From contig JAPYUT010000022.1 of assembly GCA_029940475.1 (NCBI GenBank), positions 1 through 50,982 of the forward strand: 50,982 bases of DNA, written 5' to 3'. The notes below the pieces were generated by a model. That model ran no database searches. It saw nothing but the letters and a program-made list of their open reading frames with translations, and had not been told where the DNA came from. Below, piece after piece: positions 1 to 50,982 of this stretch; the stretch's first letter is position 1, and every line of letters begins with the position of its first letter. A program made the position numbers and the translations under genes. The stretch is from Verrucomicrobiales bacterium. GTDB taxonomy: Bacteria > Verrucomicrobiota > Verrucomicrobiia > Verrucomicrobiales > DEV007.

Positions 1-1599
1 ATCACCGACAACCTGGGGTTCGCGGTTCCCATCGCCAGCCTGCGCCGCCTGCTCGACAAGCCCAATACCATCCCAATGGACAAGTGGCTGACCATAGGCC
101 AACTCAATCCCGCGCGCTGGCAGACGCTCATGGGCGCGCGCTGGCGGCAACGTGCGGGAAGAATTACCGTCGTGCGGCCAGGGAACGGCTTCGGCGGGCG
201 CTCACTCTGCATTAACCAGCGTCAACTTCCCGCAGTTCCTTATGAGGTGGCCGTCGAGGTTAAGCTCGATGATGAATCGGGAGCGGCCGGGCTGATCTTT
301 GAGTCAAACGGCGGTGACAAGCATTACGGGTTTTACCCCAGTGCCGGCAACATTCGCCTGACACGTTTCGAGGGTCCTGACGTGCTGTCATGGACGATCC
401 TCGGGCAGGTCGCTACCAAGTCCTATCGCCCCGGCGAGTGGAACCGCATCCGCGTGCGCGTGGAGGAAAAAAAGATCACCGGCTTTGTAAACGGGGAGAA
501 AATCCTCGAGCTCGAGGATGGTGTGCTGCGCGGCGGCAAGGCGGGACTGGCGAAGTTTCGCTCCACGGAGGCGGAGTTCAAGCGCTTTGCGGCCGGCAGG
601 GACCTCGCCCGGGACGCCGCGCCCAAGGAGACTCTTGCCAAACTCAACGCCCACATTGAGAAGCTCACCGGGGATCCCGGAAACATTGATGCAATCGCCG
701 GCCTGGCGGACAACGCTGATCTCGGCCGCCTTATGCTGCAAAGAAAAATCAAGGAACTCTCCACCACCATCAAGGCACTTGAGCAAACAGCTGATGATGT
801 CCACCGCCGCACTATCCAGGAGCAACTCATCGATGAGTTGGACAAGAAGCAGGAAACCGACCTGATCACCTGTGCGCTGCTGCTGGCAAAACATGACAAC
901 CCGGATCTGGATATCTCCGCTTACCACGAGGAAATTGAGCGCATGGCCGGCGAGCTTTCCCGGAAAGTCGCCAGGGACGCACCCGTCAGGGACAAGGTGA
1001 CAGCCATTGCCGGGTATCTTTTTGAAGACAATGGCTACCACGGCAGCCGGGCAGATTACTACAACGCCTCCAACAGCTACCTGAATGAAGTCATCGATGA
1101 TCGTGAGGGCATACCCATCACCCTCTCAATCCTCTTCATTGAGCTCGCAGGGCATCTGGACGCCGACCTTAAGGGGCTCGGCCTCCCCGGGCACTTCGTC
1201 GTGTGCTACGAGGAGGAGGGGAAAAGGACCATCATCGATGCCTTCGAGGGCGGCAAGATCCTGACAACGGAGGAAGCCAACAGGATCATCCGTGACTTCG
1301 GTGGCGGTGGTGCCGTCTCCGACTACCCGCCTTCAGACAAGCGCTCGATCATTCAGCGCATGATCTACAACCTCAAGGGGATCAGTATTGAGGCCAAGGA
1401 CTACCCTGCCGCCCTGCGCTATGTGGATCTCCTGATTGCCCTCGACCCGGATGATGCCCAGGAGCGGCTCAGCCGTGCACTGCTTCATGTACAGAATGGA
1501 CAGGGCAACAAAGCCAAGGCTGACCTGGAATGGCTGTTTGAGAAACAACCTGAAGGCATCCACCTCGAGCGCCTGCGCGAACTTTACAACCGGCTTTAG
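1..1599 (+). CDS. Serine protease-like / LamG-like / SirB1 transglutaminase-like / TPR fusion protein, 3' part
   Basis: The frame is open from base 1 and the first residues (NLGFAVPIASLRRLL) look like the end of a trypsin/HtrA-type protease domain, which commonly ends N-x-GFAIP. The ATG at 76 lies inside this frame and has no ribosome site, so the true start is probably upstream of the window. After it come a beta-sandwich domain of the LamG/3-keto-disaccharide-hydrolase kind (about residues 30-190 of the visible protein), a SirB1/Transglut_core2 domain (the stretch NSYLNEV-IDDREGIPITLS and later GLPGHFVV, roughly residues 350-430), and a C-terminal TPR-like helical pair. The SirB1 domain is often non-catalytic, so the function is unknown. 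The gene is convergent with recQ. Domain assignments are by eye; the protease link is inferred from about 25 residues. Confidence 0.8.
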   Translation: MTDNLGFAVPIASLRRLLDKPNTIPMDKWLTIGQLNPARWQTLMGARWRQRAGRITVVRPGNGFGGRSLCINQRQLPAVPYEVAVEVKLDDESGAAGLIFESNGGDKHYGFYPSAGNIRLTRFEGPDVLSWTILGQVATKSYRPGEWNRIRVRVEEKKITGFVNGEKILELEDGVLRGGKAGLAKFRSTEAEFKRFAAGRDLARDAAPKETLAKLNAHIEKLTGDPGNIDAIAGLADNADLGRLMLQRKIKELSTTIKALEQTADDVHRRTIQEQLIDELDKKQETDLITCALLLAKHDNPDLDISAYHEEIERMAGELSRKVARDAPVRDKVTAIAGYLFEDNGYHGSRADYYNASNSYLNEVIDDREGIPITLSILFIELAGHLDADLKGLGLPGHFVVCYEEEGKRTIIDAFEGGKILTTEEANRIIRDFGGGGAVSDYPPSDKRSIIQRMIYNLKGISIEAKDYPAALRYVDLLIALDPDDAQERLSRALLHVQNGQGNKAKADLEWLFEKQPEGIHLERLRELYNRL

Positions 1600-1645
1600 T
1601 CAAAGCGACAACCTGGAAACCGTGATATCCGGCAAGTTCCTGTTA

Positions 1646-3598
1646 TTACCCCAGGTTCATGGATTGCGCACAGGCAAGAACCTCACGGAAGGGCAAATGT
1701 TCCAATAGCCCGAAGCAGTCATGACGGGTTAACCTGGCGCGACTTGTTGCCGGGCTGCGCAATCCACACAGGAACCGTGCAATCTGACGGGGTGAAGTAA
1801 GGGCAGTATGACGCTCCGCTGCGAGGTCATGCACAGCCTTTATTTCATCTGCCGTTATCTCTCCCGGCACGGAACCGGGCAGCTCGCCGGCAACTTCATC
1901 TCCACCACACACGTCGCATTGGCCGCAATCCCCCCCCGGTAACTCGCCAAAATACTCGAGGATGACCCGCGCCCGGCAATTCGCCTCTGCGGCAAATTCC
2001 ACGACCTTATTCAACCTGGCAATATCCTGCTGCTCACGCCGCGCAAAGAACTCCTGGAATTCCTGGGCCAGTTCACCAACATCACCGGCAGTATCCAGCA
2101 AGCGATACCCCTGCCTCAACCCCGATAACCTGGCAAGGATGTCACCGGCTTCCTCCAGGTGACGTATCACCCTGCGCACCTCGTCCGCTTCTTCTCCAAT
2201 CCGCCCGGCAACCTCTGCTATCGGCAGGATTAACCACCTGCGCCCGCGTTTTCCTGCTGCAAAAATCCTCTTCAACAAGGATCTTCGTGGCGCATCATAT
2301 CCGGCAAGGAGGGCATCCTCATCACGCAGGAACTCAATCCTGTAGACATTGTAAAACGGCGCAGTTGCCGTAATTATTCCCCTCAACTCAAGATACGTCA
2401 TGATGGTTGCGACAACCAGCGGGCGTATGTCATAGATGGTGGAAAGCTCATAGTGTGATACGTCAAACTCCTCCCCCTGGCGCAATAAGCTGTCCAGAAT
2501 CCCACTTACAGCCGTCGCTGTCGGGGTGTCCCCGTAAATAAAATTCTCCAGCACAATGCGGTCGTCCAGGCAGGCAAGAAGTTCACAAGAGGACTGCCCG
2601 CCATCCCTGCCGGCACGACCTGTCTCCTGGACATAATTCTCAATGCTCTTGGGAAGGTTATAGTGATAAACACTACGGATGTCAGCCTTGTCGATACCCA
2701 TGCCGAAGGCAATGGTGGCCACCACCACTGCAAGCTCTCCACTCATAAATTCATCCTGCACTTCAGCACGATAGGCATCACGCAAACCGGCATGATAGGC
2801 CTTTGCATTGACGCCGTTTGCGGCAAGGAATGTCGCCACCCTCTCGGCAGTTAACTGCAGGGTCACGTAAACCACTGTGACTCCCTCCCCCGACTTGATA
2901 CGATCCAACAGAAGCCTGTCCCGGTCACAGGCCGCACAGGGCGTCACCTTGATGGCAAGGTTGTCACGACGGAAACTAAGTTGCACATGCTCGTCCTGAC
3001 TGATCCCGAAGCACCTGCAGATGTCGCCACTGACCTTCGGCGTCGCCGTTGCAGTCAGTGCCAGCACCCTGACAGCACGCAATTCTTTCGCAAAATCAGC
3101 CAGCTTAAGGTAATCAGGCCGGAAATTATGTCCCCACTCCGAAATACAATGTGCCTCATCCACCGCCAGCATCGCAATCTGCACTGCTTTCAACCTTTCC
3201 CTGAAATTGACGTTGGCCAATCTCTCGGGAGCCACATAAAGCAACTTAATCCCGCCTGATTGAAGACCATGCCAGACATCCGCCACTTCCTGCCCTGAAA
3301 GGCTGGAATCAAGGCGAGCTGCCTCAATACCCCTGCCCCTGAGGACATCAACCTGATCCTTCATCAGGGCGATAAGCGGTGAAATGACCAGTGTCACGCC
3401 ATCCAGCAGCAGTGCCGGCAACTGGTAACACAGGGATTTCCCGCCACCTGTCGGGAACACGGCCAGGGCACTGCGACCGCTGAGTAGAATATCGATTACC
3501 TCCTGCTGGCCGGCGCGAAAAGATTCTAAGCCGAAGCGAGCCAATGCTTCATTCAATTTTTGCTCGTGTGGCTTCTTCAGGATACCACATTCACTCAA
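1646..3598 (-). CDS. recQ: ATP-dependent DNA helicase RecQ
   Basis: RecQ is a 3'-5' DNA helicase used in recombination and replication-fork repair. The 650-residue product has the N-terminal RecQ motif 0 (FGLESFRAGQQEVI), Walker A FPTGGGKS with K54, the DEAH box in VDEAHCISEWGHNFRPDY, the helicase motif VI region (QETGRAGRDG), and the RecQ-Ct zinc site with one Cys followed by C-x2-C-x2-C near residues 540-565. A winged-helix region follows, but I see no clear HRDC domain at the C-terminus. The start is a TTG at 3598 because the next upstream codon in frame is TGA and no better start precedes the helicase fold. The stop is TAA. It is convergent with the fusion gene on the left, with only 46 bases between their ends. 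Confidence 0.95.
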   Translation of the reverse strand: MSECGILKKPHEQKLNEALARFGLESFRAGQQEVIDILLSGRSALAVFPTGGGKSLCYQLPALLLDGVTLVISPLIALMKDQVDVLRGRGIEAARLDSSLSGQEVADVWHGLQSGGIKLLYVAPERLANVNFRERLKAVQIAMLAVDEAHCISEWGHNFRPDYLKLADFAKELRAVRVLALTATATPKVSGDICRCFGISQDEHVQLSFRRDNLAIKVTPCAACDRDRLLLDRIKSGEGVTVVYVTLQLTAERVATFLAANGVNAKAYHAGLRDAYRAEVQDEFMSGELAVVVATIAFGMGIDKADIRSVYHYNLPKSIENYVQETGRAGRDGGQSSCELLACLDDRIVLENFIYGDTPTATAVSGILDSLLRQGEEFDVSHYELSTIYDIRPLVVATIMTYLELRGIITATAPFYNVYRIEFLRDEDALLAGYDAPRRSLLKRIFAAGKRGRRWLILPIAEVAGRIGEEADEVRRVIRHLEEAGDILARLSGLRQGYRLLDTAGDVGELAQEFQEFFARREQQDIARLNKVVEFAAEANCRARVILEYFGELPGGDCGQCDVCGGDEVAGELPGSVPGEITADEIKAVHDLAAERHTALTSPRQIARFLCGLRSPATSRARLTRHDCFGLLEHLPFREVLACAQSMNLG

Positions 3599-3682
3599 AT
3601 CCCGGCGACTGTCGAACCCTTCAATAAAAGAGATCAGTGCGCACCGCCTGCCAGCCCGGCTGGCGAACCGGCCCTAAAAACG

Positions 3683-4708
3683 TTAATCTCCCTCCCGCCG
3701 CGAACGCCTGACTGTAACGGTATCTCCAAGGGCAGGTTTACGGTCCGCCCCGACATAGATCGTGACACAAGTGGTATCACCACTGCCCGCGGCAATATCC
3801 GCGCATTCAAGGGTTACCTCATGAAAATCACCACGAAAATTGGAAGCAATCACTTTGCCGACAATATGCCCGCCGCCGGAACCCTCCTGGGTAATCTCCA
3901 GATCGGCAGGCCTCACCAGTATGTCCGGCGCACCATGTGGCGCGTCCTTTCCCTCAAGCAGCTGGCAGGGTATACGATTAACCTTGCCAAACAGGCTCGC
4001 GGTATACTCGCTGGTGGAATGAAAATACACGCGTTCCGGGCTCCCTACCTGCTGCAATTTACCCTCCTTTAAAACCGCCAGGGTGTCGGCAACCGCAAGC
4101 GCATCACGGGTATCATGGGTCACTATCAACGCCGAGGTTGCGCTGCTCTTTACAATACGCCGCAATTCATCACGCAGGGCATCCTTGCGCATCGGGTCAA
4201 GATTGCTGAAGGGCTCATCAAGCAAAATGAAGGAAGGTCGCGGTGCCAGCGCACGCGCGAGAGCAACACGTTGTTGCTGGCCGCCTGAAAGCTCATGCGG
4301 AAAGCGTTTCTCCAGCCCATCCAGGCCGGCGAGTGTGACAATCTCCGCCACGCGCTCCTCGCGCTTGGTCCTTTGAGAAATCCGGTGCAGACCATAGAGA
4401 AGGTTCTTGCGCACATTGAGATGGGGAAAAAGGGCATAATCCTGGAAAACAAACCCAATATGCCGCTGTTCCGGCGGCACCGAGTAACCATCGGCACAAA
4501 CAAGCTCTCCGCCAATGGCAACGGTTCCCGTGTCAGGTTGCTCAAGCCCGGCAATAATGCGCAGTAATGTCGTCTTGCCGCTGCCACTCTCCCCGACCAG
4601 CGCCATGATATCAGCATCCCCAAGCACGATCGACACGCCATCGAGTGCCGGCCGGTCGGTTCGCGGAAAACATTTGGAAATTCCCTCTATTTCAAGTGAC
4701 TCGGACAT
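3683..4708 (-). CDS. Ferric iron ABC transporter, ATP-binding protein (FbpC-like)
   Basis: This cytoplasmic ATPase would power Fe(3+) import together with the permease and binding protein encoded just upstream. It has Walker A GESGSGKT (K45), the Q-loop, the ABC signature LSGGQQQRV at about 140-148, Walker B FILLDEP (D164/E165), a switch His in IVTHD, and a C-terminal TOBE-like region. An in-frame ATG exists at 4771, but that start would lie deep inside the permease gene. I chose the ATG at 4708, 8 bases after the permease stop, which gives the usual short N-terminus MSESLEIEG. The substrate is inferred from the gene neighbourhood; sequence alone also fits spermidine or sulfate-type ATPases. 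Confidence 0.9.
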   Translation of the reverse strand: MSESLEIEGISKCFPRTDRPALDGVSIVLGDADIMALVGESGSGKTTLLRIIAGLEQPDTGTVAIGGELVCADGYSVPPEQRHIGFVFQDYALFPHLNVRKNLLYGLHRISQRTKREERVAEIVTLAGLDGLEKRFPHELSGGQQQRVALARALAPRPSFILLDEPFSNLDPMRKDALRDELRRIVKSSATSALIVTHDTRDALAVADTLAVLKEGKLQQVGSPERVYFHSTSEYTASLFGKVNRIPCQLLEGKDAPHGAPDILVRPADLEITQEGSGGGHIVGKVIASNFRGDFHEVTLECADIAAGSGDTTCVTIYVGADRKPALGDTVTVRRSRREGD

Positions 4709-4716
4709 ATGATTAC

Positions 4717-6369
4717 TTACGCCCTCAGTGGCCGGCGGATCAGGCGATGTAAGATAATCACTCCCGCACATCCTGAAAGCACCAAAATCAAGGCCGGAAG
4801 CGACCCCTCAGCCAGCCGTTCCTCCTTATGCATCAGGCCGAAAGTCTGGGTCGCCAGCGTCTCCACATTCGGCGGGCTGAGCACCAGTGTCAGGGGCAAT
4901 TCCTTGAGAATATCCACAAACAGCACAATCAGCGCTCCCAGCAATGGTAATCTCAACAGCGGCAGGTGAATACGAAAGAAACTGCCCCAGGAGGAACGCC
5001 CGAGAATACGTGAAGCCTCATCCATACTGCGGTGAATACCTGCCATGCCTGCCTCGAGCGGAGCCAGGGCCGGGGTCATGAATCTTACCGCATAGGCCAT
5101 CACCAGGCCGATTGGTGTGGCAGTAAACAGGATCGTGGTAAGCGCATCGTCAGCCATCAGCCCGGAAATGGCGGCTACCGAGCTCAACATGGCAATCACC
5201 ACCACTGCCCCGGGCAGCGCATAACCGAGCATACACATCTTGGAAAGCAGCTGCATGGCCAATCCGGGAAAAATACGGGCCGCATAGGCCAGAAACAACG
5301 CCGCAATGAGAATCACAAGGCCCGCGAGCACTGCCATCGAAAGGCTACCGAAAACCGGCTGCAAAAGTTCGCCAACCTGCACCTTCTCAATGCCGTACCG
5401 GGCAAGTTTCAAAAGCTGCCACAGGGGAAGTAAAAAAGCGAAAAACAAAAGTGACGCACAAAAGCCAAAGGCCATTGAAGTTCCAAATGCAGTCTTTGGT
5501 TTTTCCGCCAGGTTGCGCCGCGCTCCATGATGCGCATGAAAGCGGGAACGACCGCGCAGAACCATTTCCGCAACAATGATTGCAAATACCACCAACATTG
5601 CCACACCGGCCAGGCGGATGGCGGAATCCGTGTCTTTCCAGTCATACCACTGGTTGAAAATTCCTATCGTCAGCGTCTCGATACCGTAGTGAAGCATGGC
5701 ACCGTATTCATTCATCACCTCCAGCAGAACAAGCAGCAACCCGCCGATGATCGCCGGACGAGCCAGGGGCAATCCCACCGAGAACAGGCTGCGCCACAAA
5801 CTGCGGCCAAGTAATCGCGAGTTCTCAATGTAGGCACCGGATATCTCGGCAAAACCGATGCGCGCGGCAATATAAATATAGGGGTAGAGAACCAGTGCCA
5901 TTACAAAAATGGCCAGGACATAATTGAAAATTCCGTTGGCATCCGACATCGCTTCCGCCCCGAAACGCTCGCGTATCCACAGCATCAGCGGATCACGCAA
6001 CTCGTACTTGGCGAAGTCATAAGCGTAAGCCTCCACATAAGTCGGAATGGCCATCGGAAACATCAGTGCCAGTGAAAAGAACCTTCTCCCCGGAAACTCC
6101 CAGACAGTTACAGCCCAGGCTGCCCCAATGCCGAAAACCGATGCCAATAACCCGGTTCCCAGCAACATGATAAGCGTTCCCTTCACATAAGTGCCCAGCA
6201 CGCCATAGCCAACCACCTCCCTCCAGACATCGCTTGGAGCCTCGAACAGGGTCACCACCACCACCGCCAGCGGCACCGCAATCAGCAGCGCGATAAATGT
6301 TGCACCAATCCACCACACCGATCCGGCAAGTGGATGCAGGTGGCGAACAATTGTGACCGGGCGGCTCAA
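4717..6369 (-). CDS. Ferric iron ABC transporter, permease (FbpB-like, fused double domain)
   Basis: This inner-membrane permease of 550 residues has about 12 hydrophobic segments in two similar halves, the organisation of FbpB/SfuB where both permease domains are in one chain. Each half carries an EAA-like loop that contacts the ATPase: NSRLLGRSLWRSLFSVGLPLARP in the first half is seen as two parts (about residues 180-205), and SRILGRSSWGSFFRIHLP in the second (near 455). The apparent start is TTG at 6369, preceded by AGGA a few bases upstream and lying 19 bases after the binding-protein stop. It sits between the binding protein and the ATPase, so the three form one leftward operon. Confidence 0.9.
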   Translation of the reverse strand: MSRPVTIVRHLHPLAGSVWWIGATFIALLIAVPLAVVVVTLFEAPSDVWREVVGYGVLGTYVKGTLIMLLGTGLLASVFGIGAAWAVTVWEFPGRRFFSLALMFPMAIPTYVEAYAYDFAKYELRDPLMLWIRERFGAEAMSDANGIFNYVLAIFVMALVLYPYIYIAARIGFAEISGAYIENSRLLGRSLWRSLFSVGLPLARPAIIGGLLLVLLEVMNEYGAMLHYGIETLTIGIFNQWYDWKDTDSAIRLAGVAMLVVFAIIVAEMVLRGRSRFHAHHGARRNLAEKPKTAFGTSMAFGFCASLLFFAFLLPLWQLLKLARYGIEKVQVGELLQPVFGSLSMAVLAGLVILIAALFLAYAARIFPGLAMQLLSKMCMLGYALPGAVVVIAMLSSVAAISGLMADDALTTILFTATPIGLVMAYAVRFMTPALAPLEAGMAGIHRSMDEASRILGRSSWGSFFRIHLPLLRLPLLGALIVLFVDILKELPLTLVLSPPNVETLATQTFGLMHKEERLAEGSLPALILVLSGCAGVIILHRLIRRPLRA

Positions 6370-6388
6370 GGATCCTGCTGTCTACCTG

Positions 6389-7423
6389 CTACTTCCAGCC
6401 AGCCCGCGCAAAGATTCTCACCGCGTCAGCGTTCTTCTCCCCAAGCGTCTGTAGTGGCAAGGTATCCGCCTTGAATTCGCCCCAGGACCTCAGCAGCTTT
6501 GATTGAGTGCCTGAAATATCAAGCGGATACTCGTAAGTGGTTACGGGAAAACTCGCCTGGGCTTCCGGCCCGGTAAGGAATTCAAGCAGCTTGATCGCGT
6601 TGTTCCTGTTCGGAGCACTCTTGACCACACCGCCGCCACTGACATTAATATGCGCGCCGCGACCGTTCTGATTGGGGAAAAACACGCCGATTTTCCCGAC
6701 CACCGCGCGATCTTCCGGATTGGGAGAATTCGCCAGCAATCCAACATAGTAGGTGTTGGCAATAGCCACGTCGGCAATGCCTGCAGCAACAGCGCGTATC
6801 TGATCCCGATCGCTGCCTTCAGGCGGGCGGGCCATGTTGTCGCGCACTGCCCTTGCCCATCCGGCAGCTTTCTCCATACCCGCAGCAGCAACGATCGAAG
6901 CCAGCAACGACTGGTTATAGATGTTGGAAGAGGACCGCGCCACGATGCGTCCTTTCCACTTTGATTGAGCGAGGTCCTCATAGCAATCCAGCTCGGAAGG
7001 TTTCACCCGTTGCTTGGAATAAATAAGGACCCGGGCCCGCACCGTAAAAGCACACCAGTAGTTATCGGCATCGCGCATGTTCTGCGGAACCTGTGCCGCC
7101 AGCTTGGCGCTGGTGGCCGGTTGCAACACACCGGCAGCCCTCGCGCGCACCAGACGACCGGCATCGGCGGTGATCAATACATCCGCCGGCGAGTTCTTCC
7201 CTTCCGCCTTGATCCGTTCCAGCAGGGCATCAGCAGAAGCCTTGACCACATTGACTTTAATACCGGTCTGCTCGGTGAATTTGGCATACAACGCATCATC
7301 AGCCTCATAATGGCGATGGGTGTAGACGTTCACCTCTGATGCAATAGCGACGTTTGTCAGCAAAAAGCCGGCAGCAATCGCAAGGAAAGCCAGAGAAAAT
7401 GGCACACGAAACGGCTGATTCAT
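6389..7423 (-). CDS. Periplasmic Fe(3+)-binding protein of ABC transporter (FbpA/FutA-like)
   Basis: This solute-binding protein would capture ferric iron in the periplasm. From the ATG at 7423 it has a clean Sec signal (basic start MNQPFR, hydrophobic core, cleavage near IASEVNVY). The mature part begins VNVYTHRHYEADD, typical of FbpA/FutA, and has the tandem tyrosines NTYYVG (Y225/Y226) that bind iron in this family. An ATG at 7480, with GAAGGG in front of it, is also in frame, but it would put 19 extra residues before the signal peptide and would bury the Fur-box-like site in coding sequence, so I prefer 7423. It is the first gene of the iron operon. The family and operon support iron as substrate. 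Confidence 0.92.
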   Translation of the reverse strand: MNQPFRVPFSLAFLAIAAGFLLTNVAIASEVNVYTHRHYEADDALYAKFTEQTGIKVNVVKASADALLERIKAEGKNSPADVLITADAGRLVRARAAGVLQPATSAKLAAQVPQNMRDADNYWCAFTVRARVLIYSKQRVKPSELDCYEDLAQSKWKGRIVARSSSNIYNQSLLASIVAAAGMEKAAGWARAVRDNMARPPEGSDRDQIRAVAAGIADVAIANTYYVGLLANSPNPEDRAVVGKIGVFFPNQNGRGAHINVSGGGVVKSAPNRNNAIKLLEFLTGPEAQASFPVTTYEYPLDISGTQSKLLRSWGEFKADTLPLQTLGEKNADAVRIFARAGWK

Positions 7424-7455
7424 TGGATAAATCGCAATTAAAAAGTAAGTTTGGT

Positions 7456-7474
7456 ATTGAGACTCATTATCATT
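7456..7474 (-). promoter_or_regulatory. Fur-box-like operator upstream of the iron ABC operon
   Basis: On the minus strand the 19-base site reads AATGATAATGAGTCTCAAT. Its core TGATAAT-G-AGTCTCA fits the 7-1-7 Fur model TGATAATnATTATCA with two mismatches. It overlaps a plausible promoter on the same strand (TTGAAG at 7494-7489, 17-base spacer, GATAAT at 7471-7466) and lies 33 bases upstream of the chosen start of the iron-binding protein. Fur repression under iron-replete conditions is the natural reading. The consensus is established knowledge; use of the site here is inference. Confidence 0.7.
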
Positions 7475-7656
7475 TACCATGTCAAACCCTTCAACGCAAG
7501 CGGTTATTGGCTGAGCAACAGCCTGCCAAGGGCATGCCAATCCATATCCAAACCCATGCGAGAGCGTCCGCGGCTCTTCGCGAAAAAGAGATAATCAGCC
7601 ACCACTGCCTGCCAGGAGAAAATCCAAAAATGTCACGACTTATCCCCGGAGAGCGG

Positions 7657-7689
7657 CAATGACTTGTCATTTGAGTTGCCAAGTCATTG
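7657..7689. repeat. Perfect 10-bp inverted repeat in a divergent promoter region
   Basis: CAATGACTTG (7657-7666) and CAAGTCATTG (7680-7689) are exact reverse complements separated by 13 bases. The repeat lies between the divergent iron operon and the GYF-RDD gene, ending 30 bases before the latter's ATG. There is no T-run after either arm, so it does not look like an intrinsic terminator. An operator for a dimeric regulator, or a structured leader, is possible. Confidence 0.55.
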
Positions 7690-7719
7690 GTAATTGACGG
7701 ATGTTACGCCACTGACTAA

Positions 7720-8538
7720 ATGGAAATATTTCTGTATATAGACGGTCAAAAAACCGGTCCGCTCACCATTTACGATGTGCGCGATCAGTTGCGCCGCGGA
7801 GACATTACGCCAGAAACCAGGGCATGGATAAAGGGCATGGAACAATGGCAACCACTACGCGACCTGGATCCCCTGAAAGAAAGCGTTGAAGTCCACATTG
7901 CCGACGCGGGAGCCGATGAAATCGCCATCAGTGAGGAGGAGCGTGAAATCCTTTCTCAACGGGTCGGAGTCCTCAACACAGAGAAACCGCGACCCTGGCT
8001 TCGCTTCTCGGCAAGGTTGATTGATACGCCAATCCTGCTGGCTCCGGGTATACTGTTGTCGCATCAATATCTGGGGAGCGAGACATTAAATGCCATGCTC
8101 TTCAGGACGGGTACCATTCCCAGCTTCACCGACTCGGCTGTATTCCTTGTGGCCATCGCCGTTTCATGGGTCATCACTGAAACACTGTTACTGAGCTGCC
8201 TGAATACCACCCCGGGAAAATGGAGCCTCAATATCAAGATTCAAAAAGAGAGCGGTGAACGCCTTGATTTTTCTTCAGCCCTGCGGCGATCATTCGGTGT
8301 CTTTGTTTTTGGCATGGGGCTAAACTATATACCCACTCAAATTATCTGTAATGTTCTTGCCTACTTGACGCTAACCAAACAGGGAAAGACATACTGGGAC
8401 AAAAAGCAAAACCTGACAGTCACACATCATCCTGTGAATCCCCTGGGAATAATCATCGCAATATTCATCTTTACCGGCAGTTCGATGGCTCTCTACCACT
8501 TCTTAGGAAAACCCGAAATGCTCTCATATGCACCATAG
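7720..8538 (+). CDS. GYF_2 domain and RDD-family membrane protein
   Basis: The 272-residue product starts with a GYF_2-type domain (residues 1-55: FLYIDGQKTGPLTIYDV and an IKGMEQWQPL ending), the short aromatic module often found at the N-terminus of bacterial membrane proteins. An acidic linker leads to an RDD domain beginning PRPWLRFSARLIDTPIL near residue 90, with about four hydrophobic segments, the last near the C-terminus. RDD proteins are integral membrane proteins of mostly unknown function; some have been linked to ion transport. The ATG at 7720 is the first in frame and gives the GYF motif directly. It is followed 23 bases later by the exonuclease-like gene. Confidence 0.85.
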   Translation: MEIFLYIDGQKTGPLTIYDVRDQLRRGDITPETRAWIKGMEQWQPLRDLDPLKESVEVHIADAGADEIAISEEEREILSQRVGVLNTEKPRPWLRFSARLIDTPILLAPGILLSHQYLGSETLNAMLFRTGTIPSFTDSAVFLVAIAVSWVITETLLLSCLNTTPGKWSLNIKIQKESGERLDFSSALRRSFGVFVFGMGLNYIPTQIICNVLAYLTLTKQGKTYWDKKQNLTVTHHPVNPLGIIIAIFIFTGSSMALYHFLGKPEMLSYAP

Positions 8539-8561
8539 AAACCAAACACTCGACGCTTAAA

Positions 8562-9110
8562 ATGGCGAAGGAATACGTCTATTTCGATCTCGAGACAATC
8601 CGCTCCGCCAATGATGTGGGCGGCTGGAACAACAAGGGCGACATGGGGATGTCGGTGGGCGTCACCTACAGCACGGTTACGGGAAAATATATTGCCTACC
8701 CGGAGCACAGGGTTTCTGAACTAATCGATCAACTCATCAAGGCGGATCTGGTGATCGGCTTCAACCACATCAGCTTCGACTACGCTGTCCTCGAAGGCTC
8801 TTATCCATTCGCCCTTGCCGACCAGTGCGACAGCCTCGACCTGATGGTCAGTATCGAGAAAGTAGTGGGACACCGGCTAAAACTGGACTCAATTGCCTCC
8901 GCATCACTTGGTAGCGGCAAGACCGCCCAGGGACTCGATGCAATCAAGTGGTGGCGTGAGGGAAAATACCGGGAAGTCGCTGAATACTGCTGTTATGACG
9001 TCAAGGTCACCCGGCTGGTTCACGAATTCGGTGCCGCCAACGGCTTCGTGCGCTATCAAGACAAGTTCGGCAATGTTCAGGAAGCCAAGGTGGACTGGAA
9101 ACTGCCCTGA
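8562..9110 (+). CDS. DEDDy-type 3'-5' exonuclease-like (ribonuclease H-like fold) protein
   Basis: The 182-residue product is a small RNase H-like nuclease domain. The motifs of the DEDDy family are in order: FDLET with D9 and E11 (Exo I), FNHISFDY with D73 (Exo II) and Y142-x3-D146 (Exo III, EYCCYD). This is closest to the stand-alone predicted exonucleases related to YprB or to the proofreading domain of family-B polymerases. A role in DNA or RNA end trimming is inferred from the motifs; no substrate can be read from the sequence. It lies just after the GYF-RDD gene on the same strand, probably co-transcribed, though the two show no obvious functional link. Confidence 0.8.
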   Translation: MAKEYVYFDLETIRSANDVGGWNNKGDMGMSVGVTYSTVTGKYIAYPEHRVSELIDQLIKADLVIGFNHISFDYAVLEGSYPFALADQCDSLDLMVSIEKVVGHRLKLDSIASASLGSGKTAQGLDAIKWWREGKYREVAEYCCYDVKVTRLVHEFGAANGFVRYQDKFGNVQEAKVDWKLP

Positions 9111-9311
9111 AGAGATTTACCCCCCTGCAGTCCCTCCCCTCGAAGAGCTTGCCGGGAAATAAGCTAACGCACAGAAAAATACAATTCCCAGCGGTGCAGG
9201 CTGTCATGGTTCCCCGTAAAACCACCTGACCAGGGAAGGAAACCATGTCACCATAGGTTAACGGCAGGATCACCTCCGAACCATCCCCTGTTCCCCCCCG
9301 TTCCCCACGAA
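9111..9311. other. Intergenic stretch before the large CotH protein gene
   Basis: These 201 bases hold no convincing gene. An imperfect inverted repeat (TGTCATGGTT at 9202-9211 against AACCATGTCA at 9241-9250, nine of ten pairs) is present. I see no clear -35/-10 pair and no T-tailed terminator. Confidence 0.4.
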
Positions 9312-12300
9312 ATGTCCACGTTTAAAGTTGTTAATCTTCTGCTCGCCTCTGTGCTTGCATCGGCTCCTCTTTGCCGCGCCGACCTGGTCGCCCACTACGC
9401 CCTCGACGAGACAGATGATAGCGCCTCCCCCGCCGTTGACTCGCTGGGCAACAATCCCGGAAACATCATTGGCGGGGAAGCCAATCTCTCCAAGGGGGTG
9501 GCTTCGGCAATGCCTCATCTCAATACCGCATATCATTTCGAGATACGTGGCGGATTAAACATCGGCACCAGCCAGGCAGCCCGACCAAGTGACCAGTGGA
9601 CCATGACCTGGTGGATGCGGCCGGACACACTTGACCCGTTTGACCGCATCTACGAGAGCCTGGCCGGCACCGGCAACGATGGTAACGGCATCCGTATCGA
9701 CCTTGGCGGGTCGCCGGGAGACAGCCTGCGTGTCCTGTTGCGCGACGGCAACGGCTCAACCAGCACCTCACTCACCCATCCTCTCAACCTCACGGCTGAT
9801 AACTGGTATTTTTGCACCGTGCGATATGACTCAAGCCTCGGCAACGGGACGGCCCTGAAAATAACCGTCCTCCCCGCCGGCATCGATAATATTCCTGCCA
9901 ACACCGTCACGGCCGCCACCCGCTCGGCAAACTCACTTGGCACAGGCCCTATCACCATCCACGGCAGCGGGGCTTTCATTGCCGCTGATGATGCCGGTGC
10001 CTCCGGGGCCAATGACTTCGGCGGTTCACTTGATGACTTTTCAATCTTCCAGACCGGCGACACCTTCGGTGTCCTCAGCGATGAGCAAGTTGCCAGGATA
10101 CACAACATTGGCGCGCTTGCCTTTGACCCACCAGTGCCTGTGCCCGAGGTGCAGAGTTTCACCGTAAGCCCGGCAAATGCGGCAAGCGGTGACGTTGTCA
10201 CCCTGAGCTGGAATGTCTCCAACGCCAGTTCCGTGGAAATCGTACCCGATGTCGGACCTGTGGCCATCAGCGGTGAAACACAGGTTACCGTCACCGCCAC
10301 AAAAATTTACACCCTCAGTGCAACCAATGCCGAGGGCACAGTCACGGCCACCGCGCAGGTCACCGTGAATGATCAGTCCCTCCCTGCTCGCATCTCCGAG
10401 TTTGTGGCAAGCAATTCCGGCAGCCTGCTCGACGGCGACGGCAATGCCAGCGACTGGATTGAAATCCATAATCCCAACCTTTCAAACCTGGATATCTCCG
10501 GTTACCACCTGACAGACGATCCGCTTGAACCCGACAAGTGGCCATTCCCCCCGGACACGGTGCTGGCAGGTGGAGAATACCTTGTCGTCTTTGCCTCCGA
10601 CCGGCAGGTAGCGGACTATATTGATCCCGAAGGCAACCTGCACACCAGTTTTTCCCTGAACAGTGACGGTGAATACCTCGCCCTCGTTGCCACCGACGGC
10701 ATGACCGTCATCCAGGATTTTTTTCCCCAGTTTCCGCCAATCCCCGAGGACGTGTCCTACGGGACCGAGGGTTTCTTTACCGAGCCGACACCACGCGCTG
10801 TAAACAGTCCTGCCGGCGTGACGGGATTTGTGGAGGACACCTCGTTTAATATCGACCGCGGGTTCTTCTCCGCGCCCTTTGACCTTGTCATCAGCACCGC
10901 AACCGATGAAGCCGAAATCTACTACACCACCGACGGCAGTGCCCCCTCTCCATCCAGTGGCACGCTCTACACAGCCCCGCTAAAGGTCACTTCCACCACC
11001 GTTGTGCGCGCCGCAGCTTACAAGGATGACTTCGCGCCGACAAACATCGATACCCACACCTATCTCTTCCTCTCCGATGTCCTGGCCCAGCCAAACAACC
11101 CGCCGGGTCTGCCCCGCACCTGGGCCGGCAGGCCCGCCGACTACGAGATGGATCCCGACATCGTCACTGACCCCGACTACGCAACCGAACTGATCCCCGC
11201 ACTGCAGGCCTTCCCCACCCTCTCCGTTGCCATTGATCCAGGTGATTTCTACGGGGCACAGGGACTCTACCAGAACCCGCAAAGCCAGGGAGATGCCTGG
11301 GAACGCGCTGTCTCGGCGGAACTGATGGTGCACGATGACAGTGAGAAAGGCTTCCAGATTGAAGCGGGACTGCGCATCCAGGGCGGCAGCAGCCGCAACC
11401 CGGACACTCCCAAGCACAGCATGAGCCTGCGTTTCCGCAAACAATACGGACCCGGAAAGCTGCGCTATGACGTGTTCAGGGACGCGCCCGGCAGTGACAC
11501 CGCGACCGATGAGTTCGACTTCCTGCAACTGCGCTCCGGATACAACTTCGGCTGGGTGCATCGCCATTACTTCCAGTCTCGCCATGCACAATATAACCGT
11601 GACCAGTTCGCCAACGACCTCTACCTGGCAATGGGAAACCCGGGTTCACACGGACGCTGGGCACATCTCTACATCAACGGCCTCTACTGGGGAATTTATC
11701 ACCTGCACGAGCGTCCTGACGCGGACTATATGACCTCGTATTTCGGGAATTCCGAGGACGGATACGATGCAATCAACTCCGGTAGAGCCGCCAACGGCAG
11801 CATGACGGCCTACAACAGGATGACCTCGCTGGCCGCCGGCAACATCTCCGATCCCGACAATTACAAGGAACTCGGCAAACACCTGGATATCAATGCCTTC
11901 ATTGATTACATGCTGATGAATTTCTATACCGGCAACAGGGATTGGGACGGTCACAACTGGCGGGCTGCCGGACAGGGTCCAGGCGGTGAGCCATTCCGTT
12001 TCTTTCCCTGGGATAGCGAGTTCGCCATCTCACCGAATGGTGCGGGAGCAATCCAGAATCCCGCCCCGTTATCAGCCGCACTAACCGCCAATGTCACCTC
12101 AAAGAACGGCAACAACCGCCCCAGTGGCATCCATCAGGATCTCACGAACAATGAGGAATACCGCCTGCAGTTCGCCGATCACATCCGGCACCACATGTTT
12201 AACGGTGGGCCGCTCAGCCCCGAGGGTGCGACCGCCATCTGGCGGCACCGCTCGGATAAAATGAATTTACCGATCGTCGCCGAGTCAGCACGCTGGGGAG

Positions 12301-14027
12301 ACTTCCGCCGTGATGTCCAGGCCGGTTCACAGTGGAACTCCTCGCAATACGACCTCTATACCAGAAACGATCACTATTTCCCCGACCAGCAGTGGATCAT
12401 CACGACTTACCTGCAGCAGCGACGCGACATCGTCGTCAATCAACTGCGCAACCGCGACCTTTATCCGCAAACCGCCGCTCCCGATTACAATCAACACGGC
12501 GGGCTGGTGCCGACCGGGTTCCTCCTTTCGATGACCAATTCCAATGCCGGTGGCGTTATCTATTTCACTCTTGATGGGACCGATCCGCGCACAACTGCCG
12601 GTCCTGCCGAGGACATTGTGCTGCTGCAAGAAAATACACCGGCCACCGCCCTCGTGCAGAACACTGACGGCGGACTCGCAACAAGCTGGACGAACAACAA
12701 CTTTGACGACTCCAGCTGGCAGAGTGGCGCAACCGGCATCGGCTTTGAGAGTACTGCGGCTCATTATGATCCGCTGACCAACCTTTATGTCCCGCAAATG
12801 AACGGGGTGAACTCCTCCTGCCTGGTCAGGGTGGCCTTTTCCGTGGCCGATCAGGCCACCCTCGGGAGCATCGCAGGACTTACGCTGAACATGAAATACG
12901 ATGACGGCTACAGTGCCTTCATCAACGGTAAGTTTGTCGGCGGCAGGAACAATCCGGCAACCCTCGCCTGGAACTCACGCGCAACGACAAGTCACCCCGA
13001 TTCACAGGCCCTGCTCTATGACCAGCTTGATATCTCCGCCGCAATTCCCAACCTGCAAATCGGTAGCAACATGCTGGCAATACAGGGATTGAACGTCTCG
13101 CCGGGCAGCAGCGATTTCCTCATTGTGCCGCAGATCACCTATACAACGGGTGTCGCCAACGGCGTTTCACAATCAGCGCAAGTCTACAACAACCCGGTAG
13201 AACTAACCTCCAGCGGGCCGGTGAACGCCCGCATCCTGGAAAACGGCACCTGGTCGGCACTCAACAGTGCCGGGTTTATCGTCGGCTCGCCGGCAAATAC
13301 AAGCAACCTGGTCGTTTCTGAAATCCACTACAACCCGGCCGGCGCGGAAGAAGCCGATGAATTCATTGAGCTTATGAATATTTCCGGCGAACCGGTGCAG
13401 CTGGCAGGCGTAAGTTTTTCCGCCGGCTTGACCTACACCTTCCCGATCACCAGTGAGCTTGCCGGTGGTGCCCGCATCTTCCTAACACCCGCCGACTACA
13501 CCGGCAACCTCGACAATGGCGGCGAGCAACTCACCCTGCTTGATACCGCAGGGGCAATCATTGAAAGCTTCACCTACAATGACCGCTCTCCCTGGCCCGA
13601 GGCTCCGGACGGTAACGGCCCGAGCCTTGTCAGGATCGCCCCCGGTTTACAACTCGACCCGAGCCTGCCGTCAAGCTGGCGCTCAAGCAGCAGTTCCGGA
13701 GGTAACCCCGGTGCCTCGGATGCCACATCCTTCACCGGCGGGGACATCCTCGCATACGCGCTGGGGCCGTCTGCTTCATTACATACCGGCATTGAGGACG
13801 GTCATCTCAGTCTCGATTACTCACGCAAGCTCTCTGCAGACGACATCATCTACACCATCGAGATCTCCACAGACCTGACCACATGGAAAAGCGGTGACAC
13901 TTTCACCAGGACAATTGATGAACGCCTGCCGCAACCGGACGGCACCACTGTAATGATTACCCGATCACTTGTTCCCGTCTCCGACTCACCCAGACAATAC
14001 CTGCGCCTGAGGGTAACAAAACGCTGA
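9312..14027 (+). CDS. Large secreted LamG / lamin-tail / CotH-kinase-like protein
   Basis: The 1571-residue product has a Sec signal (hydrophobic LLLASVLASA, cleavage near CRA-DLVAHY). By eye the domains are LamG-like lectin fold (25-260), an Ig-like module (about 275-355), lamin-tail domain (about 358-470, SEFVASNSGSLLDGDGNASD), chitobiase C-terminal-like module (about 510-580, EIYYTTDGSAPS), CotH-type kinase-like domain (about 640-1000, with GIYHLHERPDADY and the FFPWDSEF metal-site-like motif), a second chitobiase-type module (GVIYFTLDGTDPR), a beta-sandwich insertion, a second lamin tail (SEIHYNPAGAEEADEF) and a C-terminal module IEISTDLTTW ... YLRLRV. CotH of Bacillus is a protein kinase of spore coat proteins; the role of these extracellular homologues is unknown. 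This architecture recurs in Verrucomicrobiota. Confidence 0.85.
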   Translation: MSTFKVVNLLLASVLASAPLCRADLVAHYALDETDDSASPAVDSLGNNPGNIIGGEANLSKGVASAMPHLNTAYHFEIRGGLNIGTSQAARPSDQWTMTWWMRPDTLDPFDRIYESLAGTGNDGNGIRIDLGGSPGDSLRVLLRDGNGSTSTSLTHPLNLTADNWYFCTVRYDSSLGNGTALKITVLPAGIDNIPANTVTAATRSANSLGTGPITIHGSGAFIAADDAGASGANDFGGSLDDFSIFQTGDTFGVLSDEQVARIHNIGALAFDPPVPVPEVQSFTVSPANAASGDVVTLSWNVSNASSVEIVPDVGPVAISGETQVTVTATKIYTLSATNAEGTVTATAQVTVNDQSLPARISEFVASNSGSLLDGDGNASDWIEIHNPNLSNLDISGYHLTDDPLEPDKWPFPPDTVLAGGEYLVVFASDRQVADYIDPEGNLHTSFSLNSDGEYLALVATDGMTVIQDFFPQFPPIPEDVSYGTEGFFTEPTPRAVNSPAGVTGFVEDTSFNIDRGFFSAPFDLVISTATDEAEIYYTTDGSAPSPSSGTLYTAPLKVTSTTVVRAAAYKDDFAPTNIDTHTYLFLSDVLAQPNNPPGLPRTWAGRPADYEMDPDIVTDPDYATELIPALQAFPTLSVAIDPGDFYGAQGLYQNPQSQGDAWERAVSAELMVHDDSEKGFQIEAGLRIQGGSSRNPDTPKHSMSLRFRKQYGPGKLRYDVFRDAPGSDTATDEFDFLQLRSGYNFGWVHRHYFQSRHAQYNRDQFANDLYLAMGNPGSHGRWAHLYINGLYWGIYHLHERPDADYMTSYFGNSEDGYDAINSGRAANGSMTAYNRMTSLAAGNISDPDNYKELGKHLDINAFIDYMLMNFYTGNRDWDGHNWRAAGQGPGGEPFRFFPWDSEFAISPNGAGAIQNPAPLSAALTANVTSKNGNNRPSGIHQDLTNNEEYRLQFADHIRHHMFNGGPLSPEGATAIWRHRSDKMNLPIVAESARWGDFRRDVQAGSQWNSSQYDLYTRNDHYFPDQQWIITTYLQQRRDIVVNQLRNRDLYPQTAAPDYNQHGGLVPTGFLLSMTNSNAGGVIYFTLDGTDPRTTAGPAEDIVLLQENTPATALVQNTDGGLATSWTNNNFDDSSWQSGATGIGFESTAAHYDPLTNLYVPQMNGVNSSCLVRVAFSVADQATLGSIAGLTLNMKYDDGYSAFINGKFVGGRNNPATLAWNSRATTSHPDSQALLYDQLDISAAIPNLQIGSNMLAIQGLNVSPGSSDFLIVPQITYTTGVANGVSQSAQVYNNPVELTSSGPVNARILENGTWSALNSAGFIVGSPANTSNLVVSEIHYNPAGAEEADEFIELMNISGEPVQLAGVSFSAGLTYTFPITSELAGGARIFLTPADYTGNLDNGGEQLTLLDTAGAIIESFTYNDRSPWPEAPDGNGPSLVRIAPGLQLDPSLPSSWRSSSSSGGNPGASDATSFTGGDILAYALGPSASLHTGIEDGHLSLDYSRKLSADDIIYTIEISTDLTTWKSGDTFTRTIDERLPQPDGTTVMITRSLVPVSDSPRQYLRLRVTKR

Positions 14028-14041
14028 AGAGCACAGGATAT

Positions 14042-14055
14042 GGCACAGCAGTGCC
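14042..14055. terminator. Possible bidirectional hairpin between convergent genes
   Basis: GGCAC-AGCA-GTGCC forms a 5-bp stem with a 4-base loop exactly between the stop of the CotH gene and the stop of the LolC-like gene. It has no U-run on either side, so it is at best a weak terminator. Confidence 0.3.
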
Positions 14056-15411
14056 TCAATTCCTCAGTGCCTTGGCGGGATCCAGGCGGGCGACCATGTA
14101 AGCAGGCGGCAATGCAGCCAAGGTGCAAAGCACAAACGCACCAACACAGATGATGGCAATGTCACCGCTCACAATCTGTGCCGGAATCTCCGACACTCCA
14201 TACATCTCCTCAGGAAAGATCATCAGTCCCATGCTCTCTGCCAGGAAATCGCGCAATGTGTTGCGATAATGCAGCACCAATGCACCGATCCCCATCCCCG
14301 ACAGGGAACCGACAAGCCCGACAATCATCCCCTGCCCGATAAAAACCCCGACAATCTGCCAAACCCGGGCTCCCAGGGCCTTCATGACACCGATCTCCTG
14401 TCGCTTCTGAACAGTCACGGTGATCATCGTGTTCATTGTGCTGAAAGCCGCCACGAGAATAATAAAGAACAATACGAAATACATCATGCCCCGCTCATTG
14501 CGCACCGTGTCAAAGAGCTGTTTGTTACGTTGAATCCAGCTCTCCGAAACCCAGTTGGCGGGGAGTTCCAAACGAATCGAGTCCCGGTTGACCAGGTCCG
14601 CCCTGAAAGGATCCTTTAATTCAAGGGAAATGCCGTGGACATCTGCATCGAGCTCATAAAGATCCTGCCCGATTTCCAGCGGTACCAGGATCATGTCGCC
14701 ATAGCGCACCGAGTCAAAAATCCCGGTAACTACCAGGTCCTTGGGCGTCTGGATGCTTGCGGTGAGCTCCTTGACCCTTGCCCGGAGTTGCTCATCACTG
14801 AGTTTATCATCATCTGTGGCCTCGAGGAGCTCACCAACAATCGGTGCAATGTCAACGGTCGAGAAGGCTTCAATATGTGCCCCCAGGCCGATGCCGGGAT
14901 TGTTGCGCACGAACTGCAGGGAAACCAGGCATCCGAATTTTCCCTCTTGCGCCTTGTATCCAAGATCAAACTCACCTGCCTCAATGATCTCCCCGATGCG
15001 CTTGTTCAGTGAACCCCCGTCCTGCTCAACGCCCATCATCATCAGTGCCGCCTGCCGCCGGGCACCTTGTGGACCGAACTGCAGCAAAACCTGCCCCATC
15101 ACGTAAGGATCTGCGGACACAACTTCCGGGATCTTCTTGAGATCCTGCATTACAATGTCCCATCTGCCTTGCTCCTGATCAGGATCCCAGGGCTCCACTC
15201 CGCGATGTTGCTCCACCCGCAAGTGAGGTTCAAAACCCAGGATAAGTTCCTCGAGCCTTTTCTCAAAGCCGGTCATCACCGCAATCACCACGATGAGGAC
15301 TGTGACACCGAGTGTCACGCCAACAATCGAGATCAGGGTAATGATCGAGACATAGGTCCGCTTCGGCTTGAGATACCGTAAAGCTATAAACAGGCTGAAA
15401 TTCTTGAGCAC
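14056..15411 (-). CDS. LolC/E-type (FtsX-like) lipoprotein-releasing ABC permease
   Basis: The 451-residue product has the LolC/E pattern: one N-terminal membrane segment (about 25-50, preceded by LRYLKPKRTYVSIITLIS in part), a large periplasmic domain, and three C-terminal membrane segments with the FtsX signature (VQKRQEIGVMKALGA near residue 335). LolCDE extracts lipoproteins from the inner membrane and hands them to LolA. The start is GTG at 15411, giving MLKNFSLFIALRYL, 64 bases after the lysS stop; lysS next to this gene suggests co-transcription. The ATPase partner LolD is not in this window: downstream is the convergent CotH gene. A general MacB-like role is the alternative. Confidence 0.85.
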   Translation of the reverse strand: MLKNFSLFIALRYLKPKRTYVSIITLISIVGVTLGVTVLIVVIAVMTGFEKRLEELILGFEPHLRVEQHRGVEPWDPDQEQGRWDIVMQDLKKIPEVVSADPYVMGQVLLQFGPQGARRQAALMMMGVEQDGGSLNKRIGEIIEAGEFDLGYKAQEGKFGCLVSLQFVRNNPGIGLGAHIEAFSTVDIAPIVGELLEATDDDKLSDEQLRARVKELTASIQTPKDLVVTGIFDSVRYGDMILVPLEIGQDLYELDADVHGISLELKDPFRADLVNRDSIRLELPANWVSESWIQRNKQLFDTVRNERGMMYFVLFFIILVAAFSTMNTMITVTVQKRQEIGVMKALGARVWQIVGVFIGQGMIVGLVGSLSGMGIGALVLHYRNTLRDFLAESMGLMIFPEEMYGVSEIPAQIVSGDIAIICVGAFVLCTLAALPPAYMVARLDPAKALRN

Positions 15412-15475
15412 TTGGGTGCGGGAAAATCTTGGACTACCACAAAGTGAAAAACGATCGGCAATGAATTAATTCAAG

Positions 15476-16981
15476 TCAGTCTTCCCCTGCTGATCGCTTC
15501 AACTGGGGAAAAAGCACCACATCGCGGATCGATTCAGCACCGGTCAACATCATTACCAGGCGATCGATACCAACCCCGATACCGCCGGCCGGAGGCATGC
15601 CGTGCTCAAGGGCAAGCAGAAACTCCTCGTCAACCTTCTGTGTCTCCCCCCCCGCCTGCTGCTCCAGGCGCTGGCGCTGCACGTCCGGGTCATTGAGCTC
15701 GGAATACCCGGGAGAAATCTCCTGGCCATTGATGATCAGTTCATAAACGTCGACGAGCGAATCATCAGCAGTGTTCTGCTTGGCAAGCGGCACCAGTTCC
15801 TTCGGCACATGGGTCACGTAAAGTGGATCAAAGGTGTGCTCCTCGACGAGTTTCTCGAAAACCTGCTGGGTAATTTCATAATCCTCCATATCCGCGGATA
15901 TCTCGACACCCAGCCCGCTACATTTCCCGCAACGCTCTTCCGGGGAAATCTCAAACCAGTCCTCGCCGGCGACACCCTTGATGAGGTCACGGTATGGAGC
16001 GCGCTTCCACGGGCGCTTAAGGTTAATTGTCCTCGTTACCTCGCCCGCGCCATTGCGATGTTCAATCTCCAGTCCGCCGCAGAATTTCTCAGCCATGCCG
16101 CAGACCATCTCCTCGACAAGGTCGGCCATGGCTTCAAAGTCGGCATACGCCCAGTAAGCTTCAAGCATGGTGAACTCGGGATTGTGCCGGCGACTGATTC
16201 CCTCATTGCGGAAATTACGGTTGAGTTCAAAGACCCTGGTCATCCCCCCCACCAGCAGACGCTTGAGGAATAACTCGGGAGCTATGCGCATATAAAGCGG
16301 CATATCCAGCGCATTGTGGAACGTCTCAAAGGGCTGTGCCGCGGCTCCTCCCGGAACATCCTGCAACATCGGCGTCTCGACTTCAATAAATCCGCGCTGC
16401 TGAAGAAAACTCCTGATTTCATTGACCATCAATGAACGCTTCAGGAAAATATCACGACTGCCCTCATTGGACATCAGGTCAAGATATCGTTGCCGGTAGC
16501 GGGTCTCCTTGTCAGCGAGCCCGTGGTATTTGTCGGGCATCGGCCGCAACGATTTCGACAGCACCTTGAATGCCTCCGTCTTTACTGTTGGCTCTCCCAC
16601 CTTGGTGTTGAAGGTCTCCCCCTCAATACCGATCCAGTCACCAAGGTCAAGCTGGCTGAAAATCTCAATCTGCTCCTCACCGAGCGCCTTGGCATTCAGG
16701 TAGCACTGGATGCGCCCGCGAAAATCAGAAACATCAAAGAAATGGCTCTTGCCCATGTCCCGGTGCGCTGTAATGCGCCCGGCGATCCTTACCTTTTTCC
16801 CCTCTTCAAAATTGACCCGCAGATCATTAATCTCGTGATCAGTCTCAAAGCGTCCGCCGAAGGGATCGACTCCAAGCTCACGCAGGCGCGCCAGCTTCTC
16901 CCGCCGGACAGCAATAAGCTCAGCTTCGGGGCTCTTGGGAACTGTATCAGATTCATCAGGCATTCGCAGCATACAAAACAT
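15476..16981 (-). CDS. lysS: Lysine--tRNA ligase, class II
   Basis: This cytoplasmic enzyme charges tRNA-Lys. The 501-residue length is normal. It has the N-terminal OB-fold anticodon-binding domain (about 60-150, VRIAGRITAHRDMGKSHFFD), class II motif 2 (FRNEGISRRHNPEFTMLE) and motif 3 (GIGVGIDRLVMMLTG then SIRDVVLFP near the end). In-frame ATG codons occur at 16981, 16972 and 16963; the third would begin MPDESDTVPK and is equally credible. The stop is TGA, which shows that TGA serves as a normal stop in this genome. The LolC-like gene follows on the same strand. Confidence 0.97.
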   Translation of the reverse strand: MFCMLRMPDESDTVPKSPEAELIAVRREKLARLRELGVDPFGGRFETDHEINDLRVNFEEGKKVRIAGRITAHRDMGKSHFFDVSDFRGRIQCYLNAKALGEEQIEIFSQLDLGDWIGIEGETFNTKVGEPTVKTEAFKVLSKSLRPMPDKYHGLADKETRYRQRYLDLMSNEGSRDIFLKRSLMVNEIRSFLQQRGFIEVETPMLQDVPGGAAAQPFETFHNALDMPLYMRIAPELFLKRLLVGGMTRVFELNRNFRNEGISRRHNPEFTMLEAYWAYADFEAMADLVEEMVCGMAEKFCGGLEIEHRNGAGEVTRTINLKRPWKRAPYRDLIKGVAGEDWFEISPEERCGKCSGLGVEISADMEDYEITQQVFEKLVEEHTFDPLYVTHVPKELVPLAKQNTADDSLVDVYELIINGQEISPGYSELNDPDVQRQRLEQQAGGETQKVDEEFLLALEHGMPPAGGIGVGIDRLVMMLTGAESIRDVVLFPQLKRSAGED

Positions 16982-17038
16982 CGCTTACCCGGCTGAACAA
17001 GGGGGAAATCATCACCCGTCGCGGATTAAAACAGGCCA

Positions 17039-18346
17039 CTAATTGCGCTGCACGCGGTAAAAACCCATGGCAGATGCCGGATTTATGACTTCAAAGGGAC
17101 CAAAGGAGGTTATATCCCCTCCGGAGAGAATACTGTCATCCACATCAACCTCCCAGCCTGTAAGGTCGGAAGAATAGAAAAGTGTGTATGTCTGACCCGG
17201 CTCGGATACCCACCAAAGGGTAAGCGTATCAGCATCCCTGTCATAAAGGACGGACTGGATCTCCAGTGCCTTGCCGGATCCGGGCAAACCGTCAAACTGG
17301 ATCTCCGAGAACTGCATGGAGTTCGCGCCGGCAACCGACTTCACCGTGCGGACAAGGAACTTGTACGATGTATAGCTTGTCGAGTTGTTGAAAGTTACCG
17401 GGGATGCCTCGGCAAACCGCTCGGACGGAAGGGCAATGCTTCCTGAGGCCACCGGGATCCACTGTTCTGCTTTGCCATCGGAATGTTCAACACTGCGGAT
17501 GCGGTCATTGGTGGCAAACAATTCCCAGCGAACCGGGTCACGCTCAGCGAAATCGTTGGCTGAACTCATGGTGAAGCCACTCACCGCTGAGCGGCCGATG
17601 CCGGGTGTAACGATGAAGCCGGAATTCTCGCGGCCACGGTTCAGGTATTTGGTGCTGGTATTGCCGTCAATGCCACGGAAAGCCTCCTCATTCACCGGCG
17701 AATCGCTCTCGGGGGATCCCCGGTGGATGGCAATGATCGGGTCACCAGGGGCAAGGACCGATTGCCCCTGGCCATCGGGTTGCGTAAAAAACTCAATCTC
17801 CGAGAACTGCATGGAATTCGCGCGGGGGGCATCCTTGAGTTCCGTCACGATAAAGCAATAAGAGGAATAGCTTACATTGTTGCCAAAGCTCACCACGGGT
17901 GCTGCAGTAAAGCGGGCATCGGGAAGTGATCGCTCACCGCTTGCCACCAGTGTCCATTGCTCGGCATTGCCGGCGCTGTGACTGGTGCTGGAAACCTCAT
18001 CATTGGTACCATAAATCACATAGCCTGCCGGGTCACGGGGAGACTCATCATTGGCAGTGGTGATCCGGAAACTCTGGATCGCCGCCGCCCCTGATGCGGG
18101 AGTGACAATGAACCCGGAATTCTCGCGGCCGAAATTCAGGTATTTGGTACTCGTGTTGCCGTCAATGACATTGGATGCCTCCTCGTTTCCCGGGGAACTG
18201 CTGCGTGAGGAGTAGTCCTCATCAATGGCAATAATGACATCACCGGGAGAGAGCAATGGCTCGGCATGAAGCGGATAAGCGGCACAGCTGATCAATAAAA
18301 AAGCGCAAATAAGAGCCCTTAAGTGAAATGCTGGTAAAATTATCAT
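17039..18346 (-). CDS. Secreted protein with two tandem discoidin-like repeats
   Basis: The 435-residue product has a Sec signal (ALICAFLLISCAAYPLHA) and two closely similar domains of about 155 residues, each starting LSPGDVIIAID or LAPGDPIIAIH. They share N-EEA-x2-x-IDGNTSTKYLN-x-GRENSGFIVTP, the ending NSMQFSEI-x-F and discoidin/F5-8C-like features. Such domains usually bind carbohydrate. The C-terminal 75 residues form the module TYTLFYSSDLTGWEV ... GFYRVQRN, seen at the end of many exported proteins of this phylum. The ATG at 18346 is preceded by GGAGG only two bases away. It is divergent from the PVC-type haem protein, whose C-terminus also carries a discoidin-like domain, so both may act on the same polymer or surface. 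Confidence 0.8.
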   Translation of the reverse strand: MIILPAFHLRALICAFLLISCAAYPLHAEPLLSPGDVIIAIDEDYSSRSSSPGNEEASNVIDGNTSTKYLNFGRENSGFIVTPASGAAAIQSFRITTANDESPRDPAGYVIYGTNDEVSSTSHSAGNAEQWTLVASGERSLPDARFTAAPVVSFGNNVSYSSYCFIVTELKDAPRANSMQFSEIEFFTQPDGQGQSVLAPGDPIIAIHRGSPESDSPVNEEAFRGIDGNTSTKYLNRGRENSGFIVTPGIGRSAVSGFTMSSANDFAERDPVRWELFATNDRIRSVEHSDGKAEQWIPVASGSIALPSERFAEASPVTFNNSTSYTSYKFLVRTVKSVAGANSMQFSEIQFDGLPGSGKALEIQSVLYDRDADTLTLWWVSEPGQTYTLFYSSDLTGWEVDVDDSILSGGDITSFGPFEVINPASAMGFYRVQRN

Positions 18347-18386
18347 GACCTCCGGTCAGTAAAAAAAACTTTATCCCGACACATTA

Positions 18387-20987
18387 ATGAAAGGTTCTAA
18401 CCTTACATACCATATGCCCGATAATACGATACGCCAAAAACCCGCTTTCCTCCTTACTTTACTGAGCTGGACCTTTGCAGGTGCCCTTCTCGCTGCACCA
18501 TTTGACCAAAAGCTATACGAGCTGAAGGCGCGCACCTACCCGCCGGAGGAGAGCATGGCGATGATTGAAATGGCCGAGGGTTACCGCCTTGAGCTGGTTG
18601 CCGCCGAGCCGATGATTGAAGAACCGGCAGCCATTGCCTGGGACGGTGACGGCAAGCTCTACGTAGCCGAGCTCAATACCTACATGCAGGACATTGACGG
18701 AAAAAACCAGCATGCCCCGGTAAGCCGCGTGATCTTGCTGGAGGACACCGATGACGACGGTAAAATGGATAAACGCACGATCTTTGTCGACGGGTTAATC
18801 CTGCCGCGCATGATCCAGCCAATCGATGACAGGGTTATTATCCGTGAAACAAACACCTTTGACCTGCACTCCTACCGTGACACCGACGGTGATGGTGTGG
18901 CCGATGAGAAAAAGCTCGTCTACAAGGGCGGCGGGCGCGGCGGTAACCTTGAGCACCAGCCAAGTGGCCTGGAGTGGAACATCGACAACTGGATGTATGT
19001 CACCTACACCAACAAGCGTTATCGCTGGGTTGGTGATCATATTGAAGCCGAGCAACTGCCGGCGGGTTCAGGTCAGTGGGGAGTAACCCATGATGACATC
19101 GGCCGCAATTTCTTCTGCACCGGTGGCGGTGAGAACCCGGCGATGAATTTCCAGAGGCCGATTATCTACGGCAAGATATCTCTCAATGGCGAACAGGCTC
19201 CCGGTTTCCGTGAAGTGTTCCCGCTGGTTCAGATTCCCGATGTCCAGGGCGGCGGCGGCCGCTTTCGCAGGGACAGCCTCACCCTGAATAACTTCACCGG
19301 TTGTGCCGGGCAGCACATCTACCGCGGCAATCGCCTTCCCGCAGACGTGTATGGCGACTACTTCATTCCCGAGCCGGTTGGGCGCCTGGTGCGCCGTGCC
19401 AAGGTGGTCAACGAGAACGGTAAAATTATCGTCAAGAACGCAACCCCAGGGACCGAATTCATGCGCTCACGTGATGCAAACTTCCGCCCAATCAACGCCG
19501 GGACCGGCCCCGATGGCTGCCTCTACATCGTCGACATGTATCGCGGCATCATCCAGGAGGGAAATTGGGTTCGACCCGGATCCTACCTGCGTGGCGTCGT
19601 GGAAAACCACGGCCTCGACAAGAATATCAAGCGTGGACGCATCTACCGCGTTGTCCACACCACAACCAAGCGGGACAAGAAGCCGCAAATGCTCAAGGCG
19701 CCGACTGCCGGCCTGGTAAAACACCTCTCTCACCCCAATGGCTGGTGGCGCGATACCGCCCAGAAACTCATCGTGGTGCGTGGTGACAAGACAGTCGTTA
19801 CTCAGTTGAAATCACTCGCGCTCACGGGCAAGGCACCACTCGGCAGACTGCATGCGCTCTGGACCCTTGATGGACTCGGCGAATTTGACTCTAAAGTTAT
19901 CGCCGCGGCAATGGTCGATGAAGACCCGCGTGTCAGGGCCGCCGCCATACGGCTCTGTGAAGCAACACTCATGGCCGGAAATAATGACCTAATGAGTGAA
20001 CTCTCCAATCGGAGTGATGACCCTGATATCGAGGTTGCCATCCAACTGGTATTATCCCTTGGTCGAAGCGGTGCGGAAAACGGAACCGAGATCATTGGCC
20101 GGGTGCTGGAAAAACACCCGGGGAACGAGGCATTATCCGCAATCACCCGCAACTATCGTGCACAGGTTGAAGAAGCCAAGAAACACAGGCAGAAAAACAA
20201 GTTCCTGACCATGGGGCAAACCAACTACAAGACGATTTGTATCGCCTGTCATGCGGAAAACGGCAAGGGGACAGCGGTAGCCGGCACTGACATGACTCTC
20301 GGTGCACCGCTGGTTGGATCTCCCCGAGTTGTCGGGAAGAAGAACATTCCGATCAGAGTCATGCTCAAAGGCATGATCGGAGAACTCGACGGCAGGAAGT
20401 TTCCCGGCCCCATGCTGCCGCTGGAGTCTTACGATGATGAATGGATTGCATCGGTGCTCACCTATGTGCGTAAATCCTGGGGCAACAACGGTGCACTGGT
20501 AACACCTGCGGAAGTAGCCGCAGTGCGGGCCTCCATCAAGGGGCGCAAGGAAATGTGGAAATCCTCGGAAATCCTGGCCATGGCACCCGTTGCCAACGAG
20601 GAAATGAAGAAATGGAAATTCACCGCCAGCCACCACAGCGAGGGATGCAGTGCCGTGATCGACAATGACATTAAATCACGCTGGTCAAGTGGCACGGCCC
20701 AGCGGCCCGGCATGTGGTTCGCCTTCGACATGGGAAGTGAACGAAAACTCACCTCACTGGTGCTTGATTCCAGTCATTCAGCCGATGACTACCCGCGGCA
20801 ATACAGTGTCGAAATCTCCAGCGACGGCAAGCAGTGGAGCAAGCCGGTTGCCAAGGGCACAGGAGAGCTCCCGGTCCTTGAAATTGTCCTGCCACCGACA
20901 AAGACCCGCCATGTGCGTATCAGCCAACACGGGCATTCACGCGGCAAGCACTGGTCAATCCACCAACTCGAAGTCTATACTCAATAG
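18387..20987 (+). CDS. PVC-type membrane-bound dehydrogenase / HEAT / cytochrome c protein with discoidin end
   Basis: The 866-residue product has an export signal (KPAFLLTLLSWTFAGALLA). It is followed by the propeller domain typical of PVC membrane-bound dehydrogenases (about 45-430, RLELVAAEPMIEEPAAIAWD and GPDGCLYIVDMYRG), HEAT-like helices (about 440-600), a c-type haem site CIACH at 618-622 with a likely Met ligand in FPGPMLPL, and a C-terminal F5/8C discoidin-like domain (about 720-866). Such proteins are thought to oxidise sugars or alcohols outside the cytoplasm and pass electrons to the haem; the substrate here is unknown. ATG codons at 18387 and 18414 are both possible starts. The divergent neighbour carries related discoidin repeats. 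Confidence 0.88.
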   Translation: MKGSNLTYHMPDNTIRQKPAFLLTLLSWTFAGALLAAPFDQKLYELKARTYPPEESMAMIEMAEGYRLELVAAEPMIEEPAAIAWDGDGKLYVAELNTYMQDIDGKNQHAPVSRVILLEDTDDDGKMDKRTIFVDGLILPRMIQPIDDRVIIRETNTFDLHSYRDTDGDGVADEKKLVYKGGGRGGNLEHQPSGLEWNIDNWMYVTYTNKRYRWVGDHIEAEQLPAGSGQWGVTHDDIGRNFFCTGGGENPAMNFQRPIIYGKISLNGEQAPGFREVFPLVQIPDVQGGGGRFRRDSLTLNNFTGCAGQHIYRGNRLPADVYGDYFIPEPVGRLVRRAKVVNENGKIIVKNATPGTEFMRSRDANFRPINAGTGPDGCLYIVDMYRGIIQEGNWVRPGSYLRGVVENHGLDKNIKRGRIYRVVHTTTKRDKKPQMLKAPTAGLVKHLSHPNGWWRDTAQKLIVVRGDKTVVTQLKSLALTGKAPLGRLHALWTLDGLGEFDSKVIAAAMVDEDPRVRAAAIRLCEATLMAGNNDLMSELSNRSDDPDIEVAIQLVLSLGRSGAENGTEIIGRVLEKHPGNEALSAITRNYRAQVEEAKKHRQKNKFLTMGQTNYKTICIACHAENGKGTAVAGTDMTLGAPLVGSPRVVGKKNIPIRVMLKGMIGELDGRKFPGPMLPLESYDDEWIASVLTYVRKSWGNNGALVTPAEVAAVRASIKGRKEMWKSSEILAMAPVANEEMKKWKFTASHHSEGCSAVIDNDIKSRWSSGTAQRPGMWFAFDMGSERKLTSLVLDSSHSADDYPRQYSVEISSDGKQWSKPVAKGTGELPVLEIVLPPTKTRHVRISQHGHSRGKHWSIHQLEVYTQ

Positions 20988-21032
20988 CTTTGCGGGGTTG
21001 CTGGCTGCAACACATCCAACAATCAGGAAGAG

Positions 21033-22748
21033 TTATTTCCGCCACGATTCCACGGTATAGGATTTGCCCTCCTTATAGGAAGCAAGGCGTGCCTGAATTT
21101 CGGCAACTTCAGGCTGGTCGGCAGACAGATTAATAGCTGCCTGCGCACTCTTCTGGGCCGAGAAAAAGTCACCCGCCGCGGCCTGTGCAACACCTAACAG
21201 ATCAAGGTATGCCGGGTTCATATTCTTGCTCATACCGGTAAGCCGTGCGGCCAAAGCGAGCGCCTCAGCAGGGCGGCGAACTGCCTCATCGGGATGAGCC
21301 GCCAAAATCCAGGCAAGATGCTCGGCAGCACTGATTGTTTTCGGTGACCGACGAAGTGTGTCCTTGTAGGCAGCAATCGCGCCTTGAGGATTACCGGCAT
21401 CCCGCATGGCATCCGCCTTCATGAGCAATGCCTTTCCCGGGTCTGCAAGGCGGTCCAACTCGCTGCGCAACACGGCAATCACTTCCTTCACGTCACTGCC
21501 GACCGGGTTCATTGCGGCAAAGCCTTCAAGATAACGCAATGCAGCCCGCGGTTGGGCGGCATCAACCAGTTGTGAGCTCACGTTGAGCGGTTGCGGCTTT
21601 GGCGGCGATCCAATAAACCGGCCGGGAAATGGAAGTGCGGCTCTTCTCCATGCCTCCGGAGCCGCGTCCAACAACTCGCAGTCCTTCACAAGTTGGCCGA
21701 CCGTGACCCTTCCCTTATAGATCACCGCGACTCTTCCTTCGCGATCAATTAAAAAACTGCTTGGCACCGGCAATGCAATCCAGCGGTCGAGGATGGCACG
21801 CTGGAAGAGGTCGAGACCACGCACGGTGGCAGCGGTCACGGCAGCGCTTTCAAAAGGGTAGCCCCTGCCCGCCTCGGGATCACCATCAGCATTAAGGATA
21901 AGCACCCGCAACCCTGATGCCCTCAAACTGCCTTGCCTCGCCGACCACTCTGTCAATTCCTCCACGCAGGGCAGGCATGTCTTTGACCACAGGTTAATGA
22001 GAAGTGGTCCTTCAAGTTCACCAATGCCCTCTAATACAGGCAACGCAAGGCGGGCAGGCAACACCACTCGTGCTGCTTGCTCGTCGGGTAATGGAACCTG
22101 GTCGGCAGCAACAAGGGGTTTCTGCCCATTAGGATAATTCCAACGCTTCGGCACAGGGTCTCCGAAGCCAACAATGTAGAACTCCCCGGGTTCAATACCT
22201 GCGAACTGGCTGAGCGCACCTCCCGGCCAACGCACAACAACCCGGGAAATCTTCGCCTTCGCACCCAGGCCAAAGTGAAGCCATGAACTACCCTGCGACA
22301 GGAAGCTATCTCCACCATGTACCGTGCGCAGCAATGGCACCTTTTCTCCCTCGAGCCATACCTCTGCGCGGGCTCCAAGGGCATCTCGGTTGACCTTTTC
22401 CCCATCCCCCTCAAGCCTGAACGCCACCCAGTTCCCGCCAGTATTGCGGGAACGGTTTTCCAGGAACCTCACACGTGGCGCCGTGCGGCAGGTGAGCCAC
22501 AGGTCGAGGTCTCCATCAAAATCCCAGTCGGTAGAGACGACTGCACGTGCGTCGTCAGGAAAATCAAAGCCGCTCACCGCGGAAATGTCTGCAAATCCGC
22601 CACCGGCGCAGTTAAGGAATGCACAATTACGTTCCCCACCGCTAAAGGATCTGTCCTCATGAAGTAATCGGTTAAGTGCCTTCCATCCCTGCTGGTAACG
22701 CATCAACTCAGCCGGTGTAGCGCTGGCACTGAGGGGTGATTGCGACAC
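21033..22748 (-). CDS. ASPIC/UnbV, TlpA-like redoxin and TPR part of a CRTAC1-type protein (second half of a split gene)
   Basis: This 571-residue frame begins in mid-domain: GERNCAFLNCAGGGFADIS and DWDFDGDLDLWL are the last FG-GAP-type unit, then an ASPIC/UnbV domain (WLHFGLGAKAKISRVVVRWPGG near 140), a TlpA/thioredoxin-like domain with CLPC (about residues 257-260) and a cis-Pro region LPVPSSF, and a C-terminal TPR-like helical region. No signal peptide is present. The apparent start is GTG at 22748 without a proper ribosome site. The upstream gene is in the same frame and is separated only by one TGA (22770-22772) and codons for SAYWRQV, which read smoothly into this protein. I therefore think it is the 3' part of a single gene. 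Confidence 0.75.
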   Translation of the reverse strand: MSQSPLSASATPAELMRYQQGWKALNRLLHEDRSFSGGERNCAFLNCAGGGFADISAVSGFDFPDDARAVVSTDWDFDGDLDLWLTCRTAPRVRFLENRSRNTGGNWVAFRLEGDGEKVNRDALGARAEVWLEGEKVPLLRTVHGGDSFLSQGSSWLHFGLGAKAKISRVVVRWPGGALSQFAGIEPGEFYIVGFGDPVPKRWNYPNGQKPLVAADQVPLPDEQAARVVLPARLALPVLEGIGELEGPLLINLWSKTCLPCVEELTEWSARQGSLRASGLRVLILNADGDPEAGRGYPFESAAVTAATVRGLDLFQRAILDRWIALPVPSSFLIDREGRVAVIYKGRVTVGQLVKDCELLDAAPEAWRRAALPFPGRFIGSPPKPQPLNVSSQLVDAAQPRAALRYLEGFAAMNPVGSDVKEVIAVLRSELDRLADPGKALLMKADAMRDAGNPQGAIAAYKDTLRRSPKTISAAEHLAWILAAHPDEAVRRPAEALALAARLTGMSKNMNPAYLDLLGVAQAAAGDFFSAQKSAQAAINLSADQPEVAEIQARLASYKEGKSYTVESWRK

Positions 22749-22769
22749 GACCTGCCGCCAATAAGCACT

Positions 22770-22772
22770 TCA
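22770..22772 (-). other. In-frame TGA splitting the CRTAC1-type gene
   Basis: Both halves lie in the same minus-strand frame. Reading through the TGA gives DTGDL-stop-SAYWRQVVSQSP with no frame change, and the following codons encode a Trp-Arg-Gln motif that continues the fold. The codon would be a nonsense change, a sequencing error or a recoded codon. TGA is a normal stop elsewhere in the window (for example lysS and the CotH gene). Confidence 0.8.
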
Positions 22773-24626
22773 CAGGTCACCGGTATCAGGCGCGCTGATA
22801 AAACCGTTGGCAACCACCAGGTCCTGCCAACCATCATTGTTAAGGTCAGCAAAACGTGAGCCCCAGGCCCAACGACCCATCGTCACTCCGGCAGAGATGC
22901 TAATGTCACGAAACTTCCCGCCGCCTGGCATTCCCTCAAACAGAGAGTTTCCACGGGCGTGGCGCCGGTAACCGGCAATGAGCTCGTCCCCGGCGCCTGG
23001 CTTGAACTGACGCTGGAAGGTGATGCGGTTGCCCGCGGTCGAGAACATATTGCTGATATAGAGGTCAAGTGCCCCGTCACGATTGAAGTCTGCCCAGCTG
23101 GCAGACATGCCTGCAGACATGTCCTCGACCCCGAGCTGCGCGGCGACATCCCTGAACTTGCCACCGTCATTCCTGTAGAGGTTATTGCGTCCATAATCGT
23201 TGGCCACGTAAAGGTCGGGATCACCATCGTTATCGTAATCCTCCCAGCTGGCGGCAAAACTGAAGCGGTTGTTGTTCTGATCAAGGCCAACATCAGCAGT
23301 CACTTCAACAAACTCCCAGTTGCCTTCGTTGCGCAGCAGCATGTTACGCCCTCCGTTCTGTGCATCGTGGTAGGGCAATGGCTCGCCGAGCATACCACTC
23401 TCTCCCCGGTCAGTTGCCGGGTTATAACCGCACAGGAAAAGGTCGAGATCACCATCAAGATCAAAATCGGCAGCAGAAATCGAGAAAGTCTGGGCATGCG
23501 TGCCAAGCCCCAGGGCAAGTTCAAACTTTGCTCCCCCAAGGTTGTCCATGAACAGGATCTTGAAGTCCTGGGAAACTGCAAGGTCGCGATCCCCGTCGTT
23601 GTCAAAATCCAGAATCAGTGCACTGGCGCAATAGTCCAGCCACCCTGTAGCGCTCTCGGCAGTAATGTCGCGCAGAGTTCCGTCCGGATTGCGTACAAAG
23701 AGTCGGTTGGGTAGCCCTCCCTGCTGACAAAGGTAAAGGTCTTCAAGGTTATCCCCATTCACATCACCAATTGCCAAGCCGTGGTTGGCAACCACATCCA
23801 GCCCGAAATCACGTGCCACCCGGCCTCTCCAGTGGTCTGTCGAGCGCAATAATTGCCGCTCATAGGCCTCAGTGTTGCCAAGGACTGATGCAGTGGCATC
23901 GGCAAACAATGTGTCGCCCTTGTCACTTAAGCGCCGCACTTCCACGTAACTTTTCACCTTGATGCCGAGCAGTTTCGGGTCTTCGGAATTCACTGTCCAT
24001 GAGGTATCCCACTCGGAATTTATCTGCAGACGATCACTGCCAGCCCTCCCCGCAAGATGAACCAGCACACTGGCGTGCACCTTACCGGTACCAAATTCAA
24101 TACGATAAAGCTTAAGCTCCGCATGCACCGGTTGCCGACGATCGAAGCCCGCTAGTAAATGCCTGATTTGCGCAGCCATCCCATCCTCCAAGGAATCCTC
24201 CGGACGACCCCGGTAAACCGCAAATTCTCGATCCCTGTGAACCTCTTCAAGCAGCACGGCACGCAGTGAACCTGCCTTGAAGTCCAAGGAAACTAGCTCC
24301 TTGATGTCAAAATTGACCAGCCCCGCGGAGTTGTTCATTGCCGAGGAGAGTTTCTTTAGTTTCCCACCCGCAGCCGCACTGAATGCCTCGGATTCCCAGC
24401 CGTCCTTCTTGGGATCGATCCGCGACCAGGCATCGGCAAGTGGGCCGATCACGGGGGCATTTTCCAGGCCGGGAGCGGAAATCATCTCCATTTCAGGAGC
24501 ATTAGGAGAAGATTCACCATTAATGGCGCCATCCTCCCGGGAAGAGCATCCCGGCAATCCCCAAGCAAACCCGCAAAGCACAAAAATACTCTGTAACGCC
24601 GACGGGCAACACCTTGCAGTTTCCAT
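22770..24626 (-). CDS. FG-GAP/VCBS lipoprotein, first half of a split CRTAC1-type gene
   Basis: From the ATG at 24626 the product (618 residues) has a lipoprotein signal METARCCPSALQ ... LPGC-SSRED with Cys in a good lipobox. After a beta-rich region (residues 30-280) come six calcium-binding FG-GAP/VCBS loops: DVNGDNLEDL, DFDNDGDRDL, DFDLDGDLDL, DYDNDGDPDL, DFNRDGALDL and DLNNDGWQDL. The seventh loop (DWDFDGDLDL) and the ASPIC/UnbV domain that normally complete this propeller lie beyond the TGA at 22770-22772, in the next frame segment. An in-frame ATG at 24671 would add 15 residues before the signal. If only this half is made, the propeller is incomplete. It would sit on the periplasmic or outer membrane face. 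Confidence 0.8.
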   Translation of the reverse strand: METARCCPSALQSIFVLCGFAWGLPGCSSREDGAINGESSPNAPEMEMISAPGLENAPVIGPLADAWSRIDPKKDGWESEAFSAAAGGKLKKLSSAMNNSAGLVNFDIKELVSLDFKAGSLRAVLLEEVHRDREFAVYRGRPEDSLEDGMAAQIRHLLAGFDRRQPVHAELKLYRIEFGTGKVHASVLVHLAGRAGSDRLQINSEWDTSWTVNSEDPKLLGIKVKSYVEVRRLSDKGDTLFADATASVLGNTEAYERQLLRSTDHWRGRVARDFGLDVVANHGLAIGDVNGDNLEDLYLCQQGGLPNRLFVRNPDGTLRDITAESATGWLDYCASALILDFDNDGDRDLAVSQDFKILFMDNLGGAKFELALGLGTHAQTFSISAADFDLDGDLDLFLCGYNPATDRGESGMLGEPLPYHDAQNGGRNMLLRNEGNWEFVEVTADVGLDQNNNRFSFAASWEDYDNDGDPDLYVANDYGRNNLYRNDGGKFRDVAAQLGVEDMSAGMSASWADFNRDGALDLYISNMFSTAGNRITFQRQFKPGAGDELIAGYRRHARGNSLFEGMPGGGKFRDISISAGVTMGRWAWGSRFADLNNDGWQDLVVANGFISAPDTGDL

Positions 24627-24807
24627 TCGCTTTATCCTGATGCCGCTATCAGGAAAAAACAAGTAAGTCACACCTTTCTTACACTGCTTAGCTTAAAGGA
24701 TTCAGTGGAGATTGCTCTTATCATGCGCCCTGAGCAAGGCAGTATAATTATAACCAACACTGAAAAAACAAGCCTTATGCCATTTCCCTAATGATAATAT
24801 TACCGGG

Positions 24808-25056
24808 ATGAACAACAATGGAGAGTGGGTCACGCTGGCTGATGGTGACGGCACACTCAACACGTTAACATCATTCACCGTCACCTTCTTCTCGACCGGC
24901 AACAGTGTTTACGCTCTTGATCGCTCAAGGGACATCATTACCTGGGAGTAAATATAAGGCAACATCATGGGCGTTGAAGAGTCGACCGACTTCACTGATG
25001 ACGCGCCAATCCTCGACGGTTCCTCCGTTTTTTACCGGGCCCGAGAGGTGGAGTGA
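24808..25056 (+). pseudogene. Decayed 3' end of a secreted-protein gene
   Basis: Read in one frame this stretch gives SVYALDRSRDIITWE, then TAA, ATA, TAA, then GNIMGVEESTDFTDDAP ... SSVFYRAREVE and a final TGA. This matches the C-terminal module seen in other exported proteins of the window (for example TYTLFYSSDLTGWEV ... GFYRVQRN at 17.0 kb), but with two stops in the middle and no long frame upstream (a TAA lies at 24751-24753). I read it as the remnant of a gene whose 5' part is gone. Its last 25 bases overlap the 3' end of the convergent DUF3592 gene. The 24627-25031 stretch holds no other gene that I can support. Confidence 0.55.
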
Positions 25057-25568
25057 CCTTTAACGCCAATTGATTTCCTGCCATGCCGCAATGAACCCAC
25101 TGCAATACCCAATCCGCCGACAACGAACAACCCTGGAAACCAGATTGCATACAATGGCGCCATCGAACCATGCCGCAGGATAACCTCGCCCGGAGCATGC
25201 GGATCCACCCAGCAGAGCGCGGCGCTTCCCACCGGATAATCTGCCACCTTCCCCTCTGCCCTCCCGCGATGTGAAGTCGGACCTTCAATCCGCTTAATGC
25301 GATTTCCCAGGCGGGCTGTTCCACCAAAATGATACTCGTATTCAACGACAGCCAGATACTGCAGCGGGCTGTTTGGTGTGGGGCGTTGCTCATCTACCTG
25401 TGACTTGACGATCATGCAGGGGGTCTCCACCCAGGCCCGTGTTTGTTTTGCCCGTTGAGCCCCCGCATACAACGCAAAGACAAAGTATCCCCCCATTGCG
25501 GCAATCAGGGACCCCAAAAAAATCCCGCCCATCATGGAAATGACATTTACTGGTTCCCTTTCGCTCAT
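25032..25568 (-). CDS. DUF3592-type membrane protein
   Basis: The 178-residue product from the ATG at 25568 has an N-terminal membrane segment (MMGGIFLGSLIAAMGGYFVFALYAG in part, about 9-34), an extracytoplasmic beta-rich domain with ETPCMIVKSQV, VEYEYHFGG and the sequence YPVGSAALCWVDPHAPGEVIL, and a second membrane segment near 130-155. This layout is that of DUF3592 proteins, whose role is unknown. An in-frame ATG at 25640 exists but would overlap the divergent YqeY-like gene region; GAGG lies 11 bases before the 25568 ATG. Its 3' end overlaps the pseudogene remnant. Confidence 0.75.
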   Translation of the reverse strand: MSEREPVNVISMMGGIFLGSLIAAMGGYFVFALYAGAQRAKQTRAWVETPCMIVKSQVDEQRPTPNSPLQYLAVVEYEYHFGGTARLGNRIKRIEGPTSHRGRAEGKVADYPVGSAALCWVDPHAPGEVILRHGSMAPLYAIWFPGLFVVGGLGIAVGSLRHGRKSIGVKGHSTSRAR

Positions 25569-25700
25569 CGACAACTTGACCTCATTTAAGCCTCCCTGCA
25601 GGTAATGTCCCGGAAAATCACTCACTTGGCCGCTAAACAATGCATGATATCACATGATTCCGGGTTAGACATTCAGCCCTTGGCATCGGAGGGTTTCGAC

Positions 25701-26153
25701 ATGTCACTTGCAGACCAGATCATGTCCGACCTTAAGGATGCAATGCGTGCCAAGGACAGCACGACGCTTACTGTATTGCGCTCCCTCAAGACCGTGCTCA
25801 CCAACCTGACAATCGAAAAACACGGTGCCGGCGGAGAACTGGACAGCACCACTGAAATCGGTGCCGTCCGCACCGCAATCAAGCAACGCAATGATTCGGT
25901 CGAGCAATTTGAGAAAGCGGGTCGGCAGGAACTTGCCGACAATGAGAAAGCGGAAATCGCCATACTCAATAAATACCTCCCTGCAGCACTCAGCGAAGAC
26001 GAAGTGGCGCAACTTATCGAGAACGCGATCACGGAATCAGGAGCCACTTCAAAAAAGGAAATGGGGCAGGTCATGAAAATCCTCCAGGAAAAGGCCGCCG
26101 GTCGTGTTGACAACAAAACCCTCTCGGCGGGAGTCATGCAGCGCCTCGACTAA
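25701..26153 (+). CDS. GatB/YqeY-domain protein
   Basis: This 150-residue protein belongs to the YqeY family, related to the tail domain of the GatB subunit of the amidotransferase that acts on misacylated tRNA. The family features are MSLADQIMSDLKDAMRAKDSTTLTVLR in part at the N-terminus, KQRNDSVEQFEKAGRQELADNE in the middle, and LPAALSEDEV followed by KKEMGQVMK. The ATG at 25701 is fixed by an excellent ribosome site, GGAGGG, seven bases upstream (25688-25693), among the best in the window; a longer in-frame start at 25605 would be unnatural. Its molecular role remains unclear in the family. It is followed by ispD on the same strand. Confidence 0.9.
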   Translation: MSLADQIMSDLKDAMRAKDSTTLTVLRSLKTVLTNLTIEKHGAGGELDSTTEIGAVRTAIKQRNDSVEQFEKAGRQELADNEKAEIAILNKYLPAALSEDEVAQLIENAITESGATSKKEMGQVMKILQEKAAGRVDNKTLSAGVMQRLD

Positions 26154-26196
26154 GAAAAACTTCAGGGACACGCTCCCTCACGGTAACCCCAGAACA

Positions 26197-26874
26197 TTGG
26201 CAACCGAACACCTCACGGCCATCATTGCCGCAGCCGGATCCAGCAACCGGATGGGTTTTGACAAGATGTTTGCCGACCTTGGCGGCCACCCCGTTATCCT
26301 CCACGCCATTGCCGCGTTCGAGGATTTTCAGGGGGTGGATGACATTATTGTCGTCGCCAACCCGGAACGTGTCACGGATGTCACCTCTATGATAGAGCAG
26401 GCTGGGTTCGTTAAGGTAAAAAATGTGGTAAAGGGTGGCGACACGCGGCGTGATTCAGTAGCCAATGCTCTGCACCATGTGGACGACAATTGTGATTTTG
26501 TCTCCGTCCACGACGGGGCCCGACCGTGGATCACGCCCGCGCAAATTGAACGCGTGCTCAACTGCGCTGCCAAACACGGTGCTGCCGCCAGTGCCCATCC
26601 AATCACCGATACCCTCAAGCGCGCTGACCGGGACGGGCAGGTCGAGGACAGCGTCGAACGTGAAGGAATGTGGGCAATGGAAACCCCGCAGATATTCCGC
26701 ACGGGACTCCTCAAGGAAGCCTTTGCCAAAGTGCTTGCTGAAAACCTGCAGGTGAGCGACGAGGTCTCCGCCGTGCAACAGCTCGGCAAACCTGTCCGCC
26801 TGGTCCAGAACAGCACCTTAAATCCCAAGGTCACCTTCCCTGCGGACCTGAAACTCCCGCCACCAACCCGGTAG
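26197..26874 (+). CDS. ispD: 2-C-methyl-D-erythritol 4-phosphate cytidylyltransferase
   Basis: IspD couples MEP with CTP in the non-mevalonate isoprenoid pathway. The product has the nucleotidyltransferase loop TAIIAAAGSSNRMG, the conserved GGDTRRDSVANAL and HDGARPW motifs, and a C-terminal EVSAVQQLG region. A TTG at 26197 gives 225 residues with the family motif starting a few residues in, as usual. The only other starts are GTG 26104 and TTG 26107, which would overlap the YqeY-like gene by about 50 bases and add about 30 odd residues. No ATG is available. IspF, often adjacent or fused, is not here. Confidence 0.9.
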   Translation: MATEHLTAIIAAAGSSNRMGFDKMFADLGGHPVILHAIAAFEDFQGVDDIIVVANPERVTDVTSMIEQAGFVKVKNVVKGGDTRRDSVANALHHVDDNCDFVSVHDGARPWITPAQIERVLNCAAKHGAAASAHPITDTLKRADRDGQVEDSVEREGMWAMETPQIFRTGLLKEAFAKVLAENLQVSDEVSAVQQLGKPVRLVQNSTLNPKVTFPADLKLPPPTR

Positions 26875-26949
26875 CGGCACAAACAGCCAACTTCCGGTAT
26901 TGGGGGAAGCTTCCCGCAGGGCACGGCTTCTGCCCCTTGGACAGGCTAT

Positions 26950-26989
26950 TCTTACAGGAATCTTACAAACTTCTTACCGGGCCCTGACA
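26950..26989 (+). promoter_or_regulatory. Four half-sites with 11-base period, Pho-box-like
   Basis: TCTTACA (26950), TCTTACA (26961), TCTTACC (26972) and the weaker CCTGACA (26983) start exactly 11 bases apart. Direct repeats with 11-base spacing are the signature of PhoB/OmpR-type response regulators, and CTTACA and CTGACA are close to E. coli Pho-box half-sites. No good -10 follows at the usual distance, so the role is uncertain. Confidence 0.4.
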
Positions 26990-27039
26990 ACCGGGTCCCG
27001 GAACCGGGGCAGTTTCGGTGCATACCGACCGCCCGGTTC
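26977..27039 (+). ncRNA. Candidate structured RNA or leader element (two adjacent hairpins)
   Basis: The first hairpin pairs CCGGGCCC (26977-26984) with GGG-T-CCCGG (26993-27001) around TGACAACC. The second pairs GAACCGGG (27001-27008) with CCCGGTTC (27032-27039) and contains the inner stem TCGGT-GCAT-ACCGA (27015-27028). The CCCGGTT arm could instead pair with AACCGGG at 26989-26995, so two folds compete. Whether it is transcribed is unknown. Confidence 0.35.
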
Positions 27040-27160
27040 TCCTTTCCATGGCAGCCGGCGAGAGGTAACCCGGTATATATTGAACATTCATCCGTAAAAA
27101 TATTCTAAGAAACCACGCCACGCGCGCGTTTCCTCCTACATAACCCGGTAACTCAAGACT

Positions 27161-29596
27161 ATGCGCACACCCAACTTCCTCATCGTCGCCTTCCTTATGC
27201 CTCTTTTTTTCGGGGGTATCGCCCCGCAGAGCGCTAAAGCCGACGGGTTCATCATTATCGACCACCCGGTGCACATCCCGGACATCCGGCCGCATCCACC
27301 GCATCCGCCGCACCCCTGGCCGCGTCCGCGTCCCCCGCGCCCGATTAACCGTTTTCTGCCACTGGAGGTTCGCGAGCACCATGTCAGCGTGTCAATCAGC
27401 GGCCAGGTCGCCACTACCGCCATCGACCAGACTTTTTACAATCCCTCCGGCCAACGCCTTGAGGGCACTTACATCTTTCCCATCCCCGAGGGTGCCCAGA
27501 TCGACAAGTTCTTGATGGACGTCAACGGCAAGATGACCACAGCAGAACTGCTGGACGCGAAGAAGGCACGCTCCATCTACGAGGAAATTGTGCGCAGGGC
27601 AAAGGACCCGGCACTCATGGAATACAGCAGCCAGGGAATGTTCAAGGTGCGTATTTTCCCGATTGAGCCGCACAAGGAAAAACGTATAAAGATCAAATAC
27701 ACGCAACTGCTCAAGCGCGACGGCAGGATCACCGAATACACCTATCCCCTGAACACCGAGAAATTCTCCTCGCGACCAATCAAGAGCGTCTCTGTCAAGG
27801 TCGACATCGAGTCCGAGCACGAGCTCAAGTCAATCTACTCCCCCAGCCACGAGATCGATATCTCGCGCAAGGGCAAACACAAAGCCGTTGTCGGTTTCGA
27901 GGAGAATGGCACGCTTCCCGACTCGGACTTTAAGCTGTTCTTCGCCTCAAACACCGAAGACGGCAAGCCGATCGGCCTGGAGCTTTTTACCTACCGTGGC
28001 AAAGACAAAAAAGACGGCAGGGAAGGCTACTACATGATGCTGTTGTCTCCGGGGGCATGGCAAGACGACGCGGTGGTACCGAAAGACGTCGTGTTCGCGG
28101 TCGATACCTCAGGCTCCATGCGGGTGAAGAAACTCGAGCAGGCAAAGGCCGCGCTGCAGTTCTGCCTCGGCAACCTCAACAAAGGTGACCGCTTCGAGAT
28201 TATCCGCTACTCCACCGAGGCGGAAGCCCTGTTCGAGGAGTTGTCGCCCGCCAGCAAAAAGAACATCGGCGAGGCCAGTAAGTTTATTTCCGGCCTCAAG
28301 GCCGGTGGCGGTACCGCCATCGAGGAGGCGCTGTTAATGGCCGTCACCCATGCCAAAACCCGCAAAAATAAAGATGCGCCGCCGCGACCTTTCCAGGTCA
28401 TCTTCCTGACCGACGGACGCCCGACCATCGGCGAGACCCGCCCCGATAAAATTCTTGAGAGGCTGGCAAAGGTGACCGGCGAGATCGATGATCCTGTGCG
28501 CGTTTTCTCCTTCGGCATCGGCACCGACATCAACACCAAGCTCCTCGACCGTATCGCCGAGGACACCCGTGCGGTTACCGAATACGTGCTCCCTGAGGAG
28601 GATATTGAGCACAAGGTATCGCGCTTCTATGCAAAGATTTCACAGCCCGTGATGGCCAACATAAAGCTCAGGACAAAAGGCGGAATCCGCCTCAGCAAGC
28701 GCCATCCGAACGCATTACCGGACCTCTTCAAGGACGACCAGCTCGTCGTCTTCGGGCGCTACGCGACAAAGAAAAGCGATGACGGGAAACCGCAAGTCAC
28801 CCTGGAGGGAACATTGGCAGGAGAAGCAGCAACCTTCACCTACAAGGCCAAATTTAACAACAATGCGAAACATGAATTCATCCCCCGCCTGTGGGCCACC
28901 AGGCGCGTTGGTTACCTGCTGGATGAAATACGCCTGCACGGTGAAAAAGGCGAGCTCAAGGAGGAGGTCGTCGCATTGGCCCGCCGCTGGGGAATTGTAA
29001 CACCCTACACCAGCTACCTGATCATTGAGGACGAGGAAACCCGCGGCGTTCCACTGGCCCGCCAGTCAATGGGCCAAAGACCCTCCAGGCCAAGTTCCTC
29101 ACCCTCACTCGCCATTGAAGCCCGCGGCGCCTTCAATGCTGAATTCGGCTCCGGCGGCAAGGCTTCCGAGCAAAGTGCGGCCCGCTACCGCAGGGACTAC
29201 GAGAAGAAGGCATTCGACGGTTTTGCCACCCGCGACACCGGCGGCGACGCCGTCGCCGCGGCACGCTCAAGCGCCAAGCTGAAAGCCGCGACCAAGACCA
29301 ACGCCGCCAAGGAGGCCTATGATGAATCTCTGTATGGCAACCAGATTCGCTTTGAACAACAGGTAACACGGGTGGTGGCCGGCAAGACCTTCTACCAGAA
29401 CGACAAGGCCTGGGTGGACGCGGAAGTCGCCGAAAAACCCGAGGTAGAGGTGCACAGGATTGCCTTCGGAAGCGATGAATATTTCAAGCTCCTCGCCCGC
29501 AGTGCAACAACGGCCAAGTGGCTTTCAGTCGCCGGCAACCTGCAAGTGCTCATTGACGGCGCAATCTACGAGATCACCAGCAACAAAGCCAAATAA
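27161..29596 (+). CDS. Exported VIT and VWA domain protein
   Basis: The 811-residue product has a Sec signal (LIVAFLMPLFFGGIAPQSAKA), then an unusual His/Pro/Arg-rich tract (about 33-62), a VIT domain (about 65-200, HVSVSISGQVATTAIDQTFYN and EGTYIFPIPEGA), and a VWA domain whose MIDAS motif DTSGS (D315, S317, S319) is complete, with Thr in GGGTAIEEA and Asp in FLTDGRP. The C-terminal third is helical and low in complexity, with an SAKLKAATKT-type stretch. VIT-VWA pairs occur in inter-alpha-trypsin inhibitor heavy chains and many bacterial surface proteins, where they bind proteins through a metal. A second VWA gene follows on the same strand. Confidence 0.87.
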   Translation: MRTPNFLIVAFLMPLFFGGIAPQSAKADGFIIIDHPVHIPDIRPHPPHPPHPWPRPRPPRPINRFLPLEVREHHVSVSISGQVATTAIDQTFYNPSGQRLEGTYIFPIPEGAQIDKFLMDVNGKMTTAELLDAKKARSIYEEIVRRAKDPALMEYSSQGMFKVRIFPIEPHKEKRIKIKYTQLLKRDGRITEYTYPLNTEKFSSRPIKSVSVKVDIESEHELKSIYSPSHEIDISRKGKHKAVVGFEENGTLPDSDFKLFFASNTEDGKPIGLELFTYRGKDKKDGREGYYMMLLSPGAWQDDAVVPKDVVFAVDTSGSMRVKKLEQAKAALQFCLGNLNKGDRFEIIRYSTEAEALFEELSPASKKNIGEASKFISGLKAGGGTAIEEALLMAVTHAKTRKNKDAPPRPFQVIFLTDGRPTIGETRPDKILERLAKVTGEIDDPVRVFSFGIGTDINTKLLDRIAEDTRAVTEYVLPEEDIEHKVSRFYAKISQPVMANIKLRTKGGIRLSKRHPNALPDLFKDDQLVVFGRYATKKSDDGKPQVTLEGTLAGEAATFTYKAKFNNNAKHEFIPRLWATRRVGYLLDEIRLHGEKGELKEEVVALARRWGIVTPYTSYLIIEDEETRGVPLARQSMGQRPSRPSSSPSLAIEARGAFNAEFGSGGKASEQSAARYRRDYEKKAFDGFATRDTGGDAVAAARSSAKLKAATKTNAAKEAYDESLYGNQIRFEQQVTRVVAGKTFYQNDKAWVDAEVAEKPEVEVHRIAFGSDEYFKLLARSATTAKWLSVAGNLQVLIDGAIYEITSNKAK

Positions 29597-29667
29597 ACAA
29601 GACCCGGGTGATAATACCATTTGAGTGCAGATATCCCCGGGCCCGTACCAGTAAACTCTATTAAATC

Positions 29668-30822
29668 ATGAAAACCCACGCATCTATCAGCATCATCCTC
29701 GCCTTCGCGGTCACCGCTGCTACCACGGCTTCCGCCAAGATAAAACAAAATCCTGAAGTCAATCCCATTGACACCCGTCCGTCGGTTGAAGTCTGCTTTG
29801 TCCTCGACACCACCGGTTCCATGAGCGGGCTCATTGCCGGCGCCAAGGCCAAGATCTGGAGCATCGCCAATGACCTCACCAATGCCGATCCATCGCCCAG
29901 GCTGAAGATCGGGCTGGTCGGCTACCGTGACCGGGGAGACAATTATGTCACCAGGAAGTTTCCCCTTACCGACGACCTGGATGCCGTCTACGAAAACCTC
30001 ATGAAGTTCCAGGCCCAGGGGGGAGGCGATAGCCCGGAATCGGTCAACCAGGGTCTCAGTGAGGCAGTCAATGATATCAAGTGGTCCGGGAAAAAGGACG
30101 CTCTGAAGATTATTTTTCTTGTTGGCGACTGCCCGCCCCACATGGATTACCAGGATGATGTCAAATATCCGGAAACCTGCAAGTCGGCTGTTAAGAATGG
30201 CATTATCATCAATAGCATCCAGTGCGGAAACAACACGAAAACCCGCACAATCTGGAAACAAATCGCACACCTTTCCGAGGGCTCCTTTGCCGCCATTGCG
30301 CAGGAGGGAGGGATGGCCGCCATCGCGACACCGGTCGATGGCCGCATCGCTGAGCTCACCCGTGAGATCAACGACACCGTGATTGCCTTCGGCAACGAGA
30401 AGGAACAAGCTTTGGCCAAGTCAAAGATTTCTCTCGCCATCAGCGCCTCGCCCGCCGCCACCGCGGCGCGTCAGGCTTATTTCAGCAAGAACCTTGAAGG
30501 CAAGGCCATCAGCGGGCGCGAAGACCTGATCTCTGAAGTGGCGGACGGCAATGTCGACCTCGATAAGGTGCAAATCGAAGACCTCCCTGAGAAATACCGC
30601 AAACTGAGCAGGTCCGAGCTCGCCGAAACGGTCAAGGAGCAGCAGGGAAAACGCAATAAACTGCAGGCCGAGATAAGCAAGCTGGTCACCGAGCGCAACG
30701 CCTGGGTGAAAAAGGCAATGGAAAAGCGCAAGGCCGAGAAGAACGACAACGGCTTCGATGCCCAGATCCGCCGCACCGTGAAAGAACAGGGCGCTAAAAA
30801 GGGAATTAAATACAAGTCCTGA
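29668..30822 (+). CDS. Exported VWA-domain protein
   Basis: The 384-residue product has a Sec signal (ISIILAFAVTAATTASA) and a VWA domain from about 40 to 240. Its MIDAS is DTTGS (D47-S51), with Thr in the place of the first Ser, followed by GYRDRGD and FLVGDCPPH. The C-terminal part (about 250-384) is helical and rich in Lys/Glu/Ala, probably coiled coil. It starts 71 bases after the VIT-VWA gene, on the same strand, so both may be used together, for example as sensors or adhesion partners in the envelope. A T-tailed terminator at 30860-30881 ends the unit. No enzyme domain is visible. Confidence 0.85.
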   Translation: MKTHASISIILAFAVTAATTASAKIKQNPEVNPIDTRPSVEVCFVLDTTGSMSGLIAGAKAKIWSIANDLTNADPSPRLKIGLVGYRDRGDNYVTRKFPLTDDLDAVYENLMKFQAQGGGDSPESVNQGLSEAVNDIKWSGKKDALKIIFLVGDCPPHMDYQDDVKYPETCKSAVKNGIIINSIQCGNNTKTRTIWKQIAHLSEGSFAAIAQEGGMAAIATPVDGRIAELTREINDTVIAFGNEKEQALAKSKISLAISASPAATAARQAYFSKNLEGKAISGREDLISEVADGNVDLDKVQIEDLPEKYRKLSRSELAETVKEQQGKRNKLQAEISKLVTERNAWVKKAMEKRKAEKNDNGFDAQIRRTVKEQGAKKGIKYKS

Positions 30823-30859
30823 GACACCGGCCCGGTTGTGGTGTTTATTAACCTCCTGA

Positions 30860-30881
30860 AGGCGACCCCGGGTTGCCTTTT
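30860..30881 (+). terminator. Rho-independent terminator after the VWA genes
   Basis: AGGCGACC (30860-30867) pairs with GGTTGCCT (30871-30878) over eight pairs, one of them G-U, with a CCG loop, and the stem runs directly into TTTT. It lies 38 bases after the VWA stop and ahead of the tig promoter. Confidence 0.8.
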
Positions 30882-30936
30882 GGACAATAAAGGGAATACA
30901 GTCTGGTGAACTGTGGGTTACCGGCTCCTTTGCCTG

Positions 30937-30964
30937 TTGCCAAGCGGCCAATCCCCCCTAAAAT
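30937..30964 (+). promoter_or_regulatory. Sigma70-like promoter for tig
   Basis: TTGCCA (30937-30942), a 16-base spacer and TAAAAT (30959-30964) match the -35/-10 consensus well. The -10 ends only nine bases before the tig ATG, so the transcript would have almost no 5' leader. Confidence 0.5.
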
Positions 30965-30973
30965 TCACGCCCC

Positions 30974-32302
30974 ATGATCATCAACGTTGAGAGGCTCCCT
31001 GAATGCAAAGCACTGCTGCGTATCGAAGTCCCGGGCGATGATGCCAAGACCGAACGCAAGAAAATAGTAAAACTCTACGCCGCCCAGGCCAAGATTCCCG
31101 GATTTCGCCCGGGTAAAACCCCCTCAGCTGTCATTGAGAAGCGTTTTAAACCCGACATCGAAAGTGAATTCGAGGAACGTACAATAAAGAAAGCCTTGCA
31201 GGAAGCCTCTGAAACCGAGGAACTCGATGTCATTCGTGTTACCGAGGTCCGTGACCAAAGCCACAACCCGGATGGCACCTACACCGCAACTATTGAGCTG
31301 GTCACCTCCCCCAAGTTCTCCCTCCCCGACTATAAGGACATCGAGGTAAAGGTTCCAAGCACCGACGTTACTGAGGCACAGCTCTCGGAGGCTCTCGACC
31401 AAATCCGTGAACGTTTCGCCGAATACAGTGACATTGCTGATCGCGAGGCCGCGATGAACGATTTCGCAGTCATCGACTACAAGGGCAGCATCAACGGTAA
31501 ATCCGTGGGAGAAGTCCTGCCTTCCGCACCTGCCACGCTTGCCCAGAACAGCGGGTTCTGGTTGCGCATGGCCGAGGACAGCTTCCTCCCCGGATTCTGC
31601 ACCGCGCTGGTTGGTGCAAAAACTGAAGACTCCAGGGACCTGTCGGTCACAATCCCCGATGACTACCCTACAGAGGAACTGCGCGGTCACACAATTGACT
31701 ACACGGTGGAAGTCAAAGGCCTGAAAGAACAGGTGCTCCCGGAGCTCGATGATGAATTCGCCAATAAGGTCGAGGCAGGGAAGTCACTTGAGGAAGTGAA
31801 GGATGCACTGCGCGTTCAAATGGAACAGCAACGTGAAGGATACCGCAAGGAGATCATCACCAACCAGGTGCTCGACAAGATTAATACCAACCTCGATTTC
31901 GAGCTGCCACAGGAGATTGTCATGCGCGAAACACAGAGTCGTGTAAACGACATCGTCAACTCCAACAGTGAGCGCGGCATTGCCCAGGAGGAAATCATGG
32001 AAAATCAGCAGCAAATTATCCAGACCGCGGGCCAACAGGCCGCCCTTAGTGTCAAGACCAGTTTTATCCTCGAGCAGATTGCTGATGCCGAAGACATCAA
32101 GGTGTCCCGGGAGGAACTTCTCGGTCGTGTGGCTGAAATCGCGCAACGCAACAAAACCCCGGTTAAAAAACTTACCAAACAACTCGATAAGCAGAATGGA
32201 TTTGGACGCATCTACAATGGGCTTCGTATCCAGAAAACCCTTGATTTCCTCCGCGACTCGGCATCGATCACTGAAATCGACCCGGACGATGTCACGGAAT
32301 AA
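30974..32302 (+). CDS. tig: Trigger factor, ribosome-associated chaperone
   Basis: Trigger factor meets nascent chains at the ribosome tunnel exit. The 442-residue product has the N-terminal ribosome-binding domain with the family's signature loop, here FRPGKTP at about 42-48 (variant of the GFRxGKxP motif), a PPIase (FKBP-like) domain (about 155-245, DFAVIDYKGSINGKSVGE) and the helical C-terminal chaperone arms. It starts at the first ATG, right after a good promoter. It is the first gene of tig-clpP-clpX, the common bacterial order. Confidence 0.96.
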   Translation: MIINVERLPECKALLRIEVPGDDAKTERKKIVKLYAAQAKIPGFRPGKTPSAVIEKRFKPDIESEFEERTIKKALQEASETEELDVIRVTEVRDQSHNPDGTYTATIELVTSPKFSLPDYKDIEVKVPSTDVTEAQLSEALDQIRERFAEYSDIADREAAMNDFAVIDYKGSINGKSVGEVLPSAPATLAQNSGFWLRMAEDSFLPGFCTALVGAKTEDSRDLSVTIPDDYPTEELRGHTIDYTVEVKGLKEQVLPELDDEFANKVEAGKSLEEVKDALRVQMEQQREGYRKEIITNQVLDKINTNLDFELPQEIVMRETQSRVNDIVNSNSERGIAQEEIMENQQQIIQTAGQQAALSVKTSFILEQIADAEDIKVSREELLGRVAEIAQRNKTPVKKLTKQLDKQNGFGRIYNGLRIQKTLDFLRDSASITEIDPDDVTE

Positions 32303-32317
32303 ATCCGCCCCGGTGAC

Positions 32318-32358
32318 CGATTAAAGGCGCTGCGTCGCAGATGATAAAAGGTTAATCG
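32318..32358 (+). repeat. Nested inverted repeats between tig and clpP
   Basis: CGATTAA (32318-32324) and TTAATCG (32352-32358) are exact complements and enclose a second small hairpin CTGC-GTC-GCAG (32330-32340). The element starts 16 bases after the tig stop and ends about 135 bases before clpP. It lacks a T-run, so attenuation or an RNA-processing site is as likely as termination. Confidence 0.4.
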
Positions 32359-32495
32359 CCGCAACAAGCATATCTGCACCCTCATCCGTGTCCGCTACTT
32401 GCGTCTGCCGCCGCCCTGCGCTTGATTACTGACCCCGCGCGCGTTTGCGCCATAAGCATCAATTCCCAAAACCAATCAAATACCAAACAGCCTCA

Positions 32496-33170
32496 ATGTC
32501 CGATTTCCCAACCTCAACGGTCACGCACTCCCCGTCAGCCGCTACCCGCAACATGGTGATCCCGACTGTAATTGAATCCGAAGGTCGCGTTGAACGCGCT
32601 TACGACATCTATTCGCGCCTGCTTAAGGACCGTATTGTTTTTATCGGCAGCGAGATCGATCCCTATAACCAGATCTCAAACTCGGTAATAGCACAATTGT
32701 TGTTCCTGCAGATGCAGGATCCGCAGAAGGACATCAACATGTATATCAATTCCCCCGGAGGATCAGTCTCCTCGGGACTGGCGATCTACGACACGATGCA
32801 GTTTGTGACCTGTGACATCAACACCTACTGTATCGGCATGTGCGCCAGCATGGGCGCTGTCCTGCTCAGCGCCGGAACACCGGGCAAGCGTTTCGCCCTG
32901 CCCAACTCCGATATCATGATCCATCAGGTTTCCGGTGGAGCCAGTGGCACCGCATCAGATGTCGAGCGAACCGTCGAGCATATGTATTCCCTGAAAAAAC
33001 GCTTGAATAAAATCCTCGCCCAGCACACGGGAAAAACTGAAAAGCAAGTCGAGAAAGATGCTGACAGGGACCACTGGATGAGTGCTGCCGAAGCAGCCAA
33101 ATACGGCCTTGTTGACAAGGTGCTCGAGAATAAAAAAGCGATTCCGGCAAGCTCCGGAAAATCCAAATAA
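32496..33170 (+). CDS. clpP: ATP-dependent Clp protease, proteolytic subunit
   Basis: ClpP forms the two-ring serine-protease chamber that degrades proteins fed by ClpX. From the ATG at 32496 it is 224 residues, with the catalytic triad S118 (in CASMGA), H143 (in MIHQVSGG) and D192 (in DRDHWMSA), spaced as in E. coli. A TTG start at 32445 would add 17 unlikely residues. The N-terminus MSDFPTSTVTHS may be a short propeptide. The pair tig-clpP is separated by 193 bases with a nested repeat. Confidence 0.95.
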   Translation: MSDFPTSTVTHSPSAATRNMVIPTVIESEGRVERAYDIYSRLLKDRIVFIGSEIDPYNQISNSVIAQLLFLQMQDPQKDINMYINSPGGSVSSGLAIYDTMQFVTCDINTYCIGMCASMGAVLLSAGTPGKRFALPNSDIMIHQVSGGASGTASDVERTVEHMYSLKKRLNKILAQHTGKTEKQVEKDADRDHWMSAAEAAKYGLVDKVLENKKAIPASSGKSK

Positions 33171-33241
33171 GACTGCGCGGCTAATTCACCCACGCCACCA
33201 GGCGCACCATCTGCATTAACTAAACAGATTCCTCCCGCAAT

Positions 33242-34564
33242 ATGGCCCGAGCCTCAAACCTCACCATGTGCTCTTTCTGCGGAAAGAGCCACTCGGAAGT
33301 CCGCAAGCTGATTGCCGGACCCGGCGTATACATCTGTGACAGCTGCATCCTCGTCTGCAAGAATATCCTCGATAAGGAACTCAGTGACGAGGATGAGGCT
33401 GATTTTACAGATGTCACACATGCTGAGAGCGGACTGAAGATTCCAAACCCGGCAACAATCTGTCAACAGCTCGATGATTATGTGATTGGTCAGGAACATG
33501 CCAAGAAAGTGCTCTCGGTGGCCGTCCACAATCATTACAAGCGCATCCTCCACGATCGCAACGAGCTCGACAGCACCCGTGCCCGGGCGATAAAAAACAG
33601 TCGCTTTGCCAAGTTTGCCGATGTCACGCTCGAGAAAAGCAACGTGTTGCTCCTCGGTCCTACCGGCTCGGGAAAAACACTCCTCGCGCGAACACTTGCA
33701 AAAGTGCTTAACGTCCCCTTCTGCATTGCTGATGCCACAACCCTGACCGAAGCGGGCTACGTTGGTGACGATGTCGAGAACATTGTCCTGCGTCTTCTGC
33801 AAACCGCGGATTACGATGTCGAACGTGCCGAACTGGGAATTATATACATTGATGAGATCGATAAGATCGGCCGCAAGACCGAGAATGTCAGTATCACCCG
33901 CGATGTTTCCGGTGAAGGCGTCCAGCAGGCACTCCTGAAAATCCTGGAGGGCACGATCTGCAATGTCCCGCCACAGGGAGGACGCAAGCACCCGCAACAG
34001 GAATACATTCAGGTAAACACCGAGAAAATTCTCTTTGTCTGCGGAGGAGCCTTTGTCGGCCTTGAGGACATAATCCAGCGGCGCCTTGGCAAAGGGGTAA
34101 TGGGTTTTGCCAGCAAAAAAGAAAACACCTACAACCCGGAAAAACCTCGCAGTGATGTACTCAAGGCGGTTGAACCCGAAGACCTGCTCGGCTTCGGGCT
34201 TATCCCGGAGTTCATCGGGCGCTTGCCCATCATCTCAACGCTTGAGGAACTCACCGAGGAGCAACTTGTGCATATCCTTACCAAGCCTAAAAATGCCATG
34301 GTAAAGCAGTATCAAAAACTGGTGGCACTCGAGGGTTCCGAACTGAGCATCTCCAAGGACGCCCTGTTCGCGATTGCCAAGCAGGCTGTCAAGCGGGGCA
34401 CCGGCGCACGGGCGCTGCGCTCAATCCTGGAAAAACTGATGCTCGACCTGATGTATGATCTGCCAGACAGCAAGGATGCCGGCAAAATCACCATCAACCG
34501 TGCCGTTGTTGAGGGTAAAAAAGCCCCTGCCATACGCAAGAGCAGCAGCAAAGACGCCGCATAA
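33242..34564 (+). CDS. clpX: ATP-dependent Clp protease, ATP-binding subunit ClpX
   Basis: ClpX unfolds tagged proteins and delivers them to ClpP. The 440-residue product has the N-terminal zinc domain with four Cys (C10, C13, C32, C35), Walker A GPTGSGKT (K145), Walker [12 protein letters not shown], and the C-terminal small AAA+ domain ([13 protein letters not shown]). The IGF-type ClpP-binding loop region appears as VMGFASK in place of a strict IGF. It starts at an ATG 71 bases after clpP. It is the last gene of the operon; cutC converges on it 20 bases downstream. Confidence 0.97.
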
Positions 34565-34584
34565 GCCGACACCATCGCCGGCCT

Positions 34585-35304
34585 CTAGGATCCGCTGATA
34601 ATCGCGTCCTTCATTGCCCGGACCTCAGCCACGTCTACGCCGTCTCCGCCGCTTCTTGCCGCCGAGTGAAATTCCCGGATTTCCCGTATCGCGGCCAATG
34701 CCCCGATATTCGTGGAACGTATGCCGCCGCAGGCAAGGATAACCGGCCGCTGCCCGGCATGGACAGCCAGCTGCTTTAAACGTTGCGGATCCTCACAGGC
34801 CTTGCGCAATCCTGTTGAACTCAATATCCGCTCTACACCCAGTGCCCGCAGCCGGGCAAGGCCGGCTAATTGATCATGAAGATCATCAAAGGCCCGGTGA
34901 AAGGTAAACGGCAACGCCCCTGCTGCCGTGATAAAACGGGAAGTCGCTTCCCCGTCAATTTCCCCTTCTCCGGCCAAGGCACCGCAAACAATGCCGTCCG
35001 CGCCGAGTTGCCGCATCTTCTCAATCTGCTCAACCATCCGGGAAATCTCATTTTCCGTGAACTGAAAATTACCGGCACGGCAGCGAATCAGGACGAAGAC
35101 CTGTAAAGAAGTCCCGGCCTTGACCTCCTTCAGGAGATCTCCGGAAGGGGTGACTCCGCCGACCTCCAGATTTTCACAGAGTTCAATTCGATCACCGCCA
35201 CCGGCATCTGCAGCAATGGCACACTCCGCCGAGGCACAGCAAACCTCGAGAATACGCTGCTCGTCCCTAGCGTGATGCTTCAATGAATACCTCGATGCGC
35301 TCAT
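34585..35304 (-). CDS. cutC: CutC family copper homeostasis protein
   Basis: The 239-residue product is a TIM barrel with CutC features: ILEVCCASAECAIAADAGGGDRIELC in part near the N-terminus, GGVTPSG, LIRCRAGNF, and FHRAFDD with GVERILSSTG. CutC is reported to take part in copper tolerance, but its biochemical role is unsettled. The ATG at 35304 overlaps the end of the upstream transglutaminase-like gene by 38 bases, which suggests co-transcription and translational coupling. No other in-frame start would keep the first beta strand. Confidence 0.9.
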   Translation of the reverse strand: MSASRYSLKHHARDEQRILEVCCASAECAIAADAGGGDRIELCENLEVGGVTPSGDLLKEVKAGTSLQVFVLIRCRAGNFQFTENEISRMVEQIEKMRQLGADGIVCGALAGEGEIDGEATSRFITAAGALPFTFHRAFDDLHDQLAGLARLRALGVERILSSTGLRKACEDPQRLKQLAVHAGQRPVILACGGIRSTNIGALAAIREIREFHSAARSGGDGVDVAEVRAMKDAIISGS

Positions 35305-36442
35305 CCTCCCTGCCGCTGGTGCGGAATTTCCGGATCAACGGCCCATTGTCCTTGCGCACAATTCTCAGCTCGTGATCCTCCCCGCCCTTGAGGGCAATGC
35401 CAAACATGTCGTTGGTGTCATTTGTTGCGTCACGCGTTTGCCCCCCGGCAATCCTCTTGCCCTTGGAGAAAACCTCAATATCTGCAGCCACCCGCTTACC
35501 GCCGGGGCGGTCCATCAGGTCAATGAAAACCCGGTTGGCTTTGCTTCCCGCATAACGCTCAGTGACATTCTCTGCCTGCACGTAATCAATGCCAAGGTCC
35601 CACACCAAGGGGAAAAGGGTTTCGGCCTTCCTCCATGACGTGGCATAAATCGCATGCCGCGGGTCATCCTTGAGCGCCTTCGCGGCACTGCCTGCAAACC
35701 ATGCCTTCCCGAGTCCTGCAGGATTGTATTCACAGGCCCCGGTATACTGCCACTCACTGCCGTCCCATACCTCCACCCAGCTGTGATTACCGCGCTTATT
35801 CGACCACATCGGTGTGCCCACAAAACGTGCCGGGACACCGACTGATCGACAGGCATCAATCAACATCACAGACAGGCCGGAACAGGAGGCAAATTTTGCT
35901 TCAATTGACTCATACGGGCTTTGGTCGGGTTTCGGGCGTTTACTCGCGTGATAACGCACGCCGAGAATTCCCCATATCTCCTTGTTAAGTACCTGTGCCG
36001 CTTCACCCGGTGTCTTGCAATTCTTTACCAATGGCGAAAAACGACCGAAGAAATCCTTGCGCCAGGCATCACGACGCTCATTGATACTCGCATAGGGCAG
36101 GACATCATTAAAAAAGAGTTCTTCCTTGATCGCTTTCGCCCAGGGGAACTCGGCACGGGCCCTGTAAGCCCACTTGACATTCTCGGCAAGGTAAACCGCA
36201 TCCAGCGCAATCAGGTCGCGTTCAGGCATATGGGCAACCAGGAATGCCAAGCCGGCGACTTCCTTAACATTGATCCTGGCAAAAGCTGCACGCAACTCAG
36301 GGGCATTATCCCCTGCCCGTCTCAGGGCGGACTCAAGATCTGCAGCATACACCCCGGGTATCTTCTTGCCGGATATCTCCAGCCCGCAGGCAGTGATAAC
36401 TGGCAAAGCAAATAATGAAAGTACCAGGAAGAAAAGGCGCAT
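35267..36442 (-). CDS. Transglutaminase-like domain lipoprotein
   Basis: The 391-residue product has a signal with a likely lipobox, LPVITAC (Cys19), so it is probably an envelope lipoprotein. The transglutaminase core has Cys187 (FASCSGLSVML) and His220 (GNHSWVEVW); the third catalytic position is not a clear Asp (the stretch is GACEYNP), so activity is uncertain. The last 110 residues are a beta-rich domain (about 285-391). Proteins of this type act as proteases or cross-linking enzymes, or are just folds for binding. The gene is followed by cutC with an overlap. Confidence 0.8.
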   Translation of the reverse strand: MRLFFLVLSLFALPVITACGLEISGKKIPGVYAADLESALRRAGDNAPELRAAFARINVKEVAGLAFLVAHMPERDLIALDAVYLAENVKWAYRARAEFPWAKAIKEELFFNDVLPYASINERRDAWRKDFFGRFSPLVKNCKTPGEAAQVLNKEIWGILGVRYHASKRPKPDQSPYESIEAKFASCSGLSVMLIDACRSVGVPARFVGTPMWSNKRGNHSWVEVWDGSEWQYTGACEYNPAGLGKAWFAGSAAKALKDDPRHAIYATSWRKAETLFPLVWDLGIDYVQAENVTERYAGSKANRVFIDLMDRPGGKRVAADIEVFSKGKRIAGGQTRDATNDTNDMFGIALKGGEDHELRIVRKDNGPLIRKFRTSGREDERIEVFIEASR

Positions 36443-36502
36443 AAGTGTAACTACCGTGGCAAGACAGGTCTAACGAGTCAATACCGCTGCGCCCATTTTC
36501 CC

Positions 36503-36922
36503 CTAGCCATGCTCCTTACCGTGGCGTTTCCGCTCGGGAAGCACCGCACACGCCCCTTTACAGCCAAAAACCCTGCTCAGCAGGTAGCGATTGCGGCTAA
36601 CCCACATATAGAACTTCTCGGCAATCCAGATCACTCCCGGCAGCCATAGAAAAATTCCCAGCGGAAGTAACACCGGCATCCGCAGCCCGAGAAAGCGGAA
36701 GGCCCGCGCGCCGCGATAGATCCTTCCCCCGGGCGTCACGGCATGGATCGCCTCATGCAGATCCTCACGCGAGATACCCGGGGCCATATCAGCTGCCCGG
36801 GGATCATTAATCGGCAATAACTCTGCCTTGTTAAACCAATCCATCCATGTCAGCAGGCGCATCTGGAAAGTACAGAGCGGGCAATCACTGTCATAAATTA
36901 CGCAATGTCTGGAACGGGCCAC
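36503..36922 (-). CDS. DCC family thiol-disulfide oxidoreductase-like protein (DUF393)
   Basis: The 139-residue product has the DCC signature near its start, YDSDCPLCTFQM, followed by LLPINDP and a C-terminal pair of hydrophobic stretches (LGIFLWLPGVIWIAEKFYMW in part). DCC proteins have a thioredoxin-like fold and a possible disulfide function, with little experimental support. The start is GTG at 36922. The gene is separate from its neighbours and its role is unknown. Confidence 0.8.
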   Translation of the reverse strand: MARSRHCVIYDSDCPLCTFQMRLLTWMDWFNKAELLPINDPRAADMAPGISREDLHEAIHAVTPGGRIYRGARAFRFLGLRMPVLLPLGIFLWLPGVIWIAEKFYMWVSRNRYLLSRVFGCKGACAVLPERKRHGKEHG

Positions 36923-36998
36923 AAGATTAGCTTAAGTCCATATCAGGTCACGGTCAAAGCTCAGGACGCGCAGTTATCACAAACAAATGTGTCTTGCC

Positions 36999-37784
36999 TC
37001 ACTCCTCCTCGAGCCGGAAGAAGAATGTTCTTCCCGCCTTGGGCTGGAATTCGACGCGATTATCCGAAGGCCTGAAGACAGAAGTCCGGGCGGAAATATC
37101 AGTATACGCAATACTCAGGTCAGCCGATTCGGTTGCTTTCACGGTGCCATTGCCATTATAGGAAAACTCAATAAAGAAACTGCCGGTATCCAGAATCCCA
37201 AGCCCCGTGATCCTCAGTTCAACCGGCACCACAGACTGGGCCAGACCAATATTTGCAGAGGCTACCTGGTAATCATTCACCGAGTCCCCGGCAGCACCGG
37301 GCTTAAGCTGTATGGTATCACCTGGTCCGGTGGAAGAAATATCAATGGCAGCATTTTTCTCCCAGATCGCGGGCGGGTCATCGGCAACGGTATCGCGAAC
37401 TCCCCGGCTATTGCCCCAGTTGATATAATCAATCATCGCCACGCGGTTCGACCAACTTCTTCGGCGGTACAGCCCCAACTCGCCGCCAGAGGGCGGCAGA
37501 AAAGAGGAAGAAAGGTCAAACACAAGAACCTCGCCCGGCAACAGCACCAGGTCGGGGGTCGTGCTGAATTCCTCGTTGATGGTGGCAGATGAAACTCCGG
37601 GGTAATCATCCGGTTCACCGTTCACCTTGTTGCACCACCAGTGGTTAGTGAGGTTAATCGCCAGGGAGCCGGTATTCACCAGTTCAACCCGGCTGTTGGC
37701 AAGGTCAACTTCACTGATGACAACATTCCCGGGAGCCTTCACTGCAAGGAAAAGAAAAATGAAGAATACAAAATTCCTGATCAT
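36999..37784 (-). CDS. Secreted lamin-tail-domain protein
   Basis: The 261-residue product has a short Sec signal (FVFFIFLFLAVKAPG) and one lamin-tail domain (about 20-150: VVISEVDLANSRVELVNTG, LPGEVLVFDLSS). The rest, about 160-261, is a beta-rich module ending FFFRLEEE, resembling the C-terminal ends of other exported proteins in this window. Lamin-tail domains in bacteria are thought to help bind surfaces or other exported enzymes. It is on its own between the DCC gene and the divergent membrane protein. Confidence 0.75.
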   Translation of the reverse strand: MIRNFVFFIFLFLAVKAPGNVVISEVDLANSRVELVNTGSLAINLTNHWWCNKVNGEPDDYPGVSSATINEEFSTTPDLVLLPGEVLVFDLSSSFLPPSGGELGLYRRRSWSNRVAMIDYINWGNSRGVRDTVADDPPAIWEKNAAIDISSTGPGDTIQLKPGAAGDSVNDYQVASANIGLAQSVVPVELRITGLGILDTGSFFIEFSYNGNGTVKATESADLSIAYTDISARTSVFRPSDNRVEFQPKAGRTFFFRLEEE

Positions 37785-37868
37785 TGTTAAAAACTAACCC
37801 TAATCGAGCGTGGTTTGCAATTACTACCCGCCCTTGAAACCTCCGGCAAAACGCCGAGAAGTTCCCCT

Positions 37869-38765
37869 GTGCACGCCACTGAATTAAAAACCAGCAAATC
37901 CAGGCCATTACTCGGGTGGCTGTTGCGCGTTACCTGTGCCGTGATGTTCGCAGGTCACGGATGGATGTGCTGGAACGGGCAGATGGAACTTCACGCCCTG
38001 CTCCAGAATGAACCACTGATGACCGGCATCGTGGAAAAACTCTTCAGCATGGACTGGAAAGATTGGGTTTCACTGCAGGTCAGTGATCATATCGACACTG
38101 CGATACGCGTTCAAGCATGGCTGTTTTTCTTCTTCGCAACGGTTGCGCTGGTGCCGGTTCGCAATTGGATCTTCAGGTTTGCTTACCTGCTCGGAGCCAT
38201 CAATCTGGTGTTTCTCGCCTGGCTGAAGTATTTTGACGCAGGGGTCGGCCTGGGACACTTCTTCGAGCACTCCAGTCAGTTCTGCCTGCCACTGGTTCTC
38301 TACCTCGTCGTCTTCGGCAAAGGCTGGCGTTTCCCGGTAATCATCACAGCCGGGATCGCAATGATACTGACCTTTACCGGGCACGGCCTGTTTGCCATCG
38401 ACCTGCCCTCCGAGATCCCCTGGTTGAATCATCCGCGCCCGGGAAACTTTACCGAGATGACAATGCTCTGCCTCGGGCTTGAAAGTGAGGTTGTTGCCGG
38501 GCGGATCCTGCTTGTTGCCGGCATCCTTGACCTTGCCGCCGCCATCATGCTGTTAGTAGCGGGAAGATTACGGGCAGCAGCACTCAGCTACATGGTTATA
38601 TGGGGACTATTGACGACACTGGCACGGCCCTGGTCCTATTTTGACCCGGCATCTGCCACCGAGGCAATGAGCCGGTGGCTGCCTGAGGCACTGTACCGTG
38701 TGCCGCACTTCGCGCTGCCCCTTTGCCTCCTGCTTGCGTTACCCCGAAGACGCATGAAGAATTAA
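37869..38765 (+). CDS. Uncharacterised polytopic membrane protein
   Basis: From the GTG at 37869 the product is 298 residues with about eight hydrophobic segments (for example VTCAVMFAGHGWMCW, LFFFFATVALVPV, FCLPLVLYLVVFG, ILDLAAAIMLLVAG). The first segment has the GHGWMCW stretch and a later one GHGLFAI, with His residues at the membrane face. I do not recognise the family; DoxX-like proteins are a possible relative, but I cannot confirm it. A TTG at 37815 is the other start in frame. The metallophosphatase gene follows 42 bases later on the same strand. Confidence 0.6.
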   Translation: MHATELKTSKSRPLLGWLLRVTCAVMFAGHGWMCWNGQMELHALLQNEPLMTGIVEKLFSMDWKDWVSLQVSDHIDTAIRVQAWLFFFFATVALVPVRNWIFRFAYLLGAINLVFLAWLKYFDAGVGLGHFFEHSSQFCLPLVLYLVVFGKGWRFPVIITAGIAMILTFTGHGLFAIDLPSEIPWLNHPRPGNFTEMTMLCLGLESEVVAGRILLVAGILDLAAAIMLLVAGRLRAAALSYMVIWGLLTTLARPWSYFDPASATEAMSRWLPEALYRVPHFALPLCLLLALPRRRMKN

Positions 38766-38807
38766 CCTTGCCCCGGATTTCCTATCAACATAACAAACGC
38801 TAAACAA

Positions 38808-41084
38808 ATGCAGGTTCCCTACACGGCAGCTTTAACACTGGCTCTCTGTGCCACAAGCGTCCTGGCAACAACGGACAAGTACCGTCTTATCTGGAATAGC
38901 GCGCCGGAATCCTCAATGACTGTCGCCTGGTGCCAGAAGGACGGGGATAATGCCCGCGTCCACTATGGCGCTGCAAATGAAGAAAACAAAGAACTGCCGC
39001 AAAGCCACGGTATTGATCATGAAACTTCGTACCTCAAAATCGAGAACCGCTTCGCCCGGATCACCGGCCTGAAGGCAGATACACTCTATCACTTCGTGAT
39101 CCGCGACAGCAACTCGGAAAGTCGCAGGTTCTCCTTCAGGACAGCTCCTGCAGGAGCTGCCAGTTTCTCATTTGCAGCAGGAGGTGACAGCCGCAACCAT
39201 CGCGATGCACGGCAACGTGCAAACCGCATTGTGGCCAAGATCCGACCGCTGTTCGTCTGCTTCGGCGGTGACATGATCAGCAAGTCGACACATGATCACT
39301 GGGCAGCCTGGCTTGATGACTGGCAACTCACGACGGGAAAAGACGGACGCATGGTGCCGATCATTGCCGCACGCGGAAACCATGAGGGTAAAAGCGATAT
39401 CCACTCCTTTTTTGACACTCCCAATGCCGATGACTATTACGCCGTTGGCTTCGGGGATGACTTCCTGCGTATTTACACTTTGAACACCAATATTGTGCGC
39501 GGTGGCGACCAGGGAAGCTGGCTGGCCAATGATCTCGCAAACAATGACACAACCAGGTGGAAAATTGCCCATTATCATCATCCATTCAGGCCCCATCATT
39601 CCGGGAAATCCGAGCAGGATGCCCAATACAAGGCCTGGGCTCAATTGTTCTTCGAACATGGGATGAACCTCGCAATTGAATGCGACAGCCACGTGGTTAA
39701 GCGCACATGGCCGCTGCGCCCCTCAAATGAACCCGGCAGCCAGCAGGGATTTATCCGTGACGATGCCGAGGGGACCATCTTCATAGGCGAAGGTTGCTGG
39801 GGAGCCCCACTGCGCCGGAACAACGACGACAAAAACTGGACGCGTGCCTCGGGAAGCTTCAACCAGGTCAACTGGATTTGCGTGACTCCCGAGAAAATCT
39901 TTGCGCGCTCCATCCTTGCAGACAGCGTGGAATCTGCAGGATCCATCAATGAATCCAAGCCTTTTTCCCTGCCTGAAGGCATGAAAATATGGCAACCCGA
40001 AAGCGGAGCTGAGCTGGTGATAACCCCGCGCGGGGATAAATCCAATGCCGGGCTGCCGCCATTAAAGCGTTACCTCTACATGAGCACCCCGGACGGGGCG
40101 CAGAAGGAAGGATCCGCGCAACCCGGCATCATGGTATTTGATATTGATGACGGGCACAAGTTCGTCAGGCGCATTGATGTCCCGGTCTTTGCCGATGGTC
40201 TGCGCGGCTTCACCGGCTGTACGGTAACCGGCAAACTCTACTACTCCACCAGCAAAGGCCGCCTCGGCTGTTTTGACCCGGAAACCGAGAAAATCGTCTG
40301 GGAATCAAAATTCGATATGGGCTGCGACCGGTCCTGCATCACCCCTGACGGCAAGCGCATCTACGTGCCGACCGGGTGGTGGTGGCGAACACCGGAAAGT
40401 GGATTCATTGTTGTCGATGCTGCCAGTGGGGAAAAAATTGACCACATCAAGGTGGGGCCAAACGCCCATAACAGCATTGCCGGCCTTGACGGTGAGTTTG
40501 TTTTCCTCGGGACCCAGACCACGCTTACCAAATTTCGCGCTGCAGACGGTCACCCGGTGCAGACCATCTCGCCGGTGGGAGAATCCGGGGTTTTCCCCTA
40601 CTGCATCGACAGCAGGAACCAGCGCGCCTACGTATGCCTTGGCAGGCACGTTGGCGTGGACGTGGTTGACCTGCTGCAAGGAAACGTCACGCACCGGGTT
40701 TTTGCCACTGACCCTAAGACCGGGGAAAAAATCAAGCACCGCACCCACGGCGCCGGCATGACTCCCGACGAGAAGGAATTGTGGATCAGCGACCAGGCGG
40801 GTAGAAAACTCTTTATCTTTGATCTCACCATCAGCCCTCCCGAGCCAAAAGGTCATGTTGAGCTCAGCATGGGGGGACATGGCTGGATCACCTTCAGCCT
40901 TGACGGTAAATATGCCTATTGCCACACGCCGGATATCTTTGAAGTTGCCACGAGAAAGAAAGTTGCCTCCCTGAAACGCGCTGACGGCAAACCCTTCGCC
41001 AGTTCCAAGTTCATTGAGGTGCAGATGCGCGGCAGCAAAGTTGAGCGTATCGGAAACGAATTTGGACTTGGACGCCGGCACTGA
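38808..41084 (+). CDS. Exported metallophosphatase fused to a YVTN-type beta-propeller
   Basis: The 758-residue product has a Sec signal (ALTLALCATSVLA), an N-terminal purple-acid-phosphatase-like fibronectin domain (about 22-110), and a calcineurin-like phosphatase domain (about 115-380). The metal motifs are GGDSRNH (D127), GGDM (D155), GNHE (N191/H192) and AHYHHP (H255/H257). The last motif, usually GHxH, is CDSH (H295), with Asp where the first His belongs. From about 415 a seven-bladed beta-propeller follows (YLYMSTPDG, RIYVPTGWWW, RAYVCLG). Substrates could be phosphate esters in the periplasm. The fusion and the altered motif are notable. Confidence 0.82.
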   Translation: MQVPYTAALTLALCATSVLATTDKYRLIWNSAPESSMTVAWCQKDGDNARVHYGAANEENKELPQSHGIDHETSYLKIENRFARITGLKADTLYHFVIRDSNSESRRFSFRTAPAGAASFSFAAGGDSRNHRDARQRANRIVAKIRPLFVCFGGDMISKSTHDHWAAWLDDWQLTTGKDGRMVPIIAARGNHEGKSDIHSFFDTPNADDYYAVGFGDDFLRIYTLNTNIVRGGDQGSWLANDLANNDTTRWKIAHYHHPFRPHHSGKSEQDAQYKAWAQLFFEHGMNLAIECDSHVVKRTWPLRPSNEPGSQQGFIRDDAEGTIFIGEGCWGAPLRRNNDDKNWTRASGSFNQVNWICVTPEKIFARSILADSVESAGSINESKPFSLPEGMKIWQPESGAELVITPRGDKSNAGLPPLKRYLYMSTPDGAQKEGSAQPGIMVFDIDDGHKFVRRIDVPVFADGLRGFTGCTVTGKLYYSTSKGRLGCFDPETEKIVWESKFDMGCDRSCITPDGKRIYVPTGWWWRTPESGFIVVDAASGEKIDHIKVGPNAHNSIAGLDGEFVFLGTQTTLTKFRAADGHPVQTISPVGESGVFPYCIDSRNQRAYVCLGRHVGVDVVDLLQGNVTHRVFATDPKTGEKIKHRTHGAGMTPDEKELWISDQAGRKLFIFDLTISPPEPKGHVELSMGGHGWITFSLDGKYAYCHTPDIFEVATRKKVASLKRADGKPFASSKFIEVQMRGSKVERIGNEFGLGRRH

Positions 41085-41119
41085 TCATCCCGCCCTGCGG
41101 GCAATATAAGGCAAGAACC

Positions 41120-42043
41120 TTAAACCTGGCCCAGGCACTCCTCAACGTAGGAACGACTCCTGTTGATCGCCGCAGTGATCTCGGCCACCGTGGGAAGGAT
41201 CGGGATTCCCCGCGGCACCGGGTGCATGAAAATCTCGCAATAGCCGGAGTAGCCAATGTCCTTGAGCGCCTTCACGACAGGCTTGTAGTCCAGCCCCCCG
41301 CCGAAGCCGGGAAGTTGCTGCATCTCTATTTTCTTGGCGGCTTTTTTATACATCCCCTCCGAGTGCTCCTGGAAATACATGAAGGGAATATTCCTGTCCC
41401 CAAGCGCGCGAATCAAGGAAGGAACCTGGTTGGCGAACTTGTAGAGATGATGTGGAGCAAAGGCGATACCCAGGTTCCTTGAAGTATTCAACTCGGCGAA
41501 ATAGCGCAGCGAATCGGGGTGATAGAGCAGTTGCCGACCGTGATTCTCAACAGCGATGGTCATTCCTGCCTCCTCGGCATGGGCGACATGCGGCTTCATC
41601 TTCTCCAGGAATGCACTCACCGCTTTCTTTGCCTCCTTGCCACTGGGTTCCGGGGGACCGGTGCTGCCGCAAACGACTATCTCAGCCCCAAAGGACTCCT
41701 GCACCTTCTTCATCTCCTCACGCAGCCCGAAAGGACCCAGCGGGTAACGGGTAAATACCGCCGGTTTGACACTGTGCTTTTCAAATATTTCGCGGGCCGC
41801 AGGATGCCCCATGAATTCAATTTGCTCACGCTGGTTGCCATGCACCCTGCACCAGATGTCAATAGCCTCGCAACCGGCCTTGGCAACCTCAGGCAGTATG
41901 CTGGCCAACGGCATCTCGCCATACATCGCCGAGGAAAGGATATAGCGAAGCTTGAAGGCCTGATCTGCAGCCTGTGCCGGCGTCGCAAGCGTTTTACCCA
42001 GCACACCCGCACTGAGGGAGGTGATCATTCTGCGCCGTTTCAT
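41120..42043 (-). CDS. Exported sugar phosphate isomerase/epimerase-like TIM-barrel protein
   Basis: From the ATG at 42043 the product is 307 residues and begins MKRRRMITSLSAGVLGKTLA, a weak Tat-like signal. The rest is an AP-endonuclease-2-type TIM barrel (LASILPEVAKAGCEAIDIW, VENHGRQLLYHP, FQEHSEGMY, YCEIFMHP), with the Glu/His/Asp metal ligand pattern of the sugar isomerase family. The longer frame to 42121 would add 26 odd residues. Exported proteins of this family are common in Verrucomicrobiota and Planctomycetota; substrates are unknown. It is convergent with the metallophosphatase gene. Confidence 0.82.
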   Translation of the reverse strand: MKRRRMITSLSAGVLGKTLATPAQAADQAFKLRYILSSAMYGEMPLASILPEVAKAGCEAIDIWCRVHGNQREQIEFMGHPAAREIFEKHSVKPAVFTRYPLGPFGLREEMKKVQESFGAEIVVCGSTGPPEPSGKEAKKAVSAFLEKMKPHVAHAEEAGMTIAVENHGRQLLYHPDSLRYFAELNTSRNLGIAFAPHHLYKFANQVPSLIRALGDRNIPFMYFQEHSEGMYKKAAKKIEMQQLPGFGGGLDYKPVVKALKDIGYSGYCEIFMHPVPRGIPILPTVAEITAAINRSRSYVEECLGQV

Positions 42044-42226
42044 CGAAATTGGTTCCGGGCATGAACGCGTGCAATGGCATCCCGCCCTGCACATAGGCTC
42101 ACATATCCGGAATGGCTTCACAACGGGAAATACCCGCAGCTGTGTTTCCTTTAATATTACATACTGCCTCGCAATCCGGTTGAAACCGCGCTGTAGCGGG
42201 TCATGCTACGCAAGCCAAGCCATTAC

Positions 42227-43456
42227 ATGGAATCCCAAGAGCAGAAACCGGATCCGCGCAGCGACTTCCCCATCCTCCGGCGTGAGGTGAAAGGCAAGCC
42301 GCTTGTCTACCTGGATAATGCGGCAACCACCCAGAAACCGCAGGTGGTCATTGACAGGGTATCGGATTTTCTCGCCAACGAGAACGCCAACATACACCGG
42401 GGAGTTCACTACCTGAGCATGGAGGCAACGGATGCCTATGACCGGGCCCGGGCAAAGGCAGCGGGATTTCTCAATGCCGCGACCGACAGGGAGATTGTCT
42501 TTACCCGCGGCACCACCGAGGCCATTAACCTCGTTGCCCGCAGTTTCGGTGCCCCAAGGATTTCCAGCGGTGACGAGATCCTTATTTCTGCAATGGAACA
42601 CCACGCCAACATTGTCCCCTGGCAAATGATAGCAAAAGAATGCGGGGCACAACTTGTCGTCGCACCGGTGACTGATGCCGGGGAGATCGACCTGGAGGCC
42701 TATGGCAAACTTCTGGGAACACGCACAAAAATAGTTGCCCTCTCACATGTCTCCAACGTGCTCGGGACAATCAACCCGGCGCAGCAGATGGTTGCCATGG
42801 CAAAGGAACACGGCATCCCTGTCCTCCTCGATGGCGCACAGGCCGTGCCTCACATCCGGGTCGATGTCCGCGAGCTTAATTGTGATTTCTATACCTTCTC
42901 TTCCCACAAGCTGTTCGGGCCCGACGGTGTTGGCATACTCTACGGGCGTGAAGAACTGCTTGCCGCGATGCCCCCCTATCAGGGCGGCGGTGACATGATC
43001 GAGCAGGTCAGCTTTGAAAATACCACTTTCCGCGCACCACCGGAACGCTTCGAGGCCGGCACCCCGAACATCAGCGGGGCAATCGGTCTTGGCGCGGCAA
43101 TTGACTACATGGATAAAATCGGCCGCGAGGCGATGCACGCCCGCGAGGCACAACTCCTTGCCCATGCCACCGGTAAACTGGGTGAAATCCCCGGTTTGAC
43201 CATCAGGGGGACAGCGCCGGAGAAAGTGGCTGTGATCTCCTTCACCCTTGAATCCGCTCACCCCCATGACATTGGAACAATTTTGGATTCTGCAGGTATT
43301 GCGATCCGTGCCGGGCACCACTGTGCGCAACCCCTGATGCAACGCCTGGGTGTTCCGGCAACCGCCCGCGCCTCCTTCGCGTTTTACAACACCACCAAAG
43401 AGATCGACAGGTTGGCTGACACACTGCTGGAGGTGAACCGCATGTTCGATGCCTGA
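42227..43456 (+). CDS. sufS: Cysteine desulfurase SufS
   Basis: SufS releases sulfur from cysteine for Fe-S clusters. From the ATG at 42227 it is 409 residues, with the PLP Lys228 in SSHKLFGPDGVG, the catalytic Cys366 in RAGHHCAQP, and family motifs YLDNAATTQKP and RGTTEAINL. An ATG at 42203 is also in frame but lies in a GTAGC-GGGTCAT-GCTAC hairpin. sufU follows 23 bases later. The sufBCD scaffold genes are not in this window. Confidence 0.94.
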   Translation: MESQEQKPDPRSDFPILRREVKGKPLVYLDNAATTQKPQVVIDRVSDFLANENANIHRGVHYLSMEATDAYDRARAKAAGFLNAATDREIVFTRGTTEAINLVARSFGAPRISSGDEILISAMEHHANIVPWQMIAKECGAQLVVAPVTDAGEIDLEAYGKLLGTRTKIVALSHVSNVLGTINPAQQMVAMAKEHGIPVLLDGAQAVPHIRVDVRELNCDFYTFSSHKLFGPDGVGILYGREELLAAMPPYQGGGDMIEQVSFENTTFRAPPERFEAGTPNISGAIGLGAAIDYMDKIGREAMHAREAQLLAHATGKLGEIPGLTIRGTAPEKVAVISFTLESAHPHDIGTILDSAGIAIRAGHHCAQPLMQRLGVPATARASFAFYNTTKEIDRLADTLLEVNRMFDA

Positions 43457-43479
43457 CAACCACAGCGCCCTTTGTTTTA

Positions 43480-43929
43480 ATGGACGAACTCGACGACCTT
43501 TACCAGGACATCATCCTCAGCCATAACAAGCGGCCGCGTAACAGCGGTCACCTTGATCCCTGCAGCCACAAGGCGGATGGCTTCAACCCGCTGTGCGGCG
43601 ATAAGCTCACCGTCTTCCTGCGCAAGCCCGGCGAGAGTATTGAGGAAGTTACCTGCCAGACCGAGGGTTGCGCGATCTCGCGCGCCTCAGGATCCATCAT
43701 GACAACGATGGTCAAGGGTAAAACCGAAAAAGAGGTTGAGGAAATTATCACCGGGATCAAGGAGTTGCTCAGTGGTGAGGAGGAGCCTGAAGTTGACCTG
43801 GCGAAGCAGGGCGACCTTGCCTCCCTGGTGGGCGTGCGCAAGTTTCCGGCACGGGTAAAATGCGCAACTCTCGCCTGGCACGCACTGGAATCAGCGCTGC
43901 ATGGTGATGCCACAACGACTACCGAGTAG
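43480..43929 (+). CDS. sufU: Zinc-dependent sulfurtransferase SufU (NifU-like)
   Basis: SufU accepts sulfur from SufS and passes it on to the scaffold. The 149-residue product has the zinc-site residues C39 and D41 (PLCGDK), C64 (GCAISRASGS) and C128 (RVKCATLAWH), with the extra segment of about 20 residues after the second Cys that marks SufU apart from IscU. It starts 23 bases after sufS, so the two form an operon. Confidence 0.93.
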   Translation: MDELDDLYQDIILSHNKRPRNSGHLDPCSHKADGFNPLCGDKLTVFLRKPGESIEEVTCQTEGCAISRASGSIMTTMVKGKTEKEVEEIITGIKELLSGEEEPEVDLAKQGDLASLVGVRKFPARVKCATLAWHALESALHGDATTTTE

Positions 43930-43981
43930 ACCCGGGCACAACACCTGCGGCAATGACGCCGCTATTCTTTTCCTGCCGGTA

Positions 43982-44767
43982 TTACTTCGAGCGGCCGGTT
44001 GCCCACAGGATGCCGTTACTAAGAAGGTCAAGGTATTCCTTGGTCTTCATGGTCGAGTTGTGGTGACCGAGGGTAGTACTGAAGACCTTGCCCTTGCCAT
44101 ACTGGTTTACCCAGACACAGACCTGCGGCTCCTTAACCTTGCCATTGTCACCGGTCGCCAGGGCGGTGGCTGTAGGCAGCACCTCAAGGACGTTATAGAG
44201 TTCACCCTCGGGGGTTTTCCATCCTTCCGGGAGATCCTTGAGCACCGGGTGGTCTGCCTTGACCTTATTGACAGTGATGGCCGCCTTCGGGCCGTGGTTG
44301 CGTGAGCGGACACCCAGGAGCTTGACCCATGATTTGTCGCTCTGGTTGCCGCTGGCACTCTTCACGTTCCAGTGGAAAGAATGCATGGTGCAGTGCAGGG
44401 CAACAGCCGGCTTACCTGCCTCATGGACAGCGGCAACGGCATCAATGAACTTGGCGTCAGCCTCCTTTGCGTGGCAGATATTGTAGACCACGATGTCATA
44501 ATCATCCGCCCAGCCTTTCTTGCTCAGGTCTGCCTTGCACTCATTGGGATTCTTATGGTGGAGGATTGTCCAGTCAATATCGATGCGCTCGCTGACCCCC
44601 TCACTGATGATCTTCTTCTGGGCCTCGTAGTCATGGTAGCCCTGTCCGGTCACCAGCAGCGCCTTAATTGGAGCCGCTGATTTTTTTGCCTGGGAAACAG
44701 CAACGATGCCGACGGATACAAACGTCAGGATGCAGATGATCAACGCAATAGAGTTTTTTGTTTTCAT
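43982..44767 (-). CDS. Exported ThuA-like domain protein
   Basis: The 261-residue product has an N-terminal signal (IALIICILTFVSVGIVAVSQA) and a ThuA/glutamine-amidotransferase-like fold: KALLVTGQGYHDYEAQ, VYNICHAKEAD, HCTMHSFHWN and TTLGHHNSTMK near the end. ThuA proteins in Verrucomicrobiota and Planctomycetota are tied to sugar (trehalose) metabolism, often next to Gfo/Idh/MocA proteins, but no catalytic Cys triad is obvious here. TATAAT sits six bases before its ATG (minus strand 44779-44774), which would give a leaderless mRNA. Confidence 0.82.
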   Translation of the reverse strand: MKTKNSIALIICILTFVSVGIVAVSQAKKSAAPIKALLVTGQGYHDYEAQKKIISEGVSERIDIDWTILHHKNPNECKADLSKKGWADDYDIVVYNICHAKEADAKFIDAVAAVHEAGKPAVALHCTMHSFHWNVKSASGNQSDKSWVKLLGVRSRNHGPKAAITVNKVKADHPVLKDLPEGWKTPEGELYNVLEVLPTATALATGDNGKVKEPQVCVWVNQYGKGKVFSTTLGHHNSTMKTKEYLDLLSNGILWATGRSK

Positions 44768-44773
44768 GATGGT

Positions 44774-44779
44774 ATTATA
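44774..44779 (-). promoter_or_regulatory. -10-like TATAAT directly before the thuA-like start
   Basis: A perfect TATAAT on the minus strand ends six bases before the ThuA ATG. No convincing -35 is seen at 16-18 bases. If used, transcription would begin at or next to the start codon. Confidence 0.35.
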
Positions 44780-44813
44780 GAAGTTTTATCTGGATTTTGA
44801 CCGGTTGTCAGCA

Positions 44814-44834
44814 CTGGATTACTAAACAATCCAG
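44814..44834. repeat. 7-bp inverted repeat between enolase-like and ThuA genes
   Basis: CTGGATT (44814-44820) and AATCCAG (44828-44834) are exact complements with a 7-base loop. It lies downstream of the enolase-superfamily gene and upstream of the ThuA gene (both minus strand). No T-run follows. The rest of the 44768-44976 gap holds nothing I can support as a gene. Confidence 0.35.
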
Positions 44835-44976
44835 CCGCATGCCAGCACAATCCACAAGCTATAGGCCAATATAATGTCCGTAATACTGGAAAAACTCACA
44901 TTTAGAGCCCGGGATCGCTTTACACACCAGCCAAGTGCACAGTTGCAGGCCTTTATCCGGGTGGCAGAAGATGGTA

Positions 44977-46413
44977 TCAGGGCAACCCGCACTCACCGAG
45001 TAAATCAAGGATCTCTGTGGAAAGCTCCAGCCCACAGCCAAAAGGTGCCGCAGCAATCGAGGAGGTGGAAAGCGCCCCGCCGGTAATCCCCAGTGTCGCG
45101 AAACCTTGTTCACTTGGCGCGTAGAGGTCCGGATGAGCGGCACATACCGCATGCTGCAGTTTCTGCGGATACATGGACAGGCCGGAAAAATAATGATGCC
45201 CGTTGCGCTCAACATGCCCGACACCCAGCGATGCCATGACGGCGAGGTCGTTGAGGAGAGCCACTGGTCCGACATTGGCCAGGTCCTCACCACTGAGTAT
45301 CCAGGGGCCGTCATCATCCCGCCGCAGGTGTTCAAGCAGGCAGGCATTGGCAATGCCCTTGAAGACCCCCTTGCAGTTCTTGTGGCTGGTGCCCCGGTAG
45401 CCGAGCTTGAGCGCAGAACGCAGTGAATCAATCTCGCCATCGGATTCATCAATAATCATCGGCGGGCATTGACTCCAGGACTTGATGTCCTCCGCCACCG
45501 CTTCACCGAGCGCATGGTCACGGTGAATGGGCTGCTCAACAAACATCAGGTGCGCTCCCCCAAGGAAAACGGCAAGTTCCGGATCAGTCATGAAGTGTTG
45601 CCAGTGCTCACGAAAGGCACTGACAGTGGGATACTGCTCGTTGCCATCCAGGGTGAACCGGTAGTCCGGAACTTTTTCCGCCAAGAGGGCCGCGACCGAC
45701 TTGAGCCTGGGGAGGTCTGTATCAAGGTCACCGCTGAGCTTCACTTTGAAATGCGTTAATCCATAGCGGTCGATGACCGCATCAAGTGCCTGCGGCAGCC
45801 CGTCATCACAACGTTCCTGCGCCGGTATATCCGTATCCTTGAGCGGATCGCCCAGCCCGACAGTGTGCCGGGCAATGATTGTCGTATCGGCCTTTTCAGG
45901 CAACAGGTCAGCAGGCTGAAAGGTGGCAAGCTCCGGGTGCAGTTCACCGAGATCAATCCCCAAGGCATTGGATTTGAGGGCAGTCGCGAAGTTCGTGCCG
46001 CTGCACCTGCAGAAGGCGTCAATCAAGGCCCGCTCAACGAGTGCGGTACCGAGATGTGCCAGCAAGGGTGGGATTTTTTCCCCGCGGGCCCATTCATCCT
46101 GCTGCCGATAAAGCTCCTGCCAGAAGGCAAACAGGGATTGCTCCTCGATTCCGTAGGCAAATCCGGCCGCCTTTTCAAGCACCCCGGTCATTTGCGGCAG
46201 ATCCTCCTCGAAGCGGGTTACCGGATCCTTGGTAAACCACTTTGGCGGCAAGCCCTCAGAGGCCAGTCCCTGGCAGTGGTTGCCGTCAATGACCGCCCTG
46301 AGGTGGAGAAACACGTGCGGCAACTCCGTCATGGCCGCGATCCCGTAGCGGAACGGGAAACGCGTCGACATCGGTCGCGTGCGGAATTCGAAGCTCTCTA
46401 TGGTGACTGCCAT
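44977..46413 (-). CDS. Enolase-superfamily enzyme (mandelate racemase/muconate lactonising type)
   Basis: The 478-residue product from the ATG at 46413 has the catalytic barrel residues of the muconate-lactonising subgroup: K223-x-K225 (FKVKLSG), metal ligands D256 (TLDGNE), E293 (FVEQPI) and D322/E323 (IIDESDG), and K345 in the SHKNCKG motif. Such enzymes abstract a proton next to a carboxylate and act as racemases, epimerases, dehydratases or cycloisomerases. The length is greater than usual, with an N-terminal and a C-terminal extension. The substrate is unknown. The gene is divergent from the DUF3311-like/symporter pair by 82 bases, so a shared regulator is possible. It may be cytoplasmic, as no signal is visible. 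Confidence 0.85.
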   Translation of the reverse strand: MAVTIESFEFRTRPMSTRFPFRYGIAAMTELPHVFLHLRAVIDGNHCQGLASEGLPPKWFTKDPVTRFEEDLPQMTGVLEKAAGFAYGIEEQSLFAFWQELYRQQDEWARGEKIPPLLAHLGTALVERALIDAFCRCSGTNFATALKSNALGIDLGELHPELATFQPADLLPEKADTTIIARHTVGLGDPLKDTDIPAQERCDDGLPQALDAVIDRYGLTHFKVKLSGDLDTDLPRLKSVAALLAEKVPDYRFTLDGNEQYPTVSAFREHWQHFMTDPELAVFLGGAHLMFVEQPIHRDHALGEAVAEDIKSWSQCPPMIIDESDGEIDSLRSALKLGYRGTSHKNCKGVFKGIANACLLEHLRRDDDGPWILSGEDLANVGPVALLNDLAVMASLGVGHVERNGHHYFSGLSMYPQKLQHAVCAAHPDLYAPSEQGFATLGITGGALSTSSIAAAPFGCGLELSTEILDLLGECGLP

Positions 46414-46495
46414 GGCAACACCATTACCATTCAACTCAAATACGGAATCGACAAGTGCCCGCTGTTAAGCTCGAATACCCATAGAAAAGGAACAA

Positions 46496-46729
46496 ATGTC
46501 CGGCAAAAGATCCAGAACCCCCCTTGCCATCATCCTTACCGTGATCTTCATGGTCGCGTTGGTCATGGGACCCGGGCCCGGTTCACTCCTGATTGCCCCT
46601 CCCGGCTCTGATCCGCGATTCTGGTTCGGGATACCGGCACTCTACCTGTGGGCGGTGTTGTGGTTTTTCGTCGAGGCAGCGGTGATCATCATCGCAGCCC
46701 GCACCCTGTGGCGAAAGGAGGGCGAGTAA
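46496..46729 (+). CDS. Small two-helix membrane protein (DUF3311-like) of the symporter
   Basis: The 77-residue product has two hydrophobic segments (ILTVIFMVALVMGPG and FGIPALYLWAVLWFFVEAAVI in part) and a short basic C-terminus. AAAAGGA lies before the ATG. Its stop is followed two bases later by the symporter ATG. Small proteins of this type lie in front of SSS symporters and are thought to be their accessory subunits. The family label is an inference from length and position. Confidence 0.75.
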   Translation: MSGKRSRTPLAIILTVIFMVALVMGPGPGSLLIAPPGSDPRFWFGIPALYLWAVLWFFVEAAVIIIAARTLWRKEGE

Positions 46730-46731
46730 TA

Positions 46732-48315
46732 ATGGGAGAACATCCTCTATTGGCTGCCACCGACCTTGGTCACACGCCAATCGTGGTGATGGTCGCCTAC
46801 CTGCTGATATTGCTGGGACTTGGCATCTTTGGATACCTGCGAGGCAAGGCCACAGAAGAGGACTACTATCTGGCGGGTCGCGGGCAGGGGCTTCTTGTCA
46901 CCTCACTGACCATCATGGCGACTTTCTTCTCAGGAGTCGCACTGCTCGGCTTCCCGGGAATGGTATACAAGAACGGTATCCCCCCGATGTTCCTGGCGCT
47001 CAATTTGCCGGTGGCCGGCGCGGCAGTCTATCTCCTGGGAAATGGCATCCGCAAACTGGGCAAGGCCCGCGGTTACGTGACCCCGGGCGACATGATCGCA
47101 GGATATTACGGTGGGTCCGCAATCAGGATCGTTGTCGCCATACTGGGTATCCTCTACGTCCTCCCCTACATTATTATCCAGATCAAGGCCGGGGGACTGC
47201 TCGTCGGCGCACTGTTCCCGGAATCCGCTTCCCTGAACATTCTGGGCATTGAAATCGACATGTTTGATATCGGTGCCACCGCACTGTCCATCGTCACCCT
47301 CATCTACGTTCTTGTCGGCGGTATGCGCTCAGTGGCCTGGACCGACGTGTTGCAGGGATGCCTCCTGCTCTCCGGCGCCATGCTGGCGGGACTGGCAGTG
47401 ATGATCAGCATGGGTGGACCGGAGGCCTTCTTTAAAAAAGTCGCGGAACTTGATCCAAAGCAACTCACCATGCAGGATCCAGCCAGTTCCAAGTGGAACC
47501 CCTGGTGGATTTTGACTTTCTGTATGTTTGCCTCACTGGCCAGTATCGTGCAGCCCGCGCAGTGGATGCGCTTCTACGCTGCGCGCTCTGCAAAAGTCCT
47601 GCGGCGCAGTGCGGTGATCTTTGCCGTGGTTCTTCCGGCCTGCTTTCTCTTCGGGGTAATGCTGGTGGGACTGGTAGGCAGGGTGGTTCACCCCGAGATT
47701 GCCGACCCCGACCAGATCGCCGTGCTGATGCTGCGCGAGGAGTTGCCGCTAATGCTCGGTGGACTTGGAATCGTGCTGGTATCAATCATCATGGTCGCCA
47801 TCATGGCCGCATCCATGAGCACGGCCGACAGCAACCTGCACGCCCTCGGCGGAGTCCTCACCCGCGATGTCTATGATCAATATAAACCGGATGCCAGCGA
47901 GAGAGAACGCGCCTGGGTCGGGAGAATCGTGATCATTGTCACGACGCTGCTCGCCCTGCTCATTGTTTCCCTCGGCAAACACACCGAGTTTGGCAAGGGC
48001 TTGCTGGAAACCATCGCTGAGTTCTTTTTCCTGGCCATGGCCTTTTCCTGCCAGCTGGTTCCCGCCGCCGTGGATATCCTCTACATCCGCCGGGGAACCC
48101 GTGCCGGGGCAATGGCCGGCATGATCACCGGGGCAGTTGTGGTATTGGCAATGCTGTTATTTAACAAGGATCCTGACGTCCAGATGATTAAGCGCATTAT
48201 TGACCTCGGTTGCCTGGCCGTGACTTTCAATGTGCTGGTCTTTTTTGCGGTCAGCCTCTACACCCGTAAGCCCGATCCTGAGCATGTTGCAGGATTCAAG
48301 CGTGACCTTTCCTGA
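46732..48315 (+). CDS. Sodium:solute symporter (SSS family)
   Basis: The 527-residue product has about 13 membrane segments and SSS-family stretches: DYYLAGRGQGLLVTSLTIMATFFSG in part near the N-terminus, YVTPGDMIAGYYGG, and LVGGMRSVAWTDVLQG. The long frame could start at 46648, but that would read through the small gene; the ATG at 46732, with AGGAGGG about 11 bases upstream, fits much better. It probably imports an organic acid or amino-acid-like solute using the sodium gradient. The solute is likely a substrate of the neighbouring enzymes. It is coupled to the small upstream protein. Confidence 0.92.
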   Translation: MGEHPLLAATDLGHTPIVVMVAYLLILLGLGIFGYLRGKATEEDYYLAGRGQGLLVTSLTIMATFFSGVALLGFPGMVYKNGIPPMFLALNLPVAGAAVYLLGNGIRKLGKARGYVTPGDMIAGYYGGSAIRIVVAILGILYVLPYIIIQIKAGGLLVGALFPESASLNILGIEIDMFDIGATALSIVTLIYVLVGGMRSVAWTDVLQGCLLLSGAMLAGLAVMISMGGPEAFFKKVAELDPKQLTMQDPASSKWNPWWILTFCMFASLASIVQPAQWMRFYAARSAKVLRRSAVIFAVVLPACFLFGVMLVGLVGRVVHPEIADPDQIAVLMLREELPLMLGGLGIVLVSIIMVAIMAASMSTADSNLHALGGVLTRDVYDQYKPDASERERAWVGRIVIIVTTLLALLIVSLGKHTEFGKGLLETIAEFFFLAMAFSCQLVPAAVDILYIRRGTRAGAMAGMITGAVVVLAMLLFNKDPDVQMIKRIIDLGCLAVTFNVLVFFAVSLYTRKPDPEHVAGFKRDLS

Positions 48316-48336
48316 TAAGCCTTTTAATTTTTTCCC

Positions 48337-49341
48337 ATGAGCAAACCGCGCATCCTCACCACCACTGTTGGATCCTATCCTGTTCCTGACTGGTTGTCCG
48401 CCCTGCCCTCCGAGCAGGCCGTGATTGACGCCACCCGTGTCATCTTTGACACGCAGCGTGCCGCCGGCATTGACCTGCCCACTGACGGGGAGCTTTACCG
48501 CTTTGACGTCAACCATCCCGACACCAACGGCATGATCGAGTATTTCGTGGCCCCGATGGGAGGTTGCGACAGCGCCATCGGCCGTAGTGACACGGAGGCC
48601 TTCCGTGCCAAGCAGGAAATGGGTTTCCGTGCCAAGCCCGCAGCGGTGGTCCGCTCGAAATTAAATGGCGGATCTCTCAACCTCATCGAGGACTGCACCC
48701 GCGCCGCGGCGGTGGCCGGCGGGGATTTCAAGTTCACCGTGACCAGCCCCTATATGCTCTCACGCACCCTGCTCGACCTCCACTACAATGACTTTGAGCA
48801 ACTCACCCTGGCGGTAGCCGATGTCCTTGCTGATCAGGTCAAGGGTTGCCCCTGTTCCTGCCTGCAGGTGGATGAGGCGAATATTCCCGGCAGCCCCGAG
48901 CACGGCCCACTGGCCGCCGAGGCCATCAACCGCGTGCTCGATGCCTTTGAAGGACCAAGCGCAGTGCATTTTTGCTTTGGCAATTACGGCGGGCAGACCA
49001 TCCAGGCCGGCAAGTGGAAGCCGCTCATCGAGTTTCTCAACAGCCTGCACTGTGATCACCTCGTGCTCGAGCTTGCCCACCGGCCCGATGATGACCTTGA
49101 GGCACTCAAGGAGCTCGACCCCCGGCTCGGCATCGGCCTTGGCGTGGTCGACATCAAGGTGAACCACGTCGAGAGCGCGGATGGAATCGCAAGGGCAATT
49201 GAGAAAGCCGAGACAGCCCTGGGCGGGGAACGTGTCCGCTACATCAACCCGGACTGCGGCTTCTGGATGCTCAAGCGCAGCATTGCCGACCGCAAGATCG
49301 CAGCGCTTGCAAAAGGACGTGACCTTTACCTCGGAACCTGA
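48337..49341 (+). CDS. MetE C-terminal-like zinc methyltransferase homologue
   Basis: The 334-residue product resembles the C-terminal half of cobalamin-independent methionine synthase. It keeps a zinc-ligand pattern H211-x-C213 (VHFCFGN), E245 (LVLELAHR) and C307 (NPDCGFW), and the start ILTTTVGSYPVPDW. Stand-alone forms lack the N-terminal half of MetE and may move methyl groups from small methylated compounds to a thiol or a corrinoid; the true substrate is unknown. It lies 21 bases after the symporter gene, which hints at import and demethylation of a methylated solute. This is an inference. Confidence 0.82.
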   Translation: MSKPRILTTTVGSYPVPDWLSALPSEQAVIDATRVIFDTQRAAGIDLPTDGELYRFDVNHPDTNGMIEYFVAPMGGCDSAIGRSDTEAFRAKQEMGFRAKPAAVVRSKLNGGSLNLIEDCTRAAAVAGGDFKFTVTSPYMLSRTLLDLHYNDFEQLTLAVADVLADQVKGCPCSCLQVDEANIPGSPEHGPLAAEAINRVLDAFEGPSAVHFCFGNYGGQTIQAGKWKPLIEFLNSLHCDHLVLELAHRPDDDLEALKELDPRLGIGLGVVDIKVNHVESADGIARAIEKAETALGGERVRYINPDCGFWMLKRSIADRKIAALAKGRDLYLGT

Positions 49342-49384
49342 TTAACATTCATCTTAGCGATTTAATCCAACAATCAAGAACGGC

Positions 49385-50626
49385 ATGAAAACCAACCGTA
49401 GAAAATTCCTCAAGACCTCCGCCGCCACTGCGGCCTCCTTCCAGATTGTCCCGCGCCACGTCATCGGCGGTCAGGGCCATACCCCGCCCAGCGAGACCTA
49501 CGGTGCCGCACTCATCGGTTGTGGAGGACGTGGTCCCGGGACCTACGAGGGCATGGTTCGCGGCCTGCCCACCCAGCTGGTGGCGGCCTGCGATGTGCAG
49601 AAAGCCCGTGTCGAGGGATTTGCCAAGAGAAAAAATCCCAAGGCCAAGACCTACAATGATTTTCGCCGGCTGCTGGAGAATCCCGACGTCGATTTGGTCG
49701 CTATTGCCACCCCGCCGCACTGGCACGCGCTGATTTCCATCGCCGCGGCGGAGGCAGGAAAGGATGTCCTCTGCGAGAAGCCAATGACACGCTTCATTGC
49801 CGAGGGACGGGCTGTGGTCGAGGCCTTTGAGCGCTACAAGAGGGTGTTCCAGATCGGCACCTTTGGCCGCTTTGGTGCCAGCAAAAGCAGCACCAGCAGG
49901 ACCATCCACAAAATCATGCGCAGCGGCCTGCTCAAGCCCAACCCGGGAGTGCACATCAAGAAAGGCGGACTCAAGCTGCACAACTGGAGTGGCAAGCCCG
50001 GGCTCAAGCCGCAAACCCCATCCGCGGACCTCGACTGGGATCTCTATTGTGGCCCGAGTCCCTTCAAACCCTACGTGTCGCCGCGGGTTGGCGGCACCCA
50101 CCGCAATTACTGGGACTACGAGGGTGGTGGCCTGTGTGACATGGGACAGCACCATTTTGATCCCCAACAGTGGATCTACGGCAAGGATGACACCAGCCCG
50201 GTCACCATTGAGGCCTTTGCCCCGCCATCACACCCGGATGTCACCGGCATGTGGGCATGGGTCGAGTTGACCTACGCCGACGGCTTCACCTTTGTCATGG
50301 ACAGCACGGAGTGGGGACCGCAATACAGCCGGAAAGCCTCAAAACAGGTCTCCCTCTCCCAGCTCTCCGAGGCAAACCAGGCGAAGATCAAGGCCATGCC
50401 CGACCCGCAGCCCCTGCTCAGCTTTGCCGAGGCAGTCAAGCAGCGTAAACCGGCCGGCGGACATCCCGAGGCAGCCCACCGCGCGGCCTGCATCCTGCAC
50501 CTTGCCAACCTGGGCATCCGCCTTGGACGCAAGCTGCAATACGATCCTGTGAAGGAGCAGTTCGTCGGCGATGAGGAGGCCAACCGCTTCGTCAACGTCC
50601 CGATGCGCTCCCCCTGGCACCTCTAG
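49385..50626 (+). CDS. Tat-exported Gfo/Idh/MocA family oxidoreductase
   Basis: The 413-residue product begins MKTNRRKFLKTSAATAAS, a clear twin-arginine signal. It has the Rossmann loop LIGCGGRG, the EKP motif (VLCEKPMTR) and the C-terminal GGLCDMGQHHFDP that carries the family's His. These enzymes oxidise or epimerise sugars with tightly held NAD(P); exported copies are a hallmark of PVC bacteria. It follows the MetE-like gene by 43 bases on the same strand. The substrate is unknown. Confidence 0.9.
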   Translation: MKTNRRKFLKTSAATAASFQIVPRHVIGGQGHTPPSETYGAALIGCGGRGPGTYEGMVRGLPTQLVAACDVQKARVEGFAKRKNPKAKTYNDFRRLLENPDVDLVAIATPPHWHALISIAAAEAGKDVLCEKPMTRFIAEGRAVVEAFERYKRVFQIGTFGRFGASKSSTSRTIHKIMRSGLLKPNPGVHIKKGGLKLHNWSGKPGLKPQTPSADLDWDLYCGPSPFKPYVSPRVGGTHRNYWDYEGGGLCDMGQHHFDPQQWIYGKDDTSPVTIEAFAPPSHPDVTGMWAWVELTYADGFTFVMDSTEWGPQYSRKASKQVSLSQLSEANQAKIKAMPDPQPLLSFAEAVKQRKPAGGHPEAAHRAACILHLANLGIRLGRKLQYDPVKEQFVGDEEANRFVNVPMRSPWHL

Positions 50627-50665
50627 TCTCAATTTCTTACCCTTAACTTTTTTTCTTACAATACC

Positions 50666-50982
50666 ATGGACATCCAACCTTACCTGGACCCCTTCCCGCT
50701 GCCGGCCAAGCGCGGCATCTTGAGTGACATCAACAAGGAAACCACCGAGAAGGCTCTCGCCGAGGCAATGAAAAACCCCGCAGCGGTTGCCGGGGAACTC
50801 GTCAAGCACCTGCTCGACCCCGGTGCTGAGGGCAATGACATCCAGGCCCGTCACCTGCTGCACACCATGGCGGTGCGCATCGCGGATTATGGCAGGAAAG
50901 TAAAGGGTAACCAGCGTGCGGAATTCTCCCTTGCCCTGGCAAAGTCCCTCTCCGGCAAGCTCCCTGACCGGGTCAAGGGCTT
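50666..50982 (+). CDS. Start of an unrecognised protein, cut by the window end
   Basis: The visible 105 codons start at the ATG at 50666 and read MDIQPYLDPFPLPAKRGILS, followed by a helical, Ala/Leu/Lys-rich stretch (QARHLLHTMAVRIADYGRK). No signal peptide is present. HEAT-like helical repeats would be in keeping, but the piece is too short to identify. The codon use matches the upstream genes, and it is 40 bases after the oxidoreductase stop, so it is probably part of the same unit. Confidence 0.6.
   Translation, partial: MDIQPYLDPFPLPAKRGILSDINKETTEKALAEAMKNPAAVAGELVKHLLDPGAEGNDIQARHLLHTMAVRIADYGRKVKGNQRAEFSLALAKSLSGKLPDRVKG

Follow-up and report, generated by a model that had tools for sequence, protein, structure and literature searches.

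The window analysed here is a stretch of 50,982 nucleotides from a draft genome of 130 contigs, and its minus strand carries the gene of a predicted propeller lipoprotein (Table 1). Two start codons are possible, an ATG at 24626 and a GTG at 24671. The former is the likelier one, judged by eye from the signal-like sequence and the motif GLPGC that follow it, a motif which we take to be a lipobox. Counted from the ATG as codon 1, the frame comprises 1,197 codons and a terminal TAA (21035-21033), and its sole in-frame stop is the TGA at codon 619. The first-pass annotation had described two halves in one reading frame with a single TGA between them, as well as codons for S-A-Y-W-R-Q-V separating this TGA from the GTG of the second frame; the translation bears out both descriptions. 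Eight ORFs in the neighbourhood were scanned with Pfam as well (among them DUF7133 with F5/8 type C, a class II tRNA synthetase, YqeY and IspD) and give no hint of function.

Table 1. Features of the interrupted lipoprotein gene, in order of translation; positions refer to the window.
Feature	Position	Strand	Basis
Whole gene, predicted selenocysteine-containing CRTAC1-fold lipoprotein	21033..24626	-	1,197-codon frame plus TAA, one in-frame TGA
Cys27 of GLPGC, predicted lipid attachment site where the signal sequence ends	24546..24548	-	sequence; lipobox presumed from general knowledge
CRTAC1-like beta-propeller with UnbV (residues 230-823), modelled as a single fold on both sides of the TGA	22158..23939	-	model, FG-GAP Pfam
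In-frame TGA for residue 619, predicted to encode selenocysteine at the N terminus of modelled helix 619-627	22770..22772	-	
Predicted bacterial SECIS hairpin: 5' arm GCGGCA 22758-22753, loop GGTCG 22752-22748, 3' arm TGTCGC 22747-22742	22742..22758	-	
Ser662, residue tracking selenocysteine in the family	22641..22643	-	sequence comparison
ASPIC/UnbV domain PF07593	22185..22382	-	Pfam
ResA/TlpA-like thioredoxin domain, CLPC motif with Cys884 and Cys887 (codons 21977-21966)	21687..22004	-	
C-terminal TPR-like helical repeat, helices 1013-1185	21072..21590	-	model; TPR_2 below cut-off

Read through the TGA, the protein combines FG-GAP repeats and a UnbV/ASPIC domain in a single chain. Five FG-GAP_3 stretches exceed the Pfam cut-offs, the best of which (the only one located) lies upstream of the TGA; downstream follow another Asp-rich loop of the FG-GAP kind (DWDFDGD), the UnbV/ASPIC match, which is also above its cut-off, a ResA-like stretch and, last, TPR-like helices. 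The order of an FG-GAP half and an ASPIC/UnbV-redoxin-TPR half, as given in the first-pass annotation, agrees with Pfam, the ResA-like match and the helical model. In the predicted structure the CRTAC1 fold spans both halves. Among solved structures, CRTAC1 is the best fold match, together with fungal lectins in a Foldseek comparison; propeller-fold enzymes come lower in the list. Vertebrate CRTAC1 carries an EGF-like domain after UnbV; no EGF-like domain was found in the Pfam scan of the protein described here, which is therefore not classed as CRTAC1 itself. Vertebrate CRTAC1 is not known to be a selenoprotein. The ResA-like stretch (E = 6e-6; fold comparison target TM 0.60) scores 25.7 bits with the NCBIfam ResA model NF002854, whose cut-off is 170, and is hence termed ResA-like only.

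The interruption is not peculiar to this genome. A search with the read-through protein gives matches at E <= 0.001 in 77 of 95 related genomes. Of the listed matches with high scores, nearly all hold exactly one internal TGA, at the same codon wherever it was read, which excludes chance. A DNA pattern of the site yields 152 matches in the 95 genomes, as compared to 3 for the reversed pattern. Altogether, the same TGA codon is found at 210 distinct homologous sites in at least three phyla and in many independent assemblies. A recent nonsense mutation in a single genome, or a mistake in its reads or assembly, would fit a lone clean TGA within a long, otherwise open frame of a 130-contig draft, and the first-pass annotation had listed both next to recoding or read-through; the recurrence in relatives refutes them and reduces their probability to practically nil, and an old pseudogene is ruled out likewise. 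The option that gains support is recoding or read-through, specified here as selenocysteine insertion with a SECIS hairpin. The counts of hairpins and sites given below refer to 114 of 122 sites, after removal of 7 chance matches (L047, L067, L076, L150, L152, L153 and L154) and one identical window; from the scan of named genomes (115 sites) L170 and L208 were removed. The pattern of one further scan constrains part of the 5' arm and loop and leaves the 3' arm free; its counts are lower bounds, to be read as "at least".

The TGA might also be a true stop, in which case translation would terminate there and restart at the GTG or at another start close by, yielding two chains. In the window, the codon in question downstream of the TGA is a GTG, as it is at 91 of the 114 sites, and database gene callers report the first half alone for 40 of the 120 listed matches, which, compared as proteins, stop at the residues ..DL preceding the TGA. 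Separate genes for the two halves in homologues had been named as an observation that would speak against one interrupted gene; the 40 truncated entries correspond to it in form, and they look like an effect of annotation. The start codon itself is not strictly kept, as GTC, GCG, ACG, GGG or another codon replaces the GTG at 23 of the 114 sites. Moreover, the interval between TGA and GTG codes for a conserved motif that is shared with stop-free homologues, the frame continues for at least 215 codons in 111 of the 113 frames whose 3' end is complete, and a stop would split one modelled propeller fold. Two separate chains, which would also leave the link to SelA unexplained, are therefore very unlikely. 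We are confident, at a level just below that for the decoding of the codon itself, that a selenocysteine-decoded TGA under the predicted SECIS gives rise to a single predicted lipoprotein of 1,197 residues with a CRTAC1 fold and not to a truncated product.

The source genome holds what such decoding requires: genes for tRNA-Sec, SelA, SelB and SelD all score above the curated cut-offs, and its SelD contains a TGA of its own. In the same searches of 14 control genomes, tRNA-Sec, SelA, SelB and SelD pass in 5, 1, 2 and 2 genomes, respectively. UGA is at the same time an ordinary stop in 10 of 29 chosen ORFs of the window and the terminal stop in 22 of 64 complete frames of the propeller-lipoprotein family, so that a general reassignment of UGA is ruled out. 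Reading of UGA by other means (near-cognate readthrough, a suppressor tRNA or a partly reassigned code), which would insert Trp, Cys or Arg, is in keeping with the variable residue at this site in stop-free homologues, by which several amino acids would be tolerated. The frequent use of UGA as a stop speaks against it, as do the covarying hairpin at SECIS distance, the full selenocysteine machinery and the TGA-bearing SelD, and we consider it highly improbable. Judging from sequence, the TGA is very likely decoded as selenocysteine.

Downstream of the TGA, the window contains a hairpin with a loop of 5 nt (GGUCG) that starts 17 nt past the TGA, a stem of 6 bp and an energy of -9.2 kcal/mol for the 38 nt counted from the UGA. 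It agrees with the rules published for bacterial SECIS elements, namely a loop of 3-9 nt, a stem of 4-16 bp, a G among the first two loop nucleotides, a distance of 16-37 nt from the UGA and an energy of at most -7.5 kcal/mol (as given in PMC13188914). Across the 114 sites, the energy is -7.5 kcal/mol or lower at 108 and the stem is part of the minimum-energy fold at 98; the stem also covaries. Covariation and the synonymous recoding control, not the energy, decided for a SECIS. We note that neither the number of pairs with a change on both sides (4 versus 2.6 in shuffles; 73 of 500 shuffles as high) nor that of further pair types (9 versus 8.1; 167 of 500 as high) is in excess, and that the RNAalifold consensus is a different, non-covarying pairing. 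The stem forms when the 38-nt stretch of the window is folded and in half of the longer stretches (3 of 6), but the window's own 57-nt stretch lacks it; energies in these seven folds are not clearly below those of shuffles (z-scores from -0.68 to 0.12). A DNA pattern meant to find stop-free homologues as a control, in which the site codes for Asp, Cys, Gly or Tyr, has 2 matches among 23 genomes and 3 among 99; judged from the matched bases, these look like chance and provide no control.

Homologues without the stop were drawn from a search in which the 7,999 candidates with the most words in common with the query were scored; 78 of the best 120 of 6,777 matches are stop-free and have a length of 760-1,500 residues (one is gapped at the site). 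An alignment at the TGA had been proposed in the first-pass annotation, and its outcome is mixed: Cys does occur (7 of 78), yet Asp (32) and Ser (15) are more common, with other residues in the remainder. A redox residue is therefore not essential to the fold. The residue equivalent to Ser662 is Ser in 63 of 64 selenocysteine forms; of 32 Asp forms, 26 carry Asn there. The CxxC motif is present in 98 of 113 selenocysteine frames versus none of the 32 Asp forms. Some short paralogues that lack the thioredoxin domain have a Cys two residues past the selenocysteine instead (UxC). UxC occurs in six frames, one of which, L269, ends after 30 codons and is too short for its domains to be assigned. 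Both motifs are missing in 9 of the 113 frames, for example in the short paralogues L057 and L074, likewise without the thioredoxin domain. After phylogenetic correction, the link between selenocysteine and CxxC is not significant (median p = 0.125, with few informative pairs). On a FastTree phylogeny (142 rows, 418 columns) selenocysteine is gained or lost at least 18 times.

With respect to function, the selenocysteine would be delivered to the UGA as its charged tRNA by hairpin-bound SelB, and, placed where a helix begins inside the propeller of an exported lipoprotein, may serve as a redox-active selenolate. Its re-reduction could fall to the ResA-like CxxC domain further along the chain, a task that the Cys two residues on might take over in some of the short paralogues without this domain. 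We regard a redox role of Sec619 as probable, whereas its recharging by the CxxC domain within its own chain is put forward tentatively, at somewhat less than even chances. Alternatively, the inserted selenocysteine may serve a structural, metal-binding or electron-relay purpose in a binding or scaffold protein, in line with Asp or Ser at the site in 47 of the 78 long stop-free homologues and with CRTAC1 and fungal lectins as best solved folds. The distribution of CxxC, the propeller-fold enzymes further down the list of fold matches and the likely redox function of most uncharacterised selenoproteins, as stated in a 2026 review (PMC13188914), make such a non-catalytic role the less likely option, at roughly one chance in three.

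With the TGA at one and the same place and a similar hairpin behind it at some two hundred sites, the seemingly broken genes would make up a large family of predicted selenoproteins, apparently overlooked so far. A further-reaching proposal, close to an even bet, is that they constitute a new class of exported selenoenzymes, with selenocysteine in an FG-GAP propeller lipoprotein that is recharged by its own thioredoxin domain. The class would have been duplicated up to a dozen times per genome and have spread in Verrucomicrobiota, Planctomycetota and Acidobacteriota, would rank among the larger bacterial selenoprotein families, and would have escaped notice owing to gene calls that end at the UGA. 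The family has many paralogues, is known here mainly from metagenome bins, and seems to place selenocysteine in a fold that has no entry among those tabulated in the selenoprotein catalogue of PMC13188914. If this holds, these bacteria use more selenium than is assumed, and numerous database entries are truncated at the UGA in error. Since selenocysteine was exchanged repeatedly with other residues, the family is a good case for studying when selenium repays its cost, and the link between selenocysteine, Ser662 and CxxC offers a first testable handle on the function of FG-GAP/UnbV proteins.

The predicted protein shares several properties with the bacterial SECIS selenoproteins, of which Table 1 of PMC13188914 comprises 119 families: an in-frame UGA, a hairpin with a small apical loop starting with G at 17 nt, the selenocysteine machinery in the genome and the presence of Cys homologues. 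Unlike in the catalogued families, the latter are a minority among the stop-free homologues. FG-GAP, VCBS, ASPIC/UnbV and CRTAC1 have no entry in that table. A thioredoxin-like fold is found in the majority of characterised selenoproteins, as summarised in PMC13188914, whereas the predicted selenocysteine here resides in a CRTAC1-type propeller. Compared to CRTAC1 and other FG-GAP-UnbV proteins (murine CRTAC1 structure 9etn), the present protein is a predicted lipoprotein with an extra N-terminal region, an added ResA-like CxxC domain, a helical repeat and the predicted selenocysteine. With the thiol-disulfide oxidoreductases ResA and TlpA it shares a CxxC at a helix start and a thioredoxin-like fold, but its ResA-like domain is embedded in a much larger chain and scores far below the ResA cut-off. 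A TlpA-like or redoxin domain and selenocysteine are also combined in one protein in the UGC-containing TlpA and redoxin-family selenoproteins, for which PMC13188914 lists UGC or UxxC motifs; here, the thioredoxin-like domain keeps its CxxC, and the selenocysteine is located about 265 residues upstream of it, in the propeller.

The single in-frame TGA reported by the first-pass annotation for the CRTAC1-type lipoprotein gene is borne out, as there is no other stop between the ATG and the TAA (see table), and translation together with Pfam matches places the FG-GAP half and the ASPIC/UnbV half in one frame. In the chain read through the TGA, Pfam reports five FG-GAP_3 stretches, of which the best one alone is located, and UnbV/ASPIC 3' of the TGA; another Asp-rich loop (DWDFDGD) is seen in the translation C-terminal to it. 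After propeller and UnbV come a ResA-like stretch, which carries the CxxC motif CLPC (Cys884, Cys887), and then TPR-like helices. The genome (G000) is a draft of 3.97 Mb in 130 contigs, 92% complete. Elsewhere in the window, the product of positions 9312-14027 is 1,571 residues long and combines CotH kinase, lamin tail, laminin-G-like and chitobiase C-terminal domains.

Features of the TGA-containing gene and of the family's second subfamily
Feature	Position or locus	Strand	Remark
Reading frame	ATG 24626 to TAA 21035-21033	minus	1,197 residues
Only in-frame stop, TGA	22772-22770	minus	residue 619 of 1,197; translation
Signal-like sequence and GLPGC lipobox	in the frame read from ATG 24626	minus	judged by eye
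Alternative pairing, conserved GAYTTG before TGA with CAGGTC of the hairpin	22749-22778	minus	non-covarying
Second-subfamily members	L057, L074, L132, L133, L137, L201, L223, L229, L239, L241, L243, L245, L255, L269
Second-subfamily member in G000	L080, contig C10

For the TGA itself, the same annotation had weighed a fresh mutation or a read error against recoding. The former two are at odds with its recurrence at 210 or more sites, whereas recoding as selenocysteine (Sec, U) is supported by the conserved UGA, a covarying hairpin, Sec genes and one modelled fold. The read-through protein matches 77 of 95 related genomes, with exactly one internal TGA in nearly all high-scoring matches among those listed. 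The DNA pattern D-L-TGA-x-x-[FY]-W-R gives 152 matches in 34 of the 95 genomes (reversed pattern: 3). Reading 122 distinct sites and dropping 7 chance matches without the family motif and one repeat leaves 114 distinct sites in 29 genomes. All six matches in G000 are verified, and in a related genome with 14 matches (G035) all 12 that were read prove genuine. Scanning named genomes yields at least 115 sites, of which 113 are true: at least 56 in Verrucomicrobiota, 39 in Planctomycetota and 12 in Acidobacteriota, with at least one labelled Myxococcota, one labelled Pseudomonadota and four unplaced. Pooled, both site sets comprise at least 210 distinct 51-base windows, 16 being common to both.

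Among 113 sites with a complete 3' end, the frame stays open for at least 215 codons past the TGA in 111; two stop within 30 codons. An ordinary terminal TGA closes 22 of 64 complete family frames, hence both meanings of UGA would occur within one gene. A distant paralogue in this genome (G000:C121:23849-25453) is matched with an internal TAA rather than TGA, which may be a match overrunning the frame end. The family is also present in a metagenome bin titled Akkermansia muciniphila (L239, CAMAUV010000001.1), a title that is possibly mislabelled; in contrast, small genomes of one genus of the same order (g19) have zero matches.

All 114 sites align gap-free from -6 to +45 around the TGA, with a small loop 17 nt past it (GGUCG at 91 sites) and six closing pairs. 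The hairpin conforms to published rules for bacterial SECIS elements, given in PMC13188914 as a loop of 3-9 nt, a stem of 4-16 bp, a G at loop position 1 or 2, a distance of 16-37 nt and an energy <= -7.5 kcal/mol. By pair counting over the 114 sites, 90.4% of cells are paired versus 82.4% in 500 shuffles, 53 cells carry two-sided changes (shuffles: 5.4 +- 2.9) and the covariation score is 0.268 (shuffles: 0.130); sliding the pairing lowers paired cells to 23-65%. Neither the pairs with two-sided change nor further pair types exceed shuffles in this counting, and folding energies are not clearly lower. Because the hairpin sits in coding sequence, synonymous recoding was chosen as control, every codon after the TGA being swapped for a synonym drawn from codon usage at these loci. 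All six pairs form in 89 of the 114 real sites versus a mean of 2.7 and a maximum of 8 in 500 recodings; 11 other sites complete them with a 3- or 4-nt loop. In 103 of the 114 sites, the Leu before the TGA is encoded by TTG, a further sign of RNA-level constraint. RNAalifold favoured the rival GAYTTG-CAGGTC pairing, which lacks covariation; it could be a competitor of the SECIS hairpin or simply a by-product of conservation. The 57-nt stretch of the window folds differently; its 38-nt stretch and three of five longer stretches from relatives form the stem.

The genome encodes a tRNA-Sec with anticodon UCA (62.7 bits, cut-off 47) as well as SelA, SelB and SelD, each above cut-off. SelD (L159, G000:C79:2856-3782; TIGR00476, 361 bits) contains one internal TGA and is therefore itself a predicted selenoprotein. 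SelA is found in 26 of 29 genomes with verified sites versus 18 of 66 without (p 1.5e-8, genome kinship uncorrected); counts were taken by hand, with sub-cut-off fragments in G001 and G010 scored as present and G060, whose pattern match is unverified, as negative. The three site-bearing genomes without SelA are 53-59% complete.

The suggested check of the residue in homologues had a mixed outcome. In 78 stop-free matches of 760-1,500 residues, taken from the best 120 of 6,777, Asp is found at the Sec site in 32, Ser in 15, Cys in 7, Ala in 5 and His in 4, besides others; that Asp or Ser is allowed argues for non-redox versions of the fold too. A tree of the propeller half requires at least 18 switches between Sec and not-Sec. 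CxxC is present in 58 of 64 Sec forms, 3 of 7 Cys forms and none of 32 Asp forms; residue 662 is Ser in 63 of the 64 Sec forms and Asn in 26 of the 32 Asp forms. Ser662 tracks Sec in independent tree pairs (median p 0.008); for CxxC, on average 4.6 pairs agree and 0.3 oppose (median p 0.125, underpowered). In the wider set of 113 Sec frames, CxxC lies 200-320 residues on in 98, six have Cys two residues past Sec (UxC) without CxxC, nine have neither and none has both.

In the most likely working model, SelB would bind the hairpin and bring Sec-tRNA to the UGA. The lipoprotein, once exported, would employ the selenolate at a helix start as redox centre, with the chain's own ResA-like domain as its presumed reductant.

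The family appears to be new. A catalogue from 2026 that covers 119 selenoprotein families of prokaryotes (PMC13188914) has no FG-GAP, VCBS, UnbV or CRTAC1 entry in the portions consulted; in NCBIfam release 20 the protein matches two models only, both sub-cut-off and neither a selenoprotein, and a text search of open-access literature found no report of such a family. Among the best 120 of 6,777 database matches, 40 terminate at the ..DL just before the TGA; at least four bear the name VCBS repeat-containing protein. The decoding mode is already known; the placement of the predicted Sec in a CRTAC1-type propeller appears new.

We note a second subfamily with the motif [SN]G.[YF][ST].P..DL-U-S.[FY]W[SR][TA]VV and a 4-nt-loop hairpin at most sites. 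Several of its short members are without a Trx domain and have a Cys two residues past Sec.
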